DNA of 42,844 nucleotides, from positions 1 to 42,844 of the forward strand of contig QHUQ01000207.1 of NCBI GenBank assembly GCA_003221985.1, in the 5' to 3' direction. The DNA is from Gemmatimonadota bacterium (lineage in GTDB: Bacteria > Gemmatimonadota > Gemmatimonadetes > Gemmatimonadales > GWC2-71-9). Positions 1-42,844 of this stretch are shown here, one piece after another. Position 1 is the stretch's first letter. The number at the start of each line of letters is the position of its first letter. The notes under the pieces are model-generated. The model had not been told where the DNA came from and did no database searches. It saw nothing but the letters and a program-made list of their open reading frames with translations. The translations under genes were made by a program, and so were the position numbers.

Positions 1-623
1 GAGATCCGGGGCACTGGCCGACAGCGTCTGGATCTGAGCCCGACGGTAGTCGGCCCGGCGCGTCGCGTATTCGCGCGCGTCGTTCAGCACGCGCCGCAGC
101 CGCTGTGCCACGCCCGCGCGCGAGCCGCCCCCCGCGTCCTTGGCTCCTTCGCTCAGGTCGGCGACCATCGCCGCCGGCGACTTCACGCGCATCGCCTCGA
201 TCGACTCACCGTTCAGGTCGATCATCACCGCCTGGCCCCAGATGAGGCTGCCGTTCGGCACCGCAACGGTCGAGGTGATCCCCTCCATCCGGTTCACGGC
301 GATCAACGTCGACGCCGGATTGATCCCTTCGAGGACGTTGAATGACGCGGCGACGTCGTTGCCACGCAGCGTGGCTTCGTTCGTGTTCTGCACCGCGCTG
401 ATTTCGCGCAGTCCCATCTGGCCGGCGCCGTCGATGAAGCCCGGCGTCACCCACTTGCCCGACGCGTCGATGCGCGTCGCCCCCGCTGGGACGGCGACGT
501 TCGTCCCGACCGCCGCGATGCGGCCGTCCTGGATCACGACGGTCGCGTTCTCGAGCTTCGGTCCCGAGACCGGATACACCGTACCCCCGGTGATCGCGAT
601 CGTCTGAGCCAGCAAGAAGGCGA

Positions 624-627
<4 letters not shown>
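1..627 (-). CDS. Amidohydrolase-like protein lacking the HxH metal motif (3' end outside window)
   Basis: 209 codons are visible; the gene runs off the left edge. The start ATG at 627 overlaps the stop of the upstream amidohydrolase by 4 nt (ATGA), so the two are probably translationally coupled. After a short hydrophobic N-terminus the protein shows the amidohydrolase composite-domain pattern: TGGTVYPVSG, then QDGRIAAVGTNV, then GKWVTPGFID. In active relatives the last motif continues into an HxH metal-binding pair. Here it reads PGFIDGAGQMGL, so both histidines are absent. This resembles recalled secreted paralogues that accompany an active amidohydrolase. It may be a non-catalytic or differently liganded partner. 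The missing C-terminal half prevents a check of other metal ligands. Family placement is firm; function is unknown. Confidence 0.8.
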
Positions 628-2060
<1,433 letters not shown>

Positions 2061-2072
2061 GGTCAGATCTCC

Positions 2073-4039
2073 CTATTTGACGAGTTCGAACACCAGCGGC
2101 GCGCCCGTCGGCGCGATGCGCACCAGCCGCCGCGGCGCCTGCTGGGTGACGTGCATGACCACCGGCAGCTGCATACCCGACAGCTCGAGGCGATAGGCCG
2201 GAAACGTTCCCGCCGGCACCGTGACATTCTCGACGCCCGCGACTTTCACGGTGACGACCTTGGACGCCCCTTCGCCCGACGAGAAGACGTTCAGGTTGAA
2301 TGTCTTTCCTGCATCGAGCGGCAGCGCGGCGAGCAACACCCCCAGCGCGTTATCGTCGATCGTGCCCGGGGGGGCGGTGGTGTCCACCGTGATCGGTTTC
2401 GGCGCGCCAGTGGGCTGCGGCGCCATCGCGGTCCCTTTGACGCGGCCATCGGCGTACGTCAAATGGATTTCGGTCTGCTGTCCTTGAACCATGCCGGTCT
2501 GATTGGTGCGCCGCATCGTGAGATCGGCGTTCAATACGACGGTCGATCGCTGTTGGAATGGGCCGATCGTCGTTGCTTCGGTATACACGATCGAATCCCC
2601 GGCGACATCGACCTTCGAGAGTTGTCCGCCATACACCGTGCCCTGGACCAGCGCCTGGAAGCTGTCGCTGCGCGTCACGATCTGGCTGCGGTCGAACGAG
2701 ACCGGACCGCCGGTGGGGTTGAGCTCGGCCGGATCGAGCGGCCGGCCCTCGATATCCACCAGGCGGACCGGCGCAATCGCCTTCAGCTTGTCGTACAGCG
2801 ACTTGGCGTCGCCGACGACGACGATCGTCAGCGCGTTGCGGCGAAACACCCGTTGCGCGGCGGCGCGCGCCCGCGTGCCGCTCACGCCCGCCAGGCGATC
2901 GCGATAGCGCTGCAGATAGTCGAAGCCAAGATCGAGCAGCCGGGCGGTCGTGACGACGCCGGCGATCTGGCGAGGCGTTTCGATCGTCAGCGGGAAGGAG
3001 CCCACCAGGAACCCCTTGGCCGCGACCAGCTCGCTGTCGGGAATCGTTTCGGTCCGCACACGATCGATCTGATGCAACAGCTCCGTCAACGCGCTGTCGG
3101 TGACTTCGGTGCGCCCCTCGAACGTCGCCTCCCAGTAACCGATGCCGCGGGTGCGGCGCAGCGAGGCATAGGAGCCGTACGTCCAGCTCTTCTGCTCGCG
3201 CAAAATCATGAACAGGCGCGAGTCCGAGCCGCCTCCCAGGACGTGGGCGGCGATGCGCGCCGCGTAGTAGCCGGTGTCGGTCGGCAGGAACGTCGTGTTC
3301 CCGATGACGATGTTCGATTGCACCGAGCCGGGCCGGTTCGCCAGGAGAATGTCGGTCGCGCGTTTGGCTGGAGCGGCGGGAGCCGGCGGCGTCGCAGCGG
3401 CTCCGCCACGCCACGAGCCGAATGCGCTGGCCGCGAGCTCGCGCGCACGCGGCAGCGTGATGTCGCCGGCCACGACCAGCAACGAGCCGCCCGGCCGGAT
3501 GCGCCGTGCGGCGAACGCCACGATGTCATTGCGCGTAACGGCCTTGTACGCCGCGACACTCGTGTTCCGGCCGTACGGATTGCGGCCGTAGATCTCCTTC
3601 TGGAACGCGCGCGCGGCGACGTTGTCCGGTTGCGACAGCTCGACCTCGAGCGACGAGAGGAACCGGGTCCGCGCCAGCTCCAGCTCCTGGGCGGAGAACG
3701 TCGACCGCCGGCTGACGTCGCCGAGCAGGGCAAAGGCCAGCTCGGCGTGATCGCTCAGCCCGTCGGTGGAGATGGTGAGGAAGTCGTCGCCGGCACTCGC
3801 CCCGATCGTCCCGCCCACCCCTTCGATTTCCGCCGCGATCTGGTCGGCGCTGGCAACGTCATGCCATTGGGGAGCGCGACATCCTGGAACGGCGGGAAGC
3901 GCACGGGCCGGAGCCGAGCGGCGCTCGGTGGCCGGGTTGGAAACGGCTCCTGGGCGGAAAGTGGGAACGTTGGAATGATGGAAAGAAGGACCAGCACCCC
4001 TTTCCATCGTTCCATCGTTCCAAGATTCTGGCGGTTCAT
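2073..4039 (-). pseudogene. M16 peptidase partner subunit with C-terminal beta-barrel-like domain, frame-disrupted
   Basis: The start ATG at 4039 overlaps the stop of the upstream M16 gene (ATGA). The first frame gives a signal peptide and FQDVALPNGMTL, the opening of an M16 domain. Near 3851-3856 the homology jumps to another frame beginning ASADQIAAEIEGVGG, which in relatives lies several tens of residues further on. A conserved block is therefore missing and the frame changes. The rest is clean: an M16 C-half with the R/Y motif LREQKSWTYGS, then about 200 residues resembling a DUF3108-type beta-rich domain ending in FELVK. The lost block would have held any zinc site, so it cannot be said whether this was the inactive partner. 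The signal-peptide region lies in an inverted repeat (3964-4021). The lesion may be an assembly error. Confidence 0.75.
3964..4021. repeat. Inverted-repeat hairpin in the M16-partner signal-peptide region
   Basis: Arms at 3964-3985 and 4000-4021 are complementary at 20 of 22 positions, separated by a 14-nt loop. Each arm is made of imperfect tandem GGAACGAT/GGAATGAT-type units. The element supplies most of the N-terminal codons of the minus-strand M16-partner gene (NLGTMERWKG followed by the hydrophobic stretch). Its architecture matches the in-frame hairpins in uracil-DNA glycosylase, radA and comF. Confidence 0.75.
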
Positions 4040-5367
4040 CGTCCACCTCCACTCGCCGGTCCCGCCCCCGCCCGCACGATCAACAGTGTGAGGTTGCCCG
4101 GTTCGAGGTACCTGCCCGCGACGCGTTTCACGTCATCACTCGTGACCGCGAGCAGCTTGTCGAGATCGGTGTTGATCTCGTCGACGGAGTTGTGAAACGT
4201 GCGATAGTGGTGCAGCTCTTCGGCCTTGCCCAACGTCGTCTCCCGGTTGCCGATGAATCCCGCCCGCAACGCATTCTTCGCTTTGTCGAGCTCGGCGGCG
4301 GAGATGCCGTAGGTCCGGATGCTGTCGAGCTGTACGGTAATGAGGCTGTCCATGCGGTCCGCCGAGACGCCCTGGTTCACGATGCCGTACGCCACCCAGA
4401 CTCCCGGACCGTTGCGCGATCCGAACGGATTGAGGATCGCGCCGGTCGCCACGGCCGCCTTTTCACGCCGCACCACGGCGACGTTGAGGCGCGAGCTCTC
4501 CCCCTGCCCGACGATGATGTTGAGCACTTCGAGCGCCGGCGTGTCGGCGCTGCGATGCTCCGGCACGCGATAGATGCGCAGCACCGCGTCGAGGTTGGCA
4601 TGCGCGTCGTGCACCTCATGCCGCGCCGGAGCCCCCCCCGCCGACGGCTCGCAACGCGGAGCCTCGGGGGCCGGATGACTCGGCACGCCCGCGAAATACT
4701 GATTGACGAGCGTGCGCAGCTGCCCGGGGACGAAGTCGCCGACCACGACGAGCGTCGCATTGTTGGGCGCGTAGTACGTATCGAAGAACGCCTGCACGTC
4801 GGGCAGCTTCGCGGCGTCGAGATCGGCCATCGAGCCGATGACGGTGTGCGCGTAGGGGAAGCACGTCGTGCTGTCGAACGGCCAGGTCAACCCGTCGGTG
4901 AACGCGGTCTGGTACGGTTGGTTGTCAACCCGCAGCCGGCGCTCTTCTTTCACGGCCTGGCGCTGGTTCTCGAAGTTCTCTTCCGTGATGGCGAGCGAGC
5001 GCATCCGGTCCGCTTCGGCCCAGAGCGCGAGGTTGAGGCGGTTCGACGGGACCGTTTCCCAATAGTTGGTGCGGTCCTCGGCGGTGCTGCCGTTGAAGTC
5101 GCCGCCCGCGCGCTCGATCAGCTGGTTGTGCTCGGCCTTTTTGATGTGCGCCGACCCCTGGAACATCATGTGCTCGAACAGGTGCGCGAACCCGGAGTGG
5201 CCCGGATGCTCGTTGCGCGAGCCGACCTCGTACCAGACGTCGACCGACACGATCGGCGTCGAGTGGTCCTCCGAATAAATGACGTGCAGACCGTTCGGCA
5301 GCGTGAACTGCTCGAAGGGGATCGCTCCGGATTGCGCCAGAAGAGCCACGAAGAGAAGGCTATGCAT
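4036..5367 (-). CDS. M16 zinc metallopeptidase (pitrilysin family), secreted
   Basis: 443 aa from the ATG at 5367; longer upstream extensions only read through the preceding gene. The signal peptide MHSLLFVALLAQSG is followed by FTLPNGLHVIY. The inverted zinc motif HxxEH is HLFEH at residues 62-66, and the downstream acidic ligand region is AVKEERR. The C-terminal M16 half ends TLLIVRAGAG. The length fits single M16B subunits, which usually act as a heterodimer of an active chain and a partner carrying an R/Y motif. The partner is the next gene, overlapping by ATGA. The gene also overlaps the upstream amidohydrolase by 8 nt. Predicted role: periplasmic or outer-membrane degradation of short peptides. 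Confidence 0.92.
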   Translation of the reverse strand: MHSLLFVALLAQSGAIPFEQFTLPNGLHVIYSEDHSTPIVSVDVWYEVGSRNEHPGHSGFAHLFEHMMFQGSAHIKKAEHNQLIERAGGDFNGSTAEDRTNYWETVPSNRLNLALWAEADRMRSLAITEENFENQRQAVKEERRLRVDNQPYQTAFTDGLTWPFDSTTCFPYAHTVIGSMADLDAAKLPDVQAFFDTYYAPNNATLVVVGDFVPGQLRTLVNQYFAGVPSHPAPEAPRCEPSAGGAPARHEVHDAHANLDAVLRIYRVPEHRSADTPALEVLNIIVGQGESSRLNVAVVRREKAAVATGAILNPFGSRNGPGVWVAYGIVNQGVSADRMDSLITVQLDSIRTYGISAAELDKAKNALRAGFIGNRETTLGKAEELHHYRTFHNSVDEINTDLDKLLAVTSDDVKRVAGRYLEPGNLTLLIVRAGAGPASGGGR

Positions 5368-6277
5368 GCGAGTCTGACTCCGTCGGAAACAGAGCGAGCG
5401 CGTTGGTCTCGAGGATGGCCCGCTGCTGCGCTGCAGCGAGCGGCAGGGACAGGAATTGATCGATGTTTTGGCGCAGATCCTTGACACCCGGGCTGGGCCA
5501 GTCGGTGCCCCACAGGACGCGATCCACGATCTCGGTCAGGCGGGGAAAGTACTCCAGCAGCTTGGACGGCGGAATGCCCGAGACATCGAGTCTGACTTGA
5601 CTATGACGTCTCAGGATGAAAAACGCTTCTTCCATGTAGAGCGGCCGGCCGCCGTGCGCCATCACCAGCTGCAAGTCGGGAAAATCGATCGCGACGTCAT
5701 CGAGCTCCAGCGGATTGCCGTACTTCGAGCGCGCACCGGGAAAGATCGACGTACCGGTGTGGATCATCACCGGGAGGCCGCGCGCTTCGCACCGCCGGTA
5801 AATCTCGCCGAGCGCGGTCAGACCGTCGGTGTAGGCGTTGGCGGGGAATGCCTGATGAGGGGGATGGACCTTGAGCAACCGGATTCCCTGATCGATCAAC
5901 CGATCGACGTCGCCCGCGGCGTCGCGGGTGTACCGCGCGTGCACGCCGCCGTAGGGGATCAAGCGCTCGGGATTCGCCCTGGCGTACTTTGCGGCGAATG
6001 CGTTGGTCGAATCGTCGAATCCCATGATGTCGGGGCTGGGATAGTTGACGAGGCCGATTCGCCACACGCCCGAGCGGTCCATCACCTCGAGCAGCGCGTT
6101 GGGATCGTCCATCAGCGAGATCAGGAAATCCCAATGGTCCTCCTTGCCCTTCCGCATCGCCTCTTGAACCTTGGGCTTCAGGTCACGCCACGGCTGGATA
6201 TGGATATGCACGTCGGTGATGCGATAACCGGATGGTGACCCCGGCGCGGCCGGCCGGGTACTAGACTCGGAGCCCAT
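5360..6277 (-). CDS. Amidohydrolase family 2 (TIM-barrel metal-dependent hydrolase)
   Basis: About 305 aa from the ATG at 6277 (6283 and 6313 are alternatives). No signal peptide is obvious, so it is probably cytoplasmic. Amidohydrolase-2 landmarks occur in order: DVHIHI (HxH) near the N-terminus, LLKVHPPHQ, VMIHTGTS, VMAHGGRPLYMEEA, and the terminal aspartate motif VLWGTDWPSPG. Members hydrolyse or decarboxylate small amide, lactone or carboxylate substrates, and the exact substrate cannot be told. It is the first gene of the minus-strand hydrolase operon and overlaps the M16 gene by 8 nt. Its ATG shares two bases with the ATG of a divergent plus-strand gene. Confidence 0.85.
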   Translation of the reverse strand: MGSESSTRPAAPGSPSGYRITDVHIHIQPWRDLKPKVQEAMRKGKEDHWDFLISLMDDPNALLEVMDRSGVWRIGLVNYPSPDIMGFDDSTNAFAAKYARANPERLIPYGGVHARYTRDAAGDVDRLIDQGIRLLKVHPPHQAFPANAYTDGLTALGEIYRRCEARGLPVMIHTGTSIFPGARSKYGNPLELDDVAIDFPDLQLVMAHGGRPLYMEEAFFILRRHSQVRLDVSGIPPSKLLEYFPRLTEIVDRVLWGTDWPSPGVKDLRQNIDQFLSLPLAAAQQRAILETNALALFPTESDSHA

Positions 6278-6833
6278 GCTCATCTTTCCGCTGATCGCGA
6301 CCGCGGTAGCCACGCAAGGCTTTCACGCCGGCTTCGACCCCATTCCCGATCTCTCCCCCGGACAGAAAGTTCGCGTCCACGTCATCGCCGCGGCGACCGT
6401 TCCCACGCTGTCCATCGGACGCCCCCGTTCCCGGCTGGGCACAGTGAATGTCGCCGGCACGCTCATCGAGTATCGTGCATTTGAGGCCGTCGTCGTCGAG
6501 CGCAAGGGATGGATCGCCGGCATCGGTCCGAGATCGGCACGCACCATCGATTGGGCTGACATCACGCGCATCGACACGGCGGAGTCGCGCAACGCCTGGA
6601 ACGTCTTGTATGGAGCAGCCGGTGGATTCGTCGGGGCGATCCTGTTGACCGCCGCAACGCAGTTCGCCATTCGCCCCTTCTGCGACGCGCCCCCTGGGCC
6701 CGGGAGCGACTGCCACGGCTTCTGGTCGACCACGAAACGCATCGCGGTCTACTCAGTCCCGCTCGGAGCGGCGGTCGGATACTTCGCGACACACTGGAAG
6801 GCGGTGTACTGGCGTCAGCGACCCCAGGTGTAG
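6276..6833 (+). CDS. Hypothetical membrane protein with N-terminal beta-rich region
   Basis: 185 aa. An N-terminal hydrophobic segment (MLIFPLIATAVATQG) may be a signal peptide. A beta-rich stretch with TVNVAGTLIEYRAFEAVVV and DWADITRIDTAES resembles small proteins, common in Gemmatimonadota-type genomes, that begin with an SH3-like strand module and end in glycine-rich membrane segments. Two membrane segments follow (NVLYGAAGGFVGAILL and YSVPLGAAVGYFA), with a cysteine pair between them. Function unknown. The gene diverges from the amidohydrolase at 6277 with overlapping start codons. Its 3' end overlaps the tail of the dehydrogenase gene on the opposite strand (6815-6833). Confidence 0.65.
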   Translation: MLIFPLIATAVATQGFHAGFDPIPDLSPGQKVRVHVIAAATVPTLSIGRPRSRLGTVNVAGTLIEYRAFEAVVVERKGWIAGIGPRSARTIDWADITRIDTAESRNAWNVLYGAAGGFVGAILLTAATQFAIRPFCDAPPGPGSDCHGFWSTTKRIAVYSVPLGAAVGYFATHWKAVYWRQRPQV

Positions 6834-7559
6834 AACCCCTTTCCGGTTTTCTTCCCCAACTCGCCCTGCTTCACCTTCTCCCGGAGGATCCTGGGGGGCT
6901 CGTACTGCGGCTTGCCGAGCGTCGCGTGCAGGTACTCCGCGATGGCAAGCCGCACGTCGAGCCCGACGAGATCAGTCAGCTTGAGCGGCCCCATCGGATG
7001 GTTGTAGCCCAGCTCCATCGCCTTGTCGATGTCCTCTGCACTGGCGACATCCTGCTCGAGCATGCGCATCGCCTCGAGTCCTAAGACCACCCCCAGCCGA
7101 CTGGACGCGAAACCGGGGGAATCGCGGACGACGATCGGCTCCTTGCCGAGCCGGCGCGCGAACTCCACGGCGCGGTCCACCGCCGCCCGGGTGTCACGGC
7201 CATGGGTCACGACCTCGACCAGCTTCATGATGTGAACCGGATTGAAGAAATGCATGCCAACGAGGCGCGCCGGCTGCGTCATCGCCGCGGCGATCTGCCC
7301 GATGGTCGGCATCGCTCACTGCGACGCGCATCTGGGACTCTGCAAGAATCCGCTTGCGCACCGCGGCGTGATCGTCCGTGGCGAGCTTTCCCCGTTTGAC
7401 GCCACTCACGAGCAGGGCCTCGATCCTGTCCAACGCCTGAGGCAGGGCGTCGGCACGGGCATCGGTCAGCCGCACCTCACAACCCGCAAGCGCAGCCACA
7501 TATGCAATGCCGTGACCCATCGTGCCGGCACCGATGACGGCAACGCGAAGCGGTTTCAT
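6815..7559 (-). pseudogene. 3-hydroxyacyl-CoA dehydrogenase, frame-disrupted
   Basis: Both halves of a 3-hydroxybutyryl-CoA dehydrogenase (PaaH/Hbd type) are present. The N-terminal half starts MKPLRVAVIGAGTMGHG with the NAD-binding glycine motif and ends near RVAVSDA. The second half, in another frame, begins PTIGQIAAAM and continues through VGMHFFNPVHIMKLVEVV and PMGPLKLTDLVGLD to KTGKGFYTWGR. In relatives about 40 residues (the segment leading to the ASNTS motif) separate these; they are missing at about 7303-7312. The enzyme oxidises 3-hydroxyacyl-CoA to 3-ketoacyl-CoA. It is the last gene of the aryl-CoA operon and overlaps the preceding phosphodiesterase by ATGA. The lesion may be an assembly artefact, since pathway neighbours look functional. 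Confidence 0.82.
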
Positions 7560-8242
7560 GCAGCCCGGGAAGCGTCTACGACCAGGCGGGCGCGCTCAGG
7601 CTGATTGGTGCAGATCCCATCGACACCCCAGCGCACGAGCCGCTGCATGTCGGTGGGATTGTCGACAGTCCAGGCGATGATCGTCGCTTTCAACCCGTGC
7701 ACGGTTTTCACCAGCTGTTCGTCCAACGTCGTCCGCTCCTGCCACAGCGTCTGCGCGGCTGCGTCGTCCAAGGTCTGCTGCGGATTGCCGGTGGCGACTT
7801 CGGACAGCACTCCGCGCGGCATACTCGGCCGCTTCTGGCCCAGCCGCCGCACGACGGGGACCACAAAGCTATGGATCGCGTAGCCTGAGGGATTCGGGCC
7901 GCTGTCGAGGGTCGCGAGCAGTCGGTCGTCCCACTTCGGATCGAGCACCTTGACCTCGACGAAGACCTTGAGCTGGCCGAGCACGTCCAACGCCTGCGCC
8001 AGGCTCGGAATCGGCTCACCGTTCGGGAGTTGCAGCGCGGCCAGATCGCGCGCGCGCGCCTGCGCGATCGGCAATCCCATCACGGCCGGGTCATGATGGA
8101 CGACGAGCTCGCCGTCGATCGTGGCATGGACGTCGAGCTCGACGGCGTCGGCTCCCTGGCCGGCGGCGGCGCGGAACGCGGCCAGGGAGTTCTCCAGCTC
8201 GATGCTGGAGGCGCCCCGGTGGGCAATCACCATGGGCTTCAC
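7556..8242 (-). CDS. Glycerophosphodiester phosphodiesterase (GDPD family)
   Basis: 228 aa, near the length of a minimal GDPD TIM barrel. There is no signal peptide, so it is probably cytoplasmic. Catalytic landmarks: AHRGASSIELENS (HRG with downstream E/N), GADAVELDVH and LVVHHDPAV (second catalytic histidine), then FVEVK in mid-protein and WTVDNPTDMQRLVRWGVDGICTNQP at the end. The enzyme hydrolyses glycerophosphodiesters to glycerol-3-phosphate plus an alcohol. It overlaps both neighbours by 4 nt (BoxB-like gene upstream, dehydrogenase downstream), so it is co-transcribed with the aromatic-acid genes. Its metabolic link to them is not obvious. Confidence 0.92.
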   Translation of the reverse strand: MKPMVIAHRGASSIELENSLAAFRAAAGQGADAVELDVHATIDGELVVHHDPAVMGLPIAQARARDLAALQLPNGEPIPSLAQALDVLGQLKVFVEVKVLDPKWDDRLLATLDSGPNPSGYAIHSFVVPVVRRLGQKRPSMPRGVLSEVATGNPQQTLDDAAAQTLWQERTTLDEQLVKTVHGLKATIIAWTVDNPTDMQRLVRWGVDGICTNQPERARLVVDASRAA

Positions 8243-9369
8243 TGCTGCAGGCTGTCGGCCTTCTTGGGCTCGATCCAGTCCGGCTCTTTCTCGATGTCGT
8301 GGACGATCGCCACGTCCTCGGGCCGCGGCAGCACCGACTCCAGATACGCGGGGTACTTCGCGGCGTCGATCGGCTGGCCGTCTACCGTGAACTTCTGATG
8401 CGCGTACATGCCGATGCGCCGGTTGAACTTGAGGTCGGGGACCTTGAGCTGCCGCTCGCGCTCGGCAATGAACATGTTGAGGCGCTCGACCAGTTTCACG
8501 ATCTCCTGGCGATACAGATTTCGCGCGAGCTCGTTCAATTTGCTCTTATCCGGCTCGACCCCGCCGTTGGTGTGCTCCCGCTCGTCGTAGCGTCCCTTGA
8601 GTCCCCAGACATATGCCCAATGTGCGGACGACGAATTGTCGGTCCCGAAGAGATCGAACGCCGTCGGAATCCACTTATAGAAGAAGCGTTGGATCACCTC
8701 CGGCGGCATCTTGTCCGCCTTCACGATCCGCAGCAGGCCGTTGTTGCCGGTGCCGAGGTGGTAGGACTCTTCCTTGAGCATCGGTCCCATCGAGCGTGAC
8801 AGCGGATCGAACGCCGAGACCGACAGCATCTTCAGCTGGAACTTGCCGTCGCGGTCGATGAACTGCGTATAAGTGAAGAAGTCGAGCCAGTTGTCCACGA
8901 TTTCGTTGAACGAGCCCAGCAGCCGCTCCCCCTCGTCGGCACGCCGCTCGAGCAGCTTCGCGGCCTCGCGTTTGCCCTCGTCGCCGAAATGCGTGCAGAG
9001 CAGGTAGGACATCTGCCAGCCGTGCCGCATCTCTTCCGTCATCACGCGCTGCAGCGAGAGCAGGTCGTAGTCCGACGGCGCGTGCTGCAGCAGGTTGCGC
9101 TGTTGCTCCACCGACGCGAACTCCGTGTCGCCCTGATAGACGATCAGGTTGAGCAACGCGTCGCGGATGCGCTGATCGGGGATGTGCATCACGGTCGGCC
9201 ATTTGCGCTGGCCTTTGTAATGCCCGAACTCGATATGGGGGACTTCGGGCTCACCGAACTTTGCTTCAAACCCGTACTTGCGAAGGTCGCCCTGCGGGAG
9301 ACCGATCGAATCCTGCCAGTAGCGGAAGTAGTCGATCCAGTCGTCGAAATTGCCCAGTTTGCGGACCAT
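8239..9369 (-). CDS. BoxB-like di-iron oxygenase (benzoyl-CoA 2,3-epoxidase family)
   Basis: 376 aa from the ATG at 9369, which overlaps the stop of the previous gene by one base. Di-iron ligands are recognisable: E83 in YQGDTEFASVEQQ, ExxH at 113-116 in TEEMRHGW, an aspartate near 172 in FIDRDGKFQL, and ExxH at 201-204 in KEESYHLG. From memory, QGDTExASVEQQ, DRDGKFQL, AFDPLxR, GLKGRxxE and RIGM are shared with Azoarcus BoxB and set it apart from PaaA. Classical BoxB is about 100 residues longer. BoxB inserts one oxygen into the ring of benzoyl-CoA using electrons from BoxA; no BoxA is encoded here. Neighbours are an epoxide-isomerase-like crotonase and beta-oxidation enzymes, so an aromatic or other unsaturated acyl-CoA substrate is likely. 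The exact substrate is unknown. Confidence 0.82.
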   Translation of the reverse strand: MVRKLGNFDDWIDYFRYWQDSIGLPQGDLRKYGFEAKFGEPEVPHIEFGHYKGQRKWPTVMHIPDQRIRDALLNLIVYQGDTEFASVEQQRNLLQHAPSDYDLLSLQRVMTEEMRHGWQMSYLLCTHFGDEGKREAAKLLERRADEGERLLGSFNEIVDNWLDFFTYTQFIDRDGKFQLKMLSVSAFDPLSRSMGPMLKEESYHLGTGNNGLLRIVKADKMPPEVIQRFFYKWIPTAFDLFGTDNSSSAHWAYVWGLKGRYDEREHTNGGVEPDKSKLNELARNLYRQEIVKLVERLNMFIAERERQLKVPDLKFNRRIGMYAHQKFTVDGQPIDAAKYPAYLESVLPRPEDVAIVHDIEKEPDWIEPKKADSLQQ

Positions 9370-10105
9370 CAGCGGTTCCTTATGAGTTGACGGGCTTCCG
9401 GAGTGGCGAAGAGCGCGGCTTGATCGGCGATTTCGAGGTCGAGCATTTCCTCCAGCGTGCTGTGCTGCGAGCGGTAGAGCGCCGCCTTCGCTTTGCGCAC
9501 GGCCAGCGGTGCCATCCCCGCCCAGCGCGCGGCGAGCGCGGTAGTTTCGGCGGCGAGCGAGGCGTGCGGCACGACGCGATCGAACAGACCGAGCTGCGCG
9601 GCTTCGGCGGCGGGAACCATGCGCGCACTCCACACCAGCTCGAGCGCCTTCGAGATGCCCGTGAGGCGGGGTAGGAAGTAGCTGCCTCCCCAGTCCGGCC
9701 CCAGCCCCAGTTTGTGAAATACCTGCCCGATCGACGCTTGATCCGAGGCGAGGCGGTAGTCGCAGGCGAGGGCGAGGTTCGCGCCGCCACCGGCCGCCGC
9801 GCCGTTCACGCAGGCGATCACCGGCTTGGGGGCGTTGCGGATCGTGAGGGCGATGTCTTTCCCGGCTTTGACGAGCTGATCGCCTTGCGTGCCCAGCACG
9901 CCGAGGTCCGCCCCCGCGCAAAACGCGCGGCCGGCCCCAGTCACGACGATGACCCGTACCGCGTCGGCACCCGACAGCATGCGCAGCGCTTCGAGCAGAT
10001 CCTCACAGCCCTCCGGGTCGAAGGCGTTGAGCTTCTCCGGACGGTTGAGAGTGACCGTACCGACGTGATCCTTGATCTCGACCAGCACCCGCTCGTAGGC
10101 CGCCA

Positions 10106-10106
<1 letters not shown>
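9369..10106 (-). CDS. Crotonase, PaaG-like epoxyacyl-CoA isomerase / enoyl-CoA hydratase
   Basis: 245 aa from the ATG at 10106, which forms TGATG with the thiolase stop. Crotonase landmarks: VTLNRPEKLNAF, FCAGADLG (oxyanion hole), and VNGAAAGGGANLALACD. The site of the first catalytic glutamate in classical hydratases is replaced (SIGQVFHKLGLGPDWGG), while an aspartate (D138) sits in LGLGPDWGG. This matches the LGLIPDCGG pattern I recall from PaaG, the isomerase turning ring-1,2-epoxyphenylacetyl-CoA into oxepin-CoA. Next to a BoxB-like epoxidase, an epoxide- or double-bond-isomerising role is likely. A generic enoyl-CoA isomerase remains possible. Confidence 0.85.
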
Positions 10107-11134
<1,028 letters not shown>

Positions 11135-11145
<11 letters not shown>

Positions 11146-11184
11146 CCCGCATCTCGCATCCCGTTTCCCGTTTCCCGTTTCCCG
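11135..11184. repeat. Short tandem repeat spanning the thiolase start codon
   Basis: On the minus strand this is three GGGAAAC units followed by GGGATGC/GAGATGC/GGGATGC/GTGATGC units that run into the thiolase start codon and its first three codons. The GGGATGC unit is the one that builds the hairpin in the uracil-DNA glycosylase gene at 28926-29004. Only one arm is seen here, so no hairpin is predicted. It fills the whole gap between the thiolase and aldehyde dehydrogenase genes, and no separate Shine-Dalgarno sequence is evident. Confidence 0.7.
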
Positions 11185-12618
11185 TCATAGCCCAACCCAT
11201 ACGGTTTTCGTCTCGAGGTAACCGTCCAGAGCCTCTCGCCCGAGATCTCGGCCGAATCCCGATGCTTTGAAGCCGCCGAACGGCGCGCCGGAGTCGTAGA
11301 AGTTGTACGAGTTGATCCACACCGTGCCGGCGCGAATCGCTTTTGCCGCGCGATGGGCCTTCTGGAGATCCCTGGTCCAGATGCCGGCGGCCAAGCCGTA
11401 GATCGTGTGATTCGCGAGCTGCACGCCCTGCTCGAAATCGTCGAACGTGAGCACCGCCAGCACGGGCCCGAAGATCTCCTCGCGCGCAATCGTCATCTCC
11501 GGCTGCACGCCGTCGAAGACCGTGGCTTCCACGTAGTAACCCTTGCCGTTGGGTTTTGCCGCCCTGCCGCCAGCAACCAGAGTCGCCCCTTCGTCCAGAC
11601 CCTTTTTGATATAGGACAGCACGCTCTCCTGCTGCTTCTTGGAGACGAGCGCGCCGAGTCGCGTGTTTTTGTCGAGCGGATCACCGGGCGTCATCTTCTT
11701 CGCCCCTTCGGCCAGCTGCTCGATCACCTGCGCGTGCACCGATTCCTCGACCAGCAACCGTGAGCCGGCGGCGCAGACTTCACCCTTGCCGTAGAAAATC
11801 CCGGTCTGGGCGCCGCGCACGGCGGCCTTCAAGTCGGCATCCGCAAAGATGATGTTGGGACTCTTGCCGCCCAGCTCGAGCGTCAGCCGCTTGTTCGTCT
11901 CGGCGGCCAGCTTCATGATTTGGCGGCCGACTTCGGTGGATCCCGTAAACGAAATCTTGTCGACGTCGGGATGACGCACCAAAGCCGCTCCAGCGGTTGA
12001 ACCTCCTCCGGACACGACATTAAAGGCGCCCGCCGGCACACCGGCCTCGAGCGCGATCTCCGCGAAGAGCAGGGCGGTCAGCGGTGTCTCGGAGGCCGGC
12101 TTCAGGACGATCGTGCATCCGGCGGCGAGGGCCGGCGCGAATTTCCAGCTGGCGATGTTGAGCGGAAAATTCCACGGGACGATCGCCCCCACGACGCCGA
12201 TTGGCTCGCGCAGCGTGTAAGTAAAGAACGGACCGTCCACGGGGAGCGTGTCACCGACGATCTTGTCCGTCCAGCCCGCGTAATAGCGCAGCGTGTTGAT
12301 CGTCATCCCGATTTCGATCTTCGACTCGAACAGCGTCTTGCCGTTCTGCGCCGTCTCGAGCCGTGCGACCTCGTCCAGGCGCGCTTCCAGCAAATCCGCA
12401 GCCCGAAAGAGGATTCTCCCCCTCTTTCTGGCTGACATCTCCCGCCATGTTTGCGACTCAAAACAGGCTTTCGCGGCGCGCACTGCGTTGTCCACGTCCG
12501 CGGCGTCTCCCGCCGCGACGTCGGCGATAACCTCTTCCGTCGCCGGGTTGACCACGGGAAAGCGCTTCCCCGACGCCGCCGGCCGCCATTCGTTATTAAT
12601 GAAGAGGTCGGTCTTCAC
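11185..12618 (-). CDS. NAD(P)-dependent aldehyde dehydrogenase
   Basis: 477 aa, full length for the ALDH superfamily. The substrate-channel asparagine is in VPWNFPLN (N150), the cofactor motif is ISFTGSTEVG, the general-base glutamate is E248 in LTLELGGKSPN, and the catalytic cysteine is C282 in GKGEVCAAGSR. The C-terminal EEIFGPVLAV and APFGGFKASGFGRDLG are typical of the betaine/phenylacetaldehyde dehydrogenase branch. The gene overlaps the upstream crotonase by 4 nt. In box and paa pathways an aldehyde dehydrogenase (BoxD, or the ALDH part of PaaZ) oxidises the ring-opened semialdehyde, and this enzyme could fill that role. Alternatively it makes the aromatic acid from its aldehyde. The substrate is inferred only from context. 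Confidence 0.92.
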   Translation of the reverse strand: MKTDLFINNEWRPAASGKRFPVVNPATEEVIADVAAGDAADVDNAVRAAKACFESQTWREMSARKRGRILFRAADLLEARLDEVARLETAQNGKTLFESKIEIGMTINTLRYYAGWTDKIVGDTLPVDGPFFTYTLREPIGVVGAIVPWNFPLNIASWKFAPALAAGCTIVLKPASETPLTALLFAEIALEAGVPAGAFNVVSGGGSTAGAALVRHPDVDKISFTGSTEVGRQIMKLAAETNKRLTLELGGKSPNIIFADADLKAAVRGAQTGIFYGKGEVCAAGSRLLVEESVHAQVIEQLAEGAKKMTPGDPLDKNTRLGALVSKKQQESVLSYIKKGLDEGATLVAGGRAAKPNGKGYYVEATVFDGVQPEMTIAREEIFGPVLAVLTFDDFEQGVQLANHTIYGLAAGIWTRDLQKAHRAAKAIRAGTVWINSYNFYDSGAPFGGFKASGFGRDLGREALDGYLETKTVWVGL

Positions 12619-13424
12619 TTCCCCTTGAACTCCGCCACGCGCTTCTCGTTGTAGGCGGCAATCCCTTCCTTCGCGTCCTCGCTCTGAAACAGCTGCTGCT
12701 GCAGCTCGCGCTCGATCGCCAGGGCGCTTTCGAAGGGGACCTCCGCGCCCGATTGTACCGACCGCTTGATCAAGCCGACGGCCTTGGACGCTTTGTGCGG
12801 CGGGCAGAACTGCTTGGCGTACAGCACCACCTGCTCCCAGAACGCGTCAGCGGAGAAGATTTCGTTCACGAGCCCCAGCTCCTTCGCCCGATCGAACGAG
12901 AATGTTTCGCCTTTCACCATCAACTCGATCGCGAGTGACTTGCCGACGATGCGTGCCAGCCGCTGTGTGCCGCCGGTGCCGGGCAGAACGCCGAGGTTCA
13001 CCTCGGGCAGGCCGATCTTGCCCGCGTTCTCCTTGGCGAGGCGGAGATCGCACGCCATCGCGATCTCGAGGCCGCCGCCCACCGTATGCCCGTTGAGCGC
13101 GGCGATCGTGAGCTTGGGGGTCTGCTCCAGACGGTTCAAGGTCTCGTTGGCATGCAGGCAGAAAAAGTATTTGAAGCGGGGCGTGACTTTGTTGAGCATC
13201 GCGATATTCGCGCCGGCCGAAAAGAACTTCTCGCCATGGCCGCGAATCACGATCACATGAACGCCGTCGTCGAAGCGCGCCTTGAGAATCGCCTCGTCGA
13301 GCTGGTGCATCATTTCGAAGGTGTACGTATTCGCGGGCGGATCGTCGAGCTCGATGATCGCGAGCCCGTCCTCGACGCGATACTGGATGAGTGTCTTGAC
13401 CTGCGGTTCGGTCATCGTTGCCAT
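12615..13424 (-). CDS. Single-domain BoxC-like crotonase / enoyl-CoA hydratase
   Basis: 269 aa; ATG at 13424 just after the regulator. Both catalytic glutamates are present: E141 in GLPEVNLGVLPGTGGTQR and E167 in GKSLAIELMV. The oxyanion-hole region reads FFSAGANIAML. The stretch GANIAML followed by FFCLHANETLNRLE resembles what I recall of the first crotonase half of BoxC (GANIxML, then FCxxxNETxN), the lyase that opens the benzoyl-CoA epoxide/dihydrodiol ring. BoxC is about twice this length, so this would be a one-domain relative. A plain enoyl-CoA hydratase is the alternative. It is the first enzyme gene after tetR and is followed by the aldehyde dehydrogenase (ATGA overlap). Confidence 0.85.
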   Translation of the reverse strand: MATMTEPQVKTLIQYRVEDGLAIIELDDPPANTYTFEMMHQLDEAILKARFDDGVHVIVIRGHGEKFFSAGANIAMLNKVTPRFKYFFCLHANETLNRLEQTPKLTIAALNGHTVGGGLEIAMACDLRLAKENAGKIGLPEVNLGVLPGTGGTQRLARIVGKSLAIELMVKGETFSFDRAKELGLVNEIFSADAFWEQVVLYAKQFCPPHKASKAVGLIKRSVQSGAEVPFESALAIERELQQQLFQSEDAKEGIAAYNEKRVAEFKGK

Positions 13425-13426
13425 GA

Positions 13427-13996
13427 TTACTTAGCCTCCGAATGGGTCTCGACGAAGCCGCCGAGGAAAATGCTCGCCATGAGATCGGCCAGCCGCGCGG
13501 GATCGATTTCCCCGGCGGGGTCGTACCAGTTGTAAATCCAGTTCATCATGCCAAACAGGATGTATGTGGCGGCACTGCGATCCACCAAACTGTGTTCGGG
13601 TGCGGCATCTTTGAGAATGGATTCGAGCAGATCCACGTACCGCCGCTTGATGGCACTGACGCTGCGTGGCGGAGTCTCATGCGACAGCACCTTCATCTCG
13701 GCCATGTGGTCCGCAAAAAACGCGACGTGATGCCGGATGAAAGCCTGAAGCCGCTCCTCCGGGTCGGTGGCGGTGGCGACGGCCTGTCGGGCACCCTCCA
13801 GGACCTGGGCGAAGCAGCGCTCCTGGATCAGCGCGAGCAGGTCCTCCTTGCCACGGACGTAGTAGTACATCCCCGCGAGCGACATGCCGCTGGCGGCCGA
13901 CAGGTCGCGCATCGTGGTGGGATGGTAGCCCTTGTCCGCGAAGACTCGGGCGGCGCGGGCAAGGAGGTGATCGAGTCGCTCGTCGTAAGGTCGCAT
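13427..13996 (-). CDS. TetR-family regulator of the aryl-CoA operon
   Basis: 189 aa. The N-terminal helix-turn-helix covers roughly residues 10-55 (AARVFADKGYHPTTMRDLSAASGMSLAGMYYYV), followed by a helical ligand-binding domain (FIRHHVAFFADHMAEMKVL and beyond) of TetR_C type, as in fatty-acid and phenylacetate regulators. The downstream crotonase starts 2 nt after its stop. A perfect 18-bp palindrome lies 5 nt upstream of the start codon, so autoregulated repression relieved by an acyl-CoA or aryl-CoA is the natural model. That ligand is inferred from neighbours, not seen. Confidence 0.92.
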   Translation of the reverse strand: MRPYDERLDHLLARAARVFADKGYHPTTMRDLSAASGMSLAGMYYYVRGKEDLLALIQERCFAQVLEGARQAVATATDPEERLQAFIRHHVAFFADHMAEMKVLSHETPPRSVSAIKRRYVDLLESILKDAAPEHSLVDRSAATYILFGMMNWIYNWYDPAGEIDPARLADLMASIFLGGFVETHSEAK

Positions 13997-14000
13997 GAGT

Positions 14001-14018
14001 TTCGAACAGTCGTTCGAA
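14001..14018. promoter_or_regulatory. Probable TetR operator (perfect palindrome)
   Basis: TTCGAAC-AGTC-GTTCGAA: two 7-bp arms in perfect inverted symmetry around a 4-nt spacer, in the leader of tetR between it and the divergent sigma-factor gene. The size, symmetry and place fit a TetR-dimer operator for the minus-strand operon. Binding is inferred. Confidence 0.65.
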
Positions 14019-14099
14019 TTCCGAAGCTATCTACGGCGTCCTACAGTGGCAAGGGCTTAATATTCGGCCACTTTCCACGTCCACCGTCAAACAGAGCAC

Positions 14100-14660
14100 A
14101 TGGCGCAACCTCTGGCGCGCACCGAAACGGCTCCCCCTGACACGGCGCTGATTGCCGCGTGGCAAACCGGGGATGAACAGGCGGCGGCCGAGCTCGTCGG
14201 GCGCCACGCCCGGCCGTTGGCGCGCTTTCTCGCGGGAGCGGGCGCACCGGAAGCCGATGTGGACGACCTGGTGCAGGAGACATTCATCCGCGCGTTTCGC
14301 AGCGTGCATCGCTTCCGCGGCCGGTGTCAGTTTCGCACCTGGCTGCTGACGATCGGCGGCAATGTGCTGAAGGATTTCGGGCGCAGGGCAGGGCGGCGGA
14401 AAGTGATGCCGCTCGACGAGGGAGTTCGCGACGGCCGGGGCGATCCTCATGCCCATGCCGAGGCCAGTGAAGCGGAAGCGTTGCTGCTGGCGGGACTGCA
14501 GCAGTTGCCGCGGTTACAGCGCGAAGTCTTCCTGCTGCGGGCGCAGCAGGGCCTCGAATACGAAGAGATCGCGGCGGCATTGGCGACGACGTCTGGAGCA
14601 GCGCGGGTGCATTACCATCACGCGGTGCGACGCCTGAAGGAGATTGTGCAAGATGAATGA
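14100..14660 (+). CDS. ECF-type RNA polymerase sigma factor
   Basis: 186 aa. Sigma region 2 spans about residues 25-95 (ADVDDLVQETFIRAFRSVHRFRG, then FRTWLLTIGGNVLKDFGR), and region 4 about 125-180 (LQQLPRLQREVFLLRAQQGLEYEEIAAAL). Region 3 is absent, as in ECF factors. It is divergent from the TetR gene. The next gene overlaps by 8 nt and encodes a one-pass membrane protein that looks like its anti-sigma factor, followed by a Spy/CpxP-like periplasmic protein, so an envelope-stress regulon is the likely role. The exact ECF group is not assignable by eye. Confidence 0.92.
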   Translation: MAQPLARTETAPPDTALIAAWQTGDEQAAAELVGRHARPLARFLAGAGAPEADVDDLVQETFIRAFRSVHRFRGRCQFRTWLLTIGGNVLKDFGRRAGRRKVMPLDEGVRDGRGDPHAHAEASEAEALLLAGLQQLPRLQREVFLLRAQQGLEYEEIAAALATTSGAARVHYHHAVRRLKEIVQDE

Positions 14661-15072
14661 AGACCGGTTGAACCAACTGGCCCGGCGGCTGGGAGCGGAT
14701 GCCGCGGAGCGGCTCGACGTCGAGGCGACTGCGCGGAAGGTCGTGCAGCAGCTGCGCGAGCAGCCTGCGCGCCGGGCGATCTGGATCCAGCAGACGTGGG
14801 TCCGGATCGCGGCCAGCGTCGTGATCGTGGTGGGCGGGGCGGTGGTCGCGTCTCGGCTCACCCCGGGGCATCGCTCCGGGGTCAGCCCCGCACATGCTCA
14901 TCTGGTCGCGGACGATCTGAGCGATCTCTCGGCCGACGAGCTGCGCGAGGTCCTCACGTCGTTCGATGCGATCGTCGCCGGCGACAGCGGGGTCGTGCCG
15001 GAGAGCGGCACTGATCTCAACGAACTCGACACGCAGCAGCTGCGCACGTTGCTGCGTTCCCCGGAGGGATGA
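14653..15072 (+). CDS. Putative membrane anti-sigma factor
   Basis: 139 aa from the ATG at 14653 (ATGAATGA overlap with the sigma gene). The N-terminal cytoplasmic part is helical (NEDRLNQLARRLGADAA, then ATARKVVQQLRE). One transmembrane helix lies at about residues 48-67 (WVRIAASVVIVVGGAVVAS). The C-terminal extracytoplasmic part is acidic, with DDLSDLSADELREVL and DLNELDTQQLRTLL. No zinc HxxxCxxC motif is seen, so it is not a ZAS-type anti-sigma. Its assignment rests on coupling to the sigma gene and on topology. Sequestering the sigma factor at the membrane is the inferred role. Confidence 0.7.
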   Translation: MNEDRLNQLARRLGADAAERLDVEATARKVVQQLREQPARRAIWIQQTWVRIAASVVIVVGGAVVASRLTPGHRSGVSPAHAHLVADDLSDLSADELREVLTSFDAIVAGDSGVVPESGTDLNELDTQQLRTLLRSPEG

Positions 15073-15515
15073 ATGAATAGACTCGCGGTCCTCAGTCTTG
15101 CCGTCCTGCTCGCGCGGGGGGGGGCAAGCTGACGCAGGATCAGACGACGAAGCTGCGTGCCAGCCAGGAGCGTTTCAGCGCGCGGCGGCGCCAGGTCATG
15201 CAGCAGCAAATGCAGCGGCACCGGGCGCTGGACGATCAGATGCAGCCGGGCGTGGCGGCCAACGCCGACAGCGTGAGCAAACTGATGGATGGGATGCGCT
15301 CCGGCCGGGCCGAAATGCTCAAGATCGAGCAGGATGAAGACCGGGAGATGTCGGGCTATCTCACGGCGGTACAACGCGCGCGCTATCAGCAGATGCGCGC
15401 GCGCCTCATGCAGCGGGCCGCGGAGATGCGGATGGAGCGCCGGGAAGGGCGGGGGATGGGGAGAGGTGAGGGGATGGGACGTGGAGGCCGGGCGCCGCGG
15501 CGCCGGCCGATTTAA
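15073..15515 (+). pseudogene. Spy/CpxP-like periplasmic protein, frame-disrupted at a G-run
   Basis: An ATG at 15073 behind a GGAGG gives MNRLAVLSLAVLLA, a signal peptide, then hits a stop just after nine consecutive G bases (about 15116-15124). The continuation in another frame reads KLTQDQTTKLRASQERF and then a helical, Arg/Gln-rich region (SGYLTAVQRARYQQMRARL) ending in a Gly/Arg-rich tail. This is the LTxxQ pattern of Spy/CpxP-like stress chaperones. Either a frameshift in the G-run or lost sequence there broke the frame. It follows the sigma/anti-sigma pair directly and may be the sensor or target of that system. Confidence 0.6.
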
Positions 15516-15527
15516 CCGGAAGAAAAA

Positions 15528-15551
15528 AGGGGCGCAGCATGCTGCGCCCCT
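15528..15551 (-). terminator. Palindromic terminator between convergent genes
   Basis: A perfect 24-nt palindrome (arm AGGGGCGCAGCA) flanked on the left by an A-run. Read on the minus strand it is a stem followed by T6, a classical intrinsic terminator for the lipoprotein gene ending at 15579. It also lies behind the plus-strand gene ending at 15515. The same core recurs at 21581-21608. Confidence 0.8.
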
Positions 15552-15578
15552 ACCGTTTGTTTCCCAGCCGGCGGTGGG

Positions 15579-16409
15579 CTAGCTGAGCGCCTTGCTTATC
15601 TGCACGCAGCGGCCCAGCAGGGTCGGATCATCCAACCTGGCCCCACTGCCATCGAGGAAGCCCGCGTAGATCCACGGGTTGCCGCCCACGCCGCCTTGCA
15701 CTCCTTGCTTCGGGAACTTGAAGCTCAGCCCCGGCGGGATGAGAGAGAGGGTCTTGCTGCGGACCGCGTCATGCGGCCCCCCGACCGGATTGTCGTTGTT
15801 CCGGAAGATGACTTGCGCGCCCAGACCCTCGTACGCCAGGCTGGCGTCTATGCTGATGAACGGGCCCGGGCTATTCTGGCAGCCCGTGATCCCGAACTCG
15901 GCGAACGCGGAGCCTGTCGTGACCTCCGCATGGGTGAAGCCGTACCGGGAGCCTTGGACGCACCGGCCGAGGTAGATCTCGTCGCTGGTCGGCTTACCGG
16001 CGGCGTTCACGAACTGCACCCAGATGAACGGATTGCCGCCGACACCACCGAGCACCGGCTGCTTCGGGATAGTGATCGACTGCCCCGCGGGTTGCAGCGC
16101 GAGGTCCACCTGTTTGTCGAAGGTGGTGTCGTGCGTGCCCTTCAGGTTATTGCTGAAGCTCATTTCCACGCCGAACCCGCCGAGCGCGGCCAGGCCATCG
16201 ATCGTGATGTTCGGGCCGGGGTTGTTGCTGCAGTTCGTCACCGTGAGGGCCGCGTTCACGCTCACAGGTAACGGCAGCTCGGTGATGTTGATGTGGGGCA
16301 GGGACGACGTAGACGCAAACGAGGGAGCGAGCGGCTGGCGTGAATTCTCGCGACACGCGCCGGTCAGGAGAAAGGCGCTCGCAAAGGCGAGGAACGTGCT
16401 CGTACGCAT
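15579..16409 (-). CDS. Lipoprotein with two tandem ~95-residue repeats, unknown function
   Basis: 276 aa with a good AAGGAG Shine-Dalgarno sequence. The signal peptide ends in a lipobox-like LLTGAC, so the protein is probably lipidated. The mature part holds two homologous repeats. Each starts with a cysteine phrase (VTNCSNNPGPNITIDGL / ITGCQNSPGPFISIDAS), runs through a GTHDTTF / GGPHDAVR segment and a GGVGGNPFIW / GGVGGNPWIY motif, and ends LGRCVQ. Each repeat thus carries two cysteines, able to form an intra-repeat disulfide. I do not recognise the family. A secreted beta-rich binding protein is plausible. It is transcribed alone. Confidence 0.8.
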   Translation of the reverse strand: MRTSTFLAFASAFLLTGACRENSRQPLAPSFASTSSLPHINITELPLPVSVNAALTVTNCSNNPGPNITIDGLAALGGFGVEMSFSNNLKGTHDTTFDKQVDLALQPAGQSITIPKQPVLGGVGGNPFIWVQFVNAAGKPTSDEIYLGRCVQGSRYGFTHAEVTTGSAFAEFGITGCQNSPGPFISIDASLAYEGLGAQVIFRNNDNPVGGPHDAVRSKTLSLIPPGLSFKFPKQGVQGGVGGNPWIYAGFLDGSGARLDDPTLLGRCVQISKALS

Positions 16410-16713
16410 GATTCGCTTCTCCTTTTTGCACGGAAATGGTTGCCAGACCTGCGAGAGCTTCCGGTCGCACCCTCGGCGGTGCGGCCGGACGAGGGTTGGG
16501 CAAGGTGTATGCCGGGACGAGGCGTGGTCAGCTCAACCAGCATTGGTGTCGCGTGGCGGCAACAACGGGCGTAGTGGCCGTAAGCGTTTTGCGGCCACAG
16601 AATTTCGGGTCACGCGCCGTCGAAATTCGTCCGTTACTTTTGGCGCGGTGCGAGCATCTCAGCCCACGTGACTATATTGCGCCGTCTCCAATCGCCGCTG
16701 GTACGAGATCTCT
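16410..16713. other. Divergent intergenic region (304 nt)
   Basis: This separates the lipoprotein and porin genes. It must hold promoters for both. The only visible features are the minus-strand Shine-Dalgarno sequence near 16420, a loose CG-rich inverted repeat (ACCCTCG / CGAGGGT) near 16470-16495, and an AT-rich TATATT near 16672 that might serve as a -10 for the porin gene. No open frame or RNA gene is supported. Confidence 0.4.
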
Positions 16714-17643
16714 ATGCGCAGGGTCAAGAGACCCGGACTGGTCCTCGTGTGCTGTCTCGCCGCCACTTCTCGGCTGGGTGCGCAGGATCGCGCGCCCAAG
16801 CTCAGCGGGTTTCTACAGCTGCGCGAGACGTATCAACGGCATCTCCTGAGCGCGACGGTGAACCGAGCGCGTGTCTATCTGGACGGCGGCTTAGCCACCC
16901 ACTTCTCGTATCGCTTGAGCGCCGACTTCGGCACGGGCGGCGCATCGCCCGGGGACCCGCTCGTCAGCCTCGTCGACGCGTTCATCCGGTGGACGCCCAG
17001 CTCGGCCTGGGGCTTCACGGTCGGGCAATTCAAGACGCCGTTCAGCCGCGAATACCTGCTGCAGCCGTCCGCCCTCGAGATGGCGGATCGTGCGGCGGTC
17101 ACCGAGTCGTTGCCGCCCAAGCGTGACATCGGCGTCATGGCGACCTACGCCGTGGGATCGACGGCGAGCGTGCTGGCCGGCGCGTTCAACGGCGAGGGCG
17201 ACAACGCCGTGAGCAACACCGACTCCACGCTCCTGGCCGTGGGCCGCGTGACGGTCCGGCCGATCGAGCATCTGGACATCGGCGCCAACGTCGCGGCCTA
17301 TAGCTCCGACAGCACCCGCTACGGCGTCGACGGAATGTTTACGTCGGGTCCAGCGAGCACGCGCGTGGAATACATCGGCGAGCACCGCGCTGCCGGCGGC
17401 AAGGACGATTACGGCTGGTATGTGATCGCCGCCTACCGGGTCGAGCCGCACGTCCAGCTCGTGCTGCGGCAGGAAGACCTGCGCCGGCCCGCCGTGGCCG
17501 AGCCACGCAACATCGCCACGACGGCGGGGGCGAACCTCGACTCGACGGATCGTCACGTGCGGCTGACGGTCGACTACGTGTCCCGGCAGATCGGCGCGGA
17601 GCGGAGCGGGACGGTCGTGGCCCAACTGCAGCTGAGCTTCTGA
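16714..17643 (+). CDS. Outer-membrane porin (phosphate-selective porin O/P-like)
   Basis: 309 aa. The signal peptide ends LGAQ; the mature chain starts with LSGFLQLRETYQ, followed by alternating amphipathic strands. DAFIRWTPSSAWGFTVGQFKTPFSREYLLQPS is the conserved porin O/P segment, and SLPPKRDIGVMA follows. The chain ends in aromatic F after VAQLQLSF, the C-terminal beta-signal for outer-membrane insertion. It is somewhat shorter than many relatives, but no break is visible. Predicted role: a 14-18-strand barrel admitting small anions or other solutes. Substrate unknown. Confidence 0.85.
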   Translation: MRRVKRPGLVLVCCLAATSRLGAQDRAPKLSGFLQLRETYQRHLLSATVNRARVYLDGGLATHFSYRLSADFGTGGASPGDPLVSLVDAFIRWTPSSAWGFTVGQFKTPFSREYLLQPSALEMADRAAVTESLPPKRDIGVMATYAVGSTASVLAGAFNGEGDNAVSNTDSTLLAVGRVTVRPIEHLDIGANVAAYSSDSTRYGVDGMFTSGPASTRVEYIGEHRAAGGKDDYGWYVIAAYRVEPHVQLVLRQEDLRRPAVAEPRNIATTAGANLDSTDRHVRLTVDYVSRQIGAERSGTVVAQLQLSF

Positions 17644-17712
17644 CGCGGCCGCTTGACGAGTTCTTGATGGAGCAGGCGCAATGTTCGGGCGTCCCTCTCA
17701 AGGCACCTGCGC

Positions 17713-18513
17713 ATGCAACTCCCGAAACTGTCCTCCCTCGCCTTGCTGCCCGCGCTGGCGGGCTGCGCCACCGTTGGGATGATGCGGTCGCTTCCGCCCG
17801 ATGACGGCCAGCTTGCCCACTATGCCGCATCATCGGACACGCTGGCCGCAATCGCCGAAACGGCCATACAGCAACAGGGCTTGAGGCTGGCCGAGGTCAC
17901 GCGGCCCGATACCCTGATCGTGGTAGTCATCGGGGAAAAACCACGGGGGCTCTTCGGCGATGGCGAGTACGTTCGCCTCCGGATCGCACGGGACACCGGA
18001 GCGCTCACGGCGGTCCGGGTCGTCACTAAACCTGGGGACTTGCTCACTCTGTGGCCTCGCGAGCGCGCGCCCCGTCTCCTTCAGGCGATGGATACGCAGC
18101 TCGGTGCGCAGGCGATCGGTCCCTGGCCCGGGATGCGAGTGCGCGCGGCACCACGCGGCGGCGCGCCAATCATAGGAGATGTCGTGCGGGTGACCACAGA
18201 CACGATCGTCCTGCAATCCCATGCCGGCGTGGCACCTCAACCGCTCGCCGTTGGCGACCTAGGCACGCTGGCCGTCAGTCGCGGCAGCTACGGCCACGCT
18301 CTGGGGGGGCAGCTGATCGGCTTCGTGGTGGGGGGCCTGGTCGGGGCATTGCTTGCCTCCTCCACGCAGGACTCGGGCGATTCGTTCGCGGGCGTCGGCG
18401 TCCTCCTGGGAATCACGATCGGGGGTTCTGCCGGCACGTTGGTCGGCGGGGCAGTAGGCTCCGGCACGCGCACGGAGGTCTGGAGCGAGATCCCGCTGGA
18501 GCCTCGCCCTTAG
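17713..18513 (+). CDS. Lipoprotein with C-terminal glycine-zipper membrane segments, unknown function
   Basis: 266 aa. The signal sequence has the lipobox LAGC (cysteine near residue 18). The mature N-terminal domain (ASSDTLAAIAETAIQQQGL, then DTLIVVVIGE) is an alpha/beta region of about 100 residues. The middle holds a small beta module with GDVVRVTTDTIVLQS that resembles the surface modules of other secreted proteins here. The C-terminus has two Gly-rich hydrophobic stretches (GGQLIGFVVGGLVGALLA; GVLLGITIGGSAGTLVGGAVG) like glycine-zipper proteins. No enzyme motif is seen. It lies between the porin and the tRNA. Confidence 0.75.
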   Translation: MQLPKLSSLALLPALAGCATVGMMRSLPPDDGQLAHYAASSDTLAAIAETAIQQQGLRLAEVTRPDTLIVVVIGEKPRGLFGDGEYVRLRIARDTGALTAVRVVTKPGDLLTLWPRERAPRLLQAMDTQLGAQAIGPWPGMRVRAAPRGGAPIIGDVVRVTTDTIVLQSHAGVAPQPLAVGDLGTLAVSRGSYGHALGGQLIGFVVGGLVGALLASSTQDSGDSFAGVGVLLGITIGGSAGTLVGGAVGSGTRTEVWSEIPLEPRP

Positions 18514-18539
18514 CGCCCTAGCTTTATATTCCGCAACTC

Positions 18540-18622
18540 GCCCGAGTGGCGGAATGGCAGACGCAACGGACTCAAAATCCGTCGGGGGCAACCCCATGAG
18601 AGTTCGACTCTCTCCTCGGGCA
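18540..18622 (+). tRNA. tRNA-Leu (anticodon CAA)
   Basis: The acceptor stem GCCCGAG pairs with CTCGGGC, with discriminator A. The anticodon stem ACGGA/TCCGT closes the loop CTCAAAA, so the anticodon is CAA, reading UUG. A long variable arm (GGGGGCAACCCC) marks it as class II. The T-arm contains GTTCGACTC. CCA is not encoded. A TATATT about 10 nt upstream could be the -10 box, but no good -35 is seen. Confidence 0.95.
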
Positions 18623-18677
18623 TCTATGAGTCGGCCGTCTATCCTGGGCGCATCTCCATCCCGACCGCCACAGCGAC

Positions 18678-19542
18678 TTGAGTGTCCTGCTCCTTAGTCT
18701 TCAGATAATCTCCGGCGTCGTGGTGAGTGCTGAGACCGCGCAGCCACTCGGCTTCAGTACCGTCACGCTCGTTCCCGGCAACACCAAGCGCTTTACCGAT
18801 TCCGTTGGCGCGTTCCGCGTCACCGGCATGCCGGCGGGCACATACCTGCTCAGCATCCGCCAGATCGGCTACGCGCCACTCGACACGCCAATCGTCGTCC
18901 GCGCAGACAGAGCGACTACGTTGGTGCGAAAACTCACGCCGCTTCGAGCTGCTCGCCGACTCCTACCCGTTCCGTTACCAGCTCGAGCAAACCGTGCGCT
19001 ACGTGAATCAGCGCGGCGACACGGGACGGCCAATGACGAAGCGGATGTGGCTCTCCAGCAGCGACAACCGCGAGCACCCGTATGCGGTCGGCCGCGTCGT
19101 CGAGCGCGGCTGGGGTCCCTGGGGCGACGATGTGCTCCTGATCCGTAGCGCCGCTCTCGAGGACCTGGGCAACCCCAGCTTCGTCGCGAATCACTGCTTC
19201 CGGCTCGCGGGACGAGACACGATGGGAGGAGAGACGCTGGTGCGCATTGACTTCGAGCCGGCAACGCGCATTCCCACAGCCGACATCGCGGGCGCGGCAT
19301 ACCTCGACTCGATCACGTATCGATTACGCTTCACCGAGACCACGCTGACGCGACCGGAGCGATCCGCCCTGACGAACGTCCGCGAGGTGAGATTCCGAAC
19401 GCGCTTTCGCACCGTTACCCTCGGCATTGCGTTGCAGGACTCGCTCGCCGCCATCACGACCTATCGCTTCGGCCAGGGCCCTCGCATCGAAACGCAGCGC
19501 ACCCTAGAGGTTCGCTTTCGCCGCCCTTTGCCGGTGCCCTAG
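18678..19542 (+). pseudogene. Carboxypeptidase-regulatory-like secreted protein, frame-disrupted
   Basis: The first frame (start uncertain, TTG at 18678) gives a hydrophobic leader and IISGVVVSAETAQPLGFSTVTL, then GTYLLSIRQIGYAPLDTPIVV, a carboxypeptidase-regulatory-like beta-sandwich ending VRKLTP. Near 18936-18943 the reading jumps to another frame with RFELLADSYPFRYQL and continues to 19542 as a beta-rich domain (RVVERGWGPWGDDVLLI, then DFEPATRIPTADIAGAAYLDS). The usual linker between these parts in relatives is missing. Homologues are secreted or outer-membrane proteins of unknown role in Gemmatimonadota-type genomes. The N-terminus may also be incomplete. Confidence 0.7.
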
Positions 19543-19578
19543 ACACTTGCGCGGCCGAGCCTCATGGGGGGATATGGT

Positions 19579-19594
19579 GCCTCCTCCAGGAGGC
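19579..19594 (+). promoter_or_regulatory. Shine-Dalgarno hairpin before the beta-propeller gene
   Basis: GCCTCC-TCCA-GGAGGC forms a 6-bp stem whose 3' arm is the strong AGGAGG Shine-Dalgarno sequence (19588-19593), 4 nt before the ATG at 19598. It decides that start. It could limit translation initiation if the hairpin forms in the mRNA. Confidence 0.5.
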
Positions 19595-19597
19595 TTC

Positions 19598-21565
19598 ATG
19601 GCTCTCGCGTCGCTCCTCGTCCTGTTGCAGGCCGTCACTGCCCAAGCACCCGTAGTCGGGGCGGCTCCTGCATGGACCGTCCGGCTCAGCGGCGACATCC
19701 GCTGGCAGCAAGTCACGCCCGCCGGCGCGCTCCTCGTCTCGACCGACGGGGCCCTCGCCGGCGTCGACATCGAGCGGGGCCAGATCACCTGGCAGAAGCC
19801 CGAGCTGGGCGGCCTGCCGGTCGACAGCGTCCGCATGGTCGAGGGATCACTGCTGATGGAAGCGGCGAAGCCCGGGCTCTCGATGATCTTCGATCCGGTG
19901 ACGGGCACCGTGCTCTTCGATTCGCGACGCCTGAACATGACGCGGGTCGTGACGCGCCGCGTGCTGACGCAGACGGGCACGCTCATCGTGCACGGCAGGC
20001 GCGCCTCCGGCCCGCCGGTGGTCGCGCTCTATGACCTCGCGACCGGGGAGCAGCGCTGGGTGAGCGAGTCACTGTTCCAGCAGAGCGGGCCCAAGCGCGG
20101 GGGCCTCGGCGGCTTGATGCAGGGCCTCGTGCGGCTCGCATCTGAAGGCACGCAGCTCGAGGTGCTCCAGGCCGGTCCTGAAGTCATCGTGGTCAATACG
20201 CTGACGAGCCTGCGTGGGCTCGATGCGCGCACCGGCGCCACGCGCTGGTCGGCGACGCTACCGACCGCGCGCGCCGGCAATCCCGCCAGGCACGTGCGGC
20301 TGTTCCCGTCAATCGACAAACCCGATCGCATCTACGTGGGCTTCGACGATCGTCTCATGGCCTACAAGCTTGCCGACGGTCAGCCGCTGTGGGCCAAGCC
20401 GGCGATGATCCAGGGCTGGGTACACGACATCGTGCAGCACCCGGGCGGCATCATCATCCTTCCCGAGTCACCGCCGGCGAACGAAGCGACGGGCAACGTG
20501 CGGATCGTGAACGGTGTGGTGCAGACCGGCCTCAACATCGCGCGCTACGCGGATGGGACGACGATCGCGGAGAAGCCACTGCGCATGCGCGGCACGGTCA
20601 CCGATGCAATCATCACCGGTGGATCGGCGGTGCTCGCGGTGGATGCCGAGTCGCGCACGTTCGTGAATGTGCTCGACGTCGCAACCGCGACAGTCCGCCT
20701 CCAAAAGGACGTGAAGATCAAGGGGCAGCTCGACTACGCCGAGCTCACGCCGGCGGGCTTGTTGTACGTCTCGCGCTCCGACCCGGCGACCAACGGGGAA
20801 GTGAACGTGATCGACCTGGCGAGAGGCGAGCAGAAGTTCAAGGACGCGATCGAGGGTGGTAAGGCGGCGGGCGAGGGGCTGCTCCACGTCGTCGAGGGAT
20901 CGACGCTCTATGTATTCGCGGGTCGAGACCATCACCTCTATGCCGTGAATCGCCAGGACGGCACATATCGCGCGCTGGGCGCCGAGATAAAGTTCCAGGG
21001 AGGCGAAGATCCGACCACGATCGAGCTCCGCCAAGCGGGGATCGTGTTGATCTCCCCACAGAACATCGTCATCGTTGGCCGAGACGGGCAGATCAAGCAG
21101 CAGGCCTATTATCCCGCACCGCAGCTCCCCGGCCTGTTGCGCGCCCTCTACCGGATCAACTCCATCCGCGCCGGTCTCTACGGCGCCGCCGCCTCGGCGT
21201 ACGGCGACGCGTTCGCGCAAGCCTCACGACAGGCGACCGACACGACCGCGAAACGGATCACGGGACAGCTCGCGGCGGCCTACACCCAGGGCGGGGCACA
21301 GCTCCAGGGATACTCGACCCAGGCGGCGGCGTTGGCGTCGAAGCGCTTCAAGGCATCGCTCGCGACTCCGACCTCGGTGTTCATGCTGACACGCGCACCC
21401 GACGGGAACGGCAACGTGCTGCTGCAGATCGACAAGGACAACGCGCAGCCGCGGGGGCGCGTCGATCTGGGGAAAGAGCGCGAGCCCGTCTATGCGGTCG
21501 ACGATATTGCGGGAATGCTGTTCCTGCGGACGGCGCCCGGAACGTTGGCCGGCTACCGGTTGTGA
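19598..21565 (+). CDS. Secreted PQQ-like beta-propeller repeat protein
   Basis: About 655 aa from the ATG at 19598, chosen for the AGGAGG behind it. The signal peptide is MALASLLVLLQAVTAQA. The body is a series of beta-propeller blades with the PQQ/WD-like pattern: GALAGVDIERGQITWQK, VVALYDLATGEQRWVSE, SLRGLDARTGATRWSA, DRLMAYKLADGQPLWAKP and HHLYAVNRQDGTYRAL. A helical Ala/Gln-rich insertion near the C-terminus (ASAYGDAFAQASRQATDTTAKR) is unusual for a plain propeller. No catalytic residues of quinoprotein dehydrogenases are evident, so a scaffold or binding role is more likely. It is monocistronic, with a palindromic terminator element following at 21581. Confidence 0.8.
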   Translation: MALASLLVLLQAVTAQAPVVGAAPAWTVRLSGDIRWQQVTPAGALLVSTDGALAGVDIERGQITWQKPELGGLPVDSVRMVEGSLLMEAAKPGLSMIFDPVTGTVLFDSRRLNMTRVVTRRVLTQTGTLIVHGRRASGPPVVALYDLATGEQRWVSESLFQQSGPKRGGLGGLMQGLVRLASEGTQLEVLQAGPEVIVVNTLTSLRGLDARTGATRWSATLPTARAGNPARHVRLFPSIDKPDRIYVGFDDRLMAYKLADGQPLWAKPAMIQGWVHDIVQHPGGIIILPESPPANEATGNVRIVNGVVQTGLNIARYADGTTIAEKPLRMRGTVTDAIITGGSAVLAVDAESRTFVNVLDVATATVRLQKDVKIKGQLDYAELTPAGLLYVSRSDPATNGEVNVIDLARGEQKFKDAIEGGKAAGEGLLHVVEGSTLYVFAGRDHHLYAVNRQDGTYRALGAEIKFQGGEDPTTIELRQAGIVLISPQNIVIVGRDGQIKQQAYYPAPQLPGLLRALYRINSIRAGLYGAAASAYGDAFAQASRQATDTTAKRITGQLAAAYTQGGAQLQGYSTQAAALASKRFKASLATPTSVFMLTRAPDGNGNVLLQIDKDNAQPRGRVDLGKEREPVYAVDDIAGMLFLRTAPGTLAGYRL

Positions 21566-21580
21566 GAACGTAGAAAAACA

Positions 21581-21608
21581 GTAGGGGCGCAGCATGCTGC
21601 GCCCCTAC
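21581..21608 (-). terminator. Palindromic terminator, second copy
   Basis: A perfect 28-nt palindrome whose 24-nt core is identical to 15528-15551, with an A-rich left flank, giving stem plus T5 on the minus strand. It lies between convergent genes ending at 21565 and 21629 and can act on both. Confidence 0.8.
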
Positions 21609-21628
21609 CAACCGACCGGTTTCCAGCG

Positions 21629-22090
21629 TTATGGTTCCGTAACGGTCGTAATGGAAAAGGCCGAGCTCGTCACTGTGACCGCGCCGGTCGTGCTCGCCTG
21701 GAGCGTGTAGGTCCCCGCCTTGTTGACGGCCATGCTCCCGAAGGTCGCGATGCCGTTTACAGGTCTCCTCGCCGTCGTGCCGCTCAGCGACGCGCCCGTG
21801 GAGTTGGACGCCAGGCTTACCGTGATCGGGTCGGTGAACGCCGAATCGGGATTGCCGAGCGAATCGCGGGCGAGGACCTCCACCGGCGGCGAGATGGCCT
21901 GACCGACATTCGCCGTATTGGGTTGCACGAAGAAGGACAGCACAGGAGGCGTGTTGCCCCCCCCGCCCCCCCCGCCCCCCCCGCCGCCACCCCCGTTCCC
22001 GGAGATGCCGGTCAAAAGCGCGCCGGTATTGCAAGCGCCGATCACGAGGGTGGTCAGCGCGCGCATGATATTGGCGTTAGATAGGCGCAT
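21629..22090 (-). CDS. Secreted Ig-like protein with poly-glycine linker
   Basis: 153 aa (start at 22090, or the internal ATG at 22066). The hydrophobic N-terminus contains VIGAC, a possible lipobox. A run of about 13 glycines, encoded by a nearly pure C-tract on the plus strand (about 21957-21995), links it to a bacterial Ig-like/invasin-type beta-sandwich: FVQPNTANVGQAISPPVEVLARDSLGNP, then TFGSMAVNKAGTYTLQAS. Such N-terminal Gly tracts before Ig domains are common in Gemmatimonadota-type surface proteins. With only one Ig domain it is short. Adhesion or surface display is a guess. The homopolymer tract is prone to length variation. Confidence 0.7.
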   Translation of the reverse strand: MRLSNANIMRALTTLVIGACNTGALLTGISGNGGGGGGGGGGGGGNTPPVLSFFVQPNTANVGQAISPPVEVLARDSLGNPDSAFTDPITVSLASNSTGASLSGTTARRPVNGIATFGSMAVNKAGTYTLQASTTGAVTVTSSAFSITTVTEP

Positions 22091-22158
22091 ACTTTGCCTT
22101 TACCCGTACCGTCCTAAGCCGTTCCGCCAAGTCACCTTTTTGTGGTAAGATGGGGGCC

Positions 22159-23123
22159 ATGCCAACACAGGTCGAAGGCCGCCGCGGCGGGGCCGTCGGT
22201 GCAAAAATCGACTTTCGGGACGCGCATTGGATCGTGCCCGACCACCCCATCATCCCGTTCATCGAAGGTGACGGCACGGGCCCGGACATTTGGCGGGGCG
22301 CGTCCAAGGTGTTCGACGCCGCTGTCGCGCGCACGTCGGGCGGCAAGCGCAGTATCGTTTGGCGCGAGGTCCTGGCGGGAGAAAAAGCATTCAATCAGAG
22401 CGGCAACTGGCTGCCCGAAGAGCGGTGCGCTACTTCGCCGGCGTGTCGGCGCCCGTGAAAGAACCGCGCAAGCTCGACGTCGTGATTTTTCGCGAGAATA
22501 TCGAAGACGTGTATGCGGGCATCGAATACAAAGCCGGCAGCGCGGAAGCCGACGCCGTGATCGAGTTCCTCACCAGTCGCTTTGGGGCGAAGATCCGCGA
22601 CGGCAGCGCCATCGGCGTGAAACCGATGTCCAAATTCGGCTCCCAGCGGCTCGTCGTGAAGGCGATTCAATACGCCATCAAACGCAAGCGCCCCTCCGTC
22701 ACGCTGGTCCACAAAGGCAACATCATGAAGTTCACCGAAGGGGGCTTCCGCGACTGGGGTTACGAGGTCGCGAAGGAGCGCTTCAGCGAGCAGACGGTGA
22801 CGGAGGCGGAAGGCGCCAAGCGCAAAGAGGACGTGAGCAAGGTCGTGATCAAGGACCGCATCGCCGACGCGATGTTCCAGCAGCTTGTGCTGCGTCCGGA
22901 CGAGTACTCGGTGATCGCGGCGCCAAACCTGAACGGCGATTACCTGTCCGACGCGGCCGCGGCCCAGGTGGGTGGTCTGGGGCTCGCCCCGGGCGGCAAT
23001 GTAGGCGACGGATTTGCGGTGTACGAAGCCACGCATGGGACCGCTCCCAAGTACGCGGGACAAGACAAAGTCAATCCGAGCAGCGTGATCCTGTCGGGCG
23101 TGATGATGTTCGAAGAGCTGGGA
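22159..23123 (+). pseudogene. icd: NADP-dependent isocitrate dehydrogenase, frame-disrupted and 3'-truncated
   Basis: TCA-cycle enzyme converting isocitrate to 2-oxoglutarate. ATG at 22159 (22150 is possible). The first half shows [14 protein letters not shown] and SGNWLPEE. After about 22418-22427 the frame changes and homology resumes at [11 protein letters not shown], then [28 protein letters not shown] and [13 protein letters not shown]. The block in between, which normally carries the substrate-binding serine motif (GGGIRSLNV), is missing. [15 protein letters not shown] with K-Y is the NADP-specificity signature. Recognisable sequence stops at MMFEELG; the last ~40 residues of the family are absent and the next gene starts at once. 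Two lesions in an essential gene suggest lost sequence rather than decay. Confidence 0.88.
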
Positions 23124-23124
23124 T

Positions 23125-24528
23125 GTGATCGTGGCTCAGGGCTCACCATCACTGATCGATGCCAGCCTCGAGCGCCCCATCGCCAGCGGCGACTATAAAG
23201 GAAAGAAGGACGAGACCCTGCTTGTCTACGGCGGCGGCACAGCGCAGCGCATCCTGCTGGTGGGCGTCGGCAAACCCGCCGACGTCACGCGCAGCTCGGT
23301 GCGTCGGGCGGCGGCGATTGCGGCCAAGCGCGCGCGCAGCCTTGGGACCAAGGCGTTCGCACTGGCGGTCGCGAAGGAAGCGCGCGGCGGGTTGGGCGCT
23401 GCCGAGCTGGCGCAGGTGGTGATCGAAGGGGCCGCGCAGGGTGGCTGGCAATTCACCGAGCTCAAGAAACAGCCGGAGGACCCGAAGCCCGAGGTCGAGT
23501 CCCTCGAGCTGGTGGTCGAACCAGCGGACAAGGAAGAAGCGGACGCTGGGCGGCGCATCGGCGACGCGGTCGCGGCCGGATACCTGTTTACCCGCAACCT
23601 CCAGATGCAGCCGGGCAACGTGGCCACCCCGAGTTACCTCGCCGAGCAGGCGAAGAAGCTGGCGGCGGCGCACGGCTTCAAGGTCACCATCCTGGACAAG
23701 GCGCAGATAAAGAAGGAAGGGATGGGTGCCCTGCTGGCCGTCGCGCAGGGGAGTGCCGAAGAACCGCGGTTCATCGTGATGGAGTACGCGGGTGGATCGG
23801 GTGCTCCCGTGGTGTTGATCGGCAAAGGCGTCACGTTCGATTCGGGCGGCATCTCGATCAAGCCCGCGCTGAACATGGAGGACATGAAGTTCGACAAGTC
23901 CGGCGCCACGGCGGTGCTTGGCACATTCGAGGTGCTGGGGCGCCTGAAACCGAAGATCAACGTGGTGGGGCTGATTCCGGCGACGGAGAATCTTCCTTCC
24001 GGTACGGCGATCAAACCCGGCGATGTCGTGAAGAGCCATCTCGGCAAGACGATCGAGATCATCAACACCGACGCGGAAGGCCGCCTCATTCTCTGCGATG
24101 CGCTCTCGTACGCCCGGCGCTTCAAACCGGCCGCGGCGATCGATGCCGCGACGCTCACCGGCGCGGTCGTCATCGCGCTCGGGCATCACGCCATCGGCAT
24201 GCTCGGCAACGATGAGGCGCTGCTCGCCGAGGTGCGGGACGCGGGTGAGCGCGCCGGTGAGCGCTGCTGGCCGTTGCCGCTGTGGGACGACTATCGCGAC
24301 CTGCTGAAATCCGACGTTGCCGACATCAAGAATTCCGGCGGGCGCGCGGCCGGCACGATTGCCGGCGCGTGGTTCCTGCGCGAATTCGTGGACGGCTTCC
24401 CCTGGGTCCATCTGGACATCGCCGGGACCGCCTACCTCGAAGGGGAAGGCGCGAGCCACGCGAAGGGCCCCACGGCCATCGGTGTTCGGCTATTCACGGA
24501 ATTCCTGCTAAAACGCGCCGGCACCTGA
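23125..24528 (+). CDS. pepA: Leucyl aminopeptidase (M17), N-terminus probably incomplete
   Basis: 467 codons open from a GTG at 23125. From [17 protein letters not shown] onwards it is a normal M17 protein: the N-terminal macro-like domain, then the catalytic domain with [18 protein letters not shown] (metal-binding Lys/Asp), [12 protein letters not shown] and the family signature [14 protein letters not shown], ending HLDIAGTAY and [11 protein letters not shown]. It is a hexameric Zn/Mn aminopeptidase releasing N-terminal residues in the cytoplasm. The expected first ~20 residues are missing, and the open frame abuts the truncated icd 3' end directly, which marks a probable sequence gap at about 23118-23130. 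The catalytic part looks intact. Confidence 0.9.
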
Positions 24529-26285
24529 TTCGGGGGGGGGCGGGGCTGATCGCCCTGGTCTGCCTGCCCGCGGCGCTGGCCGCCCAGGTCGATTCGACCA
24601 GGCGCGACACGACCGTGGCTGCCGACACGACGAAACCCGACACGGCCGCGATGCTGCTCCCCACGATGCCGGCCGCGATTGCTCCCGGTCCACTCCCCGC
24701 GGGCGCCCGCTATACGTTCACGGTCGACTCGATCCTGTTATCGAGCACCCGCACGCTGAGCGATCTGCTCATCCACATCCCCGGTGTCTACGTCGCCCGG
24801 GGCGGGTGGTACGGCCAGGCGGAAATCGTGCTGTACGGCGGGCGCGGGCCCGCATCGCTCGAGATCTACTGGGACGGCGTCCCCATCGCGCCGCTGGGTC
24901 GCGATTCGGTCTACCTCGATCCCGCTCGGATCCCGCTCGCCCCGATCGAGCGCGTGGATGTGATCGTGCTGCCCGCGACGCTGCAGGTGTACCTCGTCAC
25001 GGCCCGGCACCGCTCGACCACACCGCGCACGCAAGTCGGCGTCGTCACCGGCCAGCAGGACGTCGCCGATTATCGCGCCGGATACTCGATCCGTACCCGG
25101 TCGGGCTTCGGCGTCGAGCTGCTCGCGGATTGGAGCAGCATCGGCCAGGGCCCGAGTAACAGCTCATCGACGCCGTTCGGGACCAGCGACCTGTGGCTCA
25201 AGGCGGATTACGTCCCGCCGGGCGGACGGATGGGAGCGTCATTTCAGCTCGCCGCCTCGAGCTGGCACCGCAACACGGGTCCCAACGTGGATGCCTGGCG
25301 GCAGGAGCGGCGCGACCGCATCCTGCGGTTGTTCGTCGCCGATCGCGACGATGGCCTCGGGTGGCGGCTGACGACGACGGTCGCGACCAGTGCCGTCAGT
25401 CACGACACCGCCGTCGCGCCGCGCACCGTTTCGACCGCCATCGTCGAATTGAGCCGCACGTGGCCCACGCTGACGCTCGCGGGGACCGCCCGGTTCGGCG
25501 CCGGCGGGCTGCCGCAACAGTTCGAGGCACGCGCCGGTTGGAGACCGATTCGTCCGTTTACCATCGCCGGCGCGTTTCGGCAGGGGCTTTACAGCTCCCA
25601 GCGCGAAGGGGTGCAGGTCTATGGAACCACCGGGCTCGCCCTGCCGCTGGGATTGTCCGCGCGCGCTGAGGTCAACTGGCAGAAGGACGTTCAGGCGGTG
25701 TTCGTGACGACGGACGAGACGCATACCGCGCGCGACATGGCCGGCTGGCTGCGTCTCGAGAATCGCCGGTTCACCATCGAGGTGGGCCGTGGCCGGCGCG
25801 ACCCGTTCGCCCCGCTGGGGTTCGCCAAGGGCATTCAAACCGTGGACTCGTTGAATCCCACGCCGCTCACCGGGTTCATCGCGGCGCGCGCCAGCGTCAA
25901 CGTCGTCCCCGGGCTGGCACTCTCAGGATGGTTTTTCGATCCGGTGGTGGGCGGCGGTGATTTCGAGCCGCCGCGGCACGGGCGCGTGTCGGCCGCGTTC
26001 TACTCGAAGTTCTGGCGCGTCTTCAAAAGCGGCATCTTCGCGTTGCGCGGTGAGATCGCGATGGAGTCCTGGAGCCGCTGGGGCCTCGGGGGCCGCCAGG
26101 GCGCGACGCAGCGCACGATGGCGGGCGCGAGCTTCGTCGAGACGAACATCGAGATGCAGCTCGCCGGCGTGACGCTGTTCTGGAGCGTGCAGAACGTCAA
26201 TATCATGCGGTCGAGCTACGTGGAGGGCCTGGGTTATCCCAAGAGCATCCAGGAATACGGCGCCCGCTGGTTCTTCACTAACTAG
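24525..26285 (+). CDS. TonB-dependent-receptor-like plug/barrel outer-membrane protein
   Basis: About 586 codons. The leader GLIALVCLPAALAAQVD looks like a signal peptide. Upstream in frame there is only CTG/ATT followed by a nine-G run (24532-24540), so no normal start codon exists and the true start is probably missing. After a Thr/Asp-rich linker comes a plug-type domain: LSDLLIHIPGVYVARGG, VLYGGRGPASLEIYWDG and IERVDVIVLP. Many amphipathic strands of a barrel follow, ending in ARWFFTN. It is shorter than classical TonB receptors and no TonB box is obvious. Substrate unknown. Confidence 0.7.
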   Translation: MIRGGAGLIALVCLPAALAAQVDSTRRDTTVAADTTKPDTAAMLLPTMPAAIAPGPLPAGARYTFTVDSILLSSTRTLSDLLIHIPGVYVARGGWYGQAEIVLYGGRGPASLEIYWDGVPIAPLGRDSVYLDPARIPLAPIERVDVIVLPATLQVYLVTARHRSTTPRTQVGVVTGQQDVADYRAGYSIRTRSGFGVELLADWSSIGQGPSNSSSTPFGTSDLWLKADYVPPGGRMGASFQLAASSWHRNTGPNVDAWRQERRDRILRLFVADRDDGLGWRLTTTVATSAVSHDTAVAPRTVSTAIVELSRTWPTLTLAGTARFGAGGLPQQFEARAGWRPIRPFTIAGAFRQGLYSSQREGVQVYGTTGLALPLGLSARAEVNWQKDVQAVFVTTDETHTARDMAGWLRLENRRFTIEVGRGRRDPFAPLGFAKGIQTVDSLNPTPLTGFIAARASVNVVPGLALSGWFFDPVVGGGDFEPPRHGRVSAAFYSKFWRVFKSGIFALRGEIAMESWSRWGLGGRQGATQRTMAGASFVETNIEMQLAGVTLFWSVQNVNIMRSSYVEGLGYPKSIQEYGARWFFTN

Positions 26286-26316
26286 GGCTGGCGGCCGGGA
26301 CTACATTTAAGACCCT

Positions 26317-27072
26317 GTGCCACGCAGTATGACAGGCTTCGGTTCGGCCGAAGATCGGGTGTCCAGCGGACGGCTGCGCATCGAGATCCGCACCGTCAAT
26401 CACCGCTATTTCAACGCGCAGCTGAAGCTGCCGGCGGACCTCGGCGGCGTCGAGATCGAGATGCGCGAGCGGCTGCGCCAGCTGCTCGAGCGGGGGCATG
26501 TCGCCGTGACGGCACGCTGGATCGAAGGGCCGGCGGCCGAGCGGCAGGTTACCGTCGATCTGTCGCGGGCCAAGCAGGTGGTCGCGGCCGCGCAGCAGCT
26601 CAAGAAGAAGCTGAGGCTGAAAGGCAGCGTCGATCTGGCGTTCGTCGCCAGGCATCTCGCGGCCGAGCTCAACGCCCGGCTCGACGCGCTCGAGGCCGCG
26701 GCGCGCACGATCGAAGAGCAGGCGCCGGCGCGTCTCACGGCCGAGCACGAGCGGTTGAAGCAGGCCGTGGCGGAATTGACCGCCGGCGTGACGATCGACG
26801 CGCAACGGCTCGCGCTCGAGATCGCGCTGCTGGCGGACCGCCTGGACATCACGGAGGAGCTGGTGCGGTTTCGCGCGCACGTGGCGGCGGCTCGCGCGGC
26901 GCTGACGTCGGACCAGGCGGTGGGGAAGCAGCTCGGGTTCCTGGCGCAGGAGCTGCTGCGCGAGGTGAATACGATGGGCTCCAAGGCGAACGACGCCCGC
27001 ATCACGCACACGGTGATCGCGATGAAAGGCGACCTCGAGAAGTTTCGGGAGCAGCTGGAGAACCTGGAGTGA
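26317..27072 (+). CDS. yicC: YicC-family endoribonuclease-like protein (possible internal in-frame loss)
   Basis: 251 aa (start at 26317; the following MTGFG is the conserved beginning). The N-terminus shows SMTGFGSAE and IRTVNHRYFNAQLKLP. The C-terminus shows LDITEELVRFRAHV and LAQELLREVNTMGSKANDA, the DUF1732 signature. YicC proteins are usually about 285-295 aa. The reading here jumps from DLAFVARH to LAAELNARLDALEA (about 26655), where relatives carry roughly 35-40 more residues, so an in-frame segment may be absent, as in the frame-broken genes nearby. The family is implicated in RNA turnover. Its stop overlaps the gmk start (ATGA-like). Confidence 0.85.
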   Translation: MPRSMTGFGSAEDRVSSGRLRIEIRTVNHRYFNAQLKLPADLGGVEIEMRERLRQLLERGHVAVTARWIEGPAAERQVTVDLSRAKQVVAAAQQLKKKLRLKGSVDLAFVARHLAAELNARLDALEAAARTIEEQAPARLTAEHERLKQAVAELTAGVTIDAQRLALEIALLADRLDITEELVRFRAHVAAARAALTSDQAVGKQLGFLAQELLREVNTMGSKANDARITHTVIAMKGDLEKFREQLENLE

Positions 27073-27570
27073 CCCCGCGGTTGGTCGTCCTTTCCGCGCC
27101 ATCGGGCGGTGGGAAGACGACGATCGCAAAGACGGTGCGGGATCGTTATCCGAATCGGTTCGGCTTTTCCGTGTCGGCGACGACTCGCAAGCCGCGACCG
27201 GGTGAGCAGGATGGAGTCGATTATCACTTCTGGACGCCAAGGGCGTTCCTGGACGGGGTGAAGCAGGGACAATTCCTGGAGCACGCGGAGTACGCGGGTG
27301 AGTTGTACGGCACACTGAAACGGGATGTGCAGACTTCAGCGGCGGCTGGAAACCGCGATCGAGGAATTGGGTCACGCGCCGTCATTCACGCGATGGATCA
27401 GGAATGATGATCTCGACGAGGCTGTCGGTGCCGTAGTCAAGACAGTTGACGCTAGCCCTGAGAAGCTTTGGCGAGATAAGCATGACTTTGCATGGCTAAA
27501 TGGTTATTTACATGGTCTCCAACTCGAGCGACAACGACTCTACGATAAGCTGCACCAACAGAAAGGCTGA
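27069..27570 (+). pseudogene. gmk: Guanylate kinase, frame-disrupted
   Basis: Guanylate kinase phosphorylates GMP to GDP and is essential. The start is GTG at 27069. The P-loop LSAPSGGGKTTIAK, the GMP-binding TTRKPRPGEQDGVDYHFW and LEHAEYAGELYGTLKRDV are intact. At about 27327-27336 the frame shifts; homology resumes in another frame with LQRRLETAIEELGHAPSF and NDDLDEAVGAVVKTVDAS, the gmk C-terminal region. The core LID/CORE segment containing the DIEVQGA motif is missing. The second frame continues for about 35 residues (SPEKLWRDKHDFAWLNGYL) that I do not recognise as gmk. In the usual yicC-gmk-rpoZ order. Confidence 0.85.
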
Positions 27571-27573
27571 ACC

Positions 27574-27789
27574 ATGCGGATCGTGACACCGGCAGAAGTC
27601 GCAGGACAGACACAGAACAAGTACCTGGGCGTGCTCGTGGCCGCCAAGTTCGCCCGCTACGTGAATGATTTCCCACGGGATCGGTCGGTGGACTGGGAAG
27701 AGAAGCTCACCACGCGTGCGTTCGACGAGCTGGTGCGCGGCGGCCTGAAGTACCGCCTGGTCCGGCGGCGGCGCCAGCAGGAAGCCTGA
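27574..27789 (+). CDS. rpoZ: RNA polymerase omega subunit
   Basis: 71 aa. [33 protein letters not shown] is followed by [20 protein letters not shown], matching short omega subunits of this lineage as recalled. Omega assists assembly and stability of the core polymerase. The position between gmk and coaBC is the common bacterial arrangement. Its last base is shared with the coaBC start (TGATG). Confidence 0.88.
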
Positions 27790-28843
27790 TGCCGTTGCCC
27801 GGCCGTCACGTCGTGCTGGGCGTGTCGGGCGGAATCGCCTGCTACAAAAGCTGTATCCTGGCGCGCCGGCTGACCGAAGCGGGCGCCACCGTAGACGTGG
27901 TGCTCACCGCGGCGGCCGCGGAGTTCGTGCGCCCCCTGACGTTCGAAGCGTTGACCGGACGCCCCGTCCTTACTTCGCTGTGGGAGCGCGGTCGTGCGCT
28001 GGCGCACGTCGATCTCGCCAAGGATCCCGATCTCGTCATCATCGCTCCCGCCACCGCCCATCTGCTCGCGCGCGCGGCGATGGGGATGGCGGACGACCTG
28101 CTCACGGCGCTGCTGCTGGCGCGCCCCGATCGCCCGGTGCTCGCCGCGCCGGCCATGAACGACGCGATGTATGCCAATCCGGCGACCACGGCGAACATCA
28201 CGGCCCTCACCCAGCGCGGCTGGCAATTCATCGGCCCGGACATCGGCGCGCTCGCGGAGGGGCCGAGCGAGCGGCCCGGCCGCATGAGCGAGCCCGAGGC
28301 GATCTTCGCGGCGGCCGAGCGTCTGCTCGGCGATCCGCACAAGAGCAAATGGTCGGGGAAGCGGGTCGTCGTGACCGCCGGCCCGACGCGTGAGCATCTC
28401 GACCCCGTGCGTGTCATCACGAATCCGTCGAGCGGCCGGATGGGCTAACCACTGCGGACGCCCTCATCATGAGTGCGGCGCCGGCCGATTACCGGCCCAA
28501 GAGCCCGGCGGCGAAGAAGCGCGCCCGCGCCAACGGCCCATTGACCGTGGAGCTGGAAGCGACGCCCGACATCCTCGGCAGCCTCAAGCGCCCCAAGCGC
28601 ATCATCGTGGTCGGGTTCGCGCTCGAGACGGGGAACGGACTCGCCAATGCGCGCTCCAAGATGCAGAATAAGGCGCTCGATTTCGTGATCCTGAATGACG
28701 CCACTGAGCCCGGCGCCGGATTCGAGGTCACGACCAATCGCGTGACGATTCTGGGACGCAACGGTACGCAAGTCGACTTGCCGCTGCTGCCCAAGCGCGA
28801 CGTGGCCGAACGAATCCTCGACGTGGTGGAAGAAGCGCTTTGA
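27789..28843 (+). pseudogene. coaBC: Bifunctional phosphopantothenoylcysteine decarboxylase/synthetase, frame-disrupted
   Basis: Coenzyme A biosynthesis, essential. The CoaC flavoprotein half is complete: [34 protein letters not shown] and [15 protein letters not shown]. The usual active-site cysteine loop reads [12 protein letters not shown], without a cysteine; I am unsure how unusual this is. The CoaB half begins [27 protein letters not shown] and then stops at 28448. Homology resumes in another frame with ADALIMSAAPADYRPKSPA and VGFALETGNGLANARSKMQNK. The roughly 45 residues normally between are missing at about 28441-28449. The final frame ends at 28843, overlapping the next start. Confidence 0.88.
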
Positions 28844-29625
28844 CTGACGCGCGGGCTCTGGCAATCGAATATCTGAAACAGCAGCGGCTCCTGGGTGGGG
28901 ATCCCGTAATCCTGCCTGAACAGCCGGGATACGAGATGCGGGATGCGGGATGCGTGGACGCCGTGCCCGTCGTTACGCATCCCGCATCTCCCATCCCGCA
29001 TCCCGATCTGCCGCCGTCAGGTCTCAGTTTCGATCCACCGTCGGCCGATTTGTTCGCCACCGATCCTCTCCAGCAGACGAAGAGTCTCGAGGCCGTCGCG
29101 CAGTTAATCGCGGCCTGTCGCAAGTGCAAGCTGTGCGAGGGCCGCACCAACACCGTGCCGGGCGAAGGAGCCGCCACCGCCCGCCTCGTCGTCATCGGGG
29201 AAGGTCCCGGACGCACCGAAGACGAGACGGGGCGCCCGTTCGTCGGCCGGGCCGGGGAGCTGCTCACGAAAATCCTCGAGGCCATCAAGCTGCCGCGCGA
29301 GCAGGTGTTCATCTGCAATGTCGTGAAATGCCGGCCGCCCGAGAACCGCCTGCCGCAATACGACGAAATCGCGGCGTGCCTGCCGTACCTCTACCGCCAG
29401 ATCGAGCTGGTCAAGCCGAAAGTCATTCTGGCGATGGGCGGGACGGCCGCGCAGAGCCTGCTTAGCACCAAACAATCGTTAGGCGCGCTCCGGAATCAGG
29501 TGCACCGCTTCCGCGGCATCCCCGTGGTCGTGACCTACCATCCGGCCGCGCTGCTGCGCAACCCCAACTGGAAGAGACCAACCTGGGATGACGTCCGTAT
29601 CGCCGCCCGCCTCCTCGACGACTGA
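28840..29625 (+). CDS. Family-4 uracil-DNA glycosylase (Fe-S) with in-frame repeat insertion
   Basis: 261 aa from a TTG at 28840 (TTGA overlap with coaBC). It removes uracil from DNA. Motifs: CRKCKLCEGRTNTVPGEG (first Fe-S cysteines), VVIGEGPGRTEDETGRPFVGRAGELL (family-4 motif), ICNVVKCRPPENRLP (further cysteine ligands) and VTYHPAALLRNP. The N-terminal linker between the first helix (ALAIEYLKQQRLLGGD) and the catalytic domain contains MRDAGC and HPASPIPHP, encoded by a near-perfect hairpin of GGGATGC units (28926-29004). The insertion keeps the frame and avoids the fold. The glycosylase domain appears intact. Confidence 0.92.
   Translation: MTDARALAIEYLKQQRLLGGDPVILPEQPGYEMRDAGCVDAVPVVTHPASPIPHPDLPPSGLSFDPPSADLFATDPLQQTKSLEAVAQLIAACRKCKLCEGRTNTVPGEGAATARLVVIGEGPGRTEDETGRPFVGRAGELLTKILEAIKLPREQVFICNVVKCRPPENRLPQYDEIAACLPYLYRQIELVKPKVILAMGGTAAQSLLSTKQSLGALRNQVHRFRGIPVVVTYHPAALLRNPNWKRPTWDDVRIAARLLDD
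28926..29004. repeat. In-frame hairpin of GGGATGC units inside the uracil-DNA glycosylase gene
   Basis: Arms at 28926-28954 and 28976-29004 (29 nt each) are complementary at 25 of 29 positions around a 21-nt loop. Each arm is four imperfect 7-8-nt units (GGGATGCG, GAGATGCG). It is translated as about 26 residues in the N-terminal linker. Confidence 0.85.
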
Positions 29626-30991
29626 GCCATACGCCGGCCGGCAGACGCCCTGGAGCAACGAGGCCGAGCAAGCCGTCTTAGGCGCGATGATGCTCGACCA
29701 GGACGCGGCGCTCAAGGCCGCCGAGATCCTGGACGACAGCATGTTCTATCGCGAAGGCCACCGGCTCCTGTTCCGGTCGATGATGTCGCTGACCGAACGC
29801 GGCGACGTCATCGATCCCGTGACGCTGCGCGACGAGCTGAGCCGGCGCGGCGACCTCGATCGGGCCGGCGGGATGGAGTACATCGCGGCGCTGATCGACG
29901 TGGTCCCCACCGCCGCGAACGTCGAGCACCACGCCAAGATCGTGCGGGACAAGGCCGTGCTGCGCCGCCTCGTGGAAGCGGCGACCGGGATCATCCAGGA
30001 CATCTACGAAGGCCACGGCACGGCGGGCGAGGTGCTCGACAACGCCGAGCACCGGGTGTTCCAGGTGGCGCAATTCCGCCGTGCCGAAGAGTTCATTCGG
30101 ATCAAAGAGCTGATCTGGCCGACGATGGAGCGGATCGAGCAGCTCCAATCGGGAGCGGGCTCGGTCACCGGGGTTCCCAGCGGATTCGTCGATCTCGACC
30201 GTCTCACCGCCGGGTTTCAGCGCTCCGAGCTGATCATCCTCGCCGCCCGTCCCTCGATGGGAAAGACGGCCCTGGCCCTGAACATCGTCCAGCACGCCGC
30301 GATCGAGCACAACACCCGCGTCGCTTTTTTCTCGATCGAAATGTCGAAGGATTCCCTCGTGCAGCGGCTGCTGTGCTCGGAAGGCCTGGTCGATGCTCAG
30401 CGCCTGCGGCGTGGCCAGCTGCGCGATGACGACTATCCCAAGCTCGCCCGCGCGGCGGGCTTGCTCGGCACGGCGCCGATCTGGATTGACGATTCCGCCG
30501 CGCTCACGCCGCTGGCGATGCGCTCGAAGGCACGCCGGTTGAAGGCCGAGCACGACATTGCGCTCGTGATCGTCGACTATTTGCAGCTGATGCAGGGTCC
30601 CGGCGACGCCGAGAATCGCCAGCAGGAGATCTCCTACATCTCGCGGTCGCTCAAGGCGCTCGCCAAAGAGCTCGACGTTCCGGTCGTCGCCATCTCGCAG
30701 CTGTCCCGGGCGCCTGAGCAGCGCGGCGGGGAGCATCGCCGCCCGCAGCTCTCCGACCTCCGCGAGTCGGGCGCCATCGAGCAGGACGCCGATGTCGTCT
30801 GCTTCATCTACCGGCAGGAGTTCTACGACGGGCCGGTCGACCCCAAGACGAACGAGAGCATCGAGGGCCTCGCCGAAGTGATCGTCGGCAAGCAGCGCAA
30901 TGGCCCGACGGGGACGGTGAAGCTGCACTTCAAAAAGGAATACACGCGCTTCGACAACTACACGGCGCGCGAGGCTCCGGTCAGTGTCTAA
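29588..30991 (+). CDS. dnaB: Replicative DNA helicase DnaB
   Basis: 467 aa; ATG at 29588, overlapping the glycosylase 3' end by 38 nt (a later start is possible, since the first ~20 residues are Ser/Pro-rich). The N-terminal helical DnaG-interaction domain begins NEAEQAVLGAMMLD. The RecA-like domain has Walker A ARPSMGKTALALN, FFSIEMSKDSLVQRLL, Walker B LVIVDYLQLM, AISQLSRAPEQR and the C-terminal VGKQRNGPTGTVKLHF. It unwinds DNA at the fork as a hexamer. Normal length, no intein or break. The next gene (radA) overlaps by 8 nt. Confidence 0.96.
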   Translation: MTSVSPPASSTTEPYAGRQTPWSNEAEQAVLGAMMLDQDAALKAAEILDDSMFYREGHRLLFRSMMSLTERGDVIDPVTLRDELSRRGDLDRAGGMEYIAALIDVVPTAANVEHHAKIVRDKAVLRRLVEAATGIIQDIYEGHGTAGEVLDNAEHRVFQVAQFRRAEEFIRIKELIWPTMERIEQLQSGAGSVTGVPSGFVDLDRLTAGFQRSELIILAARPSMGKTALALNIVQHAAIEHNTRVAFFSIEMSKDSLVQRLLCSEGLVDAQRLRRGQLRDDDYPKLARAAGLLGTAPIWIDDSAALTPLAMRSKARRLKAEHDIALVIVDYLQLMQGPGDAENRQQEISYISRSLKALAKELDVPVVAISQLSRAPEQRGGEHRRPQLSDLRESGAIEQDADVVCFIYRQEFYDGPVDPKTNESIEGLAEVIVGKQRNGPTGTVKLHFKKEYTRFDNYTAREAPVSV

Positions 30992-32333
30992 AGGCAAGTC
31001 GGTGTTTCGCTGCACCGAATGCGGCGCGGACCAGCCGAAGTGGGGCGGGCGGTGTGATGCGTGTGGCGCGTGGAACTCTTTGATCGAAGAGCCGATTGGG
31101 CGGTTAAGCGGTTCGGCGGTTAGAGGCCTTCCAACCGCCAAACCGCCAATCCGCCTAACCGACCTGAAGGGTGAGGCGGTGGCGCGCTGGAAGACCGGCC
31201 TCGCAGAATTCGACTTCGTGCTGGGCGGCGGGATCGTCCCAGGCTCCGTCACGCTCGTCGGCGGCGAGCCCGGCATCGGCAAGTCGACCCTACTCATGCA
31301 GTGCGCCGCGCGACTCGAGAGCCAGGGCGTCGCTACGCTCTACGTCTCCGGCGAGGAATCGCCCGATCAGCTGCGCCTGCGTGCCGATCGCCTCGCCGAG
31401 GACGCCGGCGCCATTCACGTGCTCGGCGAAACGCGCCTCGAAGCAATTCTGCATTATGCCACCGAGCTCAAGTCGAGCGTCGTACTGCTCGATTCGGTGC
31501 AGACCACGTACACCGACGAGCTCGAGGGCGCACCCGGCAACGTCGGCCAGGTGCGCGAATGCGCCGCCCGGCTGATGCGCTTCGCTAAAGAATCGGGGCC
31601 CGCCGTCCTGCTCGTCGGGCACGTCACGAAGGGTGGAGGAATCGCGGGGCCCAAGACGCTCGAGCACATCGTCGACACGGTGCTGTACTTCGAAGGCGAA
31701 ACGACGCTCGATCATCGCATCCTGCGGGCGGTGAAAAACCGCTTCGGCTCGGTCGATGAGATCGGCGTGTTTCGGATGACGGGGGCGGGGCTCGAGCCCG
31801 TCGCGAACCCCGCGGCGGCATTCCTCGCCGGCCGCAGCACCGGCGCGTCCGGCTCCGCCGTCACCGCGCTGATGGAAGGGACGCGCCCCATGCTCGTCGA
31901 GATCCAGGCGCTCGCGTCGAAGGCGGGCTTCGGGACGCCGCAACGCGTGGCGACCGGCCTCGATCATCGGCGCCTGGCCCTGCTGCTCGCCGTGCTGGAG
32001 CGCCGCGGTGGCCTGCCGTTCGGGAATCTCGACGTCTTCGTCAACGTCACGGGCGGCGTCCGTCTCATCGAACCCTCGACCGACCTTGCCGTCCTTGCCG
32101 CCCTCGTCTCCACGGTGCACGATCGTCCCGTGCCCGCGGACGCGCTCTTCCTGGGCGAGGTGGGACTGGGTGGTGAGATCCGGCCGGTCGCAGGCGTCGA
32201 ACGGCGTCTCGCCGAGGCTGCACGCCAGGGCTTTCGCAGGGTGTTTTTATCGAGTCGTTCGAAAGGGAGTAAAGATCTCGAGGTGATCGGGCTGGAGGGA
32301 ATCGGTGAGCTCGCCCGCCGACTTGCAGCCTGA
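30984..32333 (+). CDS. radA: DNA repair protein RadA
   Basis: 449 aa from a GTG at 30984. The N-terminal four-cysteine zinc finger is CTECGADQPKWGGRCDACG. The RecA-like ATPase has Walker A GGEPGIGKSTLL, VVLLDSVQT and the RadA-specific KNRFG motif (VKNRFGSVDE). The C-terminal Lon-like domain carries LDVFVNVTGGVRL-type sequence and FLGEVGLGGEIRPV. It drives branch migration in recombination repair. The linker between zinc finger and ATPase (GRLSGSAVRGLPTAKPPIRL) is encoded by a hairpin of GGCGGTTA-like units (31094-31160), an in-frame insertion of the same kind as in the glycosylase and comF genes. Confidence 0.95.
   Translation: MSKGKSVFRCTECGADQPKWGGRCDACGAWNSLIEEPIGRLSGSAVRGLPTAKPPIRLTDLKGEAVARWKTGLAEFDFVLGGGIVPGSVTLVGGEPGIGKSTLLMQCAARLESQGVATLYVSGEESPDQLRLRADRLAEDAGAIHVLGETRLEAILHYATELKSSVVLLDSVQTTYTDELEGAPGNVGQVRECAARLMRFAKESGPAVLLVGHVTKGGGIAGPKTLEHIVDTVLYFEGETTLDHRILRAVKNRFGSVDEIGVFRMTGAGLEPVANPAAAFLAGRSTGASGSAVTALMEGTRPMLVEIQALASKAGFGTPQRVATGLDHRRLALLLAVLERRGGLPFGNLDVFVNVTGGVRLIEPSTDLAVLAALVSTVHDRPVPADALFLGEVGLGGEIRPVAGVERRLAEAARQGFRRVFLSSRSKGSKDLEVIGLEGIGELARRLAA
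31094..31160. repeat. In-frame hairpin of GCGGTT units inside radA
   Basis: Left arm 31094-31126 and right arm 31127-31160 are complementary over about 33 bp with few mismatches and essentially no loop. Each arm has three to four imperfect GGCGGTTA-type units. It is translated as about 22 linker residues between the zinc finger and the ATPase domain. Confidence 0.85.
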
Positions 32334-33027
32334 CGTCGGCGTCGTCGTCGTCGCAGCGGGGGCGGGCGTGCGGGCGGGGCCCGGCGAGCCGAAGCAGTTT
32401 CGCCCCATCCTTGGCGTGCCGATGCTGCTCCGCGCGCTGCGTCCGTTTACCGGACACCCCGAAGTGCGCCAGGTGATCGTGGCGCTGCCGCCCGGGTACG
32501 CCGAGCGTCCGCCCGAATGGCTCGGCAAACTGCGCGGCGATCGGTTGCGGCTCGTGCCGGGCGGTGCGCAGCGCGCCGATTCGGTGCGCGCGGGGCTCGA
32601 CGCGCTCCCTGCCGACAGCGCGATCGTTCTCGTGCACGACGCCGCGCGCCCCTTCGTCAGTCGCGGCACGATCGACGCCGTGATTGCGCGTGCTCGCGCG
32701 GGCGTCGGCGCGGTCGCCGCCGTGCCGACGTCGGACACACTCAAAGAAGTCGGCCCGCACCAGCCTACGCCGCGCGTCGCGCGGACCGTGGATCGGGAGC
32801 GCATCTGGCGGGCGCAGACGCCGCAAGGATTTCCCCGGCAGATGTTGCGCGACGCCTACGCCCAGCTGCCCGGAACCGCCAACGGCGGCGCACCGAGCGA
32901 TGATGCGGAAGTGTGCGAGCGCGCGGGGTTCCCGGTGGAGCTGATTCCCGATTCACCGTACAACTTCAAGGTCACCACCGCCGACGACTTCCGGATCGCG
33001 GAGGCTTTCGCGCGTGAGTTGCGTTGA
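32305..33027 (+). CDS. ispD: 2-C-methyl-D-erythritol 4-phosphate cytidylyltransferase
   Basis: 240 aa from a GTG at 32305 (overlaps radA by 29 nt; a slightly later start is possible). It transfers CMP to MEP in the non-mevalonate isoprenoid pathway. Nucleotide-binding VVVVAAGAGVRAGPGEPKQF corresponds to the AAGxGxRxxxxxPKQ motif. VPGGAQRADSVRAGL, VHDAARPFV and RAQTPQGF, SDDAEVCERAG and the C-terminal FKVTTADDFRIAE are all canonical. The next gene starts in a TTGA overlap. No ispF is adjacent. Confidence 0.95.
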   Translation: MSSPADLQPDVGVVVVAAGAGVRAGPGEPKQFRPILGVPMLLRALRPFTGHPEVRQVIVALPPGYAERPPEWLGKLRGDRLRLVPGGAQRADSVRAGLDALPADSAIVLVHDAARPFVSRGTIDAVIARARAGVGAVAAVPTSDTLKEVGPHQPTPRVARTVDRERIWRAQTPQGFPRQMLRDAYAQLPGTANGGAPSDDAEVCERAGFPVELIPDSPYNFKVTTADDFRIAEAFARELR

Positions 33028-33677
33028 ACGGGCTCCCGTTCCAGTCGGATTCCGATATTGCCACTGCAATCCCGCAGGTGGTGCAGCACCTGGGACGCGG
33101 GGGCTTGCTCGCTTATCCCACAGAGACGGTCTACGGCCTCGGCTCGCGCGTCGTGCAGGAGGACGTCGCCGCGCTGGCCGCCCTCAAGGGGCGGTCGGCC
33201 ACCAAGCCCTTCCTTTTATTGATCAGCGACCGATCGATGGCTGAATCGCACGGGCTCGCCTTCAATGCGTCCGCGGATGCGCTGGCGCGCGCGTTCTGGC
33301 CCGGGCCGCTCACGCTCGTGTTACCGGGAGGCTCGGGCCGGCTCCCCGACTTACTGCGCGGTCCCGACGGCGGCATCGCCGTGCGCTGGACGTCGCATCA
33401 CGCGATCGCGCGACTCGTGGCGGCGCTCGGTTCCCCGCTCACCTCCACGTCCGCGAATTTGCCGGGGCAGCCGCCCGGTCCCGGCGCGGACGCCATCGCG
33501 CGCGACTTCGCGCCGGCGGTGAAGAAGGGCCAGCTGCTGGTGCTCGACGGCGGCGTGTTGGGGAACCGGCCGCCATCGACCGTGGTTGACTGCACCAGGC
33601 CACGAGCGCAGATCGTCCGCGAAGGAACGCTCAGCGTCAACGAGCTGCGACGCGCCGTCGGCCGACTCGCACCATGA
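33024..33677 (+). CDS. tsaC: L-threonylcarbamoyladenylate synthase (TsaC/Sua5/YrdC)
   Basis: 217 aa from a TTG at 33024. It makes threonylcarbamoyl-AMP for the t6A37 modification of ANN-decoding tRNAs. Signatures: LAYPTETVYGLGSRV, LKGRSATKPFLLLI, FWPGPLTLVLPG, VRWTSHHAIARLV and SPLTSTSANLPG. The length matches the YrdC domain alone, without the extra Sua5 domain. It overlaps ispD by 4 nt and the following phosphatase by 4 nt, so it is in the same operon. Confidence 0.93.
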   Translation: MNGLPFQSDSDIATAIPQVVQHLGRGGLLAYPTETVYGLGSRVVQEDVAALAALKGRSATKPFLLLISDRSMAESHGLAFNASADALARAFWPGPLTLVLPGGSGRLPDLLRGPDGGIAVRWTSHHAIARLVAALGSPLTSTSANLPGQPPGPGADAIARDFAPAVKKGQLLVLDGGVLGNRPPSTVVDCTRPRAQIVREGTLSVNELRRAVGRLAP

Positions 33678-34153
33678 GCAAGAACGTTCTCTTTGTCTGC
33701 ACCGGCAATATCTGCCGCAGCCCGCTGGCCGCAGCGCTGCTGGAGCGCGCCGTACAGTCACGCGGCCTCACGGACGTAACCGTCACTTCGGCAGGAACGG
33801 GGGCTTGGGACGGGGCGCCCGCTTCTGAGGGCGCCTATCTTGTCGCTCTCGAAGGCGGGCTGGATCTTTCCGGCCATCGCGCGCGCCTCCTCACACGGGA
33901 GCTCGTCGAACAAGCCGATCTCATTCTCACGATGGCCCGGCACCATCGCGCGCGCGTGGACGAGCTCGGCGGAGAAGGAAAGGTCTTCGTGCTGGGAGAA
34001 TACGCGGGCCGCGAGAGCAACGACTCCGAAGTGAGCGACCCATTCGGCGGGCTGATCGACGTCTATCGCGACACCTATGCCGAACTGGACACGCTCGCCA
34101 CGGCCGTCGCAGATCGCCTAGCCGCCGAGAGCAAGCGTGGAGATCAGCGCTAA
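33674..34153 (+). CDS. Low-molecular-weight protein tyrosine phosphatase
   Basis: 159 aa. The catalytic P-loop CTGNICRSPLAAAL follows VLFV at the N-terminus (C-x5-R), and the general-acid aspartate is in VSDPFGG near residue 123. The usual size. Members dephosphorylate tyrosine- or arginine-phosphorylated proteins or small phosphoesters; the target is unknown. It is adjacent to the tsaC gene, a common pairing, and overlaps aroE by 17 nt. Confidence 0.93.
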   Translation: MSKNVLFVCTGNICRSPLAAALLERAVQSRGLTDVTVTSAGTGAWDGAPASEGAYLVALEGGLDLSGHRARLLTRELVEQADLILTMARHHRARVDELGGEGKVFVLGEYAGRESNDSEVSDPFGGLIDVYRDTYAELDTLATAVADRLAAESKRGDQR

Positions 34154-34973
34154 GACGCGGCTGTTCACGGTCATCGGCGACCCGGTGGCCCATTCGCTCT
34201 CGCCCGCGATGCACAACGCCGCTTTTCGCGCGCTGGGATTAGACGCCGTGTACGTCGCCTTGCGCGTGCCTCCCGTACCCCCCGAGGCGCTGCGCGCCGT
34301 ACTGGCAATGCAGGCCGCGACCGTCGGCGCCGGCAACGTGACCGTCCCGCACAAGGAAGCAGTCGAAGGATTCGTCGCGCGGAAAACGGATGTCTGCGCC
34401 CGGGTCGGCGCGTGCAATACGTTCTGGACAGAGGACGGGGGAGGGCTGGTCGGCGACAACACCGATGTGTTCGGGGTGGCTCGGGCGCTCGACCAAATCG
34501 GCGTTGCGCAAAAAGGAGAACGGTGGCTCGTGATTGGAACCGGTGGGTCGGCGCGCGCGACGGCCGTGACCGCCGCTGACCGCGGCGCCACGCTGTTCGT
34601 GCGCTCGCGCGATGGCGCCCGCGCGCAGGCGTTCGCCACGTGGGCGAAGGGTATCGGCGTGGCGGCCAGTGTCGCTGACGGCCCGGTCGAAGTCGACGTG
34701 GCAATCAACGCAACGCCACTGGGTCTCGCCGGTCACGATCCGCTACCGATCGACCTCAACCACATTCCGGGCGTGCAGCGAGCGCTCGATCTCGTGTACG
34801 CGCCCGGTGAGACTCGGTGGGTCCACGCGCTCCGCGAACGCGGGATCGAAGCCGCGGATGGGCGCGAGATGCTGGTCCAACAGGGCGCCGCCGCGTTCGG
34901 ACGGTTTTTTCCCGGCACGGCGGCGCCGAAAGAAGTCATGCGCGCGGCAGTCTCACGTGCGCTCCGCGTTTGA
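34137..34973 (+). CDS. aroE: Shikimate dehydrogenase
   Basis: 278 aa from a GTG at 34137. It reduces 3-dehydroshikimate with NADPH in the shikimate pathway. Substrate-binding GDPVAHSLSPAMHNAAF, catalytic lysine in GNVTVPHKEAV and aspartate in VGDNTDVFG, then the nucleotide-binding loop VIGTGGSARATAV. INATPLGLAG and the C-terminal MLVQQGAAAFG are also present. Complete. Overlaps the phosphatase gene and, at its 3' end, the comF start. Confidence 0.95.
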   Translation: MEISAKTRLFTVIGDPVAHSLSPAMHNAAFRALGLDAVYVALRVPPVPPEALRAVLAMQAATVGAGNVTVPHKEAVEGFVARKTDVCARVGACNTFWTEDGGGLVGDNTDVFGVARALDQIGVAQKGERWLVIGTGGSARATAVTAADRGATLFVRSRDGARAQAFATWAKGIGVAASVADGPVEVDVAINATPLGLAGHDPLPIDLNHIPGVQRALDLVYAPGETRWVHALRERGIEAADGREMLVQQGAAAFGRFFPGTAAPKEVMRAAVSRALRV

Positions 34974-35691
34974 GCAGCTCCTCCTTCCAGCGGAGTGCCT
35001 GCTGTGTCACGCCCTGCTGAGCCAGCGCGACGCCAACCGGCTCGTCTGTCCCGTGTGCCGGCAGCGGTGGCGGCCGGTGCGGCCACCCTGGTGCGAGCGC
35101 TGCGGGCAGCCGGAGCCGCATTTCGGTCCCTGCCGGCTGTGCACCGACTGGCCGGCGGCGTTGACAGGGGTGCGCTCCGCGGTGTGGCTCGACCAGAACG
35201 CGCGCCCGGCGGTCCACGCACTCAAGTACGGCGGCTTGCCGCGGATCGCCGACGACCTGACGGCCGTGATGGCGCAGCTGCGCCCTCCCAGCAACGGACC
35301 GTCGGTCTTGATACCTATTCCCCTCGCCACGAAGCGATTGCGCCAGCGCGGCTACAACCAGAGCGAAGTCCTGGCGCGCGCGCTGGCCCGACAATGGCGG
35401 ATTCCCGTACTTGTGACGTTGCTTGTCCGCACGCGCGAGACGCCGACGCAAACGGCGTTGACACCGGAGACGCGTCTGGCGAATGTGGCGGGGGCGTTTG
35501 GAGTGCGAAATGCGAAATGTGGAATGCGAAATTTCGCATTTCGACTTTCGAGTTTCGAATTGATCCTTGTGGACGACGTTTTCACGACCGGTGCCACGTT
35601 AGCCGAAGCAGCGAGCGCGTTAGAGCAGGCCGGCGCGACACGAGTCATGGGCGTAACCTTCGCCCGCGCGGCAATTCCAGACTTCACCTAA
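34957..35691 (+). CDS. comF: ComF family protein / phosphoribosyltransferase-like, with repeat insertion
   Basis: 244 aa from a GTG at 34957 (17-nt overlap with aroE); the reading frame is open further upstream but that part lies in aroE. The N-terminal zinc-binding cysteine pairs are [25 protein letters not shown] and [33 protein letters not shown] and the PRPP loop [18 protein letters not shown] are typical of ComF, which takes part in DNA uptake for transformation. Between [10 protein letters not shown] and LILVDD lie about 20 residues ([18 protein letters not shown]) encoded by a hairpin repeat (35501-35562), right before the PRPP motif. Confidence 0.9.
35501..35562. repeat. In-frame hairpin of GCGAAAT units inside comF
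   Basis: Arms 35501-35531 and 35532-35562 (31 nt) match at 22 of 31 positions, with the 8 bp at the loop side perfect (GCGAAA/TTTCGC core) and no real spacer. Units are GCGAAATG-like. It is AT-richer than the surrounding gene. Translated in frame just before the PRPP-binding loop. Confidence 0.8.
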
Positions 35692-35701
35692 GGGGAGAGT
35701 C

Positions 35702-36712
<1,011 letters not shown>

Positions 36713-36725
36713 ACCTTTACCGTCG

Positions 36726-37913
36726 GTGTCTTTGAAGAAACGCAGCCTGCGGGACCTCCCCCCGCAGGCGTTGGACGGGAAGCGCGCGCTGGTGCGGGTC
36801 GATTTCAACGTCCCGCTCAAGAACGGCACGGTGAGCGACGACACGCGGCTGCGAGCCTCGCTCCCGACCATCCAGTATCTCCGCGACAAAGGCGCGCGCG
36901 TGGTGTTGCTCTCTCACCTCGGCCGGCCCAAGGGCGGTCCTGATCCCCAATACTCTCTGAAGCAGATCGTGCGCGATCTCGAGCAGCTGCTGGGCGCTCC
37001 GGTCGAGTTCATCCCCGATCCGGCCACGGGTATGGCCGCGACGCGGCGGCTGCCGCGCGGCGGCGTCGCGCTCGTCGAGAACACACGCTTCTGGTCCGGC
37101 GAGGAGAAGAACGACCCGGAGTTGGCCAGGACATTCGCGCAGCTCGGCGATCTGTACGTGAACGACGCGTTCGGCTCGGCCCATCGTGCGCACGCGTCGA
37201 CCGAAGCCGTGGCCCATCTCCTCAAGCCTGCCGTGGCCGGCTTCCTGATGGAAAAAGAGCTCCAGTATTTGGGGCAGCTGCTCCGGGATCCCAAGCATCC
37301 CTTCATCGCGGTGCTGGGCGGCGCGAAGATCTCCGGCAAGATCGACGTGATCCGCTCCTTACTACCACGCGTAGACGAGTTGCTCATCGGCGGCGCCATG
37401 GCGTGTACGTTCTTCGCAGGGATGGGCCTCGAGGTGGGATCATCCTTGGTCGAGCCTGATCGCATCGCACTCGCCAAGCAGCTGCTGGCGCAGAGCGGGA
37501 AGAAACTGATCCTGCCGCGCGGCGCGGTCATCGCCCCGTCGCTGGAACGGGCGAGCGAGCATCGCTCGGTCGCTGCGGACGCCGTCCCCAAGGGATGGGC
37601 GGTCTTCGACATCGACGCCGCGACGCAGCACGACTTTCAGGCGCGGCTGGTACGCGCCAAGACGATCTTTTGGAACGGCCCGATGGGCGTGTTCGAGACT
37701 CCGCCGTTCGATGCCGGGACGCGCGCCATCGCGACGGCGTTGGTCGACGCGGGAAAGAAGGGCGCGGTGACGGTCGTGGGCGGCGGGGACTCCGTCGCGG
37801 CCGTTGCGGGAATGGAAGACAAGCTCACTCACGTCTCGACCGGGGGCGGCGCGTCACTCGAGTTCCTGGAAGGGAAGGAATTGCCCGGCGTAGCGGCTTT
37901 GGAGGATGCGTGA
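36726..37913 (+). CDS. pgk: Phosphoglycerate kinase
   Basis: 395 aa from a GTG at 36726. RVDFNVPLKNG, LLSHLGRPKGG, ENTRFWSGEEKNDPELA, YVNDAFGSAHRAHAS, AVLGGAKISGKIDV, TIFWNGPMGVFE and VVGGGDSVAAVAG are the full set of PGK motifs. The pre-nucleotide motif has W at a position often V or F. Transfers phosphate from 1,3-bisphosphoglycerate to ADP. Overlaps tpiA by 4 nt (GTGA). Confidence 0.97.
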   Translation: MSLKKRSLRDLPPQALDGKRALVRVDFNVPLKNGTVSDDTRLRASLPTIQYLRDKGARVVLLSHLGRPKGGPDPQYSLKQIVRDLEQLLGAPVEFIPDPATGMAATRRLPRGGVALVENTRFWSGEEKNDPELARTFAQLGDLYVNDAFGSAHRAHASTEAVAHLLKPAVAGFLMEKELQYLGQLLRDPKHPFIAVLGGAKISGKIDVIRSLLPRVDELLIGGAMACTFFAGMGLEVGSSLVEPDRIALAKQLLAQSGKKLILPRGAVIAPSLERASEHRSVAADAVPKGWAVFDIDAATQHDFQARLVRAKTIFWNGPMGVFETPPFDAGTRAIATALVDAGKKGAVTVVGGGDSVAAVAGMEDKLTHVSTGGGASLEFLEGKELPGVAALEDA

Positions 37914-38653
37914 GGTCGCTGCTGTTTGCCGCCAACTGGAAGATGAACCTCGGCCCGCCGGAAGCGCGCAGTTATCTCACGACGTTTCTGAAGGCCCATG
38001 CGTCCCAACCCGACCGGCAAGTCTGGTTCTTTCCACCGGCGGTCTCCCTGGAAACGGTCGCGACCGGACTGGGGAACCGACCTGATCTCCTCGCCGGCGT
38101 CCAGGACGTGTACTGGGAACCGAAAGGTGCCTTCACCGGAGCGATCTCCGCGCCGTTAGCCGTCCAGGCGGGAGCGAAAGCCGCGTTGATCGGTCACTCC
38201 GAGCAGCGGCATGTGTTCGGTGAGACGGACGAGCAGACCGGCAAGAAGTTGGCCGCGGCCCTCGCGGCGGGGCTCCATCCCGTGCTGTGCGTGGGGGAAA
38301 CGCTCGAGCAGCGTGACGCCGGCCAGACGCTGGCCGTGGTCAAGCGACAATTGGCCGCCGCGCTGGCCGAGCGGGCGGCAACCGGGCGCGTGACCATCGC
38401 CTATGAGCCGGTGTGGGCGATTGGCACGGGCCGGAACGCGACGCCTCACGATGCCGCTACGGTGCACGCCGCGATCCGGGCGTGGCTGGAGCAACAGGGA
38501 GCGGCAGAGACGCAAATTCTGTATGGTGGAAGTGTGAATCTGAAGAATGCCGCCGAGCTACTGGCCGAGCCGGAGTTAGATGGCGTTCTCGTCGGCGGCG
38601 CATCGCTCGACCCGCACGGTTGGGCTGAGCTTGTGCGCACCACCGTAGCCTAG
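37910..38653 (+). CDS. tpiA: Triose-phosphate isomerase
   Basis: 247 aa from a GTG at 37910. FAANWKMN holds the substrate lysine, ALIGHSEQRHVF the electrophilic histidine, AYEPVWAIGTGRNATP the catalytic glutamate, and YGGSVNLKNAAELL, VLVGGASLDP the phosphate-binding loops. Interconverts dihydroxyacetone phosphate and glyceraldehyde-3-phosphate. Complete. Confidence 0.97.
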   Translation: MRSLLFAANWKMNLGPPEARSYLTTFLKAHASQPDRQVWFFPPAVSLETVATGLGNRPDLLAGVQDVYWEPKGAFTGAISAPLAVQAGAKAALIGHSEQRHVFGETDEQTGKKLAAALAAGLHPVLCVGETLEQRDAGQTLAVVKRQLAAALAERAATGRVTIAYEPVWAIGTGRNATPHDAATVHAAIRAWLEQQGAAETQILYGGSVNLKNAAELLAEPELDGVLVGGASLDPHGWAELVRTTVA

Positions 38654-38669
38654 GTATCTTGCCCCGCGC

Positions 38670-39038
38670 ATGTACTCGTTCCTCGTCGCCATTCTGCTGC
38701 TCGATGCGGTCATCCTCGCGACTGCCGTGCTGTTGCAGGCCGGGCAGGGCGGGGGGCTCGCGACGATGGGTGGCGGCGCCGGCACCGAAACGATCATGGG
38801 CGGGCGGCAGGCAACCACGCTGCTCACCAAGGTCACGTGGTGGACCGCCGGGATTTTCCTGTCCCTGGCGCTGATCCTGACGTTCATGTCGCAGTCGGGG
38901 TCGCAGGTGCGGTCTGTGCTCGAGGGACGGGGACAGCAGCAACCGGCACCGGTCCAACCGACGCCACTGCCGATCGAAACTCAACCGACGGCTCCTCCCG
39001 CGCCTCCCCCGGCGCCCGCTCGCAATCGACGCCCCTAG
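38670..39038 (+). CDS. secG: Preprotein translocase subunit SecG
   Basis: 122 aa. Two membrane helices (residues about 3-22 and 52-72: [20 protein letters not shown] and [19 protein letters not shown]) flank the conserved cytoplasmic loop [22 protein letters not shown] Pro/Gln-rich C-terminal tail ([20 protein letters not shown]) extends past the usual ~75-80 residues. SecG stimulates SecYE-dependent export. The standard neighbour of tpiA. Confidence 0.93.
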
Positions 39039-39045
39039 AGCTTAT

Positions 39046-40131
39046 GTGCTGCTGGAGGACGGCGCCTGGTTCCCCGGAACCGCGCCTCTCCCGTTTGAGC
39101 CGGCGTACGCGGAAGTCGTCTTCACCACGAATCTGAGCGGTTATCAGGAGGTGTTCACCGACCCCTCCTACCTCGGCCAGATCGTGGTGATGACGGCGCC
39201 GATGATCGGCAATTACGGCATCAATCCCGACGACATCGAATCCGACCGCCCGCGCGTCGTCGGCGTCGTGGTGCGCGAGCTGTCCGCCACGCCGTCCAAC
39301 TGGCGCTCGACCGGGACGCTGCTCGACTGGCTTTCCAGCGCGAAGGTCCCGCTGGTATCCGAGGTCGACACGCGTCAGCTCACGCGGCACATTCGCTCCA
39401 AGGGAGCGATGCGCGGGGTCCTGGCGCTCGGTGATCGGCCGACGCAGGAAATCTCGCGCGCACTCGCGGCGTCGCCATCGATGAACGGGCTCGACCTCGC
39501 GAGCGTCGCGACGATTCCCGACGCTTATACGGAAGGACCGCCCCCCGCCGGCGCAAAGCATCACGTCGTCGCGTTCGACTTTGGCATGAAGCGCAACATC
39601 CTGCGGCTGTTCGTGCAGCATGGCTGCCGCGTCACCGTTGTGCCGGCGGCGACGACCGCGGCGCAGGTGCGGGCGCTCAAACCGGATGGCGTCTTCCTGT
39701 CCAACGGACCGGGCGACCCCGCCGCTGTGGAGTACGCGATCACGACAATTCGTGATCTCTCCGACGGGACGATACCGATCTTTGGCATCTGTCTCGGGCA
39801 TCAGCTGCTCGGGCTGGCACTGGGTGGGGAGACGATAAAGCTCCCGTACGGACACCGGGGGGGGAATCATCCAGTGCGGGATCTTGCGACGGGACAAGTA
39901 CTTATCACGTCACAGAACCATGGATTCGCAGTGAGAGGAGAAACGACCGGCGTTCCCGGCGCGAAGTCGCTTGAGGTCACGCACCTTAACCTCAACGACG
40001 GGACTGTCGAAGGGATACGGCACCGGGAATACCCGATTTTTGCCGTTCAATACCATCCCGAGGCCTCACCCGGCCCACATGATGCTCAAGGACACTTTCA
40101 ACAATTCCTACAAGCTCTTGACACTAAATAA
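39046..40131 (+). CDS. carA: Carbamoyl-phosphate synthase small subunit (glutaminase)
   Basis: 361 aa. The start GTG at 39046 leaves a slightly short N-terminus (family starts with a few residues before LLEDG), only 7 nt after secG, so the true start may be uncertain. The N-terminal domain shows [20 protein letters not shown] and [10 protein letters not shown]. The class-I amidotransferase domain has FLSNGPGDP, the nucleophile [21 protein letters not shown] and the His-Glu pair [11 protein letters not shown]. Supplies ammonia from glutamine for carbamoyl phosphate in arginine and pyrimidine synthesis. carB is not in the window. Confidence 0.95.
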
Positions 40132-40148
40132 GTAAGCCCCTATGATAG

Positions 40149-40181
40149 CCCCCGACTTGCAACCCGGCTGTCTTTCGGGGG
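40149..40181 (+). promoter_or_regulatory. Hairpin covering the Shine-Dalgarno sequence of the HU gene
   Basis: CCCCCGA (40149-40155) pairs with TCGGGGG (40175-40181). The 3' arm is the GGGGGG Shine-Dalgarno stretch just before the ATG at 40187. A translation-control role is inferred only from this overlap. Confidence 0.4.
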
Positions 40182-40186
40182 GACCA

Positions 40187-40501
40187 ATGACGAAGGCCGA
40201 TCTGGTCGAAAAAGTCACCGCGCAAATCGCTCGCACCGCAGGTCCCCTCATTTCAAAAAAGGACTGTGCGCGGGTGGTAGACTCCTTTCTCGACGCCGTC
40301 AAAGCCGCGCTGGCTGAGCAGCATAACATTGAGGTACGCGGATTTGGGACGTTCAAGATCCGCCAGCGGAAGACGCGGATGGCGCGTAACCCAAGAACTG
40401 GTGATCCCGTCGAAGTCGCGGCGCGCCCGGTTCCTGTCTTCAAGCCCAGCAAGGAGTTGCGCGCGATGGTCGCCGACGCGAGCGCGAAGGTTACATCGTA
40501 A
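40187..40501 (+). CDS. HU/IHF-family DNA-binding protein
   Basis: 104 aa from the ATG at 40187, chosen for the G-rich Shine-Dalgarno sequence and for MTKADLVEKV, the usual opening of the family. VVDSFLDAVKAALAEQHNIEVRGFGTFKIRQRKTRMARNPRTGDPVEV holds the core and the beta-arm that inserts in the DNA minor groove (RNPRTG). Architectural protein that bends DNA. A perfect terminator hairpin follows at 40538. Confidence 0.93.
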   Translation: MTKADLVEKVTAQIARTAGPLISKKDCARVVDSFLDAVKAALAEQHNIEVRGFGTFKIRQRKTRMARNPRTGDPVEVAARPVPVFKPSKELRAMVADASAKVTS

Positions 40502-40537
40502 GACGCTCCTAAATCGCTGCTACAGGGTAACTTGAGC

Positions 40538-40566
40538 TTGGGCCTCGGCATGACGCCGAGGCCCAA
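40538..40566 (+). terminator. Terminator hairpin after the HU gene
   Basis: A perfect 12-bp stem (TTGGGCCTCGGC / GCCGAGGCCCAA) with a 5-nt loop, followed by CTTCTTG. The weak T-tail makes it an imperfect intrinsic terminator, but stem strength and the place between the HU and peptidase genes support it. Confidence 0.7.
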
Positions 40567-40585
40567 CTTCTTGCCCGGAGTGATG

Positions 40586-42385
40586 ATGCGCGGTTTTAGC
40601 CTCCCCCTGCTCCCCCTGCTCCCCCTGGCGCTGCTGGTCTCCACGCCGCTCGTCGCGCAGACCGTTCGCTACGAAGTCTCACTCACCGCAGGCGCTTCCG
40701 AATTCCATGTCTCCGCCGACTTTCCCGCCGCCGGGAAAGACACGCTCTTTGTCTCGCTGCCCGCGTGGAGTCCCGGCAACTACGAGATCCAGAACTATGC
40801 GCGGTACGTGCACGGCTTTGGCGCGAAGAATTCGGCGGGACAGGCGCTGCGGTGGGATCGCGGCGACAAAGACACCTGGCGCGTCGTGACGGGCGGGGCC
40901 GACCGCGTGACGGTCCAGTTCGCGTACGCCCCCGACACGCTCGACCTCTCGGTCGCCCGCGTCGTCAACGACTTCGGTCAATTCCTCGGCACCAATCTCT
41001 TTCTCTTCGAGGAAGGGCAGCTGGGGCGTTCGGCCGAAGTGCGGTTCCGCATTCCTGCGGGCTGGCAAGTCACGACCGCGCTCAAGGGCCCGGCGAACGG
41101 TGTGTATCGCGCGGCCGATTACCACGAGCTCGCCGACGCGATGACGTTTCTCGGTCGTTACAGCCTCGATTCATTGCAGGCCGACGGCAAATGGATCCGG
41201 ATCGCGGTATGGCCGGCCACGGACTACACGCCGGCGGTCGCGCGCAATCTCCGCAACGGCGTCGCGAAGCTGGCGCCGGTGCAGAGCCGTATCATGCGCG
41301 ATACCCCCTACGACGTGTACACGGTCTTCTTCAACGTCATCCACGAGGCGATCAACTTCGGTGGCGGGCTCGAGCACAGCTCGTCGCAATACGACATCAT
41401 GCCGGCGCTGGCGTTCGCGGATCCCTCCGGAAACCTGGGCGACTTCATGTATCCCTTGCTGTCGCACGAATTCTTCCATCTCTGGAATGTGAAGCGCATC
41501 CGCCCCGCCGAGATGTGGCCCTACGACTATCACGGCGAGCAATACACACCGCTGCTGTGGTGGTCGGAGGGCGTGACGGACTACTACGCCGACCTCACCA
41601 ATCTGCGCGCCGGTTTGTGGAGCGCGGACCAATTCCTCCAGAACACCACGTCCAACATCGACCAGGTGGAGCAGACGCCCGAGCCGTGGAGTGTCGAGGA
41701 CGGCAGTGAGGCCACGTGGATCCACGAGGTCTACATCAACAGCTCGCAGCTCTACTATCCCAAGGGGTCGCTGCTCGGGTTCCTGCTCGATATTTCGATC
41801 CGGGACGCGACCGACAACGCGCATACCCTCGACGACGTGATGCGCGCGCTGTACACGCGCTACTACCGGCAGAGCAAGGGATTCCTCACGGCCGACCTGC
41901 TGAAAGAGCTGCGCAGCGCCGGCATGCCGGACGTGGACGGGTTCTACCGCCGCTACATCGACGGCCGCGATTCGCTGCCCTATGAGACGGTATTCGCGAA
42001 AGCGGGAATTGTGTTCAACCGGCAGGTCGTGACGCTGCCGTTCGTGGGCGTGTCGAGCGGGCCGACGCCGAGTGGCGACCTCCAGGTGCAATCGGTTACG
42101 CCGGGAAGCGCGGCGGAAGCCGCCGGCGTTCAGCCGGGCGACGTCCTGACCGACATCGGCGGGATCGCGGTGACATCGGAGCAGGACTGGGGCGCGGCTT
42201 TTCGAGCCCGCTACCGCGGCAAGGCCGGTCAGCCGCTCACCATTACAGTGCAGCGCGGGGGCCGACCCCTTACGCTTAACACCACGGTGCACGAGCGCAC
42301 GAATTCGCGCATCTCGCTGCAGCGAGCCCCCAATCCCACGCCCAAGCAAGCCAAGATCTGGCAGGGCCTGGCGTCGGGGCTATAA
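40586..42385 (+). CDS. Secreted M61 glycyl aminopeptidase with PDZ domain
   Basis: About 599 aa from the ATG at 40586, 5 nt after GGAG; an ATG 3 nt earlier is possible. The signal peptide is rich in Leu/Pro (FSLPLLPLLPLALLVSTPLVAQ region). The N-terminal beta domain opens RYEVSLTAGASEFHV and SLPAWSPGNYEI, followed by the zinc peptidase domain with the HExxH motif in LLSHEFFHLWNVKRIRP and the third ligand in WWSEGVTDYYADL. A C-terminal PDZ domain shows PGSAAEAAGVQPGDVLTDIGG. M61 enzymes remove N-terminal Gly or Ala from peptides. Complete. Confidence 0.93.
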   Translation: MRGFSLPLLPLLPLALLVSTPLVAQTVRYEVSLTAGASEFHVSADFPAAGKDTLFVSLPAWSPGNYEIQNYARYVHGFGAKNSAGQALRWDRGDKDTWRVVTGGADRVTVQFAYAPDTLDLSVARVVNDFGQFLGTNLFLFEEGQLGRSAEVRFRIPAGWQVTTALKGPANGVYRAADYHELADAMTFLGRYSLDSLQADGKWIRIAVWPATDYTPAVARNLRNGVAKLAPVQSRIMRDTPYDVYTVFFNVIHEAINFGGGLEHSSSQYDIMPALAFADPSGNLGDFMYPLLSHEFFHLWNVKRIRPAEMWPYDYHGEQYTPLLWWSEGVTDYYADLTNLRAGLWSADQFLQNTTSNIDQVEQTPEPWSVEDGSEATWIHEVYINSSQLYYPKGSLLGFLLDISIRDATDNAHTLDDVMRALYTRYYRQSKGFLTADLLKELRSAGMPDVDGFYRRYIDGRDSLPYETVFAKAGIVFNRQVVTLPFVGVSSGPTPSGDLQVQSVTPGSAAEAAGVQPGDVLTDIGGIAVTSEQDWGAAFRARYRGKAGQPLTITVQRGGRPLTLNTTVHERTNSRISLQRAPNPTPKQAKIWQGLASGL

Positions 42386-42392
42386 TCGGATC

Positions 42393-42641
42393 ATGGGCAA
42401 GGTGTCGGTGCGGTTCTTCGCGCGGTACGCCGAGCTGGCGGGCTGTACGTCGTCGGCCGTCAATGTGCCAACGCCGGCGACGGTCGCCGACGTCATTGCG
42501 CGCATCCGGGAAGTATTTCCGGGCACGCAGGCGCTGCCGCCGCAACCCCTCGCCGCGCTGAACCTGCGCCAGGTGAAACTCGACGCTCAAGTCCGGGAAG
42601 GCGACGAGGTGGCGCTGTTGCCGCCGTTATCGGGCGGATGA
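42393..42641 (+). CDS. moaD: Molybdopterin synthase sulfur-carrier subunit (MoaD/ThiS fold)
   Basis: 82 aa, a ubiquitin-like beta-grasp protein (VSVRFFARYAELAGC, then EGDEVALLPPLSGG) ending in the Gly-Gly that is thiocarboxylated. With MoaE it converts cPMP to molybdopterin. The following gene looks like moaE, so this is the MoaD rather than ThiS member. Short gap (7 nt) after the M61 gene. Confidence 0.92.
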   Translation: MGKVSVRFFARYAELAGCTSSAVNVPTPATVADVIARIREVFPGTQALPPQPLAALNLRQVKLDAQVREGDEVALLPPLSGG

Positions 42642-42656
42642 GAATGATGAAGGAGG

Positions 42657-42760
42657 TTGGTCTCTGTCTCGTGTGTTCCCATGCTAAAGCATGGGCCCAA
42701 CAAGGCACTGTGCTTAAAGCACAGTGGTTCATTGGGCCCACTCTTCAGAGTGTGGACCAA
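42657..42760. repeat. Cloverleaf-like compound hairpin element between moaD and moaE
   Basis: Outer stem TTGGTC (42657-42662) / GACCAA (42755-42760) closes three arms: CCCATGCTAAAGCATGGG (42678-42695); an arm with outer stem GGGCCCAA/TTGGGCCC (42693-42700/42732-42739) holding CACTGTGCTTAAAGCACAGTG-like hairpin (42706-42726); and CACTCT-TC-AGAGTG (42739-42752). AT-richer than its surroundings. No anticodon-like or T-loop motifs, so not a tRNA. Possibly a miniature mobile or REP-like element. Some arms share bases, so not all stems can form at once. Confidence 0.65.
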
Positions 42761-42765
42761 ACGGG

Positions 42766-42844
42766 ATGATGACCCACCTCATCCGCTCGCCCATCTCGCT
42801 CGATGACCTCCTTGCCGAGGTCCAGAGCCCCGAGCGCGGGGGCA
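42766..42844 (+). CDS. moaE: Molybdopterin synthase catalytic subunit, 5' end only
   Basis: The window ends after about 26 codons (ATG at 42766; a second ATG at 42769). The readable start MTHLIRSPISLDDLLAEVQSP resembles the N-terminus of MoaE, where a short beta-strand and helix precede the G-x-x-x-F-x-G motif that lies beyond the edge. Position directly after moaD supports it. Partner large subunit that transfers sulfur to cyclic pyranopterin monophosphate. Moderately confident because so little is visible. Confidence 0.65.
   Translation, partial: MMTHLIRSPISLDDLLAEVQSPERGG

Follow-up and report, generated by a model that had tools for sequence, protein, structure and literature searches.

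How do the two arms of an inverted repeat stay alike when they lie inside conserved genes? The window, meaning the whole 42,844-nucleotide stretch of Gemmatimonadota DNA analysed here, raises this question at four genes (UDG, radA, comF and M16), each of which carries an inverted repeat with arms of about four units. A preliminary description had reported these elements in linkers or a leader, and both their existence and their locations are correct. It placed them within 28926..35562, which holds for the UDG, radA and comF elements; the M16 element lies outside, at 3957-4028. It also gave units of 7-12 nt, where the actual units are 7 nt (UDG and comF) or 8 nt (radA and M16). The elements, their hosts and one solitary array are as follows.

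28840..29625, plus strand: UDG host gene, a family-4 uracil-DNA glycosylase passing its curated cut-off
28925..28955, plus strand: UDG linker, left G-rich array of 7-nt GGGATGC units (31-nt arm)
28975..29005, plus strand: UDG linker, right C-rich array, GGGATGC family inverted (31-nt arm)
30984..32333, plus strand: radA (sms) host gene; RadA passes its curated cut-off
31093..31124, plus strand: radA linker after the zinc ribbon, left array of 8-nt units, GGCGGTTA
31130..31161, plus strand: radA linker, right array
34957..35691, plus strand: ComF-like host gene, matching the comF model below its cut-off
35506..35531, plus strand: comF left array of 7-nt GCGAAAT units, upstream of the phosphoribosyltransferase motif
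35532..35557, plus strand: comF right array
3854..4039, minus strand: 5' part of the M16 gene, in the frame of the leader
3957..3985, minus strand: M16 leader array of 8-nt units, GGAACGAT family (left arm in plus coordinates)
4000..4028, minus strand: M16 leader partner array
11133..11185, minus strand: solitary intergenic array

The UDG arms are 87% complementary and precede the start of the catalytic domain, and the comF arms (26 nt, 77% complementary) abut with no loop. All four hairpins lie within genes, comF having been overlooked by our rough gene caller, and the UDG, radA and comF elements are read through in frame, as had been claimed. The M16 array pair codes for most of the apparent signal peptide, in a leader open from 4039; the remainder of this gene (2076 to about 3854; M16 passes Pfam) lies in another frame in the window, and because of this frame change only the leader can be judged.

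Chance, base composition or assembly artefact might explain such elements. With our hairpin detector at its middle setting (score 14, periodicity 0.70), we found 4 hairpins in the window and 26 in 1,317,461 bp (the window plus 80 loci), each versus 0 in two dinucleotide shuffles, and a setting stricter on mismatches gave 23 hairpins versus 1 in shuffles. At the laxest setting shuffles did yield hairpins (at least one in 27 of 200 window shuffles, 28 in total, versus 4 real), but at the working settings they gave 0 to 1. Codon shuffles of the host genes generated a hairpin in 0 of 300 trials for UDG, 3 of 300 for radA and 0 of 300 for comF. Periods of 7 (27 arrays) and 8 (13 arrays) stand out, with lags of 10, 11 and 13 represented once each. 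Assembly-like losses are present elsewhere in the window, and two of the 18 hairpins on one contig of a relative (C87 of G003), with periods of 9 and 12, look compositional. However, orthologous sites in different records bear elements again, and artefact is unlikely since these records come from different assemblies. We give this explanation almost no credence, and for the class as a whole it is refuted. Nor are the elements confined to these genes, as many further loci carry them.

The units belong to dispersed families, common to unlinked genes and to species. The doubled UDG unit of the window, GRGATGCGRGATGCG, had 21, 2, 2, 5, 0, 5, 0, 0, 38, 42 and 1 matches in eleven related genomes (G001-G011, in that order), versus 0 matches in all eleven for a reversed-pattern control. 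In 496.5 kb of G003, 47 arrays fell into 13 groups, seven of which hold at least two arrays. The families are dispersed and patchy from species to species. The UDG hairpin of the window and a DUF4159 hairpin of G010 have their units and first loop bases in common. The solitary array, read on the minus strand, runs from GGGAAAC units into GGGATGC units and is a two-family hybrid; a hybrid also occurs in the UDG arm of L001, and such arrays look like intermediates. Among the 18 hairpins on the G003 contig, placed with the rough gene caller, 5 lie wholly and 1 mostly within a called gene, and the rest lie outside genes or at their edges.

Comparing hairpins across loci, we found that arms match within a locus and differ between loci. 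This comparison was limited to two-armed hairpins with a score of at least 12, a period of 7 or 8 and periodicity of at least 0.65; it included from the hairpin list M16 of G009 and G010, PepM24 of G003 and comF of G008, and left out radA of G001, G002 and G011, UDG of G002 and G006-G010, M16 of G006, G007 and G011, comF of G003 and G004, DUF4159 of G001 and G004-G007, and PepM24 of G002, G004, G007 and G011. Such a pattern fits the earlier proposal of snap-back synthesis, in which each locus would turn its own local repeats into a hairpin and so have private units. As stated then, unit sequence does vary among the four loci, but it is not locus-specific: the same families turn up at unlinked loci and in different species, far more often than the reversed-pattern control. 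Locus-private units were therefore rejected, hairpins of local repeats are not the origin, and we regard local snap-back as exceedingly improbable.

We also abandoned a pure hairpin framing, because GGGATGC-family arrays up to 430 nt apart flank native sequence. The fundamental element consists of two convergent arrays of ~30 nt, separated by 0 to about 440 nt, with the G-rich arm leading on either strand. The architecture described before, units followed by a small loop and units reversed, is present, but the small-loop hairpin is the short-spacing case only, as arrays of the same kind also stand 54-442 nt apart with native coding sequence between them. In the 496.5 kb of G003, neighbouring arrays have a common family in 9 of 10 cases, versus 109 of 652 distant pairs. 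Polarity is directly observed: once nested hairpins are merged, 61 of the 63 distinct ones have more G than C in the left arm, and GGGATGC-family neighbours within 600 nt are oriented +- in 25 cases, -- in 2 and -+ in 1. It is weaker for ATTGCGG arrays in IMG/VR stretches (+- 13, -- 6, -+ 4, ++ 3). The four-unit length is likewise observed, in 30 of 52 period-7 arrays and 16 of 20 period-8 arrays. One-armed arrays occur, and some species lack one arm or the entire element.

Dispersed and patchy families, the bases common to the UDG and DUF4159 hairpins, and sites that are empty in some relatives (DUF1080 and comF, for example) could also be produced by a trans-acting enzyme, Y1/RAYT-like or other, inserting arrays or pairs, with the unit families being element families that re-insert at permissive sites. 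Y1_Tnp (PF01797) is present in 10 of the 11 close genomes. However, it is also present in 14 of 30 other Gemmatimonadota (and 0 of 3 further genomes); G007 has arrays and no Y1_Tnp; and the sequence between arrays is native to the gene for up to hundreds of nucleotides. Incidental inspection showed no target duplication. Of the 19 Y1 matches, 12 loci were examined, and no tandem-unit hairpin lay within about 1.5 kb of any of them; arrays flanking a Y1 transposase gene, a REP/RAYT trait, were found at 0 of 12. RAYT/Y1 mobilisation is unsupported by these distributions, and we consider insertion by any such enzyme unlikely. GTAG/CGTC REPs, with their RAYTs, are short dispersed palindromes of the same genomes, but as characterised in the relevant part of PMC3733652 they have a conserved stem plus tag, with a linked transposase for GTAG types, and the arrays do not appear to be of this kind. 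Writing of arrays by a reverse transcriptase or a telomerase-like enzyme was rejected because no RVT_1 was found in the 11 close genomes, drafts of unstated completeness (2 of 22 genomes overall).

The preliminary description had also likened the elements to Rickettsia palindromic elements. The likeness holds for in-frame palindromes in unrelated genes, but membership fails because the elements here have no conserved family sequence: the Rickettsia elements form families of about 150 bp with a conserved peptide, going by the part of PMC10969869 used here, whereas ours, when compact, measure 47-134 nt (elsewhere put at 52-100 nt) and have unrelated units.

The eleven close genomes constitute a natural experiment. 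In rsmB, arrays about 210 nt apart flank a folded domain and belong to the same family in 10 of 11 genomes, with seven families overall at the same two places, which makes the question of how inverted repeats stay alike directly testable. Sister species carry different families at the same sites with both arms switched together, so that family switching at orthologous sites, with arms matched through the switches, is a direct observation. At RsmB and RarA sites located by tblastn, each array was more complementary to its own partner for both RsmB (11 genomes, 19.6 versus 10.2, 0 of 20,000 permutations) and RarA (7 genomes, 19.1 versus 12.1, 59 of 20,000 permutations; RarA of G006, a 68% identical match judged a paralogue, was left out). 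Control windows within the RsmB domain gave a slight difference in the same direction (7.1 versus 6.3, 239 of 20,000). The own partner ranked first, alone or jointly, in only 7 of 11 genomes for RsmB and 4 of 7 for RarA, partly because sister species have a common family. The earlier suspicion that arm similarity is maintained by copying was, in our judgement, right. In 14 GGGATGC pairs identified by pattern, variant units do not follow a mirror-image order in the two arms (z -0.19), which is evidence against clean whole-arm copying; 59 short-gap hairpins gave a z of 4.93, a biased value since these were chosen for complementarity. One pair without variant units, of at least 74, was left out of this test.

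Complementarity might instead be kept by compensatory change, if the two arms have a function, be it as a structure in DNA or RNA or as a binding site. Units do change while arms remain complementary over long times, and G-rich four-unit arrays could form quadruplexes, as Xanthomonas units do in vitro according to the portion of PMC4692102 consulted. Against this, the RsmB arms are far apart with a folded domain between them, arms or whole elements are missing in some species, variant units have no one-to-one match in unbiased pairs, and the host genes are unrelated to each other. We think selection for pairing quite unlikely.

Probably, a dispersed "library" of G-rich arrays is kept matched by unit turnover together with template switching between inverted arms, a mechanism that we infer. 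The genome would hold a pool of unit families, resembling a satellite library, in which one family gives way to another over time. Slippage or unequal exchange may spread variant units within an array, and exchange with arrays elsewhere in the genome may bring new families to a site; this exchange is deduced from shared families only, with no event caught in the act. Replication template switching between the inverted arms, akin to quasipalindrome correction, would then realign the partner array, working in pieces the size of a unit across distances of 0 to about 440 nt, and polarity would follow if the nascent G-rich strand is the one that folds back. Elements would persist at tolerant places, which in proteins are signal peptides, loops and the linkers between domains and elsewhere are the gaps between genes; some of them now provide coding sequence. 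In the sections of Monttinen and Loytynoja 2022 (PMC8794818) and Abraham and Hazkani-Covo 2021 (PMC8604942) drawn on here, template switching copies one arm from the other and homogenises inverted-repeat arms, with examples from RNA stems and yeast coding DNA. Those reports concern single mutations in stems already present, whereas in our case entire arrays are of different families in different species and remain matched at about 95-210 nt. That arms are made alike is found in the RsmB and RarA permutations; the hairpin comparison is biased by hairpin choice. A bolder reading, possible but doubtful, is that a dedicated undescribed process without a reverse transcriptase writes and rewrites paired G-rich four-unit arrays around a DNA segment, taking the unit from a changing genome-wide pool, G-rich strand first, and revisiting the same sites over evolutionary time; in essential proteins, linkers and signal peptides would thereby be edited in concert.

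The closest known systems are the Xanthomonas GGGAATC convergent pairs and the P6b stem of the Nostoc tRNA-Leu intron (trnL). As far as the excerpted text of Rehm et al. 2015 (PMC4692102) goes, Xanthomonas GGGAATC and Nostoc GGGGA(C/T)T arrays are, as here, genome-wide G-rich heptamers with a four-unit preference, and Xanthomonas has 70 and 75 convergent pairs (Nostoc few), a pairing found here too; at shared gene borders, two species differ in the length and sequence of their arrays. The same text describes one unit family per organism, 89-93% intergenic location in Xanthomonas and no two-arm switching, whereas here one genome has 13 groups among 47 arrays, many sites appear to be coding and both arms switch; the 8-nt unit class is a further addition. 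In the part of Kaasalainen et al. 2015 (PMC4476775) compared, the Nostoc P6b stem carries 7-nt repeats of Class I or Class II at a fixed site, and the class has been replaced repeatedly and independently across lineages, like the switching here. However, P6b is one intron site with a required stem and two classes, and the arrays here occupy many unrelated sites with many families and arms up to hundreds of nucleotides apart. In Geobacter metallireducens, 49 elements consist of the heptanucleotide GGGACCG four times in tandem and lie both inside genes and between them, and a separate class has four octanucleotides; the portion of PMC2700814 used treats them as putative regulatory elements and does not describe convergent pairing or switching.

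These soil Gemmatimonadota thus carry many paired short G-rich arrays facing each other within and between conserved genes, and the joint change of both arrays between species suggests a copying process by which parts of proteins are rewritten. What is new is the many families per genome, the coding sites and the switching of families at fixed sites with an entire domain between them; we found no earlier report of such arrays in Gemmatimonadota in the open-licence PMC literature, and the parts of the literature compared here note heptamer arrays and convergent pairs in few bacteria and leave them unexplained. Our data suggest that DNA-level copying, rather than protein selection, can set linker and signal-peptide sequence in conserved genes, and they carry a warning that array-encoded peptides may be mistaken for conserved protein features. 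As for other features of the window, its known RNA families amount to one tRNA and nothing else, and a palindrome at 21581-21608, apparently unlike the arrays, is of the GTAG/CGTC REP kind.

The inverted repeats reported in the uracil-DNA glycosylase (UDG), radA, comF and M16 genes were all confirmed at those genes, identified here as family-4 UDG, RadA, ComF-like and M16. The interval given for them in the preliminary description, 28926..35562, holds for the first three, but not for the fourth:

3957-4028, inverted repeat of the M16 gene, outside that interval.

The arms do consist of tandem units, although these measure 7 nt (UDG and comF) or 8 nt (radA and M16) rather than 7-12 nt. A detector requiring a pair of complementary arms that share a single period of 5-13 was applied to the window and 80 related loci (1,317,461 bp) and returned 26 hairpins, four of them in the window, with periods of 7 (n=13), 8 (n=11) and 5 (n=2), versus none in two shuffles of each record (23 real versus 1 shuffled at another setting). 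The hairpins are thus not confined to the four loci: 20 of the 26 come from the window itself and from ten of the eleven relatives nearest to it (L001, L003-L010 and L013), with none detected in the eleventh, L002, and the others occur one apiece in L017, L030, L034, L044, L045 and L068. A laxer setting was not clean, giving at least one match in 27 of 200 window shuffles; under it, codon shuffles of the host genes seldom matched (UDG 0/300, radA 3/300, comF 0/300). The 80 RadA relatives are all named Gemmatimonadota or its subgroups, except one named only 'bacterium', and the nearest eight are 93-97% identical. Genome-level analyses used G001-G011, to which L001-L010 and L013 belong.

The basic object is a pair of convergent arrays, typically of four units each. 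A count of tandem lags over 616 kb of G003 gave lags 7 (n=27) and 8 (n=13), 14, a multiple of 7 (n=16), 15 (n=3), the multiples of three 6, 9 and 12 (n=6, 7 and 6), and 4, 5, 10, 11 and 13 (n=1 each), with one count each at lags 9 and 11 and none at any other in the shuffled control. Four units were found in 30 of 52 arrays at period 7 and 16 of 20 at period 8. Same-period neighbours within 600 nt were oriented +- (G-rich array first, then its inverted partner) in 13 cases, 12 sharing one family, -- in two and -+ in none, and of 63 distinct hairpins, 61 have more G than C in the left arm. For the family of the window's UDG unit, GGGATGC, the corresponding counts were 25, 2 and 1, with +- gaps of 13-36 nt (11), 54-94 nt (10), 211-231 nt (3) and 430 nt (1). 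Polarity was weaker in IMG/VR stretches with ATTGCGG arrays (+- 13, -- 6, -+ 4, ++ 3). Where it could be judged, the sequence between arrays is native (the RsmB ferredoxin-like domain, the E3-binding domain of an acyltransferase), and in LigD and FtsK the pair is located in the linker separating two domains. One 2-kb cluster in G009 (L268, C89, 388-2376) holds eight GGGATGC arrays in the order + - - - + - + -, including the rarA pair.

The units had been described as locus-specific, yet the same families recur at other loci and in other species, far above the reversed control. The doubled UDG unit of the window gave 21, 2, 2, 5, 0, 5, 0, 0, 38, 42 and 1 matches in G001-G011, counting overlapping matches inside one array separately, versus 0 in all for its reversal; across 151 genomes of the order it was present in 34 (maximum 55 matches), versus 22 reversed matches in 8 genomes, 13 of these matches coming from a single genome. 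Within G003, 496.5 kb contained 47 arrays that sorted into 13 groups, the largest comprising 11 loci. The window's GGAACGAT and GGGATGC were found again in DUF4159 of G002 and of G010, respectively, and the M24 leader of G006 shares the window's GCGAAAT. Three tandem copies of ATTGCGG occurred in 50 IMG/VR stretches, versus 2 for the reversed pattern, and because GC of the stretches with these arrays spans 0.47 to 0.72, the family is probably not restricted to a single lineage. Two IMG/VR contigs of ~13-14 kb, L300 and L317 (GC 0.47 and 0.50, from lineages whose GC is far below that of the window), carry twelve and eleven ATTGCGG-family arrays, several forming tight +- pairs. By eye, most 8-nt units of radA, M16 and DUF4159 across genomes fit GGNNGGNN, two 4-nt halves each GG-initial, and many 7-nt units fit GGNNNNC.

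At a given site, different genomes carry different families. The UDG linker has GGGATGC in the window and G001, GGGAAAC in G004, GGGCGGAT in G005, GGAGCCA in G003 and G011, GGGAGCC/GGGAGTC in G006, mixed remains in G008 and G009, no clear pair in G010, and REP-like palindromes in place of arrays in G002 and G007. These palindromes are of the form ACCCCGG...CCGGGGT (in L002 and L007); one also adjoins a Y1 transposase gene in G001 (L156 1431-1456), and the linker seems to be one permissive site occupied by two kinds of element. In radA, 8-nt hairpins have both arms in 9 of 12 cases, with GGCGGTTA in the window, G004 and G008, GGCGGATC in G003 and G007, GGTCGGAC in G005, GGCGGTCG in G010 and other units in G006 and G009; a clear left array stands alone in G001 and G002, and G011 is weak. 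Among seven genomes with full data, comF carries GCGAAAT in the window, GCGGAAT in G007, G008 and G010, GCGGAAC in G009 and no element in G003 and G004. Across nine genomes, the DUF4159 leader has hairpins of GGCGGTTG in G003, GGAACGAT in G002, GTCGGACC in G009 and GGGATGC in G010, and a right array alone in G005 and G006; G007 is weak, and G001 and G004 have none. The M24 peptidase leader (10 genomes) has six hairpins of several families and four left arrays alone, and DUF1080 has a hairpin in G003 and G006 and none in seven other genomes with a readable 5' end. Judged by eye, leaders of the M16, DUF4159 and twin-arginine type have a pair that encodes or brackets an apparent signal peptide.

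The two arms of a pair change jointly. In RsmB, both arrays are present in 10 of the 11 genomes, and within each pair they belong to one family as assigned by eye: GGGATGC in G001, G009 and G010, GGGGACG in G002 and G003, GGGTGTC in G011, GGGGCTN in G005, GGAGCAC in G004, GGAGCCG in G006 and GGGAAAC in G007; G008 has the left array alone. Over all 11 genomes, complementarity to the own partner was 19.6 versus 10.2 (0/20,000 permutations), the own partner ranking first, alone or jointly, in 7 of 11, and control windows within the domain gave 7.1 versus 6.3 (239/20,000). The RarA arrays, ~95 nt apart, gave 19.1 versus 12.1 (59/20,000) in 7 of 8 loci, with the own partner unsurpassed in 4 of 7. 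Six short-gap sites with 37 hairpins, preselected as such, gave 20.6 versus 9.9 (0/5,000). Among 14 pairs identified by pattern, unit variants did not follow a mirrored order in the two arms (z -0.19); a mirrored order did appear in 59 hairpins (z 4.93), as expected because these were found by complementarity.

Selection for pairing could in principle keep the arms complementary, a reading that is hard to square with the spacing of the RsmB arms and with one-armed or empty sites. As the simplest mechanism we infer that G-rich arrays would form a library, in which units would turn over inside each array, be exchanged among loci and be copied, in unit-sized pieces, between inverted neighbours. 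The L001 UDG, whose left arm is mixed, and a hybrid array in the window (11133-11185) are compatible with intermediates of such a process.

Xanthomonas is known to have G-rich heptamers in convergent four-unit pairs (PMC4692102), and Nostoc a stem made of repeats that changes class (PMC4476775), so the arrays here are a variant of a known, unexplained kind. In the open-licence PMC literature we found no earlier description of many families per genome, of the 8-nt class in convergent pairs, of this number of coding sites or of concerted switching at fixed sites across a whole domain.

The window lacks ~120-205 nt at five places (about 22421, 23128, 26655, 27319-27335 and 28447-28454), and these losses disrupt reading frames, that of coaBC at 28448 being one; L002, L003, L004 and L006 are continuous at all five and L001 at most. 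Its M16 gene also lacks ~50 codons after 3854. These missing stretches resemble scaffold gaps that were closed, or sequence lost in assembly.

As far as tested, neither Y1 transposases nor reverse transcriptases explain the arrays. The window also contains a perfect 28-nt palindrome with GTAG at its start (21581-21608), and G006 has near-identical palindromes on either side of one Y1 transposase gene (L160 1138-1173 and 1888-1937); these palindromes and the Y1 gene are a REP/RAYT pair, separate from the arrays.
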